From: Pseudomonadota bacterium
GTDB lineage: Bacteria; Pseudomonadota; Gammaproteobacteria; Steroidobacterales; Steroidobacteraceae
Length of the DNA stretch: 64,000 nt
NCBI GenBank assembly: GCA_021843755.1
Contig: JAKBWB010000003.1
Coordinates: 62,001 to 126,000 of the forward strand
Direction: 5' to 3'
Shown here one piece after another: positions 1-64,000 of this stretch (position 1 is its first letter; the number at the start of each line of letters is the position of its first letter). The position numbers were made by a program, and so were the translations under genes. The notes beneath the pieces were generated by a model. That model was given only the letters and a program-made list of their open reading frames with translations. It ran no database searches and was not told the origin of the DNA.

Positions 1-421
1 GGCCGCGAGCGAGCGCCACGGCGCGCCCGTGGTGCGCGCCGCGTACGAACAGTGGTACTTCCTGCGCAATCTCGTCGATGACGTCGAATCGATGCTGGCG
101 CGCGCCGATCTGGACATCGCCGCGGCCTACCACACGCTCGTGCCCGCGGGGCTGCTGCGGTTCGCCGAACTCATCCGCGCCGAGTATCTGCTGACACGCG
201 CGCAGGTGCTCAAGCTCAAGGATGCCGCCGAGTTGCTCGACGATGATCCGGCGCTGCAGCGCAGCATCCGCTTGCGCAATCCGTACATCGACCCGATGAA
301 CCTGATGCAGGTCGACCTGCTGGGGCGGTGGCGCGCCGGCGAGCGCGCCGAGCGCGAGCTGTTCGAGGCGTTGTTGGTCAGCATCGCGGGCATCGCCCAA
401 GGCCTGCAAAGCACGGGGTAG
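1..421 (+). CDS. ppc: Phosphoenolpyruvate carboxylase, C-terminal end (partial)
   Basis: Only the last ~139 codons are present; the frame is open from base 2 and the gene begins outside the window. The enzyme adds bicarbonate to phosphoenolpyruvate to make oxaloacetate, replenishing the TCA cycle. The C-terminal signature is clear: RNPYIDPMN followed by LMQVDLLGRWR, and the family's terminal pattern SIAGIAQGLQSTG, in which the final glycine helps close the active site. The acetyltransferase gene starts 8 bases downstream, so the two may share a transcript. Identification rests on the conserved terminus alone. Confidence 0.9.
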   Translation, partial: AASERHGAPVVRAAYEQWYFLRNLVDDVESMLARADLDIAAAYHTLVPAGLLRFAELIRAEYLLTRAQVLKLKDAAELLDDDPALQRSIRLRNPYIDPMNLMQVDLLGRWRAGERAERELFEALLVSIAGIAQGLQSTG

Positions 422-429
422 AGACGCCA

Positions 430-915
430 ATGCTCGTGATCCAACCGGCCCGCGAAGCCGACGTGCCCCAGATCCTGCGGTTCATCCGCGAGCTGGCCCG
501 CTACGAGCGCCTGGAGCACGAGGTCATCGCCACCGAGGCCGATCTGCGCGCGGCCTTGTTTGGCGAGCGCCCCTGCGCGCAGGCGCTGCTCGCCCGCCTC
601 GAGGGCGTGCCGGCCGGCTTCGCGCTGTACTTTCAGAACTTCTCGACATTCACCGGGCGGCCCGGGCTGTACCTCGAGGACCTCTACGTCACACCCCAGG
701 CGCGCGGGCGCGGGATCGGCCGCCAGCTGCTGCGCCACCTGGCGCGTGTGGCTATCGAGCGACGGTGCGCCCGCGTGGACTGGGCCGCCCTCGCCTGGAA
801 TACGGGCGCGATCGCCTTCTACCGCGGTCTCGGCGCGCAACCGCTCGAGGACTGGCGAGTATTCCGGCTCACCGGAGCACCGCTCGAGCAACTCGCCGGT
901 CCGGACGGCGAATGA
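430..915 (+). CDS. GNAT family N-acetyltransferase
   Basis: A 161-residue single-domain GNAT protein that would transfer acetyl from acetyl-CoA to an amine. The start ATG at 430 gives an N-terminus (MLVIQPAREADVPQI) matching the first GNAT strand and helix; the frame is open further upstream but that would overlap ppc. The acetyl-CoA pyrophosphate loop is visible as QARGRGIGRQLL (about residues 88-99), preceded by LYLEDLYV and followed by the W-NTGAIAFYRGLGA segment. This layout resembles the diamine/thialysine acetyltransferase (SAT-like) branch, but the substrate cannot be read from sequence. Confidence 0.85.
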   Translation: MLVIQPAREADVPQILRFIRELARYERLEHEVIATEADLRAALFGERPCAQALLARLEGVPAGFALYFQNFSTFTGRPGLYLEDLYVTPQARGRGIGRQLLRHLARVAIERRCARVDWAALAWNTGAIAFYRGLGAQPLEDWRVFRLTGAPLEQLAGPDGE

Positions 916-1088
916 GGTGCGCCGACTCCCGGGTCTGAACGAGCGCTGAACCGCGCGGCGCGTGCGCGGTCAACTCCCATCGCCGCGGCTTCTGAGGTAA
1001 GCTGCGCGCATCAGGACGGTCGTGGTTGTTTGTACCGCCTGAGCCACGAGCCGTGATCGATCCGCCCGAGCCTCGGAGTAACCCTGAC

Positions 1089-1907
1089 ATGCGCATTCGT
1101 TCCCGTGTACTTCCAGCGCTGGCCGGGATGCTGTTCGCGCTGGCGACCGTCGTGGCACACGCCCAGGCGCGGCAGGAGGGTCGCCTGCTGCTGGCGACTC
1201 AGGTCCTGAACGATCTGAAGGGTCCGCGCGATCAGGGTATCCCGCGGTGGCTGCTGCAGCGCGCCTACGCCGTCGCCGTGATCCCCGGTCTGACCAAGGT
1301 GGCGTTCTTCTTCGGGGGCCGCTTCGGCCATGGCGTGCTCGTGGCGCGCACGCCGAACGGCGGTTTCTCCAGTCCGGTGTTCATCACCCTCGCCGGCGGC
1401 AGCTTCGGCTTCCAATGGGGCGTGCAGAAGACCGACCTGGTGCTGGTGTTCACCTCGCGCAAGGGCGTGGCCGGCCTGAGCGGCGGCAAGGTCACCCTCG
1501 GCGCCGACGCCTCCGTGGCGGCCGGTCCGGTCGGGCGGGAAGCATCCGCGGCCACGGTTCAGACGTTCAACGCCGCCGTGTACTCCTATTCCCACACCGA
1601 GGGCCTGTTCGCGGGAGTCTCGGTCAACGGCGCGGAGCTGACCGCCGATCAGAGCGCGGACGCCGCGTTCTATCACGACCCGCACGTACGGGTCTCGCAG
1701 ATTCTCTCCGGCGCGGTCACCACCGACAACTCGGCCGCGACCAGCTTCGTCGACGCGGTGGACGCGGCCTCCGGATTGGCGCCAGGACCGGCGCAGGCCG
1801 CCGCCCCCGCGACCCCGGCGACACCCGCCGCGCAACCGCAGACGAGTTCCGGGGCTCAAGCCTTCCCGTTGCAGGATCAGAACCCGGGCAGCAACCCGCC
1901 GAATTGA
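1089..1907 (+). CDS. SYLF-domain (Ysc84/DUF500) lipid-binding secreted protein
   Basis: A 272-residue protein with a signal peptide (MRIRSRVLPALAG through AHAQA), so it is exported. The rest fits the SYLF fold: RAYAVAVIPGLTKVAFFFGGRFGHGVLV, then glycine-rich strands (GGSFGFQWGVQKTDLVLVF, then GVAGLSGGKVTLGADASVAAGPVG). SYLF proteins bind phosphoinositides in eukaryotes; the bacterial role is unknown, probably at the envelope. The C-terminal ~45 residues are a low-complexity Ala/Pro/Thr tail. Start 1089 is preferred over the earlier in-frame codon at 1026 because it places the signal peptide at the N-terminus. Confidence 0.85.
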   Translation: MRIRSRVLPALAGMLFALATVVAHAQARQEGRLLLATQVLNDLKGPRDQGIPRWLLQRAYAVAVIPGLTKVAFFFGGRFGHGVLVARTPNGGFSSPVFITLAGGSFGFQWGVQKTDLVLVFTSRKGVAGLSGGKVTLGADASVAAGPVGREASAATVQTFNAAVYSYSHTEGLFAGVSVNGAELTADQSADAAFYHDPHVRVSQILSGAVTTDNSAATSFVDAVDAASGLAPGPAQAAAPATPATPAAQPQTSSGAQAFPLQDQNPGSNPPN

Positions 1908-1962
1908 CTCCGCGTTTGATTCGGCGCGCGCGGTCGGGCGGAGCCCGGCCGCACGGTTGCCC

Positions 1963-2520
1963 TCAATGGCCCGGGGGCGCCGGCGAGTCCGCGACCAACA
2001 CCTCCGCGCTGAGGTAAGTCCCCAGGTCCATCTGGTGCGGCACGCAACTGGCATGCAGAACCACCTTGCGGGTGGCGAAAGCCGGAAGAAACGTGCGGCG
2101 AAACTGCTCGGCGAGGTCGCAATCGCCCGCCTGGCTGAAGTGGGCCATGCCCGAGACCAGCACGACCTTGCGCCAGTGGGCCTCGACGTGCGGGGCGCCT
2201 GCGGCCGCCCGGGCGGCCGGCACCAGCACCTGCATGGTCACATCCACGCCGGGGGAAGGCTCCGGACCCACGGCCCGCACACAGCCGACGCTGCGGACCT
2301 TCAGGTCCCGGGCGCCGAGCCGGCTCAACAGGTGCGTGATCTCACTGCGCAGTCCGCCACAGGTGTAGTGCGTCGTAAAGCTCTGGTAGAAAAACTGCAC
2401 GTGACGGGTCACCCAGGCGGCCTGCACCGGGGGCGATGCTCCGAAGGCGGGCGCGAGGGTGGACAGAGCCATCGCGGCCAGGGCCGCGAGAACGGATCGA
2501 GATACGGTGGCGGCTCGCAT
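1963..2520 (-). CDS. Secreted four-cysteine protein, paralogue A (unknown function)
   Basis: A 185-residue exported protein of no recognised family. The start at 2520 is fixed by a GGAGGAAG ribosome site 5 bases upstream; an earlier in-frame ATG lies inside that site. A signal peptide ends near AFGASPP. Two cysteine pairs stand out: YTCGGLRSE with SVGCVR in the N-terminal half, and GDCDLAEQFRRTF with ASCVPHQ in the C-terminal half, consistent with disulfides. It shares most of its length with the next gene at 2587-3135, a tandem duplicate, and more distantly with 28551-29114. Likely periplasmic. Confidence 0.75.
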   Translation of the reverse strand: MRAATVSRSVLAALAAMALSTLAPAFGASPPVQAAWVTRHVQFFYQSFTTHYTCGGLRSEITHLLSRLGARDLKVRSVGCVRAVGPEPSPGVDVTMQVLVPAARAAAGAPHVEAHWRKVVLVSGMAHFSQAGDCDLAEQFRRTFLPAFATRKVVLHASCVPHQMDLGTYLSAEVLVADSPAPPGH

Positions 2521-2586
2521 AGCGGCTTCCTCCAAAATCCCCCGACCTTTGCAGTATAACCCCGCCCGGCGGCAGCGGCCTCGCGC

Positions 2587-3135
2587 TCAGCGCGCCTCGG
2601 ACCGCGCGGCGTCCGGGAACAGGACCTCGGCGCTGAGGTGAGTCCCCGGGGTGATCTGGTGCGGTACGCACGTCGCCCGCAGGTGGATGGCCCGGGCGTC
2701 GAAAACCGGCAGGAACGTATGACGAAATTGCGTCATCAGCTCGCATTGTCCGCCTGCGCGGTAGCCGCCGCCCGACAGCAGCACCACCTTCTTCCAGTGG
2801 GCCGCGAGGCGCGGCGCCCCTGCGGCGGCCCGAGCGGCCGGCGCCAGCACCCGCATGGTCACATCCACGCCGGGGAAACGCTCCGGGCCCTCGGGCCGCA
2901 CGCAACCCACGGAGCGGACGTTCAGATCCCGTGCGCCGAGCCGGGTCAGCAACCTCACGATTTCATCGCGCAGGCCGCTGCAGCTGTAGTGCACCGTGAA
3001 GCCTCTGTAGACGAAGTACACGTGGCGGGGCGCCCAGACGGCCTGCACCGGCGGGGAGGCCGCAAAGACGGGCGCCGAGAGCATCATCGCGACCAGCGCC
3101 GCGAGAACGGATCGAGACACGCCGGGGACTGGCAT
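2587..3135 (-). CDS. Secreted four-cysteine protein, paralogue B (unknown function)
   Basis: A 182-residue exported protein, tandem duplicate of 1963-2520. The start at 3135 (MPVPGVSRSVLAALVAMM) has the same GGAGGAAG ribosome site and the same 5-base spacing as paralogue A. After the signal peptide the two proteins run in register: SPPVQA-W-RHV-F, then YSCSGLRDEI, LLTRLGARDL, SVGCVR, GVDVTM-VL-PAARAAAGAP, a cysteine in GQCELMTQFRHTF, ATCVPHQ and LSAEVL. All four cysteines are conserved. The conserved 5' junction suggests a recent duplication. Function unknown. Confidence 0.75.
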   Translation of the reverse strand: MPVPGVSRSVLAALVAMMLSAPVFAASPPVQAVWAPRHVYFVYRGFTVHYSCSGLRDEIVRLLTRLGARDLNVRSVGCVRPEGPERFPGVDVTMRVLAPAARAAAGAPRLAAHWKKVVLLSGGGYRAGGQCELMTQFRHTFLPVFDARAIHLRATCVPHQITPGTHLSAEVLFPDAARSEAR

Positions 3136-3216
3136 GGCGGCTTCCTCCAGATCGTCTATCGCTGCAGTCATAGACCCCGCGCGGCGGCGCCGGTTCGCGC
3201 CACCGCTCAGGCCGCC

Positions 3217-3573
3217 TCAGCGTACGTACGGCGAAATCACCATGCAGATCACCGTAACCGAGAGCAGCACCGCGGCGATGCGCTGCGCGCGCACCGGGTT
3301 GCTGCGGTGCATCCCACCCTGCACGCCCGCGGCAATCACCGCAAGCAGTGCTCCGAATGCGAGCGTGTCGGCCATGGGGCCCTGCGCGCCACGGATCACC
3401 AGACCCCACAGCGCCAGACCCGCCGCGAACGCGAGCACAGCGGCACCCATCTGCGCACGAAACAGCTTCGGAGTGATCTCGAAATACGAGTGCGTGAGCG
3501 CCAGAGTCGAGCCGACCCAGAACACCCCGGCGAGCGCATGCACGGACAACAGGATCATCACCAGGATGGCCAT
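3217..3573 (-). CDS. Small integral membrane protein, four predicted helices
   Basis: A 118-residue hydrophobic protein with four apparent membrane segments: MAILVMILLSVHALAGVFWVGS, AAVLAFAAGLALWGLVI, TLAFGALLAVIAAGVQ and IAAVLLSVTVICMVISPYV. The His in helix 1 followed by AGVFWVGS resembles the opening of small CopD/DUF2269-like membrane proteins that may bind haem or copper, but the match is only suggestive. It is transcribed away from msrA's 3' end and towards the four-cysteine pair. Function unknown. Confidence 0.65.
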   Translation of the reverse strand: MAILVMILLSVHALAGVFWVGSTLALTHSYFEITPKLFRAQMGAAVLAFAAGLALWGLVIRGAQGPMADTLAFGALLAVIAAGVQGGMHRSNPVRAQRIAAVLLSVTVICMVISPYVR

Positions 3574-3630
3574 GATTCAAACCTCGGCTTCATGTGGATC
3601 GCGCCCGCCGGCGGCATGATACGCGACCGC

Positions 3631-4272
3631 TCAGACCGCATGGGAATAAGCGACTCCGCAGCCGCCGAGCCCGCAGTACCCGTCCGGATTCTTCGCCAGG
3701 TACTGCTGGTGGTACGCCTCGGCGTAATAGAACGCGGGCGCCGGTGCGATCTCGGTCGTGATGCGCCCCAGCCCGGCGGCCGTGAGCCGCGCCTGGTACG
3801 CGCGGCGCGAGGCTTCCGCCGCCTCGCGCTGCGCCTCGTCCGTGGTGAAGATGACCGATCGATACTGCGTGCCTTCGTCGCCCCCCTGGCGCATGCCCTG
3901 GGTCGGGTCGTGGGACTCCCAGAAGGTCTTCAGCAGCTCCTCATAGCGGATGCGGGCCGGATCGTAGATGACACGTACGACCTCGGCATGCCCGGTCAAG
4001 CCCGTGCAGACCTCCCGGTAAGTGGGATTCGGCGTCAGGCCGCCCGCGTAGCCGGCGGCGGTCGAATAGACGCCCGGCATTTCCCAGAAGAGCCGCTCGG
4101 CGCCCCAGAAGCAGCCCAGCCCGAGCACCGCCACGCGCAGCCCCGCCGGAAAGGGCGGCACGACGCGATGGCCGTTGACGTAGTGCTCGGCGGCAACCTC
4201 CAGCGCGGCGGCACGCCCGGGCAGTGCCTCGCTCGCGCTCGGCAGAGTGAGTCTCTTGTGCAATGACGCCAT
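3631..4272 (-). CDS. msrA: Peptide-methionine (S)-S-oxide reductase MsrA
   Basis: Repairs oxidised proteins by reducing methionine-S-sulfoxide with thioredoxin as electron donor. The 213-residue protein has the catalytic motif GCFWGAER with the nucleophilic Cys at residue 54, then [28 protein letters not shown], and the [12 protein letters not shown] segment. Resolving cysteines are probably those in GYCGLGGCG near the C-terminus. An N-terminal extension of ~45 residues before the catalytic motif is typical of the longer E. coli-like MsrA. No signal peptide, so cytoplasmic. Confidence 0.95.
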
Positions 4273-4357
4273 GGCCTGTGTCCTCCGCCCCGAATCATAC
4301 CGCCTCCCCCCGCCTCGCTTGCACGCGGCGCAGCCGCCGCCGTAAGCTTCGCGCGCA

Positions 4358-4624
4358 ATGGGAATCAGTCAGCCACAAAACCTCAAGACAGTCCCCGAGG
4401 AACGGCAGCGGCCGTACGGCGTGCGCGTGAGCCTGCTGCCCGGGGATCCCTTTCGCAAGCTCGTCGGGCCCGAGTGGCACCGCCTGCACTGGTACGGCAC
4501 CGCGGCCGAGCGCGATGCGGCGCTCGCCGAGATGAGCCGGCGCCACCTGTACTCGCGCTCCGGGGACAAGCCCGCGCTGCGGTTCGAGAAGGTCGAGAAC
4601 CTCATCGAGAGCCGCGGCGTCTAG
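4358..4624 (+). CDS. Conserved-looking small protein, unknown function
   Basis: An 88-residue soluble, charged protein ([16 protein letters not shown]...) in the gap between msrA and the patatin gene, convergent with the latter. It contains [28 protein letters not shown] and a C-terminal [14 protein letters not shown]. No domain is recognised. It is taken as real because it fills the gap between two well-supported genes without overlap and its composition looks like a folded protein. Confidence 0.5.
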
Positions 4625-4649
4625 GCGGGACTCCCGCGGCTCGCCGCGC

Positions 4650-6989
4650 TCAGAACGTGCGGCCGAGGAACAGGTAGAACGACTGCTCGCCGCGATCGTC
4701 GAAACCGGTGCCGAGGTACACCGGTCCGAGAAACGTGTCGAGCCCGAGAAAGATGCTCTGGTCCTCGCGCAGCGAGTTCCAGCGGATGTCGCTCATGTTC
4801 CGCCACACGTTGCCGGCCTCGAGCGACATGCCGAGGTACACCGGCACGCCGAGATAACCCGGCCCGCCGCGGTCGATTTCCCGATACAGCAGCAGGCGCG
4901 CGATGCCGTAGTGCGGCCCGTACAGCGAATACTGCTGCAGCCCCGACAGATTGAGAAAGCCGCCGAGCGGAAACTCCATCTCCAGATTGACCGGGCGGTC
5001 GAGCAGGCTGCCGGCGGAGGCGGAGAACGCCACGGTGTCGCGACCACGCCAGGTGTGCGCCGCCAGGAAGTTGAACGTCACCCGGTTGTAGCTCGAGACG
5101 CCGCCGACCACCTGGTGCGCGCTGCTCCACTGCAGCGCCGCCTGCTCGCCGGAGTGCGGGAAATCGATGTTGTCGAGGGTGTCGTAGCTGAAGCGCAGGA
5201 AATAGGTGACCGAGCCGAGCTGCTGGCGCGCCGGGAATGGCAACAGCGGATCGGAGGGATCCCCGACGTTCAGCTGCGAGTGACCCTGCTCCCGATACAC
5301 CCCGGCGCGCACCTCGCCCCAGTCGCCGAACTGCTTGCCGAGATCCAGGCCGTAGCGGAACGCGTGCACGCGATAGTCGGCCCGCATGGTCTGGCCGACC
5401 AGGTACGGCAGATCGCTCGCCCGCACCGACACGCGCGGCATGATGAACCAACCCGAGAATTTCGAGAACGGCAGATACACCTCGCTCGCCAGGCGCGTGG
5501 TCTGGCCGATCTCGGCGTCCGTCACCCATGCCCCGCCCGAGCGGGTGATCTCCGACATGACGTAGCGGGCCCCCGCCTCGTAGGTGGCGTTGCCCGCGAA
5601 GTCATCGCGCAGGCTCAGGCCAAAGCGCAGGTAATTCGGCCCGATCGAGGCGCCGCGCGCGTCGATCAGCAACCCATAGCGCGTGCCGCGGCGCACGAGC
5701 TGGTAATCGAGCGTGTCGAGCCCCCCCAGGCCGTACAGCGTGGTGATACGCCGGGCGATCGCATCGGGATTGAGCCGCTTACCGACCATGTCGCCAAAGA
5801 GACTCTCGATCGGCGCCGAGAAGCGCTGTGAACCGGTCTCGACCTCCACGAACGCGATTCGCGGCGGCGGCCGGCGCAGCGCCGCGCGGCGGCGCTGGTA
5901 GCGCCGATATGCCGCCGGGCTCACCGACAGCGCCTCGAGCCGCTTGCGCATCCGCCAGGCCGCGCCCTCCCCGAGGGCGAGCAGCCGGTTCACGTTGCCG
6001 AAGTCGAACGAAGAGATGGCGTGCAGCTGCGGGCGAATCAATATGTCGTGCGGCCCGAGGGTCGCGAGCTCGCGCTCGGACTTGCGCGCCATCAGGATCG
6101 CCAGTGCCTGAGCGCTGATTCCGGCCACACCGTTCAATCGCGACACCGGCTGCAGCGGATAACTCACGTCGACGACGATCAGCACGTCCACCCCCATCGC
6201 GCGGGCGACGTCGATCGGCACGTTGTCCGATAAGCCACCATCGACCAACAGCTGGCCGTCGCGCGGCACGGGCGCGAACACCCCCGGGGCCGACATGCTC
6301 GCGCGCATGGCGCTGGTCAGATCACCCGAGCTCATCACCACTTCCTGGCCCGTGGCGAGGTTGGTGGCCACGGCGCGAAACGGCGTGGGCAGATCGTTGA
6401 AATTCGTGATGCGCGCGACCGGCAGCGTCAGGCGGCGCAGCAACTCGGTCAGGCTCTGCCCCTCGATCAACCCCTGCGGGAGCACCAGATGCCAGTCCTT
6501 GACCCCGATCCGGAAATGGACCAGGAAGTTCTCATCCTCCTCCTTGCGCCGCAGGGTCAGATCCTGACGCGGGGGCTGATCGCGGAAGGCCTCCTGCCAA
6601 TTGAGCGAGCGCACCATTGCGGCAATCTGCCGCGCCGTCATACCGCTTGCATACAGACCGCCCACCACGGCACCCATGCTCGTGCCGGCGATCGCGTCGA
6701 TGGGCACGCGCAGCTTCTGCAGCACCTCGAGCACGCCGATCTGGGCAATGCCGCGGGCCCCGCCGCCGGAAAGCACCAATCCGATGCGCGGGCGGCGCGG
6801 CGCACCGGGCCGCAGCGCGCCCGGGTCGGCGACATACACCCCGGCGCGCAGCGCCGGGCGGCAACGCACTGCCGCGCCGGGGCAAACCGAGGCCGTTGGC
6901 GCCGCGGCGTGCGCCGCGGGCACCAGCCACAGGCAAGCCACAACACCCAGCATCCCGAGCCGAATGCCGGCCGTCTCCGAGCGCTTCAT
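4650..6989 (-). CDS. Patatin-like phospholipase with POTRA and Omp85-type beta-barrel (PlpD-like, type Vd)
   Basis: A 779-residue fusion of an N-terminal signal peptide (to about residue 29), a patatin lipase domain (~68-340), a single POTRA-like linker (~375-450) and a C-terminal 16-strand-type barrel ending in the aromatic residue of FLGRTF. The lipase has the oxyanion loop GGGARG (75-80), nucleophile Ser104 in GTSMG and catalytic Asp250 in DGG, so it should be active. The family (Pseudomonas PlpD) hydrolyses phospholipids and is placed in or through the outer membrane by its own barrel. Four cysteines or fewer, no obvious operon partner. Confidence 0.9.
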   Translation of the reverse strand: MKRSETAGIRLGMLGVVACLWLVPAAHAAAPTASVCPGAAVRCRPALRAGVYVADPGALRPGAPRRPRIGLVLSGGGARGIAQIGVLEVLQKLRVPIDAIAGTSMGAVVGGLYASGMTARQIAAMVRSLNWQEAFRDQPPRQDLTLRRKEEDENFLVHFRIGVKDWHLVLPQGLIEGQSLTELLRRLTLPVARITNFNDLPTPFRAVATNLATGQEVVMSSGDLTSAMRASMSAPGVFAPVPRDGQLLVDGGLSDNVPIDVARAMGVDVLIVVDVSYPLQPVSRLNGVAGISAQALAILMARKSERELATLGPHDILIRPQLHAISSFDFGNVNRLLALGEGAAWRMRKRLEALSVSPAAYRRYQRRRAALRRPPPRIAFVEVETGSQRFSAPIESLFGDMVGKRLNPDAIARRITTLYGLGGLDTLDYQLVRRGTRYGLLIDARGASIGPNYLRFGLSLRDDFAGNATYEAGARYVMSEITRSGGAWVTDAEIGQTTRLASEVYLPFSKFSGWFIMPRVSVRASDLPYLVGQTMRADYRVHAFRYGLDLGKQFGDWGEVRAGVYREQGHSQLNVGDPSDPLLPFPARQQLGSVTYFLRFSYDTLDNIDFPHSGEQAALQWSSAHQVVGGVSSYNRVTFNFLAAHTWRGRDTVAFSASAGSLLDRPVNLEMEFPLGGFLNLSGLQQYSLYGPHYGIARLLLYREIDRGGPGYLGVPVYLGMSLEAGNVWRNMSDIRWNSLREDQSIFLGLDTFLGPVYLGTGFDDRGEQSFYLFLGRTF

Positions 6990-7110
6990 TCAGTGTTCCG
7001 GCGAGAAAATGCGTCGATTCGGACGCAGAGTATCAGCATCCCGCCCCATCCCGTCCGCCAAAGACGGCAGCGCGATACGGCACGCCCGATGCGGTAGGAT
7101 ATCAGGCTCC

Positions 7111-7851
7111 ATGACGTATCTGCTGTACGCCGCACTCCCCTATATCCTCTCGCTGGCCTTGATCATCCATTGCATCAAGACCGGCCGCAGCTGGATCTGG
7201 GTCTTTGTGATGTTGTTCCTGCCGCTGCTCGGGGCCCTGGCCTACACCGCCGTGGAGATCCTTCCGGAGCTGGTGCGCGGGCAGTCCGGGCACCGTGCCG
7301 CGCGCGGGCTGAAGAAAGCCATCGATCCGTTCGGAGATCTGCGCCGGTTCCAGCAGGAAGCCGAGCTCACCGGCAATGTGGCGAACCGCCAGCGCTATGC
7401 CGATGAGCTCGCCCGGCACGGCCGCTATGCCGAGTCGGCCGAGCAGTACCGCCAGACGCTGACCGGCCTGTACGAGCACGACCCGAATCTGATGCTCGGC
7501 CTGGCGCGCGCGCAGTTCGGCAACGGCGAGGCATCCGCCGCCCGCGCCACCCTCGAGGCGCTCATGCACCACAATCCCGAGTTCAACTCCCCGGAGCGGC
7601 ACTTGCTGTATGCGCGGTCCCTCGAAGCCGAGGGCAGCGTGCAGCGCGCGTTGGAAGAGTATCGCGCCCTGGCGCACGCCTATCCCGGCGCCGAGGCGGC
7701 GGTGCGCTACGCGCAGCTTCTGGAGAAACAGGGACAGCGGGAGGAGGCGCGCAAGGTGGCCCGCGAGCTGCTCGAGCGGGCGCGCCTGGCGCCGTCGCAC
7801 TATCGCCGGGCGCAGCGCGCCTGGCTCGACGAGGCCGCGCGGCTGCTGTAA
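7111..7851 (+). CDS. Membrane-anchored tetratricopeptide-repeat protein
   Basis: A 246-residue protein. Two N-terminal hydrophobic helices (TYLLYAALPYILSLALIIHCI and WIWVFVMLFLPLLGALAYTAV) resemble the phospholipase D nuclease N-terminal (PLDc_N) membrane domain. They are followed by a helical TPR region from about residue 95: RYAESAEQYRQTL, PNLMLGLARAQFGNGEASAARATLEAL, LLYARSLEAEGSVQRALEEY and AVRYAQLLEKQGQREEARKVA. Start ATG 7111 places the first helix at the N-terminus; the frame is open upstream but that part is antisense to the patatin gene. TPR units suggest a scaffolding or assembly role. Confidence 0.8.
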   Translation: MTYLLYAALPYILSLALIIHCIKTGRSWIWVFVMLFLPLLGALAYTAVEILPELVRGQSGHRAARGLKKAIDPFGDLRRFQQEAELTGNVANRQRYADELARHGRYAESAEQYRQTLTGLYEHDPNLMLGLARAQFGNGEASAARATLEALMHHNPEFNSPERHLLYARSLEAEGSVQRALEEYRALAHAYPGAEAAVRYAQLLEKQGQREEARKVARELLERARLAPSHYRRAQRAWLDEAARLL

Positions 7852-7909
7852 CGCTCCCCGGGCGCATGCCGGCGGCGGCCTCGGTGCAGGCGAGCGATCG
7901 TCCGGCGAC

Positions 7910-8788
7910 TCACCGGCTCGAACGCCCCGCGCGCCGCATCGCCGAACGACCCAACACGACGCCAAACTCCTTCTCGCCCTGTCCGTGGGCAAGCGCCTCG
8001 AGCATCGCGTCCCGCATCACGCTCGCGAACGGCATCGGGGCGTTCACCGCCTCGGCCGCCGCAAGCGCCAATCTCACGTCCTTCAGCCCGAGCCGCGCCT
8101 TGAATCCCGCCGGCTCGTCGCGTGCCGCCGCGATCAGCCCTCCGTAGCCCTGATACACCGGACCGGGAAAGAACGTCTGGCTCACCAGCGCGAACAGCGC
8201 CGCCGGCTCGATGCCGTAGCCGCTGCCCAGCGCCGCCGCCTCGCCCATCGACTCGATCGCCGCGGCCAGCATGAAGTTCATGGCCAGCTTGACCACGTTC
8301 GCCTGAGCGGCGCGCGCGCCGAACCGCCAGGTCCTCTGTCCGATCACGTCCAACAGGGGCTGCACGCGATCCAGATCGGCCGTCGCGCCGGCCGCGACGA
8401 TGTTGAGCTTGCCCGCCGCCGCGACGTCCGGCCGGCCCAGAACCGGCGCGGCGATGTAGCCGCAGCCCTGATCGGCGAGCCGGGCGGCAAGCTCGTCGCT
8501 CAGTTCCGGGGAGATCGTCGCCATGTTGACGTGCACCGTGCCGGACCTGGCCGGCAGTGCAGCCTCGAGCAGCACCTCGCGCACGGCCCGATCGTCGCTC
8601 AGAATGGAGAACACCACCGGCGCGGCACAGGCTTCGCGCGCGGTCGCGGCCACGGTCGCGCCCCGCTCGGCGAGCCGGCGAGCCGGCTCCGGGGAGCGAT
8701 TCCATACGGTGATCGCATGTCCCGCCGCGATCAGCCGCGCGGCGATGGCGCCGCCCATGTTCCCCAGACCGATGAATCCGATGTTCAT
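7910..8788 (-). CDS. NAD(P)-dependent beta-hydroxyacid dehydrogenase (3-hydroxyisobutyrate dehydrogenase family)
   Basis: A 292-residue enzyme with an N-terminal Rossmann fold (IGFIGLGNMGGAIAARL, residues 3-19, then AITVWNRSPEPARRLAERGA) and the all-helical C-terminal domain of the family. The substrate loop and catalytic Lys are in NVVKLAMNFMLAA. Arg in VWNRS, where NADP-users often have Arg, hints at NADP preference. Members oxidise 3-hydroxyisobutyrate, tartronate semialdehyde or reduce succinic semialdehyde; the substrate cannot be chosen here. It is transcribed divergently from the pirin gene. Confidence 0.85.
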   Translation of the reverse strand: MNIGFIGLGNMGGAIAARLIAAGHAITVWNRSPEPARRLAERGATVAATAREACAAPVVFSILSDDRAVREVLLEAALPARSGTVHVNMATISPELSDELAARLADQGCGYIAAPVLGRPDVAAAGKLNIVAAGATADLDRVQPLLDVIGQRTWRFGARAAQANVVKLAMNFMLAAAIESMGEAAALGSGYGIEPAALFALVSQTFFPGPVYQGYGGLIAAARDEPAGFKARLGLKDVRLALAAAEAVNAPMPFASVMRDAMLEALAHGQGEKEFGVVLGRSAMRRAGRSSR

Positions 8789-8861
8789 GATCCGCCTCCG
8801 TTGATTCGCTGCGCGTCATGCTAGCATCGCTTCCATCCAGCGGTTCCCGAGGCAGGCGCGT

Positions 8862-9782
<921 letters not shown>

Positions 9783-9796
9783 CTGCGGGGCAGGTC

Positions 9797-10810
9797 GTGA
9801 GCGCGCTCGCACTGGATTTCCCCGCCATCGAGGCCGCGCGCCGCCGGCTCGATGGCGTGGCGCACCGCACACCGGTGCTCACCTCAGCCACCGCGGACGC
9901 CTTGAGCGGCGCACGCCTCTACTTCAAGTGCGAGAATTTTCAGCGCATGGGGGCGTTCAAATTTCGCGGCGCCTACAACGCCGTGGCCCGGCTCGATCCG
10001 GCGCACCGGGCCGCCGGGGTCGTCGCCTACTCTTCGGGCAACCACGCGCAGGCCATTGCGCTCGCCTGCCGGCTGCTCGGCAGCCGCGCGGTCATCGTGA
10101 TGCCGCGGGACGCCCCGCGCGGCAAGCTCGCAGCCACGCGCGGCTATGGCGGCGAGGTCGTACTCTACGATCGATATGGCGAGGACCGCGAGGCGATCGG
10201 CCTGCGCCTCGCCGCCGAGCGGGGCCTGACGCTCATCCCCCCCTACGATCATCCCGACATCATGGCCGGCCAGGGCACCGCGGCCTGTGAGCTGATCGAG
10301 CAGGCCGGTCCCCTCGATGTGCTGCTCGCGCCGCTCGGCGGCGGCGGACTGCTCTCCGGCAGCGCCGTGGCGGCGGGCGCGCTGTGCCCGGGCTGCGCCG
10401 TGATCGGGGTCGAGCCCGCGGCGGGCGACGACGGCCGCCGGAGCCTGCGCGCCGGGCGCATCGTGCACATCGAGACGCCTGAAACGATCGCCGACGGCGC
10501 CCAGACCCAACATCTGGGGCGGTACACGTTTCCGGTGATCCAGGCGCACGTCCCCGCCATCGTCACGGCGAGCGACGCACAGCTGGTGGCCGCCATGGCG
10601 TTCTGTGCCGAGCGCATGAAGATCGTCATCGAGCCGACGGGGGCGCTCGCGGTTGCGGCCGCATTCGGCGGCGAGCTCGACATCCGCGGCAAGCGCGTCG
10701 GGATCATTCTCTCCGGTGGCAACATCGACCTGGAGCGCTACGCGGCGCTGCTTGCGGGAATCCCGCGCGAGGGCGCGCTCCTACGGCCCGCCGGCGCGGG
10801 CGAGGAGTGA
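9797..10810 (+). CDS. PLP-dependent threonine/serine dehydratase (or serine racemase)
   Basis: A 337-residue fold-type II PLP enzyme starting at GTG. The PLP lysine lies in MGAFKFRGAYNA (~residue 56), SSGNHAQAIALA (~76) binds the substrate carboxylate and GGGGLLSG (~180) cradles the PLP phosphate. There is no C-terminal ACT-type regulatory domain, so it resembles catabolic or racemase-like enzymes rather than biosynthetic IlvA. It would deaminate threonine to 2-oxobutyrate or serine to pyruvate. Its 3' end overlaps the convergent agmatine deiminase gene by 30 bases. Confidence 0.85.
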   Translation: MSALALDFPAIEAARRRLDGVAHRTPVLTSATADALSGARLYFKCENFQRMGAFKFRGAYNAVARLDPAHRAAGVVAYSSGNHAQAIALACRLLGSRAVIVMPRDAPRGKLAATRGYGGEVVLYDRYGEDREAIGLRLAAERGLTLIPPYDHPDIMAGQGTAACELIEQAGPLDVLLAPLGGGGLLSGSAVAAGALCPGCAVIGVEPAAGDDGRRSLRAGRIVHIETPETIADGAQTQHLGRYTFPVIQAHVPAIVTASDAQLVAAMAFCAERMKIVIEPTGALAVAAAFGGELDIRGKRVGIILSGGNIDLERYAALLAGIPREGALLRPAGAGEE

Positions 10811-11938
10811 GTCGGGCCGGACGCGCGCGGCGCGCGGATCGGGCACCTGCTGCGTGATGCAATGGATGCCGCCGCCGCCGAGCAGGATTTCGCGCCCCGG
10901 CACTCCGACCACCTCGCGATCGGGGCACGCCCGCCGCAGTATCTCGGCCGCCTGACCGTCGGTACGCGCATCGAGCAGCGGCATCACGATGCCGCCGTTG
11001 GCGAAATAGAAATTCACGTAGCTGCCCGCCAGGCGCTCCCCGGCGCGGCGCGGCTTGCACGCCGGGCTCGGTTCGATGCCGCGCGCTTCCGCCGCCGTCA
11101 TGTACAGCGGGCCCGGCATCGGCAGCTTGATGATCTCGAGCCCGCGGCCGAGCGCATCGCGCGCCGCGGCGAGACGCGCCCAGGCGGCCTGCGAGCGCTG
11201 GTATTGCGGATCGGCGCGATCCTCGGTCCAGATCAGACAGACCCTGCCCGGACGGAGGAAACAAGCGAGATTGTCGATGTGCCCGCCGGTCTCGTCGTTG
11301 TACACGCCCAAACCGAGCCAGATGCAATGACGCACGCCCAGATACTCGCCGAGCACCGCCTCCATGCGCTCGCGCGTCATCCCGGGATTGCGGTTCGGGT
11401 TCAGGACGCACTCCTCGGTGAGCAGCGCCGTGCCCTGCCCGTCCACATGGATCGCGCCTCCCTCGAGCACGATCGGCGCGCGGTAGCGGGCGCGGCCCTC
11501 GTGGGCGAGCACCTCGAGAGCCACCCGCTCGTCCCGATCCCAAGGATGGTAGAGCCCGCCGTCGAGCCCGCCCCAGGCGTTGAAGCGCCAATGCACGCCG
11601 CGCAGTCCCGGCCGCCCGCTCACCAGATAGGTCGGCCCGACGTCCCGCATCCAACAATCGTCGTGCGCCACGACCTGAACGTCGACCCCCGCCGGCAGCA
11701 GCGCGCGCGCCGCCGCAACCTGCGGCGCCGAGACCCCGACCGACACCGGCTCGAAGCGCGCAATCGCCGCGGCCACCGCCGCGAATGCCGCCTGCGCCGG
11801 GCCCGCACGCTCGCGCCAGTTGTCCGGCCGCTCCGGCCAGAGCATCCAGCAGCGCTCGTGCGGCTCGAACTCCGCCGGCATCCACCAGCCGTCGGCCGCG
11901 GGAGTCTGCGCCAGGACGTCGGACTCCGGTGCGCTCAT
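10781..11938 (-). CDS. aguA: Agmatine deiminase family protein (porphyromonas-type PAD)
   Basis: A 385-residue guanidino-group hydrolase that would convert agmatine to N-carbamoylputrescine. Motifs: FEPHERCWMLWP near the N-terminus, WMRDVGPTYLV, EGGAIHVDGQGT, NDETGGHIDN with the catalytic His/Asp, and GGGGIHCITQQ with the nucleophilic Cys near the C-terminus. The ATG overlaps the stop of the upstream permease gene (ATGA), so the two are translationally coupled. N-carbamoylputrescine amidohydrolase (aguB) is not seen in the window. Putrescine catabolic genes lie 6 kb away. Confidence 0.85.
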   Translation of the reverse strand: MSAPESDVLAQTPAADGWWMPAEFEPHERCWMLWPERPDNWRERAGPAQAAFAAVAAAIARFEPVSVGVSAPQVAAARALLPAGVDVQVVAHDDCWMRDVGPTYLVSGRPGLRGVHWRFNAWGGLDGGLYHPWDRDERVALEVLAHEGRARYRAPIVLEGGAIHVDGQGTALLTEECVLNPNRNPGMTRERMEAVLGEYLGVRHCIWLGLGVYNDETGGHIDNLACFLRPGRVCLIWTEDRADPQYQRSQAAWARLAAARDALGRGLEIIKLPMPGPLYMTAAEARGIEPSPACKPRRAGERLAGSYVNFYFANGGIVMPLLDARTDGQAAEILRRACPDREVVGVPGREILLGGGGIHCITQQVPDPRAARVRPDSLLARAGGP

Positions 11939-13416
11939 CGGGGCCGTTGCTTGCTGTGCCTGAATCCGTACAGGACGTAGATCAGGCCGCCGAGGAACGT
12001 CCAGACCACCAGCCGGATCCAGGTCGCATCCGAGAGGAAGTAGGTCATGACCAGACACACGCCCGCCCCGAGCGGGCACAGCACCACCGCCCACGGGACC
12101 CGGAACGGGCGATGCACGTCCGGACGCGTGTAGCGCATGACCAGAACCCCGATGCACACGACCGCAAACGCCAACAGGATGCCGATCGAGATCAGATCGG
12201 CCAGCACGTCGAGCGGAAAGACCGCGGCGATCAGCGCCGCGCCGATACCCGTGATCGCCGTCGACACGTACGGGGTCTTGAAGCGCGGATGACAGCGACT
12301 CATGGCCGGCGGCAGCAGGCCGTCGTCGGCCATCGACAGCAGGATGCGCGGCTGACCCAGGATGGAAGTGAGGATCACCGAGGTCATGCCGATGATCGTC
12401 CCGAGGATGACCAGCGAGCGCAGCCAGGACAGCGTCGGATGCGCATTGAGAGCCACCGCCACCGGCGCGGACACGTTGAGTTTGACGTACGAAACCATTC
12501 CGGTCACGACCGCCGCCATGGCGAGGTAGAGCACCGTTGAGATCACCAGCGTGCCGATGATCCCGAGCGGCAGGTCGCGCCGCGGATTGCGCGCCTCGAG
12601 CGCCGTGGTCGAGGCCGTGTCGAAGCCCACATAGGAGAAGAAGATGATCGCGGACCCCCGCATCACCCCGCTCCATCCGAAGTGGCCGAAAGTGCCCGTA
12701 TTGGGCGGAATATACGGGTGCCAGTTGCCTGGGTTGATGAATTTCAGCCCGGCGACAATGACGATCAGGATCACTCCGACCTTCAAGGCCACCATGAAGT
12801 TGGTGGCCCGCGCGGTCTCCTGTATGCCGACATAACACAAGGCGCTCAACGCCAACACGATCAGCATCGCCGGCACGTTCATGATGGCGCCGCTGGCCAC
12901 CAGATGGCCCGCGGCGGTCTGGTGAAACGGCGCGTGGACCCAGATGGCCGGCAGATGGATGCCCCAGCCGGCCAGCAGATCGACCACGTAGCCCGACCAG
13001 CTCACCGCCACCGCCGAGGCCGAGATACCGTACTCGAGCAGCAGGTTCCAGCCGATGAACCAGGCGACGACCTCCCCAAGGGTGGCGTATGTGTAGCTGT
13101 AAGCGCTGCCCGATACGGGCAGGAACGCCGCGAACTCCGCGTAGCACAGCGCCGCCAGGCCGCTGCCGAAAGCCGCGATCATCAGCGAGATCGTGATCGC
13201 GGGCCCGGTGTGCATGGCCGCCACCACGCCCGTGAGCACGAAGATGCCCGAGCCGATCGTGGCGCCGATGCCAATGGCCAAGAGCGCCCAAACGGACAGC
13301 GTCTGCTTCAGCCGCTCGGCCCCGGAGTGCTCGGGCGTGACGACGGGATGCACGGCAAAGAGCTTGCGCAGCAGCGAATTACTGCCCGCGGTATCGTTGT
13401 CGGCGGCCTCGTTCAT
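11935..13416 (-). CDS. APC superfamily amino acid/polyamine permease (CAT-like)
   Basis: A 493-residue inner membrane transporter with about 12-14 hydrophobic helices. The APC signature is at helix 1, LLAIGIGATIGSGIFVLTGVVA (about residues 50-71), followed by CYAEFAAFLPVSGSAYSYTYATLGE. The long N-terminal cytosolic stretch and order of helices fit the cationic amino-acid transporter subgroup. Because it is coupled by a 4-base overlap to an agmatine deiminase, arginine, agmatine or a related cation is a reasonable substrate guess, but that is inference. Confidence 0.85.
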   Translation of the reverse strand: MNEAADNDTAGSNSLLRKLFAVHPVVTPEHSGAERLKQTLSVWALLAIGIGATIGSGIFVLTGVVAAMHTGPAITISLMIAAFGSGLAALCYAEFAAFLPVSGSAYSYTYATLGEVVAWFIGWNLLLEYGISASAVAVSWSGYVVDLLAGWGIHLPAIWVHAPFHQTAAGHLVASGAIMNVPAMLIVLALSALCYVGIQETARATNFMVALKVGVILIVIVAGLKFINPGNWHPYIPPNTGTFGHFGWSGVMRGSAIIFFSYVGFDTASTTALEARNPRRDLPLGIIGTLVISTVLYLAMAAVVTGMVSYVKLNVSAPVAVALNAHPTLSWLRSLVILGTIIGMTSVILTSILGQPRILLSMADDGLLPPAMSRCHPRFKTPYVSTAITGIGAALIAAVFPLDVLADLISIGILLAFAVVCIGVLVMRYTRPDVHRPFRVPWAVVLCPLGAGVCLVMTYFLSDATWIRLVVWTFLGGLIYVLYGFRHSKQRPR

Positions 13417-13602
13417 GATGCAGGCAACCCCCCCGGAAAATGATTGCGGGCAAGTGTGGCACAGATGCCGCGCCCCTGCCCGGCAGGCACGGGCCGCTGT
13501 CTGCTACAGTCCGCCCTCTGGCACGCCCATGCTACGATTGTCGGTCCGCACGGCTTTTGGCCGCAGCCGGTCGCTCAGGTTTCGTGATTACGAGGAGTCC
13601 TC

Positions 13603-14910
<1,308 letters not shown>

Positions 14911-14926
14911 GCCGCGCGGCGCAGCC

Positions 14927-15556
14927 GTGGCCATCGACCGGACGGCGGACGTACTCGACTGGGCACGCAAGGTGCAGGCGCTGGCGCAAAACGGTCTCGC
15001 CTTCACCCGCGACCCCTTCGACCGCGAGCGCTACCACGAGCTTCAGGACCTGGCCGCGGCACTGCTCGCCGGCGCGCTCGAGATTCCGCTCGAGCGCGCC
15101 CGGGCGCTCTGGGATGGGGAGCACGGCTATGCGACACCGAAAGTCGACGTGCGTGGCGCGATCTTCGAAAACGAGCGCGTGCTGCTGGTCCGCGAGCGCT
15201 CGGACGGCAGGTGGGCGCTGCCCGGCGGCTGGGTCGACGTCAACGACGCGCCCTCGGCGGCCGTGGCGCGGGAAATCCGCGAGGAATCCGGCTATGAGGC
15301 CCGCGCCATCAAGCTCGCGGCGCTCGTCGATCGGCGGCGCCATCCGCATCCGCCCGCCATCCACCACATCTACAAGCTGATGTTCGTCTGCGAGCGCACC
15401 GGCGGGGAACCGGCGGCCGGTACCGAGACCGACGCTGTGGACTTCTTTCCGCTGCGCGCGCTGCCCGAGCTGTCTACCGGCCGGATCCTCGCGCCGCAGA
15501 TCGAGCGGCTCTACGCCCATCACCTGCACCCCGATCTGCCCGCCGACTTCGACTGA
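14927..15556 (+). CDS. Nudix hydrolase with NUDIX_N_2 N-terminal domain
   Basis: A 209-residue protein starting at GTG. Residues ~6-50 (DWARKVQALAQNGLAFTRDPFDRERYHEL) form the helical NUDIX_N_2 module found before some ADP-ribose/GDP-mannose-type hydrolases. The Nudix box follows at about residues 102-124: GGWVDVNDAPSAAVARE continuing as REIREESGYE; the REIREESG metal site is intact, with Asp at the position usually Glu. It hydrolyses a nucleoside diphosphate linked to another group, substrate unknown. It starts 16 bases after icd and may be co-transcribed. Confidence 0.88.
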   Translation: MAIDRTADVLDWARKVQALAQNGLAFTRDPFDRERYHELQDLAAALLAGALEIPLERARALWDGEHGYATPKVDVRGAIFENERVLLVRERSDGRWALPGGWVDVNDAPSAAVAREIREESGYEARAIKLAALVDRRRHPHPPAIHHIYKLMFVCERTGGEPAAGTETDAVDFFPLRALPELSTGRILAPQIERLYAHHLHPDLPADFD

Positions 15557-15610
15557 CACGGCCGCCGCCGCGGTCCCGTGCCCGCAGTGAATCCGGGTAA
15601 ACTGGCGGGC

Positions 15611-15811
15611 ATGAGCCGCATTCTGATCGTTCTCGGAGCGCTGCTGATCCTGGTGGGTTTCGGCTGGCACTGGGTCCGGCGCCTGCCGCTGTTCAAGCTC
15701 CCCGGCGACATCGTGATCGACCGGCCGGGCTTTCAGTTCTTCTTTCCCATCACCACCATGCTGTTGATCAGCCTGGTGATCTCGATCCTGGCGTGGATCT
15801 TGCGGCGTTGA
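15611..15811 (+). CDS. DUF2905-type small membrane protein
   Basis: A 66-residue protein with two membrane helices (RILIVLGALLILVGFGWHW and FQFFFPITTMLLISLVISILAWIL) separated by the polar turn LPLFKLPGDIVIDRPG. That turn, with the LPGDI core, is the hallmark of the DUF2905 family. Start ATG 15611 puts the first helix at the N-terminus; a further in-frame start at 15578 would add only a short polar stretch. Inner membrane; function unknown. Confidence 0.8.
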   Translation: MSRILIVLGALLILVGFGWHWVRRLPLFKLPGDIVIDRPGFQFFFPITTMLLISLVISILAWILRR

Positions 15812-15824
15812 GGCGCGCGCACCC

Positions 15825-17003
15825 TCAGGCGCCCGCGCGGCCCTCCCGCTCGAGGAATTCCCGCATGCGCGCGGCGGCCGCATCGAGCGTCGCATCGCGC
15901 TTGGCGATGCACAGGCGCACGAGCGACAGCGGCGGCGGCTCGGCATAGAACGGCGACAGCGGAATCGACGCCACCCCTGCCTCGGTGAGCAGCCGCTCGG
16001 CGAACGCGGTGTCCCCCGGCGGGCCGAGCGCGCTGAAATCCAGAAGCTGAAAGAAAGTCCCCTGCGCGCGCGGCAGCCGCAGCGGGCCGCCCGCGAGCGC
16101 ACCGCGCAGCCGATCGCCCTTGGCGGCGAAGAACGCCGCCAGATCCGCGCCGGTCGCGGGCCGTGCCGCCAGATACTCGGCGATCGCCCACTGCAGCGGA
16201 TGCGCGATGCTGAAGGTGTTGAACTGGTGCACCTTGCGCAGCTCGCCGGTGAGCTCCGCCGGCGCAACCGCATAGCCGACCCGCAGGCCGGTCGCATGCA
16301 GCGTCTTGCCGAAGGAGAACACCGCCAGACTGCGCGCGCGCAGCTCCGGGTGCTGCAACACCGAGGCGTGCCGGCGGCCGTCGAACACCATGTGCTCGTA
16401 GACTTCATCGGCGAGCACCGTGATGTCGCGCCCCCGGATGAGTTGCGCCAGCGCGTCGAGGTCGGCCGATGTCGCGACCGTGCAGCTGGGGTTGTGCGGC
16501 GAGTTGATCAGAATCAGCCGGGTGCGGGGACTCAGCGCCGCGCGCACCCGGTCCCAGTCGTAACCGAAGGCCGGCGGCGCCAGCGGCAGGCGGATGCAGC
16601 GCGCACCGGCGAGCCGTACCGCGGGCTCATACGCGTCGTAGGCCGGATCGAACCCGATGACCTCGTCGCCGGGGGCCACCACCGCCTGGATGCCCGAGTA
16701 GATCGCCTCGGTCGCCCCCTGGGTGATCGTGATCTCGCTGCCCGGGTCGGCAGACAGACCGTAGAGCGCCGCGAGCTTTGCGGCGATCCGCTCGCTCAGC
16801 GCCGGCAGACCCTCCATGGGCGCATACTGGTTGTGGCCCTCGCGCATGGCGCGCTCGACGAGCTGCGCCAACAGAGGGTCGACGTCGTAGTCGGGGAAGC
16901 CCTGACCGAGGTTGATCGCGCCCAGGGACTCGGCGCGGCGCGAGATGACCGTGAAGATCGTCGTGCCGAGTTCGGGGAGCTTGCTGCGCGCGCTCCAGCT
17001 CAT
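15825..17003 (-). CDS. Methionine-type aminotransferase (YbdL-like, PLP-dependent)
   Basis: A 392-residue fold-type I aminotransferase very close in layout to E. coli YbdL: SKLPELGTTIF, INLGQGFPDYD, NQYAPMEGLPALSE, ITQGATEAIYSGI, FDPAYDAYEP, INSPHNPSCTV, LADEVYEHMVFDG and the PLP lysine in FSFGKTLHATGLRVGY. It transfers the amino group between methionine (or similar) and 2-oxo acids, serving methionine salvage. Start 17003 matches the family N-terminus; an in-frame ATG at 17039 would overlap the preceding kinase gene by 8 bases. Confidence 0.88.
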   Translation of the reverse strand: MSWSARSKLPELGTTIFTVISRRAESLGAINLGQGFPDYDVDPLLAQLVERAMREGHNQYAPMEGLPALSERIAAKLAALYGLSADPGSEITITQGATEAIYSGIQAVVAPGDEVIGFDPAYDAYEPAVRLAGARCIRLPLAPPAFGYDWDRVRAALSPRTRLILINSPHNPSCTVATSADLDALAQLIRGRDITVLADEVYEHMVFDGRRHASVLQHPELRARSLAVFSFGKTLHATGLRVGYAVAPAELTGELRKVHQFNTFSIAHPLQWAIAEYLAARPATGADLAAFFAAKGDRLRGALAGGPLRLPRAQGTFFQLLDFSALGPPGDTAFAERLLTEAGVASIPLSPFYAEPPPLSLVRLCIAKRDATLDAAAARMREFLEREGRAGA

Positions 17004-17031
17004 CGTGACCGGCTGGCCGGCGCGGCCGGCC

Positions 17032-17781
17032 TCAGGCATCCGCTTCCGCGGCCGCGAGCGCCGCGCCGATCACCCCGGCCTGGCCGCCGAACTGGGCCGG
17101 CTCGATGCGCGCCGGCGAGTGCAACAGCGGCGCAAAGTCGGCGAACCGCTCGCTGATCGCCCCCCCGAGAATGAACAGATCCGGCCAGAACAGCGCGTGC
17201 ATGCGCTCCAGATACACGTTCACCCGCTCGATCCAGGCCCGCCAGTCGAGGCTCTCCAGAGTCTTGACGTGCGCCGAGGCCCACTTCTCCGCATCCATGC
17301 CATTCAGTTCCATGTGCCCGAACTCGCTGTTGGGAAACAGATGCCCCCCCGTGAACAGTGCCGAGCCGATCCCCGTGCCGAACGTGAGCATGATCACCGT
17401 GCCGGCTTCACCGCGCCCGGCGCCGAGGCGCACCTCGGCCAACCCCGCCGCGTCGGCATCGTTCAGAAACAGCGCCGGGCGATCGAGCGTCCGACGCACC
17501 AGCGCCGCCCCGTCGGCGCCGATCCAGGCGTGATCCACATTGGCCGCGGTGCGCGCGCGGCCGTGCTTCACCACGGCCGGGAAGGCGAGGCCGATGCGGC
17601 CCTGCGCTTCGGGCAAGCGGGCCGCGAGCGAGGCGATCACCGGCATCATCGCCGCCGGCGTCGAGGGTTGCGGCGTCGGCGCGGCGATCAGCTCGCCGAG
17701 CAGCTTCCCGGCCGACACGTCCACCACGCCGGCCTTGATCGAGGACCCGCCGACATCGATACCCAACATCTTGTCCGTCAT
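17032..17781 (-). CDS. ppgK: Polyphosphate glucokinase (ROK family)
   Basis: A 249-residue ROK kinase. GIDVGGSSIKAGVVDV (residues ~6-21) is the phosphate-binding loop, FLNDADAAGLAEVRLGAG holds the catalytic Asp, and LTFGTGIGSALFTGGHLFPNSEFGHMEL is diagnostic of strictly polyphosphate-dependent glucokinases. The enzyme phosphorylates glucose using inorganic polyphosphate, feeding glycolysis. The zinc-binding CXCGXXGC motif of other ROK repressors/kinases is absent, as expected for this subgroup. The aminotransferase gene follows closely on the same strand. Confidence 0.88.
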   Translation of the reverse strand: MTDKMLGIDVGGSSIKAGVVDVSAGKLLGELIAAPTPQPSTPAAMMPVIASLAARLPEAQGRIGLAFPAVVKHGRARTAANVDHAWIGADGAALVRRTLDRPALFLNDADAAGLAEVRLGAGRGEAGTVIMLTFGTGIGSALFTGGHLFPNSEFGHMELNGMDAEKWASAHVKTLESLDWRAWIERVNVYLERMHALFWPDLFILGGAISERFADFAPLLHSPARIEPAQFGGQAGVIGAALAAAEADA

Positions 17782-17916
17782 GCTTTGCTCGCGCCCGTTT
17801 CTGCTGCAGGGAATGGCCGGCGCGTCCCGGTGCGCATGATGCGCCGGGCGCGCGGCGTCGCGAGTATTGCGGCAACCACGGCCCCGCGCAAGATTCGCGT
17901 CACGCAGCAGGCCGAC

Positions 17917-19257
17917 TCAGACGTTCAAGAGCAGATGCTCGCGCTCCCAGGAGCTGATCACCTGCAAGAACACCTCGTACTCGGCCTCTTTGACGATGGT
18001 GAACGCCGACACGAACGACTCCCCGAGCAGCTTCACCAGCGCGGTGCTGCCACGCAGCGCGCGCAGCGCCTCATCGAGCGAGCGCGGCAGGCCGAACGGC
18101 AGCTCGTGCGCGCTGCCGGAGATCGGATCGGTGGGCTGCAGCCCCTCGATCATCCCCAGGTAACCGCAGGCGAGCGATGCCGCAAGCGCAATATACGGAT
18201 TGGCATCCGCGCCGCAGATGCGATTCTCCACCCGCCGGTCCTGCGGCCCGGACATCGGCACGCGCAGCCCCGCGGTGCGGTTGTCGTAGCCCCAGTGAAC
18301 GTTGATCGGCGCCGACAGATACCGGGTCAGGCGGCGGTAGGAGTTGACGTTGGCGCAAAACAGCGCCATGGCCGCCGGCAAGTACTTCTGCAGACCGCCG
18401 ATGTGGGCGAAGAACAGCCGCGAAGGGCTCCCGTCGGGATTGCTGAACACGTTCTGGCGTGTCTTGATGTCGACCACGCTCTGGTGGATGTGCATGGCGC
18501 TGCCGGGCTCCTTGGCGTGGGGCTTGGCCATGAAAGTGGCGTACATCTTGTGCCGCAGCGCCGCCTCGCGCGCGGTGCGCTTGAACAGGAAGGCCTGGTC
18601 GGCCAGATCGAGCGGGTGCCCGTGAATCAGATTGATCTCCATCTGCGCCGGGCCGTCCTCGTGGATCAGGGTGTCGATCTCGATGTCCTGATCCTCGCAG
18701 AACTGGTAGATGTCGTCGAACAGCGGATCGAACTCGTTCACCGCCGCGATGCTGTAGGACTGACGCCCCGGCTCGGCGCGCCCGGAGCGCCCGACCGGCG
18801 GACGCAGCGGATAATCCGCGTCCTTGTTCTGCTCGACCAGGTAGAACTCCAGCTCCGGCGCCACGACCGGCTCCCAGCCGCGTTGCGCATACAACTCGAC
18901 GATGTTGCGCAGCAGGTGGCGCGGCGCCATGGTCACGCGCTGCCCGTCAGCGTAGAAACAGTCGTGAATCACCTGTGCGGTCGGCTCGGCCGCCCACGGC
19001 ACGCGCCGCACCGTTTTCGGGTCGGCCTTCAAGATGATGTCGATCTCCGCCGGACTCATCGCCTGGGCGGTATCGGGCGGATAGTCGCCGGTCACCGTCT
19101 GCAGGAATACGCTCTCGGGCAGGCGCATGCCGCCGTCCTCGGCGAACTTCGCCGCCGGCATGATCTTGCCGCGCGCAATGCCCGCCATGTCGGGAATGAT
19201 CGCCTCGACCTCGGAGATGGCGTGATCCCGAAAAAATTGACCCAGCTCACTCACCAT
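17917..19257 (-). CDS. puuA: Glutamine synthetase family protein, gamma-glutamylputrescine synthetase type
   Basis: A 446-residue GS-fold enzyme. GS core motifs are present: APELEFYLV (metal Glu), DGPAQMEINLIHG, the ATP/metal motif KPHAKEPGSAMHIHQS, and NSYRRLTRYLSAPINVHWGYDNRTAGLRVP. The PuuA-like N-terminus (MVSELGQFFRDHAISEVEAIIPDMAGIARGK) and lack of the adenylylation loop set it apart from GlnA. It would ligate glutamate to putrescine using ATP, the first step of the Puu pathway. puuD follows 12 bases away upstream on the same strand, so the gene order is puuD-puuA in one transcript. Confidence 0.88.
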   Translation of the reverse strand: MVSELGQFFRDHAISEVEAIIPDMAGIARGKIMPAAKFAEDGGMRLPESVFLQTVTGDYPPDTAQAMSPAEIDIILKADPKTVRRVPWAAEPTAQVIHDCFYADGQRVTMAPRHLLRNIVELYAQRGWEPVVAPELEFYLVEQNKDADYPLRPPVGRSGRAEPGRQSYSIAAVNEFDPLFDDIYQFCEDQDIEIDTLIHEDGPAQMEINLIHGHPLDLADQAFLFKRTAREAALRHKMYATFMAKPHAKEPGSAMHIHQSVVDIKTRQNVFSNPDGSPSRLFFAHIGGLQKYLPAAMALFCANVNSYRRLTRYLSAPINVHWGYDNRTAGLRVPMSGPQDRRVENRICGADANPYIALAASLACGYLGMIEGLQPTDPISGSAHELPFGLPRSLDEALRALRGSTALVKLLGESFVSAFTIVKEAEYEVFLQVISSWEREHLLLNV

Positions 19258-19269
19258 CGGGTATGCCTT

Positions 19270-20025
19270 TCAATGCGCGCGCGAGCGCGCACGGCAGGCC
19301 GCGCCGAAGGCGGCAAACAACGCGCGCGAGAGGGGGGTTTCCCGGGCTTTCCACTCCGGATGCCACTGCACCGCCACTGCGAACCGGGGCGCGGCGGCCA
19401 CGCGGAAGGCCTCGATCAGACCATCGGTTGCCCGTGCCTCGACCACCAGCCCCCCGCCCAACCGTTCGATCCCCTGCCAGTGCAGGGAATTGACCCGGAC
19501 CCGCTCGACACCGGCGAGCTCGCGCAGCAGGCCATCCGGCTCGAGCGTGACCTCGTGTGCCGCTCCGTACTGCACCTCGATCGGCTGCGTCTCGTCGTCG
19601 CGGTGATCCAGGTGCCCCGGCACCTCATGCACGCGCTGATACAGGCTGCCGCCGAAGGCCACGTTGATCTCCTGGAAACCCCGGCAGATGCCGAGGATCG
19701 GGACACCGTGGGCCACCGCCTTGCGGATCAGCGGCAACGTGGTGGCGTCGCGGTCCGGGTCGTGCAGCGTGCCGGGGGCGCTCGGCGGACCGGCGTAATG
19801 GTGCGGTTCGACGTTCGAGGGACTGCCGGTGAACAGCAGCCCGTCGAGCCGCTCGATGAGCGTCTCGAATCCCAGCGCCTCGGCGAGCGGCGGGATCAGC
19901 ACCGGCAGCGCATCGGCCACATCGAGCAGCGCACGGGCATATTTCTCCGCGGCCGCGTGAAACGGCTGCGGGCCGATCATCCGGCGGTCGGCGAGAAGGC
20001 CTATGAGGGGGCGCACTGATGGCAT
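19270..20025 (-). CDS. puuD: Gamma-glutamyl-GABA hydrolase (class I glutamine amidotransferase-like)
   Basis: A 251-residue cytosolic hydrolase that releases GABA from gamma-glutamyl-GABA in putrescine catabolism. Nucleophile Cys114 lies in GICRGFQEINVAFGGSLYQ, the same position as in E. coli PuuD, and the catalytic His is in AVQWHPEWK. The N-terminus PLIGLLADRRMIGPQPFHAAAEKYARAL and the FTGSPSNVEPHHY segment are family-typical. Start 20025 (ATG) leaves only 30 bases to the divergent puuB gene. Confidence 0.92.
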   Translation of the reverse strand: MPSVRPLIGLLADRRMIGPQPFHAAAEKYARALLDVADALPVLIPPLAEALGFETLIERLDGLLFTGSPSNVEPHHYAGPPSAPGTLHDPDRDATTLPLIRKAVAHGVPILGICRGFQEINVAFGGSLYQRVHEVPGHLDHRDDETQPIEVQYGAAHEVTLEPDGLLRELAGVERVRVNSLHWQGIERLGGGLVVEARATDGLIEAFRVAAAPRFAVAVQWHPEWKARETPLSRALFAAFGAACRARSRAH

Positions 20026-20055
20026 GGATGTGGCGGCTATTATAGGAGCATCACC
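20026..20055. promoter_or_regulatory. Short divergent puuD/puuB intergenic region
   Basis: Only 30 bases separate the puuD and puuB start codons. The stretch contains GGCTATTATAGGAGC: a possible minus-10-like TATTAT/TATAGG directly against the AGGAGC ribosome site of puuB. Any full promoter for either gene must extend into the neighbouring coding sequence, so control of the two directions is probably linked. No operator is recognised. Confidence 0.35.
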
Positions 20056-21324
20056 ATGCCCGCCACCCATGCCCGGTCGTACTATGCCGCCTCGGTTCAC
20101 GTTCCCGCCCCGAGGCCGCCGCTGCGCGGCTGCGAGCGCGCCGCAGTCTGTGTCGTCGGCGGGGGGATCGCCGGTTGCTCGGCGGCACTGCATCTGGCCG
20201 AGCGGGGCTATTCGGTGGTCCTGCTCGAGCAGCACCGGATCGGCTGGGGTGCCTCCGGCCGCAGCGGCGGGGAAGTCCTGCACGGCGTGGCGTGTGCCCA
20301 GGAGACGCTCGACCGGCTGATCGGCGCGGACGGCTCGCGGGTCGTCTGGGAAGTGGCCAGCGAGGCGGTCAGTCTCACCCGCGCCCTGATCGAGCAGCAT
20401 CGGATCGAGTGCGATTGGACCGACGGCTATATGCTCGCCGCGCTCAAGCGCCGTCACGACCGTGAGTTGCGCGCTCATATCGAGGCGCTGCAGACCCGGT
20501 TCGACTATGGCACCGTCCGCTACGTGCCCGGCGATGAGCTGCGGGCCACCCTTGCCAGCCGCCGCTACCGCAGCGCGATGTTCGACGCCAATGGCGCACA
20601 TCTGCATCCCCTGGCCTACACATTGGGACTGGCGGAAGCGGCCGAGCGCGCCGGCGTACACCTGTTCGAGGGCACGTGCGCCTTGCAGGTCGCACCCGGC
20701 CGGGTGCGCACCGAAGCCGGCGAGGTGCGCGCCGATCATGTCGTCCTGTGCGGCAACGCCTCCCTCGGCCCGGCCGCCCCGGCGCTCGCCGCCAAGATCA
20801 TTCCCGTCACCGCCCACGTGATCGCCACCGAGCGGCTCGGCGCGGCGCGCGCCACCGCCCTGATCGCCAACGGCGCGGCGGTCAGCGACATGAACTGGGT
20901 GCTCGATTACTTCCGCCGCACCGCCGATCATCGGCTGCTGTTCGGCGGCCCGATCAGCTATGGCCGCGGCGCGGACTTCGACGCCGGGGCCGCGACGCGC
21001 AAACGGCTGCTGCGGGTCTTCCCGCAGCTCGCCGCTGCGCGCATCGAGTACGCCTGGAGCGGACTGCTCGACCTGACCCGGAACCGCGCGCCGCACTTCG
21101 GCCGGCTGCTGCCCGGCGTGTACTTCGCGCAGGGGTTCTGCGGCCACGGCATCGCGCTCGCGGGCATGGCCGGCAAGCTCATCGCGGAGGCGATCGCCGG
21201 GCAGGCCGAGCGCTTCGACGTGTTCGCGCGCATCCCGCACCGGGACTTTCCGGGCGGCCTGCGCGCGCGCCGCCCGCTGCTCGCGCTGGCGATGCTTTAC
21301 TACCGGCTGCGGGACCTGCTGTAG
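20056..21324 (+). CDS. puuB: Gamma-glutamylputrescine oxidoreductase (FAD-dependent, DAO family)
   Basis: A 422-residue flavoenzyme that would oxidise gamma-glutamylputrescine to the aldehyde, step two of the Puu pathway. The FAD dinucleotide motif is VCVVGGGIAGCSAALHLAERG (about residues 31-51) with LLEQHRIGWGASGRSGGEV following. FGRLLPGVYFAQGFCGHGIALAGMAGKLIAEAI is the C-terminal FAD-closing segment. Length and order match E. coli PuuB (426 aa). An AGGAGC ribosome site precedes the ATG. The aldehyde dehydrogenase puuC is not in the window. Confidence 0.88.
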   Translation: MPATHARSYYAASVHVPAPRPPLRGCERAAVCVVGGGIAGCSAALHLAERGYSVVLLEQHRIGWGASGRSGGEVLHGVACAQETLDRLIGADGSRVVWEVASEAVSLTRALIEQHRIECDWTDGYMLAALKRRHDRELRAHIEALQTRFDYGTVRYVPGDELRATLASRRYRSAMFDANGAHLHPLAYTLGLAEAAERAGVHLFEGTCALQVAPGRVRTEAGEVRADHVVLCGNASLGPAAPALAAKIIPVTAHVIATERLGAARATALIANGAAVSDMNWVLDYFRRTADHRLLFGGPISYGRGADFDAGAATRKRLLRVFPQLAAARIEYAWSGLLDLTRNRAPHFGRLLPGVYFAQGFCGHGIALAGMAGKLIAEAIAGQAERFDVFARIPHRDFPGGLRARRPLLALAMLYYRLRDLL

Positions 21325-21337
21325 GGTCGATCCCTGG

Positions 21338-21694
21338 CTATTGCTTGACCGGCTTCGTCATCGCATGGTGTGCCAGACCGAGCTTCTCCAGCGTCGCCTT
21401 GTCCACATGACCGCTCGCCTCGAGGCCATGGGACTTCTGAAACGCCGCAAGAGCCTTCTTGGTCATCGGTCCCCAGCTGCCATCAACTTTCAGATGCGCG
21501 CCATGCATGTTGAGCGCACGCTGGATCTTCATCACCCAGGCCTTGTGCGCCGCGGAGGACCATTTGCCCTTCTTCATCGCGGTGTGGTGGGCCCAGGCAC
21601 CCTGATGAGCGGAGGCCGTCACAGGGCTTGCCATCGCTGCCGGAACCAGCGCCAAAGCAAACAGCGCCATCGCGCCAACCCATACTTTCTTCAT
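21338..21694 (-). CDS. Secreted peptidoglycan-binding domain protein
   Basis: A 118-residue exported protein. The start at 21694 (MKKVWVGAMALFALALVPAAMA) follows an AGGGTG ribosome site; a GTG nine bases earlier overlaps that site and is less likely. After the signal peptide comes a His/Lys-rich spacer, then a PG_binding_1 repeat: AWVMKIQRALNMHGAHLKVDGSWGPMTKKALAAFQKSHGLEASGHVDKATLEKLGL. Such domains anchor proteins to the cell wall. No catalytic domain is attached, so it may be a structural or adaptor protein. Confidence 0.8.
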   Translation of the reverse strand: MKKVWVGAMALFALALVPAAMASPVTASAHQGAWAHHTAMKKGKWSSAAHKAWVMKIQRALNMHGAHLKVDGSWGPMTKKALAAFQKSHGLEASGHVDKATLEKLGLAHHAMTKPVKQ

Positions 21695-21943
21695 GTGTTT
21701 CACCCTGCTGTAGGAATTCCAAACCCAGGAAACGTCCTATTCACACCTCCATCCTACACCTGACGAGGCGTCCTATAGCTCACAATTTGCAGGAATTCAC
21801 AACAAGCTGTAGCTCGACCTGGAGTTGATGTTGGCGGGCACTGGAATCCACCCCCCTGGGGAGGCCGAGCGCCTGGGCGCCGATTCCAGGCCTGAAAGTC
21901 GCCTGAGCCGGCCTGTCTGTCTCCTTATGGAGACATCGATCCG

Positions 21944-22969
21944 TCACAGCAACTCGGCGATCTGCACCGCATTGAGCGCCGCGCCCTTGAGGAGCTGATC
22001 GCCCGCCACGAACAGCGCGATCGAGCGGCCGCTCGGATCGGACAGGTCCGCGCGGATACGGCCGACCAGGATCGCATCGGCGCCCGAGGCATCGGCCGGC
22101 ATGGGGAAATAATTGCGTTCCCGATCGTCGACCAGCTTCACCCCCGGGGCGGCGCCGATCAGTTCACGCACCGTGTCCGGCGTGATCGGCCGCTCGCACT
22201 CGAAGTTGATGGCGATCGAATGCGCGCGCAGCACCGGCACACGCACGCAGGTCGCCGTGACGCGGATGGACTCGTCGCCGTAGATCTTGCGGGTCTCGTA
22301 CAGCGCCTTCAGCTCCTCCTCGTTGTAGCCGTTGTCGGGATCGACGGGCGAGTTGTGGCTGAAGAGGTTGAAGGCATACGGGTGCGGCAGGACGCGCGGC
22401 GTGAACGGCTGCTGCTGCAGATAGGCGCGGGTCGCCTCGCGCAGCTCCGCCATCGCGGCGGCGCCGCCGCCCGAGGCCGCCTGATAGGTCGAGAGAATCA
22501 GCCGCCTGATCGGGTTGCGGCGGTGTATCGGCCACAGCGGCGTGATCGCGATGATGGTCGAGCAGTTGGGATTGGCGATGATGCCGCGGTGGGTCTTGAC
22601 CATCTGCGGATTGATCTCGGGCACGACCAGCGGCACGGCCGGATCGCGCCGGAACGCCGAGGAGTTGTCGACCACGACCGCGCCCTGCCGCACCGCGAGC
22701 GGCGCGAACCGCTTGGAGATGGCCCCGCCGGCGGAAAACAGCGCGATATCGACGCCGCGAAACGAGTCCTCCGCGAGCGCCTCGACCCCGAGCGGCTCGC
22801 CGCGAAACGTCAGCGTCTTGCCGGCCGAGCGCTCCGAGGCGAGCAGGCGCAGCTTCGCGAGCGGAAACGCCCGCTGCTCGAGGCAGCGCAGCAGCTCGAC
22901 ACCGACGGCCCCGGTGGCACCGACGACCGCGACCACCGGCGAGGCGCCGGCCGAACGACCAGATGACAT
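21944..22969 (-). CDS. asd: Aspartate-semialdehyde dehydrogenase
   Basis: A 341-residue enzyme that reduces aspartyl phosphate to aspartate semialdehyde with NADPH, the branch point for lysine/diaminopimelate, methionine and threonine. VVAVVGATGAVGVELLRCLEQR binds NADP, the catalytic Cys136 is in NPNCSTI, and the substrate-binding His lies in RVPVLRAHSI. Start 22969 is chosen because a GGAG lies 7 bases upstream; an ATG at 22987 is also in frame. The ~390 bases upstream form a hairpin-rich leader that ends in an intrinsic terminator, so expression probably depends on read-through. Confidence 0.94.
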   Translation of the reverse strand: MSSGRSAGASPVVAVVGATGAVGVELLRCLEQRAFPLAKLRLLASERSAGKTLTFRGEPLGVEALAEDSFRGVDIALFSAGGAISKRFAPLAVRQGAVVVDNSSAFRRDPAVPLVVPEINPQMVKTHRGIIANPNCSTIIAITPLWPIHRRNPIRRLILSTYQAASGGGAAAMAELREATRAYLQQQPFTPRVLPHPYAFNLFSHNSPVDPDNGYNEEELKALYETRKIYGDESIRVTATCVRVPVLRAHSIAINFECERPITPDTVRELIGAAPGVKLVDDRERNYFPMPADASGADAILVGRIRADLSDPSGRSIALFVAGDQLLKGAALNAVQIAELL

Positions 22970-22994
22970 GTGCAGACTCCGATCCATAGGTTCA

Positions 22995-23033
22995 GAAAAA
23001 ACGAAGGCCCCGACGGTCGCGTCCGGCGGGGCC
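22995..23033 (-). terminator. Intrinsic terminator or attenuator upstream of asd
   Basis: On the minus strand the 7-bp arms GGCCCCG and CGGGGCC, with an inner CGG/CCG pairing, form a strong stem followed by TTCGTTTTTTC. It lies 26 bases before the asd ATG and downstream of a good minus-strand promoter. It would therefore end a leader RNA of about 350 bases before asd, or act as an attenuator. Confidence 0.75.
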
Positions 23034-23350
23034 TCTGGGTGTCTTCGCGACTTTAGAGTCCTGCCCCGACACGTCTTCATGCCGTTCCAGACAGCACTTG
23101 CCGTATCTCGGTCCTTGCAAGCCTTGGGGCTTGCAAGGACCTTTGGGCCGGTTCGCGGTTCTTCGTGGGGCGGCGCTGAGGCGGGTGAACGGTTACCCGT
23201 TCGCTGCCTCCGCCGCGCAGGCCCATTCTGCTTCGCCATCCTGGCTTCGCAGAATGCCCAGGGTGGCCGCCATGGCCACCCGTGCGACGCATGCGTCGCA
23301 CCCCCGCGCGTAACTTCCCGCCCTCTCGGCGGTAGGCACGTCGTTCGTGC
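23034..23350 (-). ncRNA. Hairpin-rich leader or small RNA upstream of asd
   Basis: About 320 bases between a sigma70-type promoter and the terminator before asd. On the minus strand the segment holds a series of inverted repeats: CCGCC/GGCGG near the 5' end, the 20-base palindrome GTGCGACGCATGCGTCGCAC, GGGTGGCC/GGCCACCC, CATTCTGC/GCAGAATG, AACGG/CCGTT inside a longer imperfect stem, and a 14-bp perfect stem GGTCCTTGCAAGCC with loop CCAA. No signature of RNase P RNA, tmRNA or 6S RNA was found and no lysine riboswitch core is recognised. It could be a stand-alone RNA or an attenuating asd leader; this is inference. Confidence 0.45.
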
Positions 23351-23357
23351 GGCTGCC

Positions 23358-23386
23358 ATTATATCCAGGTCCGCGAACCGGCGCAA
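23358..23386 (-). promoter_or_regulatory. Sigma70-type promoter for the asd leader
   Basis: Minus strand: -35 TTGCGC at 23386-23381, a 17-base spacer, and a consensus -10 TATAAT at 23363-23358. Transcription would begin near 23351 and run through the hairpin array to the terminator and asd. The sequence TTGCGCCGGTTC at the -35 recurs in the promoter proposed upstream of rlmKL. Confidence 0.7.
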
Positions 23387-23698
23387 GGGACAGGACGACT
23401 CTCACATGTGCCGCCGGACGCCCTGCTTCACTGCGCACGCAATGCCGCCGTGGCTGGCGTGCGCGGACGTTGCGCAAATGGCTCATACCGGCGGGGTCAC
23501 TCGCCTCCGTGTTCGTTCCAGCGCCGCGCCCTGTAAAGGCCGCCGGGACCACCGGGGCGGCGCCAGCTGCGAGCCGCCCCAAAACGTGACCGCGGGCACG
23601 AGCAACGGCACCCGATCTTGGTAAAACCTGCGCTCAAGCGCGCCCCGATACCGATCACCCGGCGAACCCGCCGCCGCGAACGCCGGCCGGAGAGTTCG
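23387..23698. other. Gap between the asd promoter and the HD-GYP gene
   Basis: About 310 bases with no convincing gene. It lies behind the divergent asd promoter and ends with a GGAGAG ribosome site 5 bases before the HD-GYP ATG at 23699. Open frames on both strands here look like composition effects. No repeat or hairpin of note was found. Confidence 0.4.
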
Positions 23699-25110
23699 AT
23701 GAATGCAGCCGCAGATCAGGCCCGAATTCCCGACTGGCTGATATCCCAGCCGGTCCGTACCGGCGCGACGATACGCCTCGCGCAGATCATCGGAGCGCTG
23801 AGCTACGCTCTCGACCTCACCCCGAGGGCCAGCCGCCCGGACACTGTCTGCGCGGCTGCTGGATCGGCATGCACACCGGTCGAATGCTCGGGCTCGACCC
23901 GCCGGGGCTGTCCGACCTCTACTACACGCTGCTGCTGAAGGACACCGGCTGCAGCAGCAACGCCGCGCGCCTCTGGGAGCTCTACGGCGGCGATGAGCTG
24001 CGCACCAAGCACGACTTCAAACGGGTCGACTCGCAGAGCCTGCTGCAGCTGGCCCGCTTCGTGCTGCGCCACGCCGGACCCGGCGAAGCGCTGCGCGCAC
24101 GCGTCAAGCGGCTGGTGAACCTGTACCGCAATGGAGATGCGCTCGCCACCGAGCTGGTTCATACGCGTTGCGAGCGGGGTGCGGACATCGTGCGCCGGCT
24201 CGGCTTCAGCCCAGCGGTGGCCGCGGGCATTTTCAGCCTGGACGAGCACTGGAACGGCAAGGGACGGCCGCAGGGCCTGCGCGGCGAATCCATCCCGATC
24301 GGCGCGCGTATTGCGCTGCTCGCCCAGGTCGTCGATGTCTTCAACACCGTCGGCGGCGAACGCGCCGCCGATGCCGAGGTGCGCCGCCGCACGGGCACGT
24401 GGTTCGATCCGCAAGTCAGTCGGGCATTCTTCGCCGTCGGGCGCAGCCGAGCGTTCTGGTCGGGCTTGCGCCCGGAGGGACTCGAGGAGCGCGTGATGGC
24501 GCTCGAGCCCGACGCGAGCACCGTGCTGGTCGATGAGCCACGGCTCGACTCCATCGCGGAAGCGTTCACCGACATCATCGACGCGAAGAGCAGCTTCACC
24601 TACGGGCACAGTCAGCGCGTGGCGCGTTATGCCGATGCGATCGCCGCCGAGCTCGAGGTGCCCGCGTCCCGCCGCCGCTGGTTGCACCGCGCCGCATTGC
24701 TGCACGACATCGGCAAGCTCGGCGTCAGCAACGGCATTCTCGACAAGCCGGGCCGCCTCGATGCCGAGGAATGGGCAGCCGTGAAGCGCCATGCCCGCTT
24801 CACCGAGGAGATCCTGGCGCGCGTGAGCGTGTTCAGCGCACTGGCGCCGATCGCCGGCGCGCATCACGAGCGGCCGGACGGCACGGGTTATCCGAAGCGT
24901 CTGGCCGGCGCGGCGATCCCGCTCGCGACCCGCATCATAACGGCCTGCGACATTTTCGATGCCATCACCGCGGCGCGCCCCTATCGGGCGGCGATGCCGC
25001 TCGAGCGCGCGTTCGAGCTGATGGAGCGCGAGCGCGACACCGCGATCGACGGACGCTGCCTCGAGGCGTTGAAAAGGACCGCGGCCGCCGCAGAGCCCAC
25101 CGCGCCCTGA
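23699..25110 (+). CDS. HD-GYP domain protein with a frameshift near the N-terminus
   Basis: A cyclic-di-GMP phosphodiesterase-type protein. The ATG at 23699 (MNAAADQARIPDWLIS) has a GGAGAG ribosome site. This frame reads RLAQIIGALSYALDLT, then at the CCCC run 23820-23823 coding continues one frame back as EGQPPGHCLRGCWIGMHTGRMLGLD; a single missing C explains it. The remainder (from 23824) carries a degenerate N-terminal HD-like half and a full C-terminal HD-GYP: ALLHDIGKLGVSN and HHERPDGTGYPKRL with the GYP metal/substrate motif. If the shift is real, a 413-residue product could start at ATG 23869. Confidence 0.8.
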
Positions 25111-25152
25111 GGCCTCCCTGCGCCGCCCGCCCCGGCAAGCGCACTCCCGCGC

Positions 25153-27339
25153 TCAGCGCGCGCGCAACTCGAAGCAGCGGTGAATGCGCGGATTGCGCTC
25201 GAAATCGCGCGGCAGCGTCGCCGCGCAGATATCACTCACCCGGTAGCGCACTGCGACATCGGCGTGCAGCTGGAAGCGCTGCGCGTTGGTCGAGAACACG
25301 AGCACCCCCCCGGGAGCGAGCAGCTGCATGCACTGCTCGATCAGCGCGCCGTGATCACGCTGGATGTCGAGCACACCCTGCATGCGCTTGGAATTGGAGA
25401 ACGTCGGCGGATCGAGAAAGATGAGATCGTAGCGGGCCGGCTCGCCGGCCGCATCATGCAGCCACTGGCGGCAATCGGCCTGGACGAGACGATGCGGGCC
25501 GTCCTGCAACGCGTTCAACCGCAGATTGCGGCGCGCCCAATCGAGGTAGGTCCGCGACAGATCGACCGAAGTGGTCGCGACGGCCCCGCCGGCGGCCGCG
25601 TACACGGTCGCGGTGCCGGTGTAGGCGAAAAGGTTGAGAAAGCGCCGGCCGCGGGCCGCGCCGCGCAGCCGCTCGCGGGTGAGGCGATGATCGAGGAACA
25701 GCCCCGTATCGAGATACTCCTCGAAGCTCACCTCGAATCGCAATCCTCCTTCGGTGACGACCGGGTTTTGGCCAGCGAGCGCGTCGCTGCGCGACTCGTC
25801 CTTGCCATACTGCTCGCCGCGCCGGGTACGCCGGCGTGTCCGTACCCTGATCCGCTCGCGCGGCACGCCGGTCACGCGCGGCAGACTCGCCAGCACCTCG
25901 CCGCGCCGCCGGCGCACCGCCTCGGGATCGATGTCCCCTGGAGCGGCGTACTCCTGCACGTAGAGCCAGCGCTCGAGAGGGTCGAGCGTCTCGTACTGGT
26001 CGATGGCAAAGGCATACTCGGGCATGTCGGCGTCATAGAGGCGATAGCAGGAAACCGCCTCGCGCTCGGCCCAGCGCCGCAGCTGCCGCAGATTCTTCGC
26101 CAGCCGGTTGGCAAACATGCGCGCGCCGGGCGTCTCGGCGAGCGGGCTGTCCGGCCGAGCCAGCGAGCCCGGCGGGCGCAGGCTGCGCGGCTCGACGCTC
26201 ATGCGCAACAGCCGGCATTCGATCGCGCCGTTCCACACCGAGTGGGTCCGTGCGGCACGAATCCCCAACTCCATGCCGAACTGCGGCGCCCCGGTCAGCA
26301 CCGCCGCGCGCCAGCCCTGGAAGTGCTCGCGCAGCACCGTGCCGAGCTCCCGATGCGTCGCGCGCGCCTGCTCGAGATCCATCAGGCGTACCCCGTACGG
26401 CGGGTTGGTGCACACGAGCCCCGTGCCCGACCCCACCGGGCGTGCCGCCCGCAGAGGACCGGTCTCGAACTGCACCCATTCGGCAATGCCGGCCCGCTCG
26501 GCGTTGGCGAGAGCGGCGCGCACGGCCGCGCGGTCCAGGTCCCGGCCCCGCAGCATCGGTATCGCCGGCGCGCGCTCGAGGCAGCGCGAACGGGCGGCCT
26601 CCTGGACCGTCCTCCACAGCTGCGCATCGTGGCCGCGCCAGCCGAGGAAGCCAAAATACGCGCGGCCCAGGCTTGGGGCGCGCCGCGCGGCGATCAGCGC
26701 CGCCTCGATCACGAGCGTTCCCGAGCCGCACATCGGATCGAGAAACTCCGCCCCGTCGGCCGCGAGCTGCGGCCAGAGGCTGCGGATCAGCACGCCGGCG
26801 GCCACGTTCTCCTTCAGCGGCGCCTCTCCCGCCTCGCCGCGATAGCCGCGGCGGTGCAGGCTTTCCCCCGAAAGATCGACATAGAGCGTGACGGTCGTGC
26901 CGTGGGCATGCGCATGCACGCGCACATCCGGACGATCCAGCGCGATGCTCGGCCGCGCGCCGCTCGGTGCGCGCATGGCATCCACGATCGCGTCTTTGAG
27001 CTTGAGCGCGCCGAAATGACTGTGGGCAATGGTGGGATGGCGCCCGGTGAACTCGCACGCCAGACTCGCCCCGGCACCCAGGTGCTCGCCCCACGCGACC
27101 GCCCGCGACGCGGCGTAGAACGATTCGGTGTCGGGCGCCTCGAAGCGCGCGATCTGCAGCAGCACGCGATTGGCGAGCCGCGACTCCAGGCAGGCGCGGT
27201 ATGCCGTCTCGAGCGTGCCGGCAAAGCTCACCGCCGCGGATCGCTCGCGCACCGCCTCGGCCCCGAGCGCGGTGAGCTCGGCCGCGAGCAGATCGCCAAG
27301 CCCGCGCGGCGCGGTGGCCAGGAGCGACAGGGGGCTCAC
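25153..27339 (-). CDS. rlmL: Bifunctional 23S rRNA methyltransferase RlmKL (m2G2445 and m7G2069)
   Basis: A 728-residue two-enzyme fusion that methylates G2445 (N2) and G2069 (N7) of 23S rRNA. From the GTG start (SPLSLLATAPRGLGDLLAAEL) come a THUMP RNA-binding domain (to ~residue 160), the RlmL methyltransferase with DPMCGSGTLVIEAAL and TNPPYGVRL, and from about residue 450 the RlmK half with FLNLFAYTGTATVYAA and IFLDPPTFSNS. Both SAM-binding and catalytic motifs are intact. Length is close to E. coli RlmKL (702 aa). A promoter is proposed 285-310 bases upstream. Confidence 0.93.
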   Translation of the reverse strand: MSPLSLLATAPRGLGDLLAAELTALGAEAVRERSAAVSFAGTLETAYRACLESRLANRVLLQIARFEAPDTESFYAASRAVAWGEHLGAGASLACEFTGRHPTIAHSHFGALKLKDAIVDAMRAPSGARPSIALDRPDVRVHAHAHGTTVTLYVDLSGESLHRRGYRGEAGEAPLKENVAAGVLIRSLWPQLAADGAEFLDPMCGSGTLVIEAALIAARRAPSLGRAYFGFLGWRGHDAQLWRTVQEAARSRCLERAPAIPMLRGRDLDRAAVRAALANAERAGIAEWVQFETGPLRAARPVGSGTGLVCTNPPYGVRLMDLEQARATHRELGTVLREHFQGWRAAVLTGAPQFGMELGIRAARTHSVWNGAIECRLLRMSVEPRSLRPPGSLARPDSPLAETPGARMFANRLAKNLRQLRRWAEREAVSCYRLYDADMPEYAFAIDQYETLDPLERWLYVQEYAAPGDIDPEAVRRRRGEVLASLPRVTGVPRERIRVRTRRRTRRGEQYGKDESRSDALAGQNPVVTEGGLRFEVSFEEYLDTGLFLDHRLTRERLRGAARGRRFLNLFAYTGTATVYAAAGGAVATTSVDLSRTYLDWARRNLRLNALQDGPHRLVQADCRQWLHDAAGEPARYDLIFLDPPTFSNSKRMQGVLDIQRDHGALIEQCMQLLAPGGVLVFSTNAQRFQLHADVAVRYRVSDICAATLPRDFERNPRIHRCFELRAR

Positions 27340-27877
27340 GTCAGCACGGCGAGGCCGGCACGGATCGCGCGCGGCGCATGGTGGCTGAAATTCAGCTGCA
27401 TCAATCAGATGTCCCGGTGCGCACGAGCACCCAAACTTGACCCTGCGCTCAACATGTTCCTGACAGCACGCATTGGGTCTCGGCCCCGTGGGACCTTTCA
27501 TCCGGTTCGCACGGCTCAGCGGTCGGACGTGCCTCACTCGGTCGAGCCGAGCGGCGTCTCGGATCCGCTCCACGCGCTTCATGTCCCGCCCGCTCGGCGG
27601 TCGAGGCTTTCGCCAGACTGATATTTTATACAGCCACATGAACCGGCGCAAGTGCGGGATTCGATCGTCTTCGGCCGGCGGACATCGCGCTGCGCGACGT
27701 CCTACCGCCCCCACGGACAATAACGTCAGCCCCGAGCGGTCTCGGCATCTCCTCGAGACCTCAGAACTCGCTTTGCCACAACCTTGGCCGCCGGCGGCTC
27801 CTGGACAAATTCCAGAAAGTCTCCTAGCCTTCGGGGCCTGCCCACCCGGGATCAGATCCACTGACGGAGGAGCCCCC
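27340..27877. other. Intergenic region between rlmKL and sodB
   Basis: A 538-base gap. The minus-strand half (to about 27620) would be the long 5' leader of rlmKL, starting with a CCGCC-GAGC-GGGCGG hairpin; no terminator is seen in it. The plus-strand half leads into sodB and ends in a strong GGAGGAG site. Open frames extend through the region but have no recognisable protein content. Confidence 0.45.
27623..27651 (-). promoter_or_regulatory. Putative sigma70-type promoter upstream of rlmKL
   Basis: Minus strand: -35 TTGCGC at 27651-27646, 17-base spacer, -10 TAAAAT at 27628-27623. The spacer starts CGGTTC exactly as in the asd leader promoter, and 21 bases after the -10 comes ACCGCCGAGCGGGCGGGA, nearly identical to the ACCGCCGAGAGGGCGGGA found 24 bases after the asd -10. 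Confidence 0.55.
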
Positions 27878-28486
27878 GTGACCTTCACACTACCCTCGCT
27901 TCCCTTCGCGCCCGGCGCCCTCGCCGCCCGCGGCATGTGTCAGGAAACGCTCGAGCTGCATCACGGCAAGCATCATCAGGCCTACGTCAATGCGCTGAAC
28001 GGTCTGGTGGAAAAGAACGACACCCTCAAGGGCAAGAGCCTCGAGCAGATCATCACCCTGGCCCACGGCCGCGACGATCTGGTGGGAGTCTTCAACAATG
28101 CCGGCCAGCATTGGAACCACAGCCTGTTCTGGAACTCCCTGGCACCGAACGGCGGCGGCATGCCCGCCAGCCTGGAGAAGAAACTGACCAGCGATTTCGG
28201 CAGCGTCGAGAAATTCAAAGAGGAATTCAAGGCGGCGGCACTCGGGCAATTCGGCTCGGGCTGGGCTTGGCTGATCCTGGACCGCAACGGGCGGCTGAAG
28301 GTCACCAAGACGGGCAATGCCGGCACACCGCTCGCCACCGGCGAGGGCAAGGCGCTGCTGGTGCTCGACGTGTGGGAACACGCGTACTATGTCGACTTCC
28401 GCAATCGGCGGCCCGACTTTACCGACAATTTCCTCGCCCGCCTGGCCAACTTCGAGTTCGCCGCCGCGCAGCTCGCCGCCGCCTGA
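27878..28486 (+). CDS. sodB: Iron superoxide dismutase
   Basis: A 202-residue cytosolic enzyme that dismutates superoxide. Start GTG at 27878 follows a GGAGGAG ribosome site 5 bases away. Metal ligands are His28 (ELHHGKHHQAY), His81 (QHWNHSLFW), Asp164 and His168 (LVLDVWEHAYYVD). Gln77 in NNAGQ is in the position typical of iron-type enzymes. ALGQFGSGWAWL is the family core. The frame is open for 400 bases upstream but without SOD similarity. Confidence 0.95.
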   Translation: MTFTLPSLPFAPGALAARGMCQETLELHHGKHHQAYVNALNGLVEKNDTLKGKSLEQIITLAHGRDDLVGVFNNAGQHWNHSLFWNSLAPNGGGMPASLEKKLTSDFGSVEKFKEEFKAAALGQFGSGWAWLILDRNGRLKVTKTGNAGTPLATGEGKALLVLDVWEHAYYVDFRNRRPDFTDNFLARLANFEFAAAQLAAA

Positions 28487-28550
28487 GCGGCGCTCGTCCA
28501 CCACCGCGCAGGCGCACCGCCCCCGGGCGATGCCTGCGCGGGGCGAGCGA

Positions 28551-29114
28551 TCATCCGCCGGCCGCGGCCGGCTTGCGCGGCGCGGCCACCCACAGCTGCA
28601 GCGTCAGACCGAAATGCGCACCGGCCGCGCAATTGAGATTGCTGCGGACGATCTTCACGGGCAGCGATTCGAACAGCGTCGCGCGCATCTGGCGCAGCAG
28701 CTGGCAATCCGAGGCCGTAAGCCGCTTCGGCTTGCCCGGACCGATGACGATCCGCCGGCGCACCGCCTTCAGCGTCGCCCATTTCACAGCCTTGCCGCGC
28801 AACACTCTGGGCATCTGGAACTGCACCTGCACGCGCGGGGAGCGTAGGTCGCCCGAGGGCGTGCGGCTGCACCGATACGGCAAAACGTTCAGGCTGGAAT
28901 ACGGTGTCTTCAGGCGCGCCAGAATGTCGTAAAAGACATACCACAGCTGGTCGCACGTATAGGTGCGCGGCAGATTGTCCAGGTCCACGATCATGTCGTA
29001 GGTCCGCCAGAGCGCGGGCCGCTGCGGTCCACGGCCGTGCGCCGCGGCAGCCCATGCGCCCACGGGAAATGCCGCGAGGAGGCAGACCAGCATCATGCTT
29101 CGCAAGCGGTTCAT
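28551..29114 (-). CDS. Secreted four-cysteine protein, paralogue C (unknown function)
   Basis: A 187-residue exported protein with signal peptide MNRLRSMMLVCLLAAFPVGAWA. It is a distant relative of the tandem pair at 1963-3135: YTCDQLWYVFYDILARL matches YTCGGLRSEITHLLSRL, YRCSRTPSGDLRSPRVQVQFQMPRVL matches the GCVR...VDVTMQVL stretch, SDCQLLRQMRATLFESLPVK matches GDCDLAEQFRRTFLPAF, and NLNCAAGAHFGLTLQLWVA matches the last cysteine segment. All four cysteines are kept. The start has no strong ribosome site. Likely periplasmic; no known family is recognised. Confidence 0.72.
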   Translation of the reverse strand: MNRLRSMMLVCLLAAFPVGAWAAAAHGRGPQRPALWRTYDMIVDLDNLPRTYTCDQLWYVFYDILARLKTPYSSLNVLPYRCSRTPSGDLRSPRVQVQFQMPRVLRGKAVKWATLKAVRRRIVIGPGKPKRLTASDCQLLRQMRATLFESLPVKIVRSNLNCAAGAHFGLTLQLWVAAPRKPAAAGG

Positions 29115-29192
29115 TGCATGAATCTCCGGCCATCCAGCACTCGCATACCTTGACCTTCAGCCGGCACGGCCGGTTCCCCGCGCCCCGGCGAC

Positions 29193-30785
29193 TCACGGAA
29201 TCGGCGCAGGTCCCCGCTCGTGCATCACCAGATCGAGCCGCTTGTGCCACGGGTCGCGCTCGGCCACCGGTCCCTGCTCGGTGAAGTTCATCAAACGGTC
29301 GGTGCGGGCATGATAGCGGGGCCAGGCGGGCTCGCCGGCCGGGTCCGGCCGGCCGGTACGCGCGAAGGCCACCCAGTAGCGGTGCATTGCCCGCGCCATC
29401 GCCTCATCGGCCGCGGAGGTTCGGGCGCCATAGTGGGCACGGACGGTATCGAATACGTACGGAATCTCGCTCGCGTGCGGCGCGCCGGTGGTCCAGATCT
29501 TGCGCATCGAGGTGGCGACGTAGGAGAACCGGTACTCGTACACAGGCTGGCCGCGCGCCGAAAGGATGCGCGCGATGGCGCGCGCCGGCTCGAGCATGCA
29601 ACGCGCCCCGCCGATCTGCGCCGAAACCTGCGCCAGCGTGCGCTTACCGTTCGGGTCGAACACCGCGCGTGCCTCGGCGGCGTACGGTCCGAAGCTCGCG
29701 AACAGCGAGTGCAGGGATTTCTCCGGCATATCCCCGAGATCGGCGCTGTTCGTGCCGATCATCACCGGCACACGCGCCCCCATGCCCTTGGCGTACTCAT
29801 CGACGGCGGGCCCGAAATACAACTGGTCGTCCACCACCGGACCGCCGACGAAGGTCTTGTCGCGCGCCTCGGTCGCCATGTTCAGCCCATCGAGCACCCG
29901 CTGCGCAGGCAATGCCCGCAGCGCTGCCAGCGCGCGCAGGCCCTCGCCCGTGACACCGAGGTGGCGCGCCAGCGCCACGCCGATCGCCTCGGCCGAGTCC
30001 GCTCCGCCGGCCAGAGGGTGCCGCGGCAACAGCACCCCGCCGCCGCCGCCGGACTCGATGATGGCCTTTTGAAACAGCCCGCGGGCACGCGGCGAGATCA
30101 GCAGGGCATTCACGGACATGCCGCCGGCGGACTCCCCGAAGATCGTGACGTTGTGGGGGTTGCCGCCGAAGGCGGCGATGTTGCGGCGCACCCAGTGCAG
30201 GGCGGCGATCTGGTCCATCAGGGCGAAGTTGCCCGCCGGCAGGCCGTGGCGCACCAGCGCCGGAAACGCAAAAAAGCCGAAGTTGCCGAGCCGATAGTTG
30301 AAACTGACCAGCACCACGCCGTCGCGGGCGAATGCGCTGCCGTCGTAGACCGCCGGCGATGTGCCGCCATCGACGAATCCGCCGCCATAGATCCAGACCA
30401 TCACCGGCAGCGGGGCATGCGCGGCCTTTTTGGGACGCCAGACGTTCACGAACAGGCAGTTCTCGCTGGGGCGCGTGCGCAGCGGAGCCATGTCCCCGGG
30501 AGTGGGCCGCTGCATGCAGTCCGGCCCGAACTTCAGCGCCGGCCGCACGCCGTGCCACGGCTTGGCCGGATGCGCAGCCGCCCAGCGCAGCGCACCCTCC
30601 GGAGGCGCCGCGTAGGGAATGCCCTTGAATGCAATGACGCCGTGCGCCACCGTCCCGCGCACCCAGCCGTATTGCGTCTTGACCTGCAGCGGAGCCTGCG
30701 CGGCCCGCACGCCGGCTGCCGCCGGGCCGAGGGTGAGAACCCCGAGCGCGCCGAGCGCGCACAGTCGCTTGACCCTGATCATCAT
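29193..30785 (-). CDS. Secreted carboxylesterase type B (alpha/beta hydrolase)
   Basis: A 530-residue exported serine hydrolase. Signal peptide ends near AAGVRAAQAP. Family landmarks: GVIAFKGIPYAAPPEG, SENCLFVNVWRP, the oxyanion motif YGGGFVDGG, NYRLGNFGFFA, and the nucleophile elbow FGESAGGMSVNALL. The acidic member lies in IGTNSADLGDMP or nearby and the catalytic His in GAPHASEIPYVF. It cleaves carboxylic esters; substrate unknown. Two consecutive start codons (30785 and 30782) are possible. Confidence 0.9.
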   Translation of the reverse strand: MMIRVKRLCALGALGVLTLGPAAAGVRAAQAPLQVKTQYGWVRGTVAHGVIAFKGIPYAAPPEGALRWAAAHPAKPWHGVRPALKFGPDCMQRPTPGDMAPLRTRPSENCLFVNVWRPKKAAHAPLPVMVWIYGGGFVDGGTSPAVYDGSAFARDGVVLVSFNYRLGNFGFFAFPALVRHGLPAGNFALMDQIAALHWVRRNIAAFGGNPHNVTIFGESAGGMSVNALLISPRARGLFQKAIIESGGGGGVLLPRHPLAGGADSAEAIGVALARHLGVTGEGLRALAALRALPAQRVLDGLNMATEARDKTFVGGPVVDDQLYFGPAVDEYAKGMGARVPVMIGTNSADLGDMPEKSLHSLFASFGPYAAEARAVFDPNGKRTLAQVSAQIGGARCMLEPARAIARILSARGQPVYEYRFSYVATSMRKIWTTGAPHASEIPYVFDTVRAHYGARTSAADEAMARAMHRYWVAFARTGRPDPAGEPAWPRYHARTDRLMNFTEQGPVAERDPWHKRLDLVMHERGPAPIP

Positions 30786-30841
30786 GTGGACATTCTCCTC
30801 AGTTTACGCCCGCCGCTGCCGCGCCCCGGTCCGCGCGCCGC

Positions 30842-31927
30842 CTAGTGTGACGTGAAGCCGCGGCCGGCGAAGAATTCGCGCATCGCCCGCATGCCCGGGG
30901 CGAGATCCAGATGTTTGCGCGCCACCCAGGCGTCATTGAAGTACGTCGAGGCATAACGCTCACCCTGGTCGCACAGGATCGACACCACCGACCCCTCGCG
31001 TCCCTGCGCGACCATCTCGGCGATCAGCTGGGCGCAGGCCCAGAGGTTGGTTCCGGTCGACCCCCCGCACAGCCGCCCGAGCCGCTCGCTCAACACGCGC
31101 GCCGCGGCAATGCTGTCCGCGTCGCGCACCGCCATCATCCGGTCGACGACCTGGGGAATGAACGACGGCTCGACGCGCGGCCGGCCGATGCCTTCGATGC
31201 AACTCTCGCAGCGCTCGACCGTGGTGACGCCGCGGTCGGCGAAATGACGATGGAAAACCGAGCCCTCCGGATCGCTCACGCAGATCTCGGTGGTGAAATG
31301 ATTGTAACGCACGAACCGCCCGAGGGTCGCCGAGGTGCCGCCGGTGCCGGCGCCGCAGACGATCCAGCGCGGCACGGGATGGCGCTCGCGGGCGAGCTGC
31401 TGGAAAATCGACTCGGCGATGTTATTGTTGCCGCGCCAATCGGTCGCCCGTTCCGCGTACTTGAACTGATCCATGTAATGGCCGCGCGATGCGCGCGCGA
31501 GACTCTCCGCCTCCCGATAGACCTCGTTCGGATCGTCGGCGAAGTGACACTCTCCGCCCTGGAACTCGATCGCGGCGATCTTCTCCGCGGCGGTCGAGCG
31601 CGGGACCACCGCGATGAAGCGCAACCCGAGCATGCGGGCGAAGTACGCCTCGGACACCGCCGTCGAGCCGCTCGAGGCCTCGACGATCGGGGTATCCGGT
31701 CCGATCCAGCCGTTGCACAACGCGTAGAGGAACAGCGAGCGCGCCAGCCGATGCTTCAAACTGCCGGTGGGATGGCTCGACTCGTCCTTCAGATACAACT
31801 CGATCCCCGGATAGTGCGGCAGGTCGATCGGGATCAGGTGGGTATCGGCGGACCGATTGAAGTCCGCTTCGATCCGGCGGACCGCCTGGTCCGTCCAGTT
31901 CCGGTGCGCCAGATGCGTGCTCGGCAT
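30842..31927 (-). CDS. PLP-dependent cysteine desulfhydrase/cysteine synthase-like protein (Cds1/CdsB type)
   Basis: A 361-residue fold-type II PLP enzyme. The PLP lysine is in [13 protein letters not shown] (~54) and [16 protein letters not shown] (~83) contacts substrate; [12 protein letters not shown] binds phosphate. The pattern ([44 protein letters not shown]) fits the L-cysteine desulfhydrase Cds1 subgroup, which makes H2S, pyruvate and ammonia, rather than CysK. Start 31927 follows family length. An FNR-type box lies 39 bases upstream between this gene and the divergent radical SAM gene. Confidence 0.82.
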
Positions 31928-31966
31928 GACCCCGAACTTAGCATGATCCTGTCCTCGGCGGTGAAT

Positions 31967-31980
31967 TTGACGCCGATCAA
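31967..31980. promoter_or_regulatory. FNR-type box between cdsB-like and radical SAM genes
   Basis: TTGACgccgATCAA, one mismatch from the FNR consensus TTGAT-N4-ATCAA. On the plus strand a minus-10-like TACCCT (32002-32007) begins 21 bases after the box, which is the spacing of a class II FNR-activated promoter, giving a ~35-base leader to the radical SAM gene. On the minus strand a weaker CATGCT sits at the same distance towards the desulfhydrase gene. Confidence 0.65.
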
Positions 31981-32049
31981 TCCCTCCCGCGGCCCCCTCG
32001 CTACCCTGCAAGCTCACCGAGCGCGCCGCGCCGGCATGACCTTTGCACC

Positions 32050-33936
32050 ATGCGCCTGCTGCTGATCAATCCGAAATCGCCCGAGAGCTTCTGGAATTTC
32101 CACTGGGCCGTGAGCGAGATCCTGCCGGGCAAACGGGCGGTGAATCCGCCGCTCGGTCTCGCCACGCTCGCCGCGCTGTGCCCGCCGCACTGGCAAGTGC
32201 GCATCGTCGATGAGAACGTCGAGCCGCTGCCGCTTGACCCGCAGGCCGACCTGATCGGCATCGGCGGCATGGGCGTGCAGTTTCCGCGCCAGCGCGCGCT
32301 GCTCGAGTACTACCGGGGACTCGGCCATTTCGTGGTCGCCGGGGGCAGCTACGCCTCGCTGTGCCCCGAGCAATACGCCGGGCTCGCCGACACTGTGATC
32401 TGCGGGGAGGCCGAGCGCATCTGGCCGCGATTCTGCGCGGACTTCGCCGCCGGCTCGCCGCGCGAGCTGTACCGCGAGGCGGACATGGTCGATCTCGGCG
32501 AGTCCCCTACGCCGCGCTTCGATCTGCTGCAGCTGTCGCGGTACACCACCGCCACGCTGCAGTTCTCACGCGGCTGCCCCTATCTGTGCGAGTTCTGCGA
32601 CATCATCGTGATGTTCGGCCGCAAACCGCGCCACAAGCGACTCGAGCAGATCGCCAGCGAGCTCGATGCGCTGCGCGTGCTCGGGGTGCACAAGGTGTTC
32701 TTCGTCGATGACAACCTGATCGGCAACCGCGCCGTCGCCAAACAGCTGCTGCGCTTCCTCGCCGAGTACCAGGCCCGGCACGACTACGCCTTCAGCTTCG
32801 GCACCGAAACCTCGCTGAACCTGGCCGAAGACGCGGAGCTGATGCAGCTGATGCGCGCGGCGGGTTTCCGCTGGACCTTCATCGGCATCGAGTCGCCCGA
32901 TGAGGCCAGCCTGCGCGAGATGCGCAAGGTGCAAAACATGCGCGCCGACCCCCTCGCGGCCGTAGAGCGCATCCACGGCCACGGCATCGAGGTGATGGCC
33001 GGCTTCATCGTTGGTTTCGACAACGACACCGTCGCGACTTTCCAGCGGCAGTTCGAGTTCATCGCCCGCTCGGGAATCCAGGCCGCCATGATCGGGCTGC
33101 TGCACGCCATGCCGCGCACACCGCTCTACGAGCGCCTGCGGGCTGCCGGCCGGCTGCGCACCGAGGCGAGCGCCGGGGACAACACCAAGCTCGACACCAA
33201 TGTCGAGCCGCTGAACATGAGCCGCGAGGAGCTCATCGGCGGTTACCGGTGGCTGCATCGGCGGCTGCTGGCGGACGATGCGATCGCCCGCCGCATCATC
33301 AACAAGCGCCGCTCGCTCGGCCGGCCCGCCGGCCCAATGGAATACGGCGCGCTCAGCGGGCTCGCCATCCTCGCGCGCCTGTTGTGGCGCGGCATCCTGC
33401 CCGGCGGACCGCGGCGCCACTGGCATTTCCTGCGCAGCGTTCCCTGGCTTACGCCCTGGCAAATACCGCTCGTGGCTGGCGACTGGATCGTCGGGCTCTC
33501 GATGCAGGATTACGCCCGCCGGCACCTTGGCTTCGAGGCAGCGCCGGCCCGCCGATCGTTGAACCGGCGCGTCGCCCGGCTGACCCGCATGCTGCGCCGC
33601 TCCGGCAGCGGACAGCTCTCGGTGCAGTCCCGCGCCGCGGATGACAGCGTGCCGGTGCTCGCGCTCTCGCTGCGCGGACTGTCGGGACTGCGGCTGCGCA
33701 GGATGTGCACCGAACTCGGAGCGCTGCTGCTCGAGACCCCGGCGCGCCTCACACTGCGCTTCGAGCACGTGAGCCGCGCGGATGTGCCCCGCGTGCGGCG
33801 CCTGCTCAGCCGCTTGCGCCGATTCGCCGACCGGATATCGATCGAAGCCGGCGCGCACGTGCCGCCGATCCCGAACGCGTGGGCCTTCCGCCTGCAGCTG
33901 CCCGGGCTCGCGATCTCCGAGGACGCGGCGAGTTAG
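32050..33936 (+). CDS. B12-binding domain radical SAM protein (DUF4070 type)
   Basis: A 628-residue enzyme. Residues 1-150 form a cobalamin-binding-like fold ([45 protein letters not shown]). The radical SAM cluster motif CPYLCEFCD (CX3CX2C) follows near residue 178, with the partner segment [14 protein letters not shown] seen in hopanoid-methylase-like (HpnP) relatives. After the TIM-barrel core ([31 protein letters not shown]) comes a ~200-residue C-terminal DUF4070 and unknown tail. Reaction unknown. Its TAG overlaps the convergent fnr stop by 4 bases. Confidence 0.87.
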
Positions 33937-34664
33937 GCCCGGCCGAGCGCGGCGAACGCCTCCGGCCGCAGCACCGTCACCTCGCGGGCGCGGACCCGCA
34001 CCCAGCCCTCACGCTTGAGGGCGCCGAGCGAACGGCTGACGGTCTCGAGCGTAAGGCCCAGATGACGGGCAATATCGCGGCGGCTCATGCTGAGGCGGAA
34101 TTCGGTGGGCGACAGTCCCCGTCGCGCCAGCCGCCGGGACATGTCCGCCAGGAAGCGTGCCACGCGACTGCGCGCATCGCACAGATTGAGCTGGCCGCGC
34201 AGCCGCTGGGACTCATCGAGCGCCCCGCCGAGCAGCCGCAGGATCTCGCGCCGCACGCCCGGGAGCTGCTCGATCAGCGCCTCGAGCCCGCGCATCGGCA
34301 TGCGGCAGTATTCGAGCGGCTCGAGCGCGGTCACGTCGCACGTGTAGACACCGGCGGCAAAACCTTCCAGTCCCACCGCCTCGCCCGGCAGCACGAAGCC
34401 GTGAACCTGCTCGAGCCCCTCCAGCGTGACGCTGTGCGATTTGGCCGAGCCGCTGCGCACCACCAGCAGCGCGTCCATGCGCGCGCCACAGCGCACCAGC
34501 GCCGATCCGGCCGGCAACGGCCGGCCGCGCTCGACGGCGCGTTCGAGCGCGCGCGCCTCGGCGAGCGGCAGATGTCCCGGCAGACAAATGGGCTGCAGCG
34601 TGCAGTCGCGGCAGCTGACGCAGGCCGGCAGGCCGGCACGTTTGGCGTGGGATCCGGTGTTCAT
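33933..34664 (-). CDS. fnr: Fnr-type oxygen-sensing transcription regulator
   Basis: A 243-residue Crp/Fnr regulator. Three N-terminal cysteines in CRDCTLQPIC (C18, C21, C27, spacing CX2CX5C) plus one in LEPLEYCRMP match the four [4Fe-4S] ligands of E. coli FNR, so it should dimerise and bind DNA only without oxygen. The cyclic-nucleotide-type barrel contains LVVRSGSAKSHSVTLEG; the helix-turn-helix is RRDIARHLGLTLETVSRSL, where Glu, Ser and Arg of ETVSR are those that read TTGAT. Start 34664 (MNTGSHAKRAG) is preferred; a longer frame would cover the intergenic FNR box. Confidence 0.93.
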   Translation of the reverse strand: MNTGSHAKRAGLPACVSCRDCTLQPICLPGHLPLAEARALERAVERGRPLPAGSALVRCGARMDALLVVRSGSAKSHSVTLEGLEQVHGFVLPGEAVGLEGFAAGVYTCDVTALEPLEYCRMPMRGLEALIEQLPGVRREILRLLGGALDESQRLRGQLNLCDARSRVARFLADMSRRLARRGLSPTEFRLSMSRRDIARHLGLTLETVSRSLGALKREGWVRVRAREVTVLRPEAFAALGRA

Positions 34665-34715
34665 ATTGAAAAGGATAACGCTCCCTCGGCCGCGGCACAT
34701 TCGGGTTATCCGCAC

Positions 34716-34729
34716 TTGACATCGGTCAA
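34716..34729. promoter_or_regulatory. FNR-type box upstream of ubiT
   Basis: TTGACatcgGTCAA, a perfect 5-4-5 palindrome one step from consensus in each half. A minus-10-like TACCAT (34751-34756) begins 21 bases after it on the plus strand, which would place the ubiT transcript start at or next to its ATG (34763). The box also lies 52 bases from the fnr start, but no suitable -10 is seen in that direction, so autoregulation would have to be by another geometry. Confidence 0.7.
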
Positions 34730-34762
34730 ATTCCCGCGTTCGCGGCTCGTTACCATCTGGCC

Positions 34763-35266
34763 ATGAATGCCTCGCCACCCGGGTGGGCGCTGCTCGCCGA
34801 TCTCAATCCGCTCGGACCCCTGTTCGTCGGCGCGTTCAATCACTGCACGCGCGGACTGGGACTTGAGCAGACCTTGGAGGAGCTCGAGGGCAAACGGGTA
34901 TGCGTGCGCGCCACCGACCTGCCGGTGACCATAACGCTGGTGGTTCGCGGCCGCAAGCTCGCGGTCGCCTCCGCGCGCACCACGCCGCATGTCACGCTGC
35001 GCGGCCGTTTGATCGATCTGGCGCGACTGGCGGCGCGCACCGAGGATCCGGACACCCTGTTTTTCCAGCGCCGATTGAGTTTCGAAGGCGAGACCGAGAC
35101 GGGTCTGGCGATCAAGAACGCGCTCGACGCGCTCGAGTGGCAGTGGCCGCGCGATGCGCGCGGCCTGGTACCGCAGCCTCTGGCGACGGCCGTGCGCGCG
35201 GCGCTGCGGCTGCTGCCCTGCTCGCCCTTCGCCCCATTCGAGCCGCACCGCCCCAGGTCACGCTGA
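34763..35266 (+). CDS. ubiT: UbiT, SCP2-domain protein of oxygen-independent ubiquinone synthesis
   Basis: A 167-residue protein with an SCP2 sterol-carrier-like lipid-binding fold: LEELEGKRVCVRATDLPVTITLVVRGRKLAVA, TTPHVTLRGRLIDLARLAARTEDPDTLFFQRRLSFEGETETGLAIKNALDAL. UbiT is thought to carry prenylated ubiquinone intermediates in place of UbiJ when oxygen is absent. It lies next to fnr and converges on ubiV with a 3-base gap. An FNR box sits 33 bases before its start. Assignment rests on fold pattern and neighbourhood together. Confidence 0.88.
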   Translation: MNASPPGWALLADLNPLGPLFVGAFNHCTRGLGLEQTLEELEGKRVCVRATDLPVTITLVVRGRKLAVASARTTPHVTLRGRLIDLARLAARTEDPDTLFFQRRLSFEGETETGLAIKNALDALEWQWPRDARGLVPQPLATAVRAALRLLPCSPFAPFEPHRPRSR

Positions 35267-35269
35267 GCC

Positions 35270-36136
35270 TCAGCCCCGCTGCTCCTCGCGCATCAGGCCG
35301 CTGCAGTAGCCGCCCGGCAGCGCGTTCGGCGGACATTGCGCCCCGCCCTCGCCCCGGATCGCCGCCGCGAACGCCTCGATCACCGCTGCAAACGGCACTG
35401 CGGCCGTGGAGTGCGGCGAGAGGCGCACAACCTCCACGCCCGAATCCCGCAGCTCGTCCACGACACCGATCAGATTGCGCACCTGCGCGGATTGGACCTG
35501 GATGCCGTTGAGCGCGAACAGCGGCTCGCGCTCGCGCGTGTACAGCGTCAACCCATCATGATCCTCGCTGCACACGAACCCGCAGTCGTCCTTGTTGCGC
35601 CGGCGGACGCGGGCGCTGAAGCAGCGCGCCGAGAAGGCCAGCGGCATCCGGCCGTAGGCGAACACCTCCGACTCCAGACCCTCCGGCCGTTCGGCCAGCA
35701 GCGCGCCGACGGCCGGCGGGTCGAGTTCGAGCGGCGCCACCCAACGGCGCGCGCCGAGCGCCGCGAGCAGCCGCAGCGTCTTGCCGTTGTAGACATTCAG
35801 ATGCGGCCCGATGACGAACGGCCGGCCGCCGGCGAGCTGCACGGCCGCCATGTCGTTGGCCTCGATGGTCACGGCGTCGGCCACGACGCGCGCGAGCGCG
35901 GCCAGCTCCGACTCCGCTTCCATCAGCGCCAGGGTCGAGACGATGACCTCCTTGCCGGCGGCGGTGAGTTCGCGCGCGATCGCGGCCCACTCCGCGTGGC
36001 CGAGTTCCCGCCGCTTCGAGCACACCACTTCGCCAAGATACACGCAGTCGACCGGCTGGGACGCGAGTTCGCGGTAGAACGCGAACACCTCCGGACGACT
36101 CCAGTGGTAGAGCAGCGGGCCGACCGAGAGCTTCAT
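35270..36136 (-). CDS. ubiV: UbiV, U32-family [4Fe-4S] protein of oxygen-independent ubiquinone synthesis
   Basis: A 288-residue peptidase-U32-like protein. LSVGPLLYHWSRPEVFAFY and VDCVYLGEVVCSKRRELG form the N-terminus. Four cysteines for a [4Fe-4S] cluster are visible: one in EVVCSKRRE and three in ARCFSARVRRRNKDDCGFVCSED, matching E. coli UbiV. With UbiU it hydroxylates the ubiquinone ring without O2 (prephenate is the reported oxygen donor). ubiU ends 12 bases upstream on the same strand. Confidence 0.92.
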   Translation of the reverse strand: MKLSVGPLLYHWSRPEVFAFYRELASQPVDCVYLGEVVCSKRRELGHAEWAAIARELTAAGKEVIVSTLALMEAESELAALARVVADAVTIEANDMAAVQLAGGRPFVIGPHLNVYNGKTLRLLAALGARRWVAPLELDPPAVGALLAERPEGLESEVFAYGRMPLAFSARCFSARVRRRNKDDCGFVCSEDHDGLTLYTREREPLFALNGIQVQSAQVRNLIGVVDELRDSGVEVVRLSPHSTAAVPFAAVIEAFAAAIRGEGGAQCPPNALPGGYCSGLMREEQRG

Positions 36137-36148
36137 CCTCGCGCGCCT

Positions 36149-37162
36149 CTATTGCCAGGGTCTGCTGTACGCCCCGAGCGTGTGGGTACGGCCCTCGGCA
36201 AGCCGCTCGAGAGCCGCCCCGCAGCCGGCGGGCGGACGGTAGTTGCCGGGGTCGCGCCGGCAGCTGTCGAGCGCAACCCGCAGCGCGCGGGTCACCTGCG
36301 CCACGTACGCCGGGCTGCGTTGACGGCCTTCGACCTTGATGGCGCGCACTCCGGCGGCGAGCAGCTGCGGCAGCAGATCGAGCACGCTGAGGCTGGCAGG
36401 TTCCTCCAGTGCGTGCATGATCGCGCCGAGCGCCTCGAAGCGCCCCTTGCACAGCGTCGGGTAGCCGGCCGGCTCGCGCGGCGCGAATTCATCGATCAGC
36501 ACCCCGTTGAGGCGCGCCTGGCGGCCCGTCGGCTGCTCCTGCCAGCGCACCGCATGGGCCGGCGAGCACACCCCGTGCGTGTTGGGGGATTCGCCGGTCA
36601 CATGCGCCGAGAGCGCGCAGCGTCCCTCCACCATGATGCACAGACTCCCGAATCCAAACACCTCGATCTCCATGCTCACGCGCTCGATGACACGCCGCAC
36701 CTGCGCCAGGGACAGCACGCGCGGCAACACGGCGCGGCGTATGCCGAAGCGCTGCTGATAAAACTCGAGCGCGCGCCAATTGCTGGCCGAAGCCTGCACG
36801 GACAGGTGCCGGTTGAGCCCCGGATGGCGCTCGGCCGCGTAGGCGAGCAGGCCCGGATCGGCAAGGATCACGGCATCGGCCCCGGCGTCGGCGGCCGCAT
36901 CGACGGCGGCGGTCGCGGCGGGCCAGCGGCTCGGCTGGGGATACACGTTGAGCGCGACGAAGACGCGCACGTGGCGGTCATGGGCGTAATCGATGCCGCG
37001 GCGCGCATCGGCGAGGGAGAAGTTCAGGCCGGGGAAATTACGCGCATTGAGACCGTCGCGCAGACCGAGATACACGGCATCGGCGCCGTTGTCCACGGCA
37101 GCATGCAGGGCCGGAAGCGTTCCGGCCGGACACACCAGCTCGACTCCGGGCTGTTCAGGCAT
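36149..37162 (-). CDS. ubiU: UbiU, U32-family [4Fe-4S] partner of UbiV
   Basis: A 337-residue U32 protein that forms a heterodimer with Ubi[28 protein letters not shown] begins the barrel. Cluster cysteines are in [23 protein letters not shown] and [11 protein letters not shown], the pattern of E. coli UbiU. Start 37162 (MPEQPGVEL) overlaps the ubiD end by 8 bases, so translation is likely coupled to ubiD. Length is close to the E. coli protein (331 aa). Confidence 0.93.
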
Positions 37163-38627
37163 CGCCGATGCACTCCTGCCACAGCGCATCGACCCGCCGC
37201 TCGACCACCGCGTCGAGCCGGATGGGACGGCCCCACTGCCGGGCGCTCTCGGCGCTCCATTTGTGCGTCGCGTCGAGCCCGAGCTTCGAGCCCAACCCGC
37301 TCACCGGGCTGGCGAAGTCGAGGTAGTCGATGGGAGTGTGCTCGACCAGCAGCGAGTCACGCGCCGGATCGACGCGGGTCGCAACGGCCCAGATCACTTC
37401 CTGCCAATTGCGCACGTCGATGTCCTCGTCCGTGACGATCACGAATTTCGTGTAGGTGAACTGGCGCAGGTAGGACCAGATCCCCATCATGATGCGCCGG
37501 GCATGGCCGGGATACTGCTTGCGGATGCTGACCACGGCCAGGCGGTACGAGCACGCCTCCGGCGGCAGATGAAAGTCGACGATCTCGGGGAATATGCGCC
37601 GCAGGATGGGCACGAACAGCTCGTTCAGCGCCAGCGCCATCACCGACGGCTCGTCGTGCGGCGCGCGTCCCATGTAGCTGCCCTGGTAGATCGCCCCGGA
37701 GCGCAGGTGCAGCCGCTCGAGCGTCACCACCGGGAAAGGCGCCTGCGAATTATAGTAACCGGTGTGATCGCCGAACGGACCTTCCATTGCGGTATCGCCG
37801 GGCCGGATGAAGCCCTCCATGACGATCTCCGCGCCGGCCGGCGCGTCCAGTCCGCTCACCTCGCAGTGTACGACAGCACTGCGTTCGCCGCGCAACAGGC
37901 CAGCGAACTCGTATTCCGAGAGGGTATCGGGAATCGGCGCCGCCGCGGCCAGCAGCGTCGCCGGATCGGTGCCGATGGCGATGAGCACCGGAAACGGCTC
38001 GCCCGGCCGGTCGGCCTGCCAATCGGCGAAATCGCCGGCCCCGCCCCGGTGCGCCAGCCAGCGCATGATCACCCGATTGGGGCCGATCACCTGCTGGCGA
38101 TAAACGGCCACGTTCTGGCGCGCCTTGCGCGGGCCGCGCGTGACCACCAGCCCGAGGGTGATCAGCCGGGCCGCATCTTCGGGCCAACATCGCTGGATCG
38201 GCAGCCGGGTCAGATCGATCTCGGCCCCGCCCAGGGTGTATTCCTGAAACGGCGCGCGCGGGAGGCGCCGCGGCGCGACATGCGCGAGCTGCGCGAACTG
38301 CGGCCAGCTCGCGAGCGCTTCGCGCACGTTCGCCGGCCAGTGCGGCTCCTTCAGCGCCGCGAGCAACTCGCCGAGCTCGCGCAGCGAGCCGGCCCGCTCA
38401 CGCCCCAGGGCCGCCTCGATCCGGCGGCGGTGTCCGAAGAGGTTGCCGAGCAGCGCATGCTCGGCGCCGGCGGGCCGCTCGAACAGCAGGGCCGGACCCT
38501 GGCGACGCAGCGCCCGCAGACAGAATGACGTGCTCTCCAGCTCCGGGCTTACCGCGCGACTGACGCGGCGCAGATCACCATGAGCCTCCAGGTGCGAGAG
38601 GAACGTGCGCAGATCGTGAAATGTCAT
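37155..38627 (-). CDS. ubiD: UbiD, 3-octaprenyl-4-hydroxybenzoate decarboxylase
   Basis: A 490-residue prFMN-dependent decarboxylase of ubiquinone synthesis. Landmarks include [17 protein letters not shown], the prFMN/metal region [42 protein letters not shown], and [28 protein letters not shown] with catalytic acidic residues. It works in the cytosol or at the membrane face and needs the UbiX cofactor (not in the window). It leads the ubiD-ubiU-ubiV operon; an FNR box lies 35 bases before the ATG, and the adjacent frame of the old pump gene stops inside that box. Confidence 0.95.
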
Positions 38628-38662
38628 CGCGCGGCACGCTAACGCGGGACGCGCCCGGGAGT

Positions 38663-38676
38663 TTGATCCCCATCAA
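38663..38676. promoter_or_regulatory. Consensus FNR box upstream of ubiD-ubiU-ubiV
   Basis: TTGATccccATCAA, an exact match to the FNR consensus. On the minus strand a minus-10-like TAGCGT (38641-38636) begins after a 21-base gap, the class II FNR geometry, so transcription would start within about 3 bases of the ubiD ATG (38627). The same spacing is found at the ubiT and radical SAM promoters. Confidence 0.8.
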
Positions 38677-39921
38677 TTTTCCGGTGGTCGGGCCGCGCCC
38701 GCGCCCGTGGCGAAGACCATCGGCACAACGCCCACCACCATGGCCGCCATGGTCATGAGAATCGGCCGCAGACGCACCTCGGCGGCCTCTTCGATGGCCC
38801 GCAGCTTCGAGACGCCGGCGCGCTGCAGATCGTTGGCGAATTGCACCATCAGAATGCCGTGCTTGCTGATCAGGCCGAGCAGCGTCACCAGGCCGACCTG
38901 GGCGTAGATGTTGAGCGTGGTGAAGCCGATGTTGATGAACAGCAGCGCGCCGAACAGCGCCGCGAGCGCCAGGAAGACGATCACGAGCGAGAACCCGAAG
39001 GTCATCAGGAAGCTGTTCGAGCCCTTCATGAACTGGCGCGACTCGCCGGCATAGTTGGCCCGGAACCCGCTCGGCGCCACCTCGTGCAGCGTCTTGCGCA
39101 GGAACGCGAGCGCCTGGCCCTGCGGGACCGCCGCCACCCCGGCGATCATCGCCGAGTTCAAGCGCTGGAGGCGATTGATCGCCTGCGGTACCACCGCGCG
39201 CTTCAGCCGCGCCACGGTGCCGAACTCGACCAGCGCGCCGCTGGCGGTCCGCAGGTGATAGTCGAGGATCTGGTGGGGATTCAACCGGTACCTTTGCTGC
39301 ACCTGCGGGATCACCTCGTAGGAGCGTCCGCCGAGCTCGAAGTAATTGACATAACCGCCCCCGAGGGCGGCGCCGAGGGTGCTCGCCACGTCCTGCTGCG
39401 TCAGGCCCAGGTCGGCCACTTTAGACGGACTGACCATCAGCTCGTCCTGCGGCTCGTCGATCTTCAAGTCGCTGTCGACGAAGAAGAACCGGCCGCTCGC
39501 TCGGGCCCGCGCCAGCACCTGGCGGGCGACCGAGTACAGTCTGCTGATCGGCTGGGCGGTGGTGATCTCGAACTGCACCGGCAAGCCGCTCGCGCCCGGC
39601 AGCGGCGGGAACTGGAAGGCCCCGATGCGGGCTCCGGCGATGTGATTCCAGCGCGCCTGCAGGATTTTCTGGATCTGCGTCGCCGTGCGGATCCGCCGGT
39701 TCCACGGCTTCAGCAGCACGCCGCCGAGCCCCTGGTTCACCGACGGGGTGCCCGTTATCTGGAACATCTGCCGATATTCCGGCAGCGTCCGCGCCGCCTG
39801 GTAGATCTGCCGTTCGTAGCTGCGCACCTGCTGCAGCGTCGCATCCGGCGGACCGATGAGCTGATACATCACCACGCCCTGATCCTCCTGGGGCGCGAGC
39901 TGGGATTTCGAGGTCAGGAAC
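38673..39921 (-). pseudogene. RND efflux pump permease, truncated remnant
   Basis: A broken HAE1/AcrB-family inner membrane drug pump. The remnant begins mid-protein (FLTSKSQLAPQEDQGVVM at the periplasmic start of the second half) and runs through FQFPPLPGASGLPVQFEI, LGGGYVNYFELGGRSYEVIPQVQQR and LNIYAQVGLVTLLGLISKHGILMVQFAN. It is damaged three ways: the N-terminal half is gone, an internal block expected between ALAALF and GALLFINIG (about 20 residues, the ESFRDPL region) is deleted, and the end diverges after VFATGAGAA. The Tn5-like element is inserted at its upstream edge. Non-functional. Confidence 0.85.
39913..39921. repeat. Left 9-bp target-site duplication of the Tn5-like element
   Basis: GTCAGGAAC directly precedes the left terminal repeat; the identical GTCAGGAAC follows the right terminal repeat at 42898-42906. 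Nine bases is the duplication length made by Tn5/IS50-type transposases. A perfect match suggests a fairly recent insertion. Confidence 0.9.
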
Positions 39922-39940
39922 CTGTCTATTGCACACATCT
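39922..39940 (+). repeat. Left terminal inverted repeat (19 bp)
   Basis: CTGTCTATTGCACACATCT. It pairs with the right end with one mismatch (position 10, G versus C). It shares the CTGTCT start and ACACATCT end of the engineered Tn5 mosaic end and so is recognisably a Tn5-family transposase site. Confidence 0.9.
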
Positions 39941-39980
39941 CCGGGTGACGATTGCCGACACGCGGGATTGCCATGGTGAT

Positions 39981-40412
39981 CTACTTTGACGTCGACTCGT
40001 GTTCCGTCAGGAAGCGGTGGAGCTTTCGGCAGGTGGAGTCGAACGAGAGCTGCTCAGCCTCTGAGCAGCGAGGGTATATCAGCGGTCCGTCGTCCCCGTT
40101 GAGGGTTTCGGTCAACACCTGTTTGATGGGCCGCTTGCGTAGTTCCGGATGGAAGTTCAGCTGGCGGATGACTTCTGCGCCCAGAGTACAGACATTGTCC
40201 CGGTGTTCACGCAGAGTCTTGCGAGATAATCCTTGGTCGAGGAGCCAGACCAGAAAGGGCTTGAACACATCGAGCATCCGCTCTCCTGGCTGGAGATCCC
40301 TCTGCTCGACACTCCAACGGTGTGGCCAGTGATCGACGTCCAAGTACTCTTCTTCGAACGTCGGGACAGGGTCGGTGGAGCTGCCGCGCCTTCCTGTGTT
40401 TTTACGAGCCAT
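39981..40412 (-). CDS. Transposon passenger: small integrase-core-binding-like protein
   Basis: A 143-residue soluble protein (MARKNTGRRGSSTDPVPTF). The segment ERMLDVFKPFLVWLLDQGLSRKTLREHRDNVCTLGAEVIRQL resembles the SAM-like N-terminal core-binding domain of tyrosine recombinases, but no catalytic domain with R-H-R-Y follows. YLDVDHWPHRWSVEQRDLQPGE precedes it. Last gene inside the Tn5-like element, 18 bases after the DUF4338 gene. It may bind DNA as an accessory or regulator; function is not known. Confidence 0.65.
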   Translation of the reverse strand: MARKNTGRRGSSTDPVPTFEEEYLDVDHWPHRWSVEQRDLQPGERMLDVFKPFLVWLLDQGLSRKTLREHRDNVCTLGAEVIRQLNFHPELRKRPIKQVLTETLNGDDGPLIYPRCSEAEQLSFDSTCRKLHRFLTEHESTSK

Positions 40413-40430
40413 GCGGTGGGTGCGAGAAGG

Positions 40431-41288
40431 TTAAGCGTTGCAGAGCTGTTGGCGGAAATCGCCGACAAGCGGGTAGATCCAGACGCTCTTCACCGGCTCG
40501 GCGTTGCGATGCAGCCGATCGAGCTTGCCGCGCCCCTGGGTGTCGCCGAGGCACAACCAGTTGGCGGCCTTGTAGCAGGTGCCGGCGAAGCGGGGCTTCT
40601 CGACGAAGGTCTCCAGCAGCACCGGTCGATAGGCGTATCGGAGCTGCCAGTCTTCACCCAGGCGACGGGCAGCCAGAGCCAGGACCCGCGAGGCGAGGTT
40701 CTTGCATTGGATCCATGGAAGGATGAGAAAGCGGGCGTTGTTGATCACGAGGTGAAGATTGCGCTCTCGCTGCTCGCGCGTCCAACCGATGAACTCGTCG
40801 CGCGGCTGGGTCTTCCAGGCGCTCGCACCGAAAGACAGCAGAGCAACCACCTCGCCGGCTGCGCGCACGAAGTAGCGCAGCTGCGCACCGGGCATGGGTT
40901 GATGCCCCAGATAGTGGTGATGCTGGATGTAGGCGTTCCACAGCAAGGACTCGCGCTTATGGCTGACCGGATCGATCGTCAGGCGAGTGAGATCGACCGC
41001 CGGGACGCTCGGCGGTGCGAGCACCGCCTGCTCGATCTCAGGACGAGCGAGGTACGGAGGCGGCTTGGCATTCCTCGGTGGCGGCAGCGTGATCAGGCCG
41101 TCGGTCTGCATCCGCAGCAGCGCCACGCGGCAGCTCATGTCCTTCAGGCGCCCATCGGGGCGGCGCCAGCCGAGCCGTTCGCAGACCTCGCGCGAGAGCC
41201 GCGCACGATTGAGCGCCGGAGTGGCGCCGAGCAAGGCGCGGATGAACTCAATCTCCTCGAGCGTGAAGGGGCGTCCGCAGTAGCGCAT
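40431..41288 (-). CDS. DUF4338 family protein (DruA-like) carried by the Tn5-like element
   Basis: A 285-residue protein with an N-terminal helical region (MRYCGRPFTLEEIEFIRALL, LSREVCERLGWRRPDGRLK, like a winged-helix) and a C-terminal DUF4338 core: HHHYLGHQPMPGAQLRYFV, GEVVALLSFGASAWK, RDEFIGWTREQRERNLHLV, NNARFLILPWI, NLASRVLALAARRLGEDW, and LLETFVEKPRFAGTCYKAANW. This domain is DruA of the Druantia anti-phage system, but no other Druantia gene is present. Here it follows tnpA by 3 bases, so a transposition-linked role is as likely as defence. Confidence 0.82.
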   Translation of the reverse strand: MRYCGRPFTLEEIEFIRALLGATPALNRARLSREVCERLGWRRPDGRLKDMSCRVALLRMQTDGLITLPPPRNAKPPPYLARPEIEQAVLAPPSVPAVDLTRLTIDPVSHKRESLLWNAYIQHHHYLGHQPMPGAQLRYFVRAAGEVVALLSFGASAWKTQPRDEFIGWTREQRERNLHLVINNARFLILPWIQCKNLASRVLALAARRLGEDWQLRYAYRPVLLETFVEKPRFAGTCYKAANWLCLGDTQGRGKLDRLHRNAEPVKSVWIYPLVGDFRQQLCNA

Positions 41289-41291
41289 CGC

Positions 41292-42731
41292 TCAGCTCGA
41301 GTCGGTAAGGCCCAACGCCTGCTTGGCCGCGCGCAACATCAACACGTCCTCGTACAGGCGCATCCACCCACGCCACAGCACGGTCATCCCCGGCTCCCCG
41401 TCGCACTTGCGCCCCAGGTGACCGCCCACGCGACCGATCAGACGTACCACCTCGCGCAATGTCAGCGGTTCGGCTGGCGGCAGCGCCTTGTACATCCGCA
41501 CGTGCAGCGCTTCGATCTCCTCCTTCGAGAACACCTCTGTCGCGGGCAGATCCGGCTGCGCGCGGGCAAGATACGCCACGTGCATCAGGCGCACCCCGAT
41601 GATGCTGAAGACGGTCAGGTACCGGGCCAGACGCTCGCCGGTCTCGAGCAGACAGTCCTCGACCTTGCAGCCACTCTTCAGGACCTTGTGCCAGGTCTCG
41701 ATCCCCCAGCGCCTCCCGTACCACTGCACTTTCTCGCACGCCGCGTGGAAATCCGCCACGGGCAGGTTCGTCAGCAGCACCCAGCTGACCGCTTCCTGGC
41801 CCGCAGGCGGAGCACTCTCGGTCGCCCCAATTACCCGCACGGTGATCGGGTCGGTCGAGCCGGAATCTCTGGCATGTCCTCGCCGCTGCGGTGGCTGGAT
41901 CGTAGCCTGCGCCACTTTCACTTCGATCGCGGCAGTGCGGGCTTTGCGCTTGCCGTTGCCGGGGATCGCGACTTCAAGGCTCCCCAGTACCGGGGCTGCG
42001 GCCAGCGCTTCGATCATCGTCTCCCACCCCGCGTTCTCCTCGGGCACGAGCTTGCGGTCGCGACAGGCACGAATCACATACCGTGCGCCGAGCTCCTTCG
42101 CAGCGGTGAGAAACTCAAAGAAATCCGACTCCCGATCGGCGATCGTGACGACCTGCACGCCCTTCGGAGTCCGAGCCACCGTCTCGCGCAGCGCCAGCAG
42201 CCACTTCGAGCTCTCCTTCTCCTCGACCGCCGTGCACTGAAGACGCAGGATCTTCTCGACGAACTGCTCGTCCGGAACGTCCCGACGCGCCCAGATGTTC
42301 TGGCTCACCAGCCCCAGCGGCACGCCGCTGGCCGTAAACGCCAGCGCATTGTGCATGATCAGACCCCGATCATGCGCCTCGTTGCTCTTACCGATCGGTC
42401 CCAGACCCCGGGTCTTAGGGTGCTCGCCGTAGGAAACAAACACCGTGTCCTGCGCCACCAACACAGGCCCGCCGCACGCCACCATCCGCTGGGTCGTCGC
42501 TACCATGTGCGGCTCGCGAATCGCATCGGGACTGGCTTTATCATTGTCGAAAAGCCGATACGCCGCTTGCGTGCTCGCCCAATCCCCACACGCCTCATTG
42601 ATCGGCGAGGCGGGAGACTTCCCGAGCGACTCAGCGGTCTTGATCAAGCGACGATCCAGGCGTCTGTCTCCAAGATCAACACCGAAGAACTCCTCGCGCA
42701 GCCACTCAGCCGATCCGGTGCCGGCTTCCAT
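41292..42731 (-). CDS. Tn5/IS50-like DDE transposase (IS4 superfamily)
   Basis: A 479-residue transposase, close to Tn5 Tnp (476 aa). Start 42731 (MEAGTGSAEWLREEFFGVDLGDRRLDRRL) aligns with the Tn5 N-terminus and has a GAGGTA site; a TTG 54 bases earlier is also in frame. Catalytic residues are Asp95 (VAQDTVFVSY), Asp199 (TIADRESDFFEF) and Glu345 in the YREK motif YGRRWGIETWHKVLKSG. It would cut and paste the 19-bp-ended element. All three catalytic residues are present, so it looks active. Confidence 0.92.
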   Translation of the reverse strand: MEAGTGSAEWLREEFFGVDLGDRRLDRRLIKTAESLGKSPASPINEACGDWASTQAAYRLFDNDKASPDAIREPHMVATTQRMVACGGPVLVAQDTVFVSYGEHPKTRGLGPIGKSNEAHDRGLIMHNALAFTASGVPLGLVSQNIWARRDVPDEQFVEKILRLQCTAVEEKESSKWLLALRETVARTPKGVQVVTIADRESDFFEFLTAAKELGARYVIRACRDRKLVPEENAGWETMIEALAAAPVLGSLEVAIPGNGKRKARTAAIEVKVAQATIQPPQRRGHARDSGSTDPITVRVIGATESAPPAGQEAVSWVLLTNLPVADFHAACEKVQWYGRRWGIETWHKVLKSGCKVEDCLLETGERLARYLTVFSIIGVRLMHVAYLARAQPDLPATEVFSKEEIEALHVRMYKALPPAEPLTLREVVRLIGRVGGHLGRKCDGEPGMTVLWRGWMRLYEDVLMLRAAKQALGLTDSS

Positions 42732-42878
42732 GATAGTCCGTACCTCGGGATCATCACATCGCAATCTCTTCTGCGCCTCGCCCAAACACCCTCCGCCATG
42801 CAGTGCACGGCGCAGAAGACTACCAAATCGATTTGTCTGTGTCCAGCCCCCCTTTCAGGAGACGGTGCGAAGACTCAA

Positions 42879-42897
42879 AGATGTGTGGAATAGACAG
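42879..42897 (-). repeat. Right terminal inverted repeat (19 bp)
   Basis: Read on the minus strand: CTGTCTATTCCACACATCT, identical to the left end except position 10. It lies 147 bases upstream of the transposase start codon, leaving room for the promoter. Confidence 0.9.
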
Positions 42898-42933
42898 GTC
42901 AGGAACAGATAGGCGATGCTGCCGAGCAGGTCA
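42898..42933 (-). pseudogene. Upstream stub of the disrupted RND pump gene
   Basis: The minus strand here, read towards the element, gives DLLGSIAYLFLT, which joins exactly to FLTSKSQLAPQEDQG on the other side of the insertion once one copy of the target duplication is removed. Nothing more of the pump is found upstream: the coding stub runs into a homopolymer block at 42934. The first ten bases or so are shared with the right copy of the 9-bp duplication. Confidence 0.75.
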
Positions 42934-42959
42934 CCCCCCCCCCCCCAAAAAAAAGGGGG
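42934..42959. repeat. Homopolymer block C13-A8-G5
   Basis: Thirteen C, eight A and five G in immediate succession, unlike any other sequence in the window. It sits at the exact edge of the RND pump stub, 94 bases from the end of cydC. It could be a deletion scar, a slippage-prone site, or an assembly artefact at a hard-to-read locus. Confidence 0.7.
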
Positions 42960-43052
42960 AACGGACAACGCCTGGCCGCTTCCCCCAGCCGCGGGCGGCA
43001 TGGCACAGTGCCGCGACAGCATCCGCAACACCGTCCGCCGGCGCGGTTCGGT

Positions 43053-44849
43053 TCATGCGCCGCGCTCGCGGGCCAGATATTCATCCACGGGAAGGCGCGC
43101 GACGAGGCGCCCGGCGTCCATCACCGCCACCTCGTCCACCAGTCGGGCCAGTCCGCTCAGCCGGTGGGTGATGAGCAACATCGTCCGCCCGCGCGCGACC
43201 GCGGACAGCGCCGCGTACAGCTCCCCGACGGTGCGCGCATCCAGGCCTTCGGTCGGCTCGTCGAGCACCAGCACGGGCGCCTCCTGCAGCAGCGCGCGGG
43301 CGATGGCGATGCGTCGCGCCTCACCGCCCGAGACCAGCACTCCCGCTTCGCCGAGCACCGTGGCGTAACCCTGCGGCAAAGACGCCACGAATGCCTCCAA
43401 CTGCGCCAGACGGACGGCACGCTCGATCCGGTCGGTACCCGCCTCGGGCGCCGCCAGCAACAGATTGTCCCGCAGCGACAGGTTGAACAGCGTGGTGTGC
43501 TGGGTTATGACCGCGATGTGCCGGCGCAGCACGTCCCCCTGCACAGCCTCCAGCGGCTCGCCCCCGAACAGCACGCGGCCGGTCTGCACCGGGTAGAGTT
43601 TCAACAGCGCCGCGAGCAGCGAGCTCTTGCCCGCGCCCGAGGCCCCGACCACGGCGAGCCGCGCGCCGGCGGCGAGCGTCAGGTCGATCCCGTCGAGCGC
43701 CCAGTGTGCGTCCTCGGCGTAGCGCAGACGCACGTCCTCGAACACGATGGCGGGGGCCGCCGGCAACGGGACGCTGGTCCGCGGCTCGACGAACGGCGGC
43801 GGCGTGTCGGCCAGCTCGAACACCCGCGCCCCCGCGCCGAGCGTGGCATGCCACTGCGCCAGCGCCTCCGGCAGCGGACCGAGCACTTCAAACAGCGCGA
43901 GCGTCAGCAGCGAGAGCATCGCCAGCTCCGCCGGCGGCAGCACGCCGCCGCGCACCGCCGGCACCGCGATGACCAGGATGGCGAGCAGTGTCAGTTGCGC
44001 GAGCACGCCCGCCAACCCCCCACCGACGGCCCGCAACCGCTCGATGCGGCTGCGCCGCCCGCCCAAACGCTCCGCCAGCGCATCGATGCGCGCGGTGTGC
44101 GCGGCCACACCCCCCCAGGCGAGCAGATCGTCATGTCCGCGCAATGCATCGAGCAGCAATCCGCGCAGCATGCCGGCCTCGGCCACCGACCGCGTCGCAT
44201 CGCGCTGGGCCCGCCGCCGTATCCACAGCGGCAACAAGACTCCGCCAATCATGACGCCAAGCAGCAGCACAGGCGCGGCGGCCGGCAGCACGATCACGCA
44301 CAAGACGAGCGCCATGAGCACGGACAACACGGCCACCGCGGCCGGCACCAGCACGGCCAGATAGAAATGCTCCAGCGCATCGATGTCGGCGCGCAGGCGT
44401 GCGAACAGCTCGCCGCTGCGCAATGCCGCGAGGCGCGCCGGCGCGAGCGGAATCAACCGCCGAAACAGCCAGGCGCGCAATCCCGCCAGAGCGCGCAGGG
44501 TCGCCTCGTGCGTCACGACGCGCTCGCCGTAGCGCCCGCCGCTGCGCGCAATGGCGCAGGCGCGGATGGCCGCGGCGGGCGTGTAGTAGTTGATGGCCGC
44601 GCCGGCGGCCCCGGCCAACGCCATCGCCGCAATGAACCAGCCCGACACCGCCATCAAGCCGATGGCCGCGAAGGCCGCGAGGAACGCGAGCGCCGCGCCG
44701 CCGGCCATCCACGCGCGGTGCAGGTCGAGGACCGCCAGGAGCCGGCGCACCGGGGAGCGCGCCGCCGCGCCGCCGGGCCCGTTGCGCGCCCCGGCCGGGT
44801 GGGCTTGGGGGATCGCCGGTTCGGCCGGCGCCGCCTGCGAGGCGCTCAT
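43053..44849 (-). CDS. cydC: Thiol reductant ABC exporter subunit CydC
   Basis: A 598-residue ABC half-transporter with an N-terminal six-helix membrane domain (FLAAFAAIGLMAVSGWFIAAMALAG and following) and a C-terminal ATPase with Walker A GASGAGKSS, signature LVSGGEARRIAIAR and Walker B VLVLDEPTEGLD. With CydD it exports cysteine or glutathione to the periplasm, needed for haem insertion into cytochrome bd. Its ATG overlaps the cydD stop by 4 bases (ATGA). Last gene of the cyd operon. Confidence 0.94.
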   Translation of the reverse strand: MSASQAAPAEPAIPQAHPAGARNGPGGAAARSPVRRLLAVLDLHRAWMAGGAALAFLAAFAAIGLMAVSGWFIAAMALAGAAGAAINYYTPAAAIRACAIARSGGRYGERVVTHEATLRALAGLRAWLFRRLIPLAPARLAALRSGELFARLRADIDALEHFYLAVLVPAAVAVLSVLMALVLCVIVLPAAAPVLLLGVMIGGVLLPLWIRRRAQRDATRSVAEAGMLRGLLLDALRGHDDLLAWGGVAAHTARIDALAERLGGRRSRIERLRAVGGGLAGVLAQLTLLAILVIAVPAVRGGVLPPAELAMLSLLTLALFEVLGPLPEALAQWHATLGAGARVFELADTPPPFVEPRTSVPLPAAPAIVFEDVRLRYAEDAHWALDGIDLTLAAGARLAVVGASGAGKSSLLAALLKLYPVQTGRVLFGGEPLEAVQGDVLRRHIAVITQHTTLFNLSLRDNLLLAAPEAGTDRIERAVRLAQLEAFVASLPQGYATVLGEAGVLVSGGEARRIAIARALLQEAPVLVLDEPTEGLDARTVGELYAALSAVARGRTMLLITHRLSGLARLVDEVAVMDAGRLVARLPVDEYLARERGA

Positions 44850-46627
44850 GACTGCTCCGCCTGCAACAGCGCAGCATACGCGCCGTGCGCGCTCGCCAAC
44901 TCGCTCGGGGGGCCCTGCTCGAGGATACGCCCCCCGCTCATGACGACCACCCAGTCGGCAGCGCGGGCTGCGCTCAATCGGTGCGCGACCAGAAGTACCG
45001 TGCGCGAGGCGGCGACACCGCGGATGAGCGACTCCACTGCGCGCGTACTGGCGGCATCGAGATGGGCGGTGGGCTCATCGAGCAGCCAGACCGTTGCCCG
45101 CTCCCGCAACAGTGCCCGCGCCAGCGCCAGGCGCTGCAACTCCCCGCCCGAGAGCCCCAGTCCGTGCTCGCCGAGCGGCGTGTCCCAGCCCCGAGGCAGC
45201 CGTGCGAGCACCGGCGCGAGTCCACTACGCTCGGCGGCGCGCTCCAGCGCAGCGACATCGGCCTGGGGCGCGGCCAGCAGCAGATTGTCCCGCACGCTGC
45301 CCTCGAAGACGTGCGCTCGCTGGGGCACCCATGCCACGCGCGCTCGCCACTGATCCGCATCGAGCGTCGTCAAGTCCATCCCGTCGACGCGGATGCAGCC
45401 ACTGTCCGGCGCCGCGAAGCACAGCAGCAGACTGAGCAGCGTGCTCTTGCCGGCGCCGGTTGCCCCGACCAGTGCGGTCACGCGCCGAGCGTGCAGCACC
45501 ATGCTGCAGTCACGCAGCGCCGCGGTCCGGCCGCGATGCGCATAACAGACGCGGTCGATGGCGATCTGCGGCGCCTCCGCCATCGCCACGGGGGCCGCCC
45601 GCGGCCGCGCCACCGGCGGCAGCTCATCGAGCGCCGCGAACCGCTGCGCCGCGGCCAGCGCGTCCATACGCGTATGGCGCAGCGCACCGAGCGCCCGCAG
45701 CGGCAGATACAGCTCCGGCGCGAGCAGCAGCACGAACAGGCCGGCGCGCAAGTGCAACTCGCCCCACAGGAGCCGGAAACCGATCAACACCGCGACCATG
45801 GCGATGCTGACCATCGCGAAGAACTCGAGCACGAGCGCCGAAAGAAAGGCGATGCGCAACACCTGCATCGTGAGCGTGCGATACGCCTCGCTCTGCTCGT
45901 CCAGGTGCTGCGCGAAGCGGTCGGCGGCGCCGAGCAGGCGCAGCGTGACGAGTCCGCCGAGCGCCTCGATGAATGCCGCCCCGAGCCGCCGCAGTTGTGC
46001 GTACCGGCGCTCACTGGCGTGCTCGGCGGCGTGTCCCACGAATGACATGAACAGCGGGATCAGCGGTGCGGTGAGCAGCAGGATCAGACCCGAAAGCCAG
46101 TCCGCCGGAAACACGAACAGCAGCAGCAACACCGGAATCAGGACCGCGCCGAGCGCCTGCGGCAGGTAGCGCGCGAAGTACGCCTGTACCGCGTCGATCC
46201 CGTCGACCAGCTGGGTGATCAGATCGCCGCTCGCCTCGGCGCGCAGCCGATACGGCCCGAGCGCCTGGGCGCTGCGCAGCAGCCGGCCGCGCAGCGAGTC
46301 GGCCAGGCGCTGGGCCGCTCGCTCGGCCGTGTCCCGGGCGCCGACGCTCAATGCGAAGCGCGCCGGCGCGAGCAGCAGCAGCGCCAAAGCCTGCGGCCAC
46401 AGGCGCGCCAGCGGCGCGCGCCTCAACAGAGCCTCGGCGAGAATCCCTGACAGCAGCCACGCCTGCGCCACCAGCGCCAGCGCCTGCGCTGCCGTCAACA
46501 GCGCGACGCGATGCAGCGGGCGGCGAATCTCCCGCGCCGCGCCGCGCAGCCAGCCCTTGCCCGCTCCGTCGGCCTGATGCGCAGGCGGGGCGAGCCCCGG
46601 GGACGAGGCGTGCTCCGGCGCGATCAG
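44846..46627 (-). CDS. cydD: Thiol reductant ABC exporter subunit CydD (non-AUG start)
   Basis: An ABC half-transporter partner of CydC: membrane domain with PLIPLFMSFVGHAAEHASERR, Walker A GATGAGKST, signature LSGGELQRLALAR, Walker B VWLLDEPTAHLD. Similarity to E. coli CydD begins well upstream of the only canonical start (TTG at 46498, 550 aa): GWLRGAAREIRRPLHRV aligns with the first cytosolic helix. In that upstream stretch there is no ATG or GTG; CTG at 46627, overlapping the cydX stop, would give 593 residues, near the E. coli length of 588. The exact start is uncertain. Confidence 0.88.
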   Translation of the reverse strand: MIAPEHASSPGLAPPAHQADGAGKGWLRGAAREIRRPLHRVALLTAAQALALVAQAWLLSGILAEALLRRAPLARLWPQALALLLLAPARFALSVGARDTAERAAQRLADSLRGRLLRSAQALGPYRLRAEASGDLITQLVDGIDAVQAYFARYLPQALGAVLIPVLLLLFVFPADWLSGLILLLTAPLIPLFMSFVGHAAEHASERRYAQLRRLGAAFIEALGGLVTLRLLGAADRFAQHLDEQSEAYRTLTMQVLRIAFLSALVLEFFAMVSIAMVAVLIGFRLLWGELHLRAGLFVLLLAPELYLPLRALGALRHTRMDALAAAQRFAALDELPPVARPRAAPVAMAEAPQIAIDRVCYAHRGRTAALRDCSMVLHARRVTALVGATGAGKSTLLSLLLCFAAPDSGCIRVDGMDLTTLDADQWRARVAWVPQRAHVFEGSVRDNLLLAAPQADVAALERAAERSGLAPVLARLPRGWDTPLGEHGLGLSGGELQRLALARALLRERATVWLLDEPTAHLDAASTRAVESLIRGVAASRTVLLVAHRLSAARAADWVVVMSGGRILEQGPPSELASAHGAYAALLQAEQS

Positions 46628-46824
46628 GACTGCTCGCGCCCGGCGGCGGCACTGGCTTCCTGCGCATCGAGCAGCGCGCCGCCGGCGGCGCTGATCAGCA
46701 CCAGCATGGCCGTGCCGATCAGCCAGGCGAAATACCAGGCCCCCTCGGCCCCGAGGATCGCCGCCAGGATCGTGATCACGACGGCGAGGAACATGAACAG
46801 CAGGAAATAGAGGAATGTGCGCAT
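46624..46824 (-). CDS. cydX: CydX-like small subunit of cytochrome bd with an extra N-terminal helix
   Basis: A 66-residue membrane protein. The second half, WYFAWLIGTAMLVLISAAGGALLDAQE, matches the CydX/CbdX signature (WYFAWILG...). Ordinary CydX starts at that motif; here an additional helix, MRTFLYFLLFMFLAVVITILAAILGA, precedes it. Start 46824 follows a GAGGA site overlapping the cydB stop. CydX stabilises the CydAB haem centre. The gene lies in the canonical place between cydB and cydD. Confidence 0.75.
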   Translation of the reverse strand: MRTFLYFLLFMFLAVVITILAAILGAEGAWYFAWLIGTAMLVLISAAGGALLDAQEASAAAGREQS

Positions 46825-46834
46825 CGCTCCGTCC

Positions 46835-47968
46835 TCAATAAGCATGTTCATCGCGCGCGATCTTCTCGGCGCTGACCTTGCCGCGCATCACCCAGAACGC
46901 CCAGCTCGTATACCAGAGGATCAGCGGCACGAACACCACGGCAAAGCCCGCCATCCACAGCAGCGTGTCCTTGCTCGAGCTCGCGTTCCACAGCGTCAGG
47001 CTCATCGATGGATCGGTGCTCGAGGGCAGCATGAACGGAAACAGCGCCGCCCCGGCCGTCCCGATCACCCCGATCCACGCCAGCGCGCCGAGCCACCAGC
47101 CGAGGTGCGAGCGATCCGCCCGCGCCGCGAGCCACGCGCCGGCCATGCCCCCGAAGCCCGCGAGCGGCGCGAGCCACAGCAGCGGATGCACGCCGAAGTT
47201 CGTCAGCCATGCCCCCGGGATCGTCACGACACTCTGCTGCAGGGGCGTCTGGGGCACGCCCGGCCCGGGACTGCCGACCAGCCGGTAGCCCGGCATTGCG
47301 TGCACCCAGAAGCCGCCGATCGCAAACAGCACGATCGCCGCGCCTGCGGCCCGCTGCACCACGGCGCGGGCGCGTTGGAACAGCGCGCCTTCGGCGCCGT
47401 TCATCACCATCAATGCGCCCATCATCGCCGCGAGCGACAGCGCGAGTGCGCCGGTCAGCAGGGCGAAGGGGTTGAGCAGCCCGAGGAAGCTGCCGGTGTA
47501 GAACGATGTCAGGTCCCACTCGAAGTGAAACGGCACGCCGCGGAACAGATTCCCGACGGCCGCGCCGAACACGATCATCGGCACCGCGCCACTGACGAAC
47601 AGCACCCAGTCCCAGGCGTTCCGCCAGGCCGGCCGCTCGATCTGACTGCGATACTCGAAGCCGAGCGGACGCATGATCATGGTCCACAGCAACAGCAGCA
47701 TCACCACGTAGAAGCCCGAGAAGGCCGTGGCGTACAGCAGCGGAAAGGCTGCGAAAATCGCCCCGCCGCCGAGGACGAACCACACCTGATTGCCGTCCCA
47801 GTGCGGCCCGATGATGTTCAGCGCCACGCGCCGCTCGAGGTCGGTGCGGCCGACGTAGCGCAGGATGGCCCCGACGCCCATGTCCATGCCGACCATCACC
47901 GCCAGGCCCATCAGCAACACGCCGAGCAGCAGCCACCAGATCACTTGCAGGGTCGCATAAAGCCCCAT
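46835..47968 (-). CDS. cydB: Cytochrome bd ubiquinol oxidase subunit II (CydB)
   Basis: A 377-residue inner membrane protein with about nine helices. Conserved features include MVGMDMGVGAILRYVGRTDLERRVALNIIGPHWDGNQVWFVLGGGAIFAAFP and YATAFSGFYVVMLLLLWTMIMRPLGFEYR. It pairs with CydA to reduce O2 to water at very low oxygen tension without pumping protons. Three bases separate it from cydA. Confidence 0.96.
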   Translation of the reverse strand: MGLYATLQVIWWLLLGVLLMGLAVMVGMDMGVGAILRYVGRTDLERRVALNIIGPHWDGNQVWFVLGGGAIFAAFPLLYATAFSGFYVVMLLLLWTMIMRPLGFEYRSQIERPAWRNAWDWVLFVSGAVPMIVFGAAVGNLFRGVPFHFEWDLTSFYTGSFLGLLNPFALLTGALALSLAAMMGALMVMNGAEGALFQRARAVVQRAAGAAIVLFAIGGFWVHAMPGYRLVGSPGPGVPQTPLQQSVVTIPGAWLTNFGVHPLLWLAPLAGFGGMAGAWLAARADRSHLGWWLGALAWIGVIGTAGAALFPFMLPSSTDPSMSLTLWNASSSKDTLLWMAGFAVVFVPLILWYTSWAFWVMRGKVSAEKIARDEHAY

Positions 47969-47971
47969 GAT

Positions 47972-49579
47972 TCACCCCTCCGCCTTGGCGCCGTACGCGG
48001 CGGCGGGCACCGTCCGCCCCGCAAGCATCCCGTGCCCGCCGTGCGCCTCGCCGGCGCCGCCGGGCTCGGCCGGCCCGAGCCGGATGGCGCGCACCAGGAG
48101 GTACAGCTCGATGACGATGAAGATCGAATACAGCCCCAGGAATCCGATCAGCGAGAAGACCATGTAGGCCACGCTGTGTCTCGAGGCGCTCATCCACGTC
48201 GGCAGGACATCGAACACCGTCCAGGGCTGGCGGCCGAGTTCGGCGACCAGCCAGCCGCACTCGTTGGCGAGAAACGGCACCGGGATCATCCACACCGCGG
48301 CCTTGAGGAACCACCGCTTGTTCTGCACCGTATTGCGCAGTGAGTACAGCGCGGCCAGCACGAAAAATGCCAGCATCAGCAGGCCGAGGCCCACCATGAC
48401 GCGAAACGACCAGAACACCGCCGCCACGGGCGGAATGGCGCCGCGCGCCGCCGCGCGCACCTGCGCCGGGGTCGCCTGGCTGACATTGGGCGCATAGCGC
48501 TGCAGCAGGAATCCGTAGCCCAGATCACGCCGATGGGCATCGAATCGCGCCAGCGCCGCCGCATTGGTGGGATCGCTCGCGAGCACGCGCAGGGCCTGCA
48601 CCGCCGGGATACCCTGCTCGATCCTGCGCTGCGCCTGCCGCTCGAGCGCATCGATGCCGAGCACCCTGCCGTCGAGGGAGTGCGTGACCAACAGCGACAG
48701 CAGATCCGGCACTTGCACCGCGCCGTAGTTCTTCTGCGCGCTCTGGCTCGGGAAAGCGATGAGATTGAACGGCATGGGCGCGGACTGGGCCTTCCACAGC
48801 CCTTCCATGGCCGCGAGCTTCGTCGGCTGCACCCGCGCGGCCACGAAGCCCAACGCATCCCCGAGCGTGATCACGCCGATGGTGGCCAGCACGCCGAACA
48901 GCGCGGCCATGCGCAACGAGCGCTTGGCGAGCGGCACGTGGCGCTTGTGCAGCAGGTAGAAGGCGCTGACGCCGGTGACGAAGACCGCCGCCGTCACGTA
49001 ACCGGCGATGCTCGTGTGCACGAACTTCGACTGCACGTCGGGGCTGAAGATGAGCTTCTGGAAGCTGGTCAGCTGCATGCGCATCGTGAACGGATCGAAG
49101 GTCGCGCCCACGGGATCCTGCATGAAGCCGTTGGCCACCAGGATCCACAGCGCCGAGAGATTCGAGCCGAACGCCACCAGCCAGGTGACGGCCAGATGCT
49201 GCCCCTTGGACAGGCGCTCCCAGCCGAACACCATCAGACCGACGAAGGTCGATTCCATGAAGAACGCCATCAATCCCTCGATGGCGAGCGGCGCGCCGAA
49301 GATGTCGCCGACGAAGCTGGAATAGAACGACCAGTTGGTACCGAACTGGAACTCCATGGTCAGACCCGTGGCCACGCCCAGCGCGAAGTTGATCATGAAC
49401 AACTTGCCCCAGAACTGCGCCATCTGCCGGTAGATAGGCTTGCCGGTCGTGACGTACACGGTCTCCATCGCGGCGAGCAGGAAGCTCAGGCCCAGCGTGA
49501 GCGGTACGAACAGGAAGTGATACAGCGCGGTGGCCGCGAACTGCACGCGGGACAGATCGACCACGGTTCCGTTGATCAT
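47972..49579 (-). CDS. cydA: Cytochrome bd ubiquinol oxidase subunit I (CydA)
   Basis: A 535-residue haem-bearing subunit. His21 in ALYHFLFVPLTLG is the haem b595-type ligand; LAIEGLMAFFMESTFVGL, and the quinol-site GWLVAELGRQPWTV are present, and the length fits the long-Q-loop form (E. coli 522). Start 49579 (ATG) follows GGAGG; a TTG nine bases earlier is too close to that site. First gene of cydA-cydB-cydX-cydD-cydC. No FNR box is seen before it. Confidence 0.97.
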   Translation of the reverse strand: MINGTVVDLSRVQFAATALYHFLFVPLTLGLSFLLAAMETVYVTTGKPIYRQMAQFWGKLFMINFALGVATGLTMEFQFGTNWSFYSSFVGDIFGAPLAIEGLMAFFMESTFVGLMVFGWERLSKGQHLAVTWLVAFGSNLSALWILVANGFMQDPVGATFDPFTMRMQLTSFQKLIFSPDVQSKFVHTSIAGYVTAAVFVTGVSAFYLLHKRHVPLAKRSLRMAALFGVLATIGVITLGDALGFVAARVQPTKLAAMEGLWKAQSAPMPFNLIAFPSQSAQKNYGAVQVPDLLSLLVTHSLDGRVLGIDALERQAQRRIEQGIPAVQALRVLASDPTNAAALARFDAHRRDLGYGFLLQRYAPNVSQATPAQVRAAARGAIPPVAAVFWSFRVMVGLGLLMLAFFVLAALYSLRNTVQNKRWFLKAAVWMIPVPFLANECGWLVAELGRQPWTVFDVLPTWMSASRHSVAYMVFSLIGFLGLYSIFIVIELYLLVRAIRLGPAEPGGAGEAHGGHGMLAGRTVPAAAYGAKAEG

Positions 49580-49952
49580 GTCAACCAACCTCCGGTATCG
49601 AATTTATGCGGCGAGCCGGCTGCCGGCGCCGCATCGATGTCTCAAGCACGCACTTTACGCTCATTGCAGCGTCATTCCGCAGTGTCCCGCCAGCCGGCCA
49701 GTCCGCAACGGGGCGCCCGCCGCGCCCACCCGCTGTACCGTAGCCGGCTCCCGCATGACGGCCTCGAGACTAATACAAGGGCATTCCCACGGGAAATGCG
49801 TAGCACCAAACGCCTGGTTGCGGCAAGTCCCTATGTTCGATCCTGCGCGTCGTACCGCCATCCGAGGCGACGGCCGCGATGTCATCCCTGGAACATTTTC
49901 CGGCGTTGCAGTAGCATTTTGCGTTTTTGTCGGTCTGCGCGGGGGAGTCATC
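49580..49952. other. Divergent cydA/lipoprotein intergenic region
   Basis: A 373-base gap between divergent genes. On the minus strand near the cydA start a GCGGCG/CGCCGC hairpin with inner CCGG arms (about 49612-49636) would lie in the leader. No clear FNR or ArcA-like site, terminator or gene was recognised. Confidence 0.35.
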
Positions 49953-50660
49953 GTGAAACATCCATCGCTTGCATCCTTGTGTGCCGGACTGCTCGCTGCG
50001 GTGGGCCTCGTCGCCTGCAGCTCCTCCAACGCCGCCTGGCAGAAGGCCTCGGCGCAGGGCACGGTCGCCGCCTACCGCGGCTTCATCCGCCAACATCCCG
50101 ACGATCCGCGGGTGCAACAGGCGCGCAATCGCATCGCCGCGCTGGAGGATACCCGCGCCTGGCGGGCCGCCAAGAGTGCCGGCACCGAGCAGGCCTATCG
50201 GCACTACCTGACACGATACCCCGCCGGCGCATACACGGCCCAGGCGCAGGGCGCGATCAGCGCCCTGAAGGAATCGAGCGCGTGGCGGGCCGCGCGCACG
50301 GCCGGCACGATAACGGCCTACCGGACGTTCCTGCAGAGGTTCCCGAGCGCCCCCGAGGCTGCCCGGGCCCAGGCGCGACTCGACACGCTGGCCGGCTATC
50401 AGGTGCAGCTCGGCCGCTACCGCACGGCGAGCGCCGCCAATGCGGCCGCCCAGCGCCTCAAGAGGCGCTTCGCGAGCCTGCTTGCGACCATCCGGGTCGT
50501 CCCGCCCGGTGGCGCCGTGAAAGTCACGGCGGTGCGCTCCGAGCAGATGAGCCGGCCGGCGGCGCTGGCACTGTGTGCCAGACTGCGGCAAGCCGGCCAG
50601 GGATGCTCGGTGGTCAAGATCCGGTCGAGTTCGAACAGTCTGAGTCTCTCCGGCCTGTAG
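49953..50660 (+). CDS. Lipoprotein with TPR-like repeats and C-terminal SPOR domain
   Basis: A 235-residue lipoprotein starting at GTG 49953 after a GGGGGAG site. The lipobox is LVACSSS. Three imperfect ~45-residue repeats follow: GTVAAYRGFIRQHPDDPRVQQARNRIAAL, GTEQAYRHYLTRYPAGAYTAQAQGAISAL and GTITAYRTFLQRFPSAPEAARAQARLDTL. The last ~80 residues (YQVQLGRYRTASAANAAAQRLKRRF to CSVVKI) form a SPOR domain, which binds denuded peptidoglycan at the septum. A cell-wall or division role is likely. Confidence 0.82.
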   Translation: MKHPSLASLCAGLLAAVGLVACSSSNAAWQKASAQGTVAAYRGFIRQHPDDPRVQQARNRIAALEDTRAWRAAKSAGTEQAYRHYLTRYPAGAYTAQAQGAISALKESSAWRAARTAGTITAYRTFLQRFPSAPEAARAQARLDTLAGYQVQLGRYRTASAANAAAQRLKRRFASLLATIRVVPPGGAVKVTAVRSEQMSRPAALALCARLRQAGQGCSVVKIRSSSNSLSLSGL

Positions 50661-50734
50661 CGCATTCGTGAACGGAGGCGGCGCGGCGGCGCCAGTCATG
50701 GCCGCGCCGCGCAGCGGACCTCACGCGCGCGACG

Positions 50735-52279
50735 CTACTGCGCGCTCGGAGCCGGCTCCAGAGCGCCTTTCTGTCCGTGCGTGCGCCGCAGGCGCGGCCC
50801 GCTTCGTCCGCGAGATCGTTGCGGCGTGACTCGTCCGCCGGCGGCCAGCAGAAGACGGATGGTGTCGAGGTACTGGCGCTGCTCGGCGTCGAGCAGCCCG
50901 AGCTCGGCGCGCTCGCGTTGACGCTCCGCATCGAGAACGGGCAACAGTCCGGTGTTTCCGGCGAGGTAGCTCTCCCGTTCGAGAACCAGGCGTCTGCGCG
51001 CCAAGGACAGCGCGCGCGCCTGCGCGGCGCGCAGCTGCGCGTCGTGCTGCAACGCATCGAGCGCATCGGCCACCTGCCGGAAGGCGTTCACGACCACCTG
51101 CTGATACAGGTCGGCCCGCTCGTGCAGCACATCGAGCGCGGCCCGGCGTTCGGCATGCAGCCGCCCGCCCTCGAACAGCGGCGCGGTCAAACCCGCGATC
51201 AGGGACCAGGCCGCCGAGCTGGCGTCGAACAGCTGGCCCGGCTGCAGCCCTTGCTGCCCCAGCGAGGTGGAAAGCTCGATTTGCGGATAGAGATTCGCCG
51301 TGGCCACTCCCACCGCCGCGGTGGCCGCGCGCAGCTGCGCCTGCGCGGCAAGGATGTCGGGTCGGCGTCGCAGCAGCCGCGACGGCACCGTGACCGGCAC
51401 GCGGCGCGGCAACGGCAGCTCGCCGAGCGTCGGGTCCCTCTGGCGCCAGTCGGCCGGCGCACGCCCCAACAGAGCCGCGAGCGAATGACGCGCCACGGCC
51501 AGCCGCTGATACAGCGCAGGGAGCAGCGTCGCATCACTGGCGAGCTGCGTTTTGGCGGCGAGCACATCCAGCCGTGGCTCCGAGCCCGCCGCGACCGCCT
51601 CGCGCACCAGATTGACGTTGGTTCGATCCGCGCGCAGCAGACCGTCGAGCGCCCGGATCCGGGCCCGGACCGAGGCGATCGTCACCGCCTGCGAGGCCAC
51701 CTCCCCGCTCAGAACGAGTCGCGTCGCCGCGAGCTCGCTGCGCCGGTATTGCTCGAGCGAGCGCTGCTCCTCGATCCGATCGCGGGTGGCGCCCACGTAA
51801 TCGAGCTCATACGCGACGCTGACGCCCGCCGCGAAATACGTGAAGGGCGGGAAATGCTCAGGCCCGAGGAACGCCGCACCATACTTCTGCCGTCCGGTGC
51901 CCAGGCTCCCATCGATCTGCGGGTAACGGGCCGCGCCGGCGATCGTAACACCCTGGCGCGCCTCGGCCAGCGCCTCTGCGGCGGCGGCGACAGTGTGATT
52001 GTCATCGAGCGCCCGTGTGATGAGCGCGTCGAGCTGCGGCGAGTGGAACAGACGCCACCACTGCCCGGCCGAACCCGCCCCGAGGACCACGCGCTGGCGG
52101 TAGCGGGCCGGCACTGCGGTCTCACCCGCTGCCCGCTGCGCGGGCCGCCGGTAGTGCGGCGGCGTGGGCACGCGCGGCCGCCGGAACACCGGTCCGACCG
52201 CGCAGCCGGCGAACAGCAGCGCCGTGAGCGCCAGCGCATGCTGCCAGCCGATGTGCCCGCGGTTTCGCGCTCGTTTCAT
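50735..52279 (-). CDS. Outer membrane efflux lipoprotein (OprM/NodT family)
   Basis: A 514-residue TolC-like channel with a lipobox (LFAGCAVGPVFRRP) and the two OEP repeats: WWRLFHSPQLDALITRALDDNHTVAAAAEALAEARQGV and the second beginning near PDILAAQAQLRAATAAVGVATANLYPQIELS. It provides the outer membrane exit of the EmrAB-like pump directly upstream (4-base gap). The C-terminal ~35 residues are basic and appear non-conserved. Confidence 0.9.
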   Translation of the reverse strand: MKRARNRGHIGWQHALALTALLFAGCAVGPVFRRPRVPTPPHYRRPAQRAAGETAVPARYRQRVVLGAGSAGQWWRLFHSPQLDALITRALDDNHTVAAAAEALAEARQGVTIAGAARYPQIDGSLGTGRQKYGAAFLGPEHFPPFTYFAAGVSVAYELDYVGATRDRIEEQRSLEQYRRSELAATRLVLSGEVASQAVTIASVRARIRALDGLLRADRTNVNLVREAVAAGSEPRLDVLAAKTQLASDATLLPALYQRLAVARHSLAALLGRAPADWRQRDPTLGELPLPRRVPVTVPSRLLRRRPDILAAQAQLRAATAAVGVATANLYPQIELSTSLGQQGLQPGQLFDASSAAWSLIAGLTAPLFEGGRLHAERRAALDVLHERADLYQQVVVNAFRQVADALDALQHDAQLRAAQARALSLARRRLVLERESYLAGNTGLLPVLDAERQRERAELGLLDAEQRQYLDTIRLLLAAGGRVTPQRSRGRSGPRLRRTHGQKGALEPAPSAQ

Positions 52280-52283
52280 GCGC

Positions 52284-53807
52284 TCACTCCATCACCACCG
52301 TTGCCTCGCTGGCGCGGGCCCTGCGTGGCCGCAGCACCAGAACCAGAGGCACCACCGCGAGCGTCATGAGGCCCATCAGCTTGAAGTCGTCGTTGTAGGC
52401 AATCATGGTCGCCTGCTGTGTCACCAGCGCATTGAGCGCCGACAAGCCGAAGACGGACGTCCAGCTGAACGGCGCATGCAGCACAATCTGCCCCCCGTAC
52501 GGCACGATGTGCGATACCAGACTCTGGTGTATCACCTGCACGTTGCGCGTGAGAATCGCGCTCGTGCCGGCGATGCCGACGCTGCTGCCGATATTGCGCA
52601 GCAGGTTGAAGATCGAAGTGCCCTCGGAGCGCTCGTGCCGGGCGAGAGTGCCGAACGCCACGGTCGTCAAGGTCACGTAGGTCAATCCGATGCCGAAACC
52701 CTGAACGAGGGTCTCGCTCCAGATCAGCGTCTGCGGTATCTGCAGGGAGAGGTTATCGGCCATGGTCCAGAGCGAAACGCCCGCGATCGCGAGGCCGACG
52801 GCGATCAACACACGCGAGTCGACGCGCCCGATGAGCCGGCCGGCGAGAAACATGGCGATGAAGCTGCCGATGCCGCGCGGCGCCATGGCGATGCCGGCGG
52901 TCAGCACCGGATAGCCGAGCAGGTCCTCCATGAACGGCGGCAGCAGCGCAAGCGTCGCGAACAGCACCATGCTGATGATGAACATCAGGAAGTTGCCGGT
53001 GCTGAAGTTGCGGTCGCGGAACAGCGCCGGACTGACGAACGGCTCACGCGTCGTGAACGTATGCACCAGGAACCAGTACAGACCGAGCAGCGCCACGGCC
53101 GCCTCGATCCAGATCTCGGTCGAGCCGAACCAGTCCTTCAGCGAGCCGCGATCGAGCAGGATCTGCAGCGCCCCGACCGCCAGACTCAGGGCGGCGAACC
53201 CGAAGAAGTCGAATCTCGACTGGCGCCTCTCGGTCTCGCGCATGTAGATGACGATGAGGGCCGCGGCGAGAATGCCGAACGGGACGTTGATATAGAACAC
53301 CCAGCGCCAACTGTAGCTGTCGGTGAGCCAGCCGCCGAGCACCGGCGCCAGCATCGGACCGAGCACCACGCCCTGGCCCCACAGCGCCATCGCCCGGCCG
53401 TGGTGTTCAGGCGGATTGATGTCGAGCAGCACCGCCTGCGACAGCGGCACCAGCGCGGCGCTGAATGCGCCCTGCATGAGCCTGAACACCACGATCTGCC
53501 CGATCGACTGGGCCAATCCGCACAGCGCCGAGCTCGCCGTGAAGCCGATAACGGCGGTGAGCAAAACGCTCTTGCGGCCGTAGCGCCCCGCGAGCCATCC
53601 CGACAGCGGGGTCGCGATTGCCGCCGCGACGATGTACGAGGTGAGCACCCAGTCCATCTGCACGAGCGTCGCGCCCATGCTGCCGCCGATGTGCGGCAGC
53701 GCAACGTTGGCGATCGTAATATCGACCGACTGCAGGATGGTCGCGAGGGTCACCGCGATGGTGATCGGGATGCGATGCGGATGGGCGCTGTCGGCGGCGT
53801 GATCCAT
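52284..53807 (-). CDS. emrB: MFS drug transporter, DHA2 family (EmrB-like)
   Basis: A 507-residue inner membrane protein with 14 predicted helices. DHA2 marks: TLATILQSVDITIANVALPHI (motif D1), WLAGRYGRKSVLL (motif A), and the antiporter motif C in GPMLAPVLGGWLTD. It would expel drugs by proton antiport through EmrA and the outer membrane channel. Gene order emrA-emrB-channel on one strand with 29- and 4-base spacings. Start 53807 (MDHAADSAHPHRI). Confidence 0.93.
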   Translation of the reverse strand: MDHAADSAHPHRIPITIAVTLATILQSVDITIANVALPHIGGSMGATLVQMDWVLTSYIVAAAIATPLSGWLAGRYGRKSVLLTAVIGFTASSALCGLAQSIGQIVVFRLMQGAFSAALVPLSQAVLLDINPPEHHGRAMALWGQGVVLGPMLAPVLGGWLTDSYSWRWVFYINVPFGILAAALIVIYMRETERRQSRFDFFGFAALSLAVGALQILLDRGSLKDWFGSTEIWIEAAVALLGLYWFLVHTFTTREPFVSPALFRDRNFSTGNFLMFIISMVLFATLALLPPFMEDLLGYPVLTAGIAMAPRGIGSFIAMFLAGRLIGRVDSRVLIAVGLAIAGVSLWTMADNLSLQIPQTLIWSETLVQGFGIGLTYVTLTTVAFGTLARHERSEGTSIFNLLRNIGSSVGIAGTSAILTRNVQVIHQSLVSHIVPYGGQIVLHAPFSWTSVFGLSALNALVTQQATMIAYNDDFKLMGLMTLAVVPLVLVLRPRRARASEATVVME

Positions 53808-53836
53808 GATGCGGGCAGGGCGCTCGGTCTTTTGAC

Positions 53837-54919
53837 TCAGCCGCGCGCGGGCTGTGCGCCGGGCCCGGACTGCGTGTCGATCGTCACCTCGGCGCTCAGC
53901 CCCGAGCGCACCGGCGGCAGCGTCCCGGTCAGCCGCAGCCGCACGTCGAGGCGTTGCACCACCTTGACCCAATTGCCCGTCGCGTTCTGCGGCGGCAAGA
54001 CCGCGAATTGCGCACCGGTGCCGGGCGTGATGCTCGCCACGACCGCATGGAATGTCCGGCCCGGATAGTCATCGATGGTCACCGTGGCCTTCTCGCCCGG
54101 ACGGACTTTGGCGAGAACGTCTTCCTTGTAGTCCGCCGCGATCCACACGTCGTGCGTCGAGACCAGCACGAATGCCTTGGTGGCACGTGGCAGATAATCG
54201 CCAACCTGCAGGTGCTGCACTTCAGTCACGATGCCGGCCATGGGAGCGCGCACGGTGGTATAGGACAGCTCGAGCAGCGCGTGATTGAGCGCGGCCTGCG
54301 CCTCGGCAACCTGGGGATGCTGATCGAGGGGAATGTCGGGACTGCCGCCAAGCCGGGCGAGCACTGCCTCGATCCGCTGCTTCGCGCCCGAAACCGCCTG
54401 GCGCGACTGCTGCAGAGCCAGCTGTGCGCGGTCGAATTGAGATTTCGAGGAGACCCCGATCTTGAGCAGCCGCACCTGGCGACGATATTCCCGCTGCGCG
54501 TAGGCCTGCCGGCTGCGGCTGGAGGCGAGTGCGGCCTCATCGGCCCGGTAATCGGCCTCGAGCGACTCGACGGCGAGCCGCGCGGCGGCGAGCCGCGCCC
54601 GCGCGGCCTGGACGGCAATCACGAACGGACGGTCATCGAGCCGCAAGAGCACCTGGCCGCGCCGCACCGGCTCGTTGTCGTGCACATAGCGCGCGACCAC
54701 GCGGCCGGAGACATCGGCACTGATGGCCACTTGTGCCGCGCGCAGATAGGCATCCTCGGTCGACACATAACGGCCGCTGGTAAGGTAGAAATAAAGGGCC
54801 GCCCCGATCGCCAGCAACGGCACGCCCCACAGCAGCACCGGACGCAACCGCGCGCCCAGCGGGTGCGCGGCCCGATTCGCCGCGGACACCGCCTCGCCGC
54901 CCTGCGCTGAATCATTCAT
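53837..54919 (-). CDS. emrA: Membrane fusion protein, HlyD/EmrA family
   Basis: A 360-residue adaptor: N-terminal anchor helix (PVLLWGVPLLAIGAALYFYL), barrel-lipoyl halves (STEDAYLRAAQVAISADVSGRVVARYVHDNEPVRRGQVLLRLDD and APMAGIVTEVQHLQVGDYLP) around a long coiled-coil (QAARARLAAARLAVESLEADYRADEAALASSR). It bridges EmrB and the outer membrane channel. Its ATG overlaps the marR stop by 4 bases. Confidence 0.93.
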   Translation of the reverse strand: MNDSAQGGEAVSAANRAAHPLGARLRPVLLWGVPLLAIGAALYFYLTSGRYVSTEDAYLRAAQVAISADVSGRVVARYVHDNEPVRRGQVLLRLDDRPFVIAVQAARARLAAARLAVESLEADYRADEAALASSRSRQAYAQREYRRQVRLLKIGVSSKSQFDRAQLALQQSRQAVSGAKQRIEAVLARLGGSPDIPLDQHPQVAEAQAALNHALLELSYTTVRAPMAGIVTEVQHLQVGDYLPRATKAFVLVSTHDVWIAADYKEDVLAKVRPGEKATVTIDDYPGRTFHAVVASITPGTGAQFAVLPPQNATGNWVKVVQRLDVRLRLTGTLPPVRSGLSAEVTIDTQSGPGAQPARG

Positions 54920-55410
54920 CGCTCGCTCCTGGCGGCCTTGCCGCCGATACCGGCGTCCCCCGACTCGCCCGGCAGCGGCGGCAGCGCGTTCAGGTTTGCG
55001 TGCACGCGCTCGAGCAGCGCCACGAGCTGCGCGCGCTCCTCTGCCGACAGACCCTGCAGCATCTCCGAGCGCGTCTCGCCGATGAGCTGCCAGATCTGCT
55101 CGAGCACGGTTGCCGCCGCGGCGGTGAGCCACACCGTGTGCGCGCGCCGATCGGCCGGATCGAAGCTCCGCCGCACCCAGCCGTCCGCCTCCATGCGATC
55201 GAGGATGCGCACGAGGGTCATCGGATCGAGCTCCGCCAGCTCAGCCAGGCGCTTCTGGCACACGCCTTCGTTGCCCTGCAGGAGAATCAACACCCGGCAC
55301 TGCGGCAGGGTGAGCGCGAAGCGCTGCGCCCGCTCCTCGAAACGCCGCGTATAGCGGCGGCTCACGTCCTTCAACAGAAAGCCCAGCTGGCGGAAACGAT
55401 CGGGGGTCAT
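54916..55410 (-). CDS. MarR family transcriptional regulator
   Basis: A 164-residue winged-helix repressor: LTLPQCRVLILLQGNEGVCQKRLAELAELDPMTLVRILDRMEADGWVRRSFDPADRRAHTVWLT holds helix-turn-helix and wing. First gene of the emrA-emrB-channel operon and translationally coupled to emrA, like EmrR in E. coli, so it most likely represses the pump until a ligand binds. Palindromic AT-rich sequence lies just upstream. Confidence 0.92.
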   Translation of the reverse strand: MTPDRFRQLGFLLKDVSRRYTRRFEERAQRFALTLPQCRVLILLQGNEGVCQKRLAELAELDPMTLVRILDRMEADGWVRRSFDPADRRAHTVWLTAAAATVLEQIWQLIGETRSEMLQGLSAEERAQLVALLERVHANLNALPPLPGESGDAGIGGKAARSER

Positions 55411-55428
55411 CTGTGACCCATTATGGTG

Positions 55429-55474
55429 AAGTGTATATTATCACTTTGTATATGATATCAGCTGATAGTATAGA
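55429..55474. promoter_or_regulatory. AT-rich divergent promoter/operator between marR and the zinc-finger gene
   Basis: Very AT-rich for this genome. It contains the inverted repeat AAGTG-tatattat-CACTT (55429-55446), a good candidate MarR operator, and the palindrome ATCAGCTGAT. On the plus strand TTGTAT (55446-55451) and TATAGA (55469-55474) with a 17-base spacer form a promoter towards the zinc-finger gene. The minus-strand promoter for marR must overlap the same repeats. Confidence 0.6.
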
Positions 55475-55542
55475 CACAATACCCCGGATGACGGTGCGAC
55501 AAGTACACTTAAGGAGAGGAGAACCCACCTCGGGAGCGTGCC

Positions 55543-55809
55543 ATGGCCAATGGCTGGGCCGGCGACGGCGCCGTGAATGAACAAATCGACGCGACGGTGA
55601 CCGACGGCATCAGCCGGGCCCGCAGCCGTCTGCCGCAGGGAGCGGGTCTGACTCACTGCGAGCAATGCGGCGAACCCATCGCGGCGGAGCGCCGCCGGGC
55701 CCTCCCGGGCGTGCGCCTCTGTCTGGTCTGCCAGATGCTCGCCGACCGCGATGATCCGGGCTCGAGCGGCTACAATCGCCGCGCCAGCAAGGACAGTCAG
55801 CTGCGTTGA
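55543..55809 (+). CDS. Small DksA/TraR-type C4 zinc-finger protein
   Basis: An 88-residue protein with a single zinc finger, CEQCGEPIAAERRRALPGVRLCLVCQ, the TraR/DksA C-terminal motif (CX2CX17CX2C), like E. coli YbiI. The N-terminal half lacks the long coiled-coil of DksA but a short helix (GDGAVNEQIDATVTDGISRARSRL) remains. It may act on RNA polymerase. A promoter (TTGTAT-17-TATAGA) is seen 69 bases upstream, shared with the marR operator region. Confidence 0.85.
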   Translation: MANGWAGDGAVNEQIDATVTDGISRARSRLPQGAGLTHCEQCGEPIAAERRRALPGVRLCLVCQMLADRDDPGSSGYNRRASKDSQLR

Positions 55810-55936
55810 GCGCCGCGCGCACCGGCGCGGCCGCATGCGGCGCAAGGGCATCATCATTGCCGCGTGCGCACGCGGCCACAGGCTCGGTCGCGTCCGTGCG
55901 GTGTTGCGGATCGGCGGCGCACCCTGAATTGAGGCG

Positions 55937-56692
55937 CTAGGATGACTCCGCCGCGGCACGCGCGAGTGTCTCCTCCAGCGACTCGCCCGCGCCACGCAAT
56001 GCTGCAAGCTCCTCGGCCGACCAGACCCGCACGAGGCGCCCGGCAATCATCAGGCCGACCTGGCTCGCATGGCGCTCCAGGACATCGAGCGCGTGCGTGG
56101 CGAGCAGGATCGAGCTGTGGCCGGCCTCGACCCGAGCGTGCAAGTGCCGCTTCAGGCATGCCGCGCTCGAGGGATCGAGCCCATTGAATGCCTCATCGAG
56201 CACGATCAGGCGCGGCGCGCCGATCAGCGCCTGCAGCACCGCAAGCTTCTGTCGCGTCCCGAGCGAGTAGGTGTCCACGTACTGATCGAGGAGCGGCATG
56301 ACCGCGAAGCGCTCCGCCAACTCCAGCACTTCGGCATCGATGCTCCGCGTTCCCTTCGCTGCTGCATAGACCTCCAGACACTGCCGTCCGGTCAGCAGAC
56401 CGGGCAATCGCTCCGGTGCACAGGCGAAGCCGAGCACCCTCTTGGCGGTGCGCGCATCGGTCGCGAGCGACACCCCACCGAGTTCGATCCGGCCCGCCCA
56501 GGGCCGCAACAGTCCCGCGATGCAGTACAGCAGCGTCGACTTGCCGCTGCCGTTGGGACCGAGCAGCACGTACCACTGTCCAAGGCCGACCTCGATGCTC
56601 ACTTCGCGCAGTACCGGGTGCGCGCCGTAGCCGGCGCTCAAACCGCTGACGCGCAGCACCGGGGCCGTGGAACGCACCGCGGCGCCGCTCAT
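55937..56692 (-). CDS. ABC transporter ATP-binding protein
   Basis: A 251-residue ATPase. Walker A GPNGSGKST (~44), signature-like YSLGTRQKLAVLQALIG with the LSGGQ core replaced by SLGTRQK, Walker B LIVLDEAFNGLD, and His switch LATHALDVLE. The SLGTRQ variant is typical of ABC-2 type multidrug/antibiotic or Cu-processing exporters. It overlaps the upstream membrane gene by 4 bases (ATGA) and must function with it; the substrate is unknown. Confidence 0.87.
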   Translation of the reverse strand: MSGAAVRSTAPVLRVSGLSAGYGAHPVLREVSIEVGLGQWYVLLGPNGSGKSTLLYCIAGLLRPWAGRIELGGVSLATDARTAKRVLGFACAPERLPGLLTGRQCLEVYAAAKGTRSIDAEVLELAERFAVMPLLDQYVDTYSLGTRQKLAVLQALIGAPRLIVLDEAFNGLDPSSAACLKRHLHARVEAGHSSILLATHALDVLERHASQVGLMIAGRLVRVWSAEELAALRGAGESLEETLARAAAESS

Positions 56693-57741
56693 CCGCGCCA
56701 CCGGAATACCGCGCGCTCGGCCTTGGAGCGGGCGCGCAATGCCAGCGCGCTCACGGCCACGCCGAGCCCACCTGCCACGGCAAGCCAGAGCGCGGCGGCC
56801 AGCACGCCGATGCGCGCCGGCCCCGGGCCGCCGAGCGCATACGTCAAGACGATCAACACGGCGCAAGCGGCGGCGGTCGCGCCCAGCGCCCGCCGGCAGA
56901 GCGCGATCGCAAAGCGCACCGACCCGAGGGACGTCGGCGCGAGCCACCAGGATGCGGGGAAAGCGGTGCGCACGAGCGCGCGCAGCAGGTTCAACAAGTG
57001 CAGGATCAACAGCCAGACGAACACACTCGCCAGGACGTGCCCGACCGGCTCGTTCATGGGCACCGCCAACAGCAGCAGCCAGAGACTGTGGGCCCGGATA
57101 CTCGGACGATCCTTGAAGCGCGCCTCGGCGAGCGGCCAGCCCCCGAGCGGCGCCAACATCGCACGGGTGGCCCACCCGGACCGCGCAGGCTCGCTCGGCG
57201 AATAGCGCGAGCGCCGCCGCACCCGCGCGGCGGCCCGGCCGCGCCGCGCGCGCCACTCGCGCGCCGCGGCGATTGCGGCGGCAAGCGCCACGCCGATCAC
57301 CGCTCCGGCGGCAGCGGCCATGATGATGCGGGCGGGCATCCAAGCCGGCAGGCGCGCCAGAGCCGAGGCCAGCGCGAGCCACACGGCCGCCGTGAGCCCG
57401 AGCGCCACGGGCCCGCTCACGGCCCGGACCATCGCCGACACATCATTGGGGAGCGCGCCAAGCCAGCGGCGGTGAGCCTCGCGCGCGAGCCGCCGGTGGC
57501 GCCGCACCACCAACACGGTCGCAGTCAAGGCCGAGATCACCAGCACGAGCCGCGGTTCGCGGGCGGCGGACCCGATCGCCCGCGCCACGGCCCGCACGCG
57601 ACCGAGCGTCGCGAGCGCGGCGAGCGCGCCGAGTGCGGCAGGTCCGGCAAGCGGCCAGCGCCGCAGGACATTTCGCCCGGCCAGCCACGCGAGGCGAACC
57701 GACGGCCGTGCATCGAGCCAGGATCCTACGGCGTTGCGCAT
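56689..57741 (-). CDS. Multi-pass membrane protein, probable ABC transporter permease
   Basis: A 350-residue protein with about eight hydrophobic stretches, for example AAVWLALASALARLPAW, IIMAAAAGAVIGVALAAAIA, SVFVWLLILHLLNLLRALV and IGVLAAALWLAVAGGLGVAVSALAL, and an Arg-rich cytosolic loop between ~160 and 200. No known permease family is recognised from the sequence. Translational coupling to the ATPase gene is the main evidence that it is the transporter's membrane subunit. Confidence 0.65.
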   Translation of the reverse strand: MRNAVGSWLDARPSVRLAWLAGRNVLRRWPLAGPAALGALAALATLGRVRAVARAIGSAAREPRLVLVISALTATVLVVRRHRRLAREAHRRWLGALPNDVSAMVRAVSGPVALGLTAAVWLALASALARLPAWMPARIIMAAAAGAVIGVALAAAIAAAREWRARRGRAAARVRRRSRYSPSEPARSGWATRAMLAPLGGWPLAEARFKDRPSIRAHSLWLLLLAVPMNEPVGHVLASVFVWLLILHLLNLLRALVRTAFPASWWLAPTSLGSVRFAIALCRRALGATAAACAVLIVLTYALGGPGPARIGVLAAALWLAVAGGLGVAVSALALRARSKAERAVFRWRG

Positions 57742-58179
57742 GGCGCGTCACACGCAAGGACATCACCCGCGCAACAGGCCCGTTCGGCACCCGTGCCGCG
57801 CAGCCGCTCTGCGGCGCACCTGCGCCCCGGCCCGATGATCCGGCTTGCCCGCCTTCGCGCCGAGATGCCGGCGTGATCACGGACGGCACGCTCCATTACC
57901 GCTGACACCAACACCTCACTGCCGAATGATGCGCATCGGGACATTGGGGCGGACGGCGCCCGGGCGCGCTCGCAGCCTCCTTGCCGTAGTCTCATTCGAT
58001 CGATCCAGACTGCCCGCGCCGCGGATGCTCGCATGCGCCGCGGCCGGAATTGTCCCGCGCCATGCGGCGAAAACGCAAGCGCCAACGGCGCCTGCACCCC
58101 GGGACGCGCGCCGTAGCACCGGGCGGCGCCGTGTTGCCGACGTGTCGGCACACCGCTGCATGCGCCGCTCCTCGCGTCC
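57742..58179. other. Gap between the ABC permease and photolyase genes
   Basis: About 440 bases at the 5' side of the permease gene and 3' side of the photolyase gene. Open frames exist in several phases but none has a ribosome site, plausible composition or known motif. No repeat, RNA gene or strong hairpin with a T-run was seen. Confidence 0.4.
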
Positions 58180-59493
58180 TCACGCGCGTCGCCGCATTGC
58201 CTCGAATACCGCCAGGGCGCGCTTGCGCGCCTCACTGTGCAGGATGATGGGGCGCGGGTAGCTCTCGCCCAGGCTGATGCCGGCGGCCGCCAACATCCCG
58301 GCCGCGGCGGTCCATGGTTCGTGGATGAGCGGCGCTGCCAGCGCGCGCAGCTCCGGAATCCATTTGCGCAGATATGCCCCGTCGGGATCGAACCGCCGGC
58401 TCTGCGCGACCGGATTGAAGATGCGGAAATACGGCGCGGCATCCACACCGCAGCCGCTCACCCACTGCCAGTTGAGCGCATTGTTCGCCCTGTCGGCATC
58501 GACGAGCGTGTCCCAGAACCACGCTTCACCATGCTGCCAGGCGATGAGCAGGTCCTTGACGAGAAACGATCCGACGATCATGCGCAGGCGATTGCGCAGC
58601 CAGCCCGTCTGCCACAGCTCGCGCAGAAAGCCCGCGCCGGTCAGCTCGATCCGTCCTCCCGCCGGTCCGCGCAGGAACGCGTGCCAGACCTGTCGCACCC
58701 TGATCTCCCCGAAGCGCAGGTGCGGCGAGAGGCGTGAAGTGCCCTCGAGCGCCGGAAAATCACGGGTGCCGCGATAGTCGGCCGATTGCCCGCGCAGGAA
58801 GGCGCGCAGCCGAGCCGCCGCGCCGCGCTCCCCGGGCAGCCACAGGCGCGCGAACTGCGCGTCCCAGCCCGTGCGCGGCAACAGACCCCACGCCTCGATG
58901 CGCTCGCCCGCCACCGGAGCGCCGTAACCCGGCAATGCACGCGGCGCGGACAGTGGCGCGGTCGGCTCCAGGCGCTGCAGGCGATTCCAGAACGGCGTGA
59001 AGATCCGAAACGGCCCGCCGCCGCCGGCAAGGAGCGCATCCGGCTCGGCGAGCATGCCCCCGGCACAGCGCTCGAAGGCGACGCCGGCGGGGCGCAGCGC
59101 GGTCTCCAGAGCCGCATCCGCCGCATCGACGAGCGGATCGTAGGTGCGATTGCAGAAGATACGTGCTGCGCCCGTCGAGGCGATCAGATCCTGCAGCACA
59201 TCAACCGCGCGCCCGCTGCGCAGCAGCAGCCTCGGCGCCGGGCCGACACCGGTCCCGAGCGCATCGAACGAAGCGGCCAAGGCGATCAGGCGGTGGTGTA
59301 GCCACCACCGGGCAGCGCCCGCGAGCGCGCGGCCGGCGCTCGGGCCGTCATCGAGGATGTAGAGCGGTATGACCGGCCGAGCGGATGCGGCCGCCGCGGC
59401 AAGCGCCGGATTGTCGCGCAGACGCAGATCGTTGCGCAGCCACACCACAACCGGGCGTGCCGCCGGCTCGGACGATACGCGTGATTTGCGCAT
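58180..59493 (-). CDS. phrB: DNA photolyase/cryptochrome-family protein with an internal deletion
   Basis: A 437-residue CPD-photolyase-like protein. The antenna domain (VVVWLRNDLRLRDNPAL to about residue 200) and FAD domain (GTSRLSPHLRFGEI, NALNWQWVSGCGVDAAPYFRIFNP, YLRKWIPEL) are clear. However GAGFLREL runs directly into WQTGWLRNRLRMI at residue ~291-294. Normal photolyases have about 58 residues there (IWREF...GYPIVDA-MREL), including FAD and DNA contacts. The in-frame loss, between two REL-like sequences, makes activity doubtful. Start 59493; an ATG 6 bases earlier is also possible. Confidence 0.85.
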   Translation of the reverse strand: MRKSRVSSEPAARPVVVWLRNDLRLRDNPALAAAAASARPVIPLYILDDGPSAGRALAGAARWWLHHRLIALAASFDALGTGVGPAPRLLLRSGRAVDVLQDLIASTGAARIFCNRTYDPLVDAADAALETALRPAGVAFERCAGGMLAEPDALLAGGGGPFRIFTPFWNRLQRLEPTAPLSAPRALPGYGAPVAGERIEAWGLLPRTGWDAQFARLWLPGERGAAARLRAFLRGQSADYRGTRDFPALEGTSRLSPHLRFGEIRVRQVWHAFLRGPAGGRIELTGAGFLRELWQTGWLRNRLRMIVGSFLVKDLLIAWQHGEAWFWDTLVDADRANNALNWQWVSGCGVDAAPYFRIFNPVAQSRRFDPDGAYLRKWIPELRALAAPLIHEPWTAAAGMLAAAGISLGESYPRPIILHSEARKRALAVFEAMRRRA

Positions 59494-59673
59494 GATCATG
59501 AGCCTCGGCGACCGCGGCTCGAGCACGGATGGTCGTATCGCGCCGCGCGCAGTGTGCAATAGACCGTCCGGCCCTGTCGAGCGCAACGGCCTCTGCTATA
59601 GTAACGGCGGATTCAGCGCAAACGCCGCCGGGTTGGCGTGCACCGCACGTTCCTTCGGGGAGAACCAACGCGC

Positions 59674-60021
59674 ATGAACAGTCAGCCTCCGCAGCACGAC
59701 AGTCTGCCCGCAGCGTTCGATCGCAACCTCGGCAATATCACGTATGGCTTGTACTGTGGCGCCATCGTCTTCCCGGTGCTCGCCGTCGCCGCCTTGATCA
59801 TCGACTACATCAAGCGGCCCGAGGTCCGCGGCACGCTCCTGGACAGTCATTTCAACTGGCAGATCCGCACCTTCTGGTTCACGCTGCTGTGGACCGTGAT
59901 CGGCGGCGTGCTCTGCCTGGTTTTCATCGGCTGGGTGGTGCTCGCCGCGGCCGGCGTCTGGTACATCTACCGCGTGGTGAAAGGCTGGCTGCGTCTGAGC
60001 GAGGGCCGATCCGTCCCGTAG
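59674..60021 (+). CDS. Small membrane protein (DUF4870-like)
   Basis: A 115-residue protein: NLGNITYGLYCGAIVFPVLAVAALIIDYIKRPEVRGTLLDSHFNWQIRTFWFTLLWTVIGGVLCLVFIGWVVLAAAGVWYIYRVVKGWLRL. Three membrane helices with the SHFNWQIRTFWF amphipathic segment, a feature of DUF4870-type and related small envelope proteins. Start 59674 has GGGGAG 11 bases upstream. Inner membrane, function unknown. Confidence 0.78.
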   Translation: MNSQPPQHDSLPAAFDRNLGNITYGLYCGAIVFPVLAVAALIIDYIKRPEVRGTLLDSHFNWQIRTFWFTLLWTVIGGVLCLVFIGWVVLAAAGVWYIYRVVKGWLRLSEGRSVP

Positions 60022-60029
60022 GGGATCGG

Positions 60030-60857
60030 TCAGAACAACACTCCGAGCCCCGCGCCCGTGTAATTCGTGAAGCCGCCGAGGTTCCCCTGGACGCTCACGC
60101 CCTCTTCCAGATCCACCTCGAAATTACGGTTGATGAGATACTGAATGCCACCGTCCGCGTCGGTTCCCCAGCCTTGATGGTATCCCGATGACGACTGCGC
60201 GTAGATCTCCCCATAGAACTGGAAGCGCGGATTCCACAGCCAGGTCACCACCAGGTCGGGATTGAAGCTCGTGTAGCGCTGCCCGCCCGCGAGGGTGGGC
60301 TCGGTCTGCGACGAGACCCCCATCTGGAACGACACGCCGAGCGGACCGTTGGTGCTGTAGCTGACGATCGCATTGGCCGCACCCCCGACCCCATGGCTAC
60401 CGAACTCCGCGTCACCCGAGGGGAGCGTCGCCAGCGCTTCGGCGGTCCATTGCCAATGTTGGGTCGTGCCGAGCACGTGCTTGAAGCCGATGGTCGTGGC
60501 GCCGAAACCGCTCATCGCCGGCGGCTGGCCATTGACCGACAGATATTGGTAATTCGGCGGCAGCCAGACGAACTCCGACTGGTCCGGCAAGCCGAATCGC
60601 AGCTCGAGATTGGGCAGCGTATCGACGACCCCGCCCAGCAGACCGGGCAGATTGCCGGCGGTGACGCCCGCCTCCAGCACCGCTTTGCCGTCCGGCACCA
60701 CACAGCTGGAATCGGCGATCGTGGGGCGATCGAGCAGACCGAGCAGGCCCGAAGGACCTGCGCAGGGATTGACCACGTTGGCGGCCCGCGCCGCAGGGCA
60801 GCACGCTGGCGCGAGCGCGGCCAGCCCCAGAAGAATCACACCATACTGCTTATTCAA
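60030..60857 (-). CDS. Outer membrane beta-barrel transporter-like protein (TTG start)
   Basis: A 275-residue exported barrel protein. Start TTG 60857 is set by an AGGAGGA site 6 bases upstream and gives a signal peptide (NKQYGVILLGLAALAPACCPAARAA). The mature part is rich in alternating strands: VPDGKAVLEAGVTAG, NLELRFGLPDQSEFVWLPP, GATTIGFKHVLG, LGVSFQMGVSS, PDLVVTWLWNPRFQFYGEIY and GVSVQGNLGGFTNYTGAGLGVLF. It resembles the phenol/toluene-type MetA-pathway outer membrane transporters, but no substrate can be named. Confidence 0.7.
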   Translation of the reverse strand: MNKQYGVILLGLAALAPACCPAARAANVVNPCAGPSGLLGLLDRPTIADSSCVVPDGKAVLEAGVTAGNLPGLLGGVVDTLPNLELRFGLPDQSEFVWLPPNYQYLSVNGQPPAMSGFGATTIGFKHVLGTTQHWQWTAEALATLPSGDAEFGSHGVGGAANAIVSYSTNGPLGVSFQMGVSSQTEPTLAGGQRYTSFNPDLVVTWLWNPRFQFYGEIYAQSSSGYHQGWGTDADGGIQYLINRNFEVDLEEGVSVQGNLGGFTNYTGAGLGVLF

Positions 60858-60952
60858 GCGCTGTCCTCCTGCGTTTGAATCAGCGGGGGATGGTGTCGAC
60901 GCCTGCGCGCGCACCCCGCCGACCGTGCCACCTCGGCAAGGCTCGCGCGCTC

Positions 60953-61471
60953 TCAAATCACCGTCATGGGAATGCCGGCGAGGTAGTCCCGCTTGCCGAT
61001 CTCGACGCCGCAATGGCGAAGAATGCCGTATGCCGTGCTGATGTGAAAGTAAAAATTCGGCAGCACGAAATGATTGAGATAGTCCGCCCCGCGCATGCGC
61101 CCTTTGTTGTCGCGGCCCAGCGGGAATATGACCTCGCGGTCCGCCGAGGCGTCGATCGCGCCCGCCGGCAGGGTCCTGACGAAGGCAATCGTCCGGGCGA
61201 TGCGCGCCTTGAGCTGCTCGAAGGTCTGCTCGGTGTCCTCGTGCGTCGGCGGCTCGATGCCGGCGAGGCGCGCGCCGCCATTCTTGGCCGAATCGCACGC
61301 AATCTGCACCTGCCGGGTCAGCGGAAACATGTCCGGATACAGGCGCGCCTGCAGCAGCACGGCCGGGTCGATCTTTTTCGCCGCAGCGTATGCTTCAGCC
61401 TTATCGAGCAACCCCGAGAGCGCGTTGAGACCGATCTCGAAGCTTGGTACGGCTGCGCTGGACATCGACAT
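60953..61471 (-). CDS. DUF1993 family protein
   Basis: A 172-residue soluble helical protein. Characteristic segments: LLQARLYPDMFPLTRQVQIACDSAKNGGARLAGIEPPTHEDTEQTFEQLKARIARTIAFVR and DYLNHFVLPNFYFHISTAYGILRHCGVEIGKRDYLA. The HFVLPNFYFHISTAYGILRH stretch is the family signature and includes two His that could bind metal, as in DinB-like four-helix proteins. Start 61471 has GAGG 7 bases upstream. Function unknown. Confidence 0.85.
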   Translation of the reverse strand: MSMSSAAVPSFEIGLNALSGLLDKAEAYAAAKKIDPAVLLQARLYPDMFPLTRQVQIACDSAKNGGARLAGIEPPTHEDTEQTFEQLKARIARTIAFVRTLPAGAIDASADREVIFPLGRDNKGRMRGADYLNHFVLPNFYFHISTAYGILRHCGVEIGKRDYLAGIPMTVI

Positions 61472-61687
61472 GAGCACGCCTCGTTGCAAGTGTTCGGACC
61501 ATGCGGCCATTAGACCAGCAGGGCCGCCGACGGGTCAACGGTCCGCCGCGCCGCACGGGTCAGACATGCGCCGCGAGCCGCCGTTCACCCGAGCTGCTCG
61601 GGGTGACCCCGTCCATACTTGCGAGCGCATCCGACCGGCGGCCCGAGGAGCCGCGCCATGACCCATCGCGGCGCGGCATCCCATCCG
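61472..61687. other. Gap upstream of the DUF1993 gene
   Basis: About 215 bases with no convincing gene. A CCGAGCTGCTCGG palindrome near 61593 has no T-run. Likely holds the promoter of the DUF1993 gene; nothing specific was recognised. Confidence 0.35.
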
Positions 61688-62413
61688 CTACGGCACTGTC
61701 ACGCCCGCGGCCTGGCAGGCAAGCATCTGAATGACGCCGCTCGGATGCTGGCGCTCGGTGGCGAGCTTGCCCACGGTCCGCTCGCGCAAGCCCGGGATCA
61801 GCGCGTGCTGGGAGCCGCCGGCATTTTCCGATGAGCTCCGCGAGCCCGCCCTCGTGCGGCGCGGCTGCGCTTGTCCAGCCTGCGTCGCTCGCCATCTGGG
61901 CTGGTGCGTAGGTCCGGGCTCGATCCGCTCGTCCACGAGCGCATCGAGCAGAAACTCCGCGCGCACACGCCCGAATTGCTTCTCCCAACGCCACCGATCG
62001 AACATGCGGTAATCCATCTCGATGCCACGCAACTCCCGGCGACCGGCGATGCTCCGCATCTGATAGCCTTCCGTGCACGAGCGCGTGATCTGCCGCAGGC
62101 GTAGCCTCCCCTGCGCAAGGCGGGCCGGCTGCTCATGCAGGTCATCGCTCACCCGGCGGCCCTCGAGCGCCGTCCGGCGGTGCTCGAAGCGCCGCTTGTC
62201 TATGAGCCGGCCCTTGCCTTTGCGGCAGGTAAGGATAAATTGTCCGAGGCGGACTCGGCCAACAGGCTGCAAAGGAGCCTCTGCGGAGCCTTGAATTGTG
62301 AAAGCCGAATACCACTCGAACCGGCAGTGTCCGTGCGCAGGATTCCCGGTCTGACGACCGTATTCGGTCACGTGCAACCCTCTCGACAGCCCTTGAGCGA
62401 TATACGCGGCCAT
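61688..62413 (-). CDS. Hypothetical protein, unknown family
   Basis: A 241-residue open frame starting MAAYIAQGLSRGLHVTEYGRQTG. The first ~170 residues look protein-like: CRFEWYSAFTIQGSAEAPLQPVGRVRLGQFILTCR, RLIDKRRFEHRRTALEGRRVSDDLHEQ, and LRGIEMDYRMFDRWRWEKQFGRVRAEFLLDALVDERIEPG. The final ~70 residues are Gln/Arg/Ser-rich and may be non-coding. Its ATG shares the CATG at 62411-62414 with the divergent ClC gene, so one of the two starts is probably wrong. No domain is recognised. Confidence 0.35.
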   Translation of the reverse strand: MAAYIAQGLSRGLHVTEYGRQTGNPAHGHCRFEWYSAFTIQGSAEAPLQPVGRVRLGQFILTCRKGKGRLIDKRRFEHRRTALEGRRVSDDLHEQPARLAQGRLRLRQITRSCTEGYQMRSIAGRRELRGIEMDYRMFDRWRWEKQFGRVRAEFLLDALVDERIEPGPTHQPRWRATQAGQAQPRRTRAGSRSSSENAGGSQHALIPGLRERTVGKLATERQHPSGVIQMLACQAAGVTVP

Positions 62414-63761
62414 GGTGAGTACTCAAACTCCGCCGATTGACGATCGCGATGTCATACCGTCCACGCTTCATCACCCAGGAGCGGCACGGTTTTGGCTGGC
62501 GGTGGTGTTGACCGGTATCGCCACGGGAATTGGCGCCGCAATACTCACGAGCATCCTGGAGGTTGTACAGTACATCTCATGGGGTGGGTCGCCGACCGAT
62601 GTGCTCGAGGCGGCTCAGCACGCCACCCCGTGGAGGCATATCGTCGTTCTCCTCGGCGCCGCCCTGGTCACCGGCGTGGGACAGAAGCTGCTGAAGCGTC
62701 TCTCCAGTGGCAACGGCATCGATACGACACAGGCCATCTGGTTCCAGGCCGGTCGAATGCCGACGCTGCTGACTTTGGGGAGTGCGCTGCTGTCGGTGAT
62801 CATCGTCGGCATGGGAGTGTCTCTGGGCCGAGAAGGCGCGCCCAAACAGGCCGGGGCGGTGTTCGCCAATCTCGTTTCCGACAGGGAAGGGTTGCCGGAT
62901 GAGCAGCGCCGCCTCCTGGTGGCGTGCGGCGCCGGAGCCGGCATGGGCGCGGCGTACGGCGTCCCGCTGGGCGGGGCGTTGTTCGCGTTGGAGGTGATGC
63001 GCGGCAAGCTGGCCCTGCGGTACGTTTTGCCCGCGCTGTTCACGTCACTGATAGCGGTGGGAGTCTCCTGGCTCGCCCTGCCCGATGCGCCGACCTACGT
63101 CATTCCGTCATATGCAATATCCGCCTCGGTCATGTTGTGGGCGCTGTTCGCAGGTCCGATCGCGGGCCTCGCTTCCGTCGGATACGTACGCATGGTTACC
63201 TGGGCCGATCGCCACAGACCGCAGGGCTGGCAGCGATACACGCTACCTGTGATCATCATGACGTCGCTCGGCGTCGTCTCGATCTGGTTTCCACAAATAC
63301 TCGGCAACGGCAAGGACGTGTCGGAGCTGGCGTTCACCGGCAAAGTCGCTCCTGTACTTTTTTTGACACTGCTGTTGTTGAAGCCTGCCGCAACGCTCTT
63401 GTGCATGCGCAGCGGCGCGCCGGGCGGCATGTTTACGCCGTCTCTGACGGCCGGCGCGATGTTGGGCGGCGTTCTGGGGCACGCGTGGTCGTATTTATGG
63501 CCTGGAGTTCCGCCAGGCTTGTTCGCCCTGCTCGGCGCGGGCGCGGTGCTGGCGGCGACGACGCAGGGCCCGATCTCCGCGGTCGTGCTGATGCTGGAGC
63601 TGACGGGCCGGGATCGCTCCTTTATTCTCCCGCTCTTGCTGATTGTTTTCACCGCGACCATCGTGTCGCGATCGATCGAGCCCAGATCGATCTACGACGC
63701 GCGTCTGAGCGATGCACAGCTTCGGGAGCGCCAGCGCCTGCGCGACCTCCCGCCTCACTAG
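62412..63761 (+). CDS. ClC-type chloride channel/antiporter with variant selectivity motifs
   Basis: A 449-residue membrane protein with the ClC repeat layout. The gating-glutamate motif is GREGAPKQAGA (usually GREGP), and GGMFTPSLTAGAMLG corresponds to GxFxP. At the first selectivity loop, normally GSGIP with the anion-contacting Ser, the sequence reads GNGIDTTQAI, with Asn and Asp instead. That places it outside the canonical Cl-/H+ exchangers; anion preference is uncertain. The last ~30 residues lack CBS domains. The ATG has no strong ribosome site. Confidence 0.85.
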   Translation: MVSTQTPPIDDRDVIPSTLHHPGAARFWLAVVLTGIATGIGAAILTSILEVVQYISWGGSPTDVLEAAQHATPWRHIVVLLGAALVTGVGQKLLKRLSSGNGIDTTQAIWFQAGRMPTLLTLGSALLSVIIVGMGVSLGREGAPKQAGAVFANLVSDREGLPDEQRRLLVACGAGAGMGAAYGVPLGGALFALEVMRGKLALRYVLPALFTSLIAVGVSWLALPDAPTYVIPSYAISASVMLWALFAGPIAGLASVGYVRMVTWADRHRPQGWQRYTLPVIIMTSLGVVSIWFPQILGNGKDVSELAFTGKVAPVLFLTLLLLKPAATLLCMRSGAPGGMFTPSLTAGAMLGGVLGHAWSYLWPGVPPGLFALLGAGAVLAATTQGPISAVVLMLELTGRDRSFILPLLLIVFTATIVSRSIEPRSIYDARLSDAQLRERQRLRDLPPH

Positions 63762-64000
63762 CAGCATGACACGCAACTGACGCAACAGGCGTGAAGAAGC
63801 CGGTGCGCCGCGGCGCACCAACAGCCTCTCGAGCCGCTCGACAGCGAAGAGCCGGCACCACCCCGCCGGCCGCACTGCGCCGAGCCAGGCTCCCCGCGGC
63901 AGCTCCCGCCGGATCGCGAGCACCCGAGGGGAGCGGCGCGCGCCGAGCGGCAGACCCGGGCGAAAGAAGGCCCTGGCGGGCGATACACGGCGCTGCGCGC
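63762..64000. other. 3' edge of the window
   Basis: About 240 bases after the ClC gene. On the minus strand a frame is open from the window edge through this region, and could be the end of a gene lying beyond the window, but no family motif was recognised. No terminator for the ClC gene with a clear T-run was seen. Confidence 0.3.

Follow-up and report, generated by a model that had tools for sequence, protein, structure and literature searches.

The window analysed here (the whole stretch of 64,000 nucleotides) carries at positions 39922 to 42897 a complete IS4 element of the IS50 subgroup, as read from its ends, its target duplication, and its transposase residues, and directly after the transposase gene tnpA this element holds a gene of the DUF4338 (DruA) family. 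We propose, with a probability of about 0.6, that druA belongs to the IS50-subgroup transposition machinery as an integral second gene and not as cargo, encoding an accessory acyltransferase that acts with the transposase. The gene lies inside the element ends, is kept and constrained like tnpA, and has close relatives that adjoin transposases from several DDE families or are fused to them. Such conserved linkage argues for functional coupling, not for a mechanism.

An IS50-subgroup element with two additional genes

The features of the element are as follows:

39913-39921, no strand: target-site duplication, left copy, GTCAGGAAC, read directly and identical to 42898-42906
39922-39940, forward strand: left 19-bp terminal inverted repeat, CTGTCTATTGCACACATCT, pairing with the right end
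39981-40412, reverse strand: orfC, 143 aa, optional and exchanged between related elements, of no known family
40434-41288, reverse strand: druA-like gene (DUF4338, PF14236), 285 aa without the stop, assigned from Pfam, predicted structure, and dN/dS
41292-42731, reverse strand: tnpA, IS4-family (IS50-subgroup) transposase, 479 aa from ATG, assigned from Pfam, NCBIfam, and Tn5 structures
42879-42897, reverse strand: right 19-bp terminal inverted repeat, CTGTCTATTCCACACATCT, pairing with the left end
42898-42906, no strand: target-site duplication, right copy, GTCAGGAAC, read directly

The two terminal repeats are identical at 18 of 19 bases, and the 9-bp duplication flanks the element on both sides. 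Allowing up to 3 mismatches, the 19-bp end was found exactly twice in the source genome (3.3 Mb, 72 contigs, 96.8% complete), both times as an end of this element. Between the ends lie only tnpA, druA, which starts 3 bp past the tnpA stop, and orfC, 18 bp beyond the druA stop; an alternative upstream TTG start of tnpA is possible at 42785, and promoter and terminator scans gave no signal above chance. A preliminary description of this DNA had reported exact ends with a single mismatch, the 9-bp duplication, a Tn5-like transposase with its three DDE residues, and both additional genes at these spacings inside the ends, all of which is borne out here.

The product of tnpA (P0001) contains the Pfam domains Tnp_DNA_bind, DDE_Tnp_1, and Dimer_Tnp_Tn5, scores 365.6 bits against the NCBIfam IS4 family NF033590 (cut-off, 160), and aligns to Tn5 transposase structures with an E value of 2.5e-34. 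Its catalytic triad (D95, D199, and E345) is invariant across 12 aligned sequences, as are the YREK residues Y338, R341, E345, and K352, whose spacing Y-2-R-3-E-6-K we take to be the signature that places tnpA in the IS50 subgroup. The Tn5-type DDE transposase, the YREK residues, the 19-bp ends, and the 9-bp target duplication of this subgroup are thus all present; a transposase/inhibitor gene standing alone is not, with druA and orfC inside the ends. Since single-gene content is usual for the subgroup rather than defining, the assignment stands, as a variant. Classical IS50 has one transposase/inhibitor gene, and classical Tn5/IS50 functions without a druA-type gene. With these elements, the window element has in common the order of the transposase domains, the D-D-E and YREK residues, the CTG-starting 19-bp ends, and the 9-bp duplication, but it differs in the second gene, druA, that follows tnpA and, in some elements, in a third gene. 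An IS4 survey reports putative passenger genes for the Bacillus cereus group subgroup and states that neither the remaining IS4 subgroups nor other IS families had been seen to have this modularity, which may reflect the lack of a systematic search (PMC2266710).

A 9-bp duplication with 9 of 9 bases matching was also found around L037 and L004. Among the 10 elements with both ends seen (the window element and 9 related loci), the target duplication is perfect in two, shared over 8 bp but offset by one base in two, and absent in six.

druA is retained with tnpA, orfC is exchangeable

In all 12 loci with a well-covered tnpA relative (62 to 100% identity over most of the transposase), druA was found immediately downstream, a count that leaves out short or weak tnpA matches (G003:C67, G011, G013, G020, G038, G043, G053, G135, and G197). 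Next to a distant tnpA relative (G138, 35%), druA was not found in the stretch examined. The dN/dS values were 0.15 to 0.27 for druA versus 0.11 to 0.33 for tnpA (10 comparisons each); druA is as constrained as the transposase gene itself.

The second passenger behaves otherwise. Most relatives are without orfC, and their right end comes about 50 to 57 bp past druA; it is present in 4 of 14 related elements, and druA stands without it in the other 10. Between L037 and the window element, orfC is only 48% identical versus 91% for tnpA and 87% for druA. Searches of Pfam, NCBIfam, and PADLOC gave no match to orfC at E values up to 1, and PHROGs gave a single one (E = 0.034); relatives occur in 3 other genomes of 369, where their neighbouring frames, viewed by eye, had no common context. 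A recombinase-like core-binding domain was suspected in its product and found no support. Hence, the two passengers are not equivalent, druA being kept and orfC, a separate and exchangeable passenger, being mostly absent. The preliminary description had proposed a genome search for Tn5-like tnpA followed by DUF4338 and the 143-aa gene, and had held that both genes would be incidental if other copies lacked them; by these counts, that holds for orfC and fails for druA.

druA beside and fused to other transposases

In 79 loci of near DruA relatives, obtained by a scan of genome contigs that kept only the top ones among no fewer than 546 hits to a query made mostly of Tn5-associated DruAs, and describing near relatives, not the whole of PF14236, the neighbour is a transposase frame, mostly IS66 tnpC. 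In 74 of the 79, a transposase match (Tn5-like, 9; IS66, 58; divergent IS66-like, 7) shares the strand of druA and is no more than 300 bp away from it, and in the remaining five the neighbouring frame is DDE_Tnp_1 (L086), DDE_5 (L089), UPF0236 (L148), IS66 (L139), or IS66 at a distance of 328 bp (L135). The set comes mostly from metagenome assemblies; a single genome contributes 23 of its loci, and several others are copies of relatives already used.

Outside the Tn5 type, the closest relatives of this DruA occur in IS66 elements, arranged as tnpC-druA in Accumulibacter or as tnpA-tnpB-druA-tnpC (L146, L108, and L111). A single Accumulibacter genome yields 88 matches to DruA; its druA copies lie 11 bp beyond the matched stretch in 28 of 29 near-full IS66 TnpC copies, and exact 8-bp target duplications surround tnpC-druA in 23 of 23 inspected copies of this tnpC-only (ISBst12-like) type. 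In the four-gene loci, TnpB was recognized by Pfam in L146 and by cluster in L108 and L111, and tnpA, which has no Pfam match, is taken to be of the IS66 type. These elements differ from the window element in their transposase family, in their ends, and in a duplication of 8 and not 9 bp. Moreover, DruA is fused in frame to a Tn5-like transposase in L053 (659 aa), L189 (679 aa), L221 (778 aa), L222 (741 aa), and L227 (616 aa), and to an ISAs1-type transposase in L005. The fused ISAs1 forms match the GNAT part of DruA only, the pattern that an N-terminal region serving as a tether would predict. The link of DUF4338 is broader than the preliminary description supposed and includes IS66, ISAs1-type, and other transposases.

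In a separate survey, PF14236 matched in 16 of 397 genomes of the phylum, three of which have a Druantia-type DruA according to PADLOC. Among 72,556 plasmid records, DruA was found in two, both from Thiodictyon. A phage origin was considered and rejected, as a profile scan of viral contigs gave 38 pattern matches and 0 relatives. The DruA tree leaves out identical rows and rows with fewer than 150 profile positions or 120 residues; long branches meet in it, and its deep branching order is uncertain. In this tree, the Tn5-type clade does not include the Thiodictyon DruA (L004), and 7 of 16 IS66 druA-tnpC rows are placed away from the main fork.

Predicted GNAT fold of DruA and resemblance to Mom

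The druA product matches PF14236 with an E value of 3.1e-46. Its AlphaFold model (mean pLDDT, 85.9; pTM, 0.68) has GNATs as the leading Foldseek matches in the PDB, and the domain is thus predicted to adopt the GNAT fold. Ahead of it, three predicted N-terminal helices (residues 10 to 20, 28 to 39, and 50 to 62) would form a winged-helix-like region; weak PaaX matches were obtained for 6 of 43 DruAs (best E = 0.1). A profile sequence search of solved structures with DruA gave no match beyond two to Vpx (E = 0.099 and 0.37), which we took as chance, rejecting Vpx as a relative.

The first and second Foldseek ranks in the PDB are both Mom of phage Mu, a GNAT that modifies adenine in DNA (E = 3.6e-7 and 1.7e-6; best, 8bv8). 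The match is loose (TM-score of 0.43 by query; rmsd of 5.3; structures aligned at 16% identity), with a small lead over other GNATs (E = 3.6e-7 versus 8.5e-6); against viral models, a Mom came third, behind two unnamed proteins. At E values up to 1, the Pfam Mom family (PF25680) was matched by 28 of the 43 DruAs (best E = 3.5e-5) and not by the other 15, with scores, where given, of 13 to 20 bits, below the Pfam cut-off of 27.1; it is the sole Pfam GNAT family matched within this limit. The best PHROG of DruA is Mom-like (E = 1.1e-4, over 23 residues), and the profile-profile comparison of DruA with Mom gave an E value of 6.1e-5 and an hhalign probability of 65%.

Thirteen positions do not vary among 10 phage Moms, and at 6 of these the same residue is found in all 43 DruAs (Mom to DruA: H48-H125, Y49-Y126, G146-G236, Y149-Y239, N153-N243, and G158-G248), and Mom S114 aligns with DruA S200 (42/43). 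Seven of the 13 are not common to DruA: S50, G71, and E98 differ, H173, R206, and Y207 are outside the aligned stretch, and Mom D139 faces DruA position 230, which is E (36), Q (6), or V (1). Functional roles in Mom are assigned to H48, Y49, S114, and Y149. DruA thus resembles Mu Mom in the residues H-Y, S, and G-x2-Y-x-A-x-N-[FW]-x3-G, part of which sits where GNATs in general have a motif, and is unlike it in its extra N-terminal region and its transposase partner, a Mom-like activity being a candidate on sequence grounds. The invariant residues of the GNAT domain are H125, Y126, R186, E226, Y239, N243, and W244 (43/43), with S200 in 42/43; the position of the canonical CoA-loop glycine is N in 33/43 and G in 5/43.

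Discussion

We propose that DruA and the transposase would be translated from one message, and that DruA would be placed at the transposase-DNA complex via its N-terminal winged-helix-like region or, in the fused forms, via the transposase. The CoA-dependent acyltransferase domain may then modify a nearby substrate at the complex, and this modification would control when or where the element moves. By the resemblance to Mom, a DNA base (adenine) is a serious candidate substrate, the main alternative being the transposase or a host protein. A tentative and rather doubtful extension of the proposal is that a self-encoded DNA-modifying enzyme, a Mom-like acyltransferase, is common to bacterial insertion sequences from several DDE families. 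Brought in through its own winged helix or through transposase fusion, it would acylate bases at the ends of the element or at its targets. It would thereby control transposition or mark self DNA, in the way that Dam methylation times IS10 and IS50, or protect the excised element from restriction, as Mom does for Mu.

Other readings give DruA a different task at the same complex. It is possible, if somewhat doubtful, that DruA acylates a protein, in the simplest case its own transposase (or a host factor, for instance a sliding clamp or nucleoid protein), switching transposition on or off, the likeness to Mom then reflecting GNAT ancestry only. GNATs of known substrate act mostly on proteins or small molecules, many of this sort rank below Mom among the Foldseek matches, and the fusions attach the GNAT domain directly to the transposase, but Mom stands alone among the Pfam GNAT families that DruAs match at E values up to 1. 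A noncatalytic role, in which a degenerate GNAT fold serves a DNA-binding architectural or target-choice factor that bends or bridges DNA, would agree with the winged-helix-like region, the PaaX matches, and the mostly asparagine CoA-loop position; we consider it unlikely, as the invariant polar and aromatic residues of the GNAT domain go beyond the apparent needs of a structural fold. That druA would be a neutral passenger trapped between the ends is hardly credible: insertion sequences can carry passengers, and orfC acts like one, but the dN/dS of druA lies within the tnpA range, it was retained without a clean loss in close relatives among the 12 loci, and it is associated with several transposase families and fused to two kinds of transposase.

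The preliminary description had offered two roles for a stand-alone DruA, a transposition accessory or a mini-defence/addiction module; the former agrees with our proposal and the latter is not supported. A stand-alone defence or addiction module aboard the element is suggested by the family name, Druantia being an anti-phage system, and by a weak match of the window DruA to the PADLOC DruA models (17.5 bits, E = 4.3e-4, 49 residues matched). However, the Druantia-type DruAs L185 to L187 score 243 to 701 bits (L186 being cut by a contig end and L187 scored from the matched stretch only), no DruE helicase or further dru gene was found between the element ends, and the companion in the 79 near-relative loci is a transposase. 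Nor does the element hold a stable toxin-antitoxin pair: orfC is swapped independently, and druA without it in 10 of 14 elements means no steady antitoxin partner. With the PADLOC scores, the missing partners, and the optional orfC, we rejected this reading as very improbable. The window gene and Druantia DruA share the domain family DUF4338 (PF14236) and differ in score, gene company, and transposase companion; the three Druantia-type DruAs also gave no Mom match. In a published analysis, DUF4338 is independently called a GNAT domain and described as an N-terminal fusion of some DndF proteins in a DNA-modification or restriction context (PMC10853773), joined to a defence protein and, unlike the window druA, not tied to transposases. 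The DUF4338 passages of this and two other papers (PMC7251935 and PMC6174562) make no tie to an insertion sequence, and our search, confined to papers, found none that links the two.

DUF4338 is filed as an anti-phage protein, and a defence call from the domain only would mislabel genes of insertion sequences, in which druA reaches dozens of copies in one genome. If the coupling holds, DruA would be an overlooked accessory enzyme of bacterial transposition in IS4, IS66, and ISAs1-type elements, and its Mom-like fold opens to direct assay the old question of what sets the timing and the targets of insertion-sequence transposition. Were the Mom-like reading true, a domain used by transposons as well would have its defence branches in Druantia and DndF.

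An IS50-like element carrying a DUF4338 gene

The element at window positions 39922 to 42897 has 19-bp inverted repeats at its ends, which agree in 18 of 19 bases, and on each outer side it is flanked by a copy of the 9-bp direct repeat GTCAGGAAC. It contains three genes:

tnpA, minus strand, inside the element: transposase, 479 amino acids (aa)
druA, minus strand, start 3 bp past the tnpA stop: DUF4338 protein (DruA), 285 aa
orfC, minus strand, 18 bp beyond druA: 143-aa protein

Searching the source genome (3.3 Mb, 72 contigs, 96.8% complete) for the element end with up to 3 mismatches recovered exactly two sites, both being the element's own ends, and thus a single copy is seen. By eye, the insertion site is an RND-type efflux gene (38673 to 39912 and 42907 to 42940), which is interrupted and further rearranged, since only its C-terminal part remains at one flank and ~33 bp at the other. 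Just beyond the right target duplication (42936 to 42960), a run of C is followed by A and then G; the remainder of the RND gene is missing there, a cydC-like ABC transporter gene comes next (by eye), and this spot could be where the assembly was joined or where a rearrangement occurred.

TnpA belongs to the IS4 family, IS50 subgroup: all three Tn5 domains are present, with 365.6 bits against the NCBIfam IS4 model and an E value of 2.5e-34 against Tn5 structures. Residues D95, D199, and E345 align with the catalytic triad of Tn5 and are invariant across 12 aligned transposases, as are the YREK signature residues Y338, R341, and K352. Passages of an IS4 family survey report putative passenger genes in a B. 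cereus-group subgroup and none seen for other IS4 subgroups (PMC2266710).

druA is retained and orfC is optional

Matches to tnpA were found in 20 of the 296 genomes searched, including the source genome. At all 12 loci with 62 to 100% TnpA identity over most of the protein (G018 being counted though in two pieces, and short or weak matches left out), druA lies directly downstream; no druA was found within the stretch retrieved for a distant relative (35%, genome G138). Among 14 elements (the window and 13 loci, with the end recognized at ≤4 mismatches), the right end lies ~50 to 57 bp past druA in 10, and orfC occupies the space between druA and the right end in 4 (the window, L035, L037, and L049). 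The L037 element is 91% identical to the window in tnpA and 87% in druA but only 48% in orfC, arguing that orfC was swapped. Hence, of the two passengers that the preliminary description considered fixed in the mobile unit, druA keeps this status and orfC loses it.

The target duplication is complete in L037 (9/9), is 8 bp long and shifted by one base in L038 and L078, and is absent at the ends of six relatives (L035, L036, L040, L041, L042, and L050). In an older relative on Thiodictyon plasmid pTs485 (L004), druA precedes tnpA, the ends are identical at 17/19 positions with a perfect 9-bp duplication, and tnpA is split by an integrase and IS91-family transposase pair (L004 6166 to 8182). The dN/dS ratios were 0.15 to 0.27 for druA and 0.11 to 0.33 for tnpA (10 comparisons each), and 0.22 to 0.42 for orfC (3 comparisons); druA is under purifying selection, as is tnpA. 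Four orfC relatives from three other genomes of the class (L181 to L184) have no common neighborhood by eye, one of them (L184) being surrounded by insertion-sequence-like frames.

DruA accompanies several transposase families

The association of DruA with transposases is much wider than Tn5. A DruA-profile scan of genome contigs gave at least 546 hits, the best of which were kept as 79 distinct loci, a set biased to near relatives, mostly from metagenome assemblies, and drawn for 23 loci from one genome, Candidatus Accumulibacter ACC003. At 74/79 loci, druA has a same-strand transposase match no more than 300 bp away (IS66 TnpC, 58; Tn5-like, 9; divergent IS66-like, 7), and members of both IS66 models match Pfam IS66. 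At the remaining five, a transposase frame still adjoins druA: DDE_Tnp_1 (L086), DDE_5 (L089), UPF0236 (L148), presumably an ISLre2-type transposase, and IS66 (L139, and L135 at 328 bp). According to record titles and tree labels, hosts include Acidobacteriota, Planctomycetota, Thermodesulfobacteriota, Bacteroidota, Bacillota, and one ANME-2 archaeon. Three IS66 elements (L146, 209 to 1889; L108; L111) have the order tnpA-tnpB-druA-tnpC, and DruA is therefore no simple replacement of TnpA/TnpB. Beside druA or IS66 remnants, L043 (254 to 3478) and L045 (1044 to 4293) show three adjoining tyrosine-recombinase-like frames (by eye), which look like a recombinase-trio element.

The ACC003 genome holds 88 DruA matches, fragments included. 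For one IS66-type element there, druA lies 11 bp past the matched stretch in 28 of 29 near-full TnpC copies, and exact 8-bp duplications enclose both genes in all 23 tnpC-druA copies inspected. Where DruA accompanies a separate DDE_Tnp_1_assoc transposase, 9-bp repeats were present in both copies sampled from 19 such matches (L223 and L228). In its ISAs1-type element, sampled at 5 of 25 matches, a 372-aa DruA-fusion frame overlaps a 267-aa DDE frame in a different reading frame in 5/5 (L224, 1922 to 3750; L225; L226; L229; L230), possibly a programmed frameshift yielding a DruA-transposase fusion. Repeats of 9 to 10 bp flank the first four; none was found for L230, where the search was centered on a different druA piece.

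Fusions and exchange of partners

DruA and a Tn5-like transposase form a single open frame in L053, L189, and three ACC003 loci, L221 (778 aa; enclosing ends matching at 13/16 positions, 10-bp repeat), L222 (741 aa; no flanking repeat found), and L227 (616 aa). In L044, DruA is joined to no more of the transposase than its DNA-binding domain; in L005, L059, and L064, it is fused to ISAs1-type domains (named from the annotation of L005). The fused ISAs1 forms match the profile only in its GNAT part, from about position 95 on; the matches of separate DruAs and of the 778- and 741-aa fusions extend into the N-terminal region as well, which suggests that this region may be a DNA tether.

In a tree of 86 DruA GNAT domains, the 14 Tn5-type DruAs form one clade (100/99), lying in a fork (88/94, not starred) with all 37 IS66 tnpC-druA rows; the ISAs1 fusions form one group, the Tn5 fusions another, and the Thiodictyon DruA stands apart. 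Partner labels require 7 changes on it, the minimum possible being 4. The deep order is unsure because long branches meet, and the safe reading of this tree is that the transposase partner probably changed repeatedly.

A predicted GNAT fold resembling phage Mu Mom

The AlphaFold model of DruA, built from 43 sequences, has a mean pLDDT of 85.9 and a pTM of 0.68. In a Foldseek search of the PDB, the top two hits were both phage Mu Mom (E, 3.6e-7 and 1.7e-6; TM-score by query, 0.43; rmsd, 5.3); numerous GNAT acetyltransferases came next, starting at 8.5e-6, and a Mom ranked third among viral models. The Pfam Mom family, the only GNAT family in Pfam matched by the 43 DruAs, was matched by 28 (E up to 1; best, 3.5e-5), the scores shown being 13 to 20 bits, under the curated cutoff of 27.1. 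The best PHROG was Mom-like (E, 1.1e-4; 23 residues), and hhalign against 10 phage Moms gave an E value of 6.1e-5 and a probability of 65%.

The 10 Moms have 13 invariant positions in common, six of which carry identical residues in 43/43 DruAs (Mom H48, Y49, G146, Y149, N153, and G158; DruA H125, Y126, G236, Y239, N243, and G248), and Mom S114 aligns with DruA S200, found in 42/43. In contrast, Mom S50, G71, and E98 are replaced, Mom D139 stands opposite E (36), Q (6), or V (1), and Mom H173, R206, and Y207 are beyond the aligned stretch. Part of this common motif is general to GNATs. DUF4338 has already been called a GNAT domain, in a passage on DndF fusions (PMC10853773).

Identity with the DruA of Druantia was rejected: PADLOC DruA models gave 17.5 bits on the window DruA and 14.6 bits on an Accumulibacter DruA, versus 243 to 701 on three Druantia-type proteins from a phylum survey (one truncated at a contig end, one partial), in which no Mom match was found. 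Some PF14236 matches lie within very large frames (L193, L195, and L202, 1077 to 1297 aa; L196 and L197, 673 to 702 aa) that barely match the insertion-sequence DruA profile and are possibly DndF-like or other defense fusions.

Discussion

Our study shows that druA lies inside the element ends, is retained and constrained, and is coupled to different DDE-family transposases, sometimes by fusion, and that its product is predicted to adopt a GNAT fold, in which active-site-like residues are conserved. Neither the DUF4338 passages of the papers found nor further literature searches linked the domain to an insertion sequence; since ISfinder and subscription papers were outside this search, curators may already know of the general association. 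We propose a model in which DruA would be cotranslated with the transposase, act at the transposase-DNA complex, and transfer an acyl group; its substrate could be a base in DNA, a host protein, or the transposase itself. Should it be a base, the effect could be on the timing of transposition, self-marking of the element, or protection from restriction.
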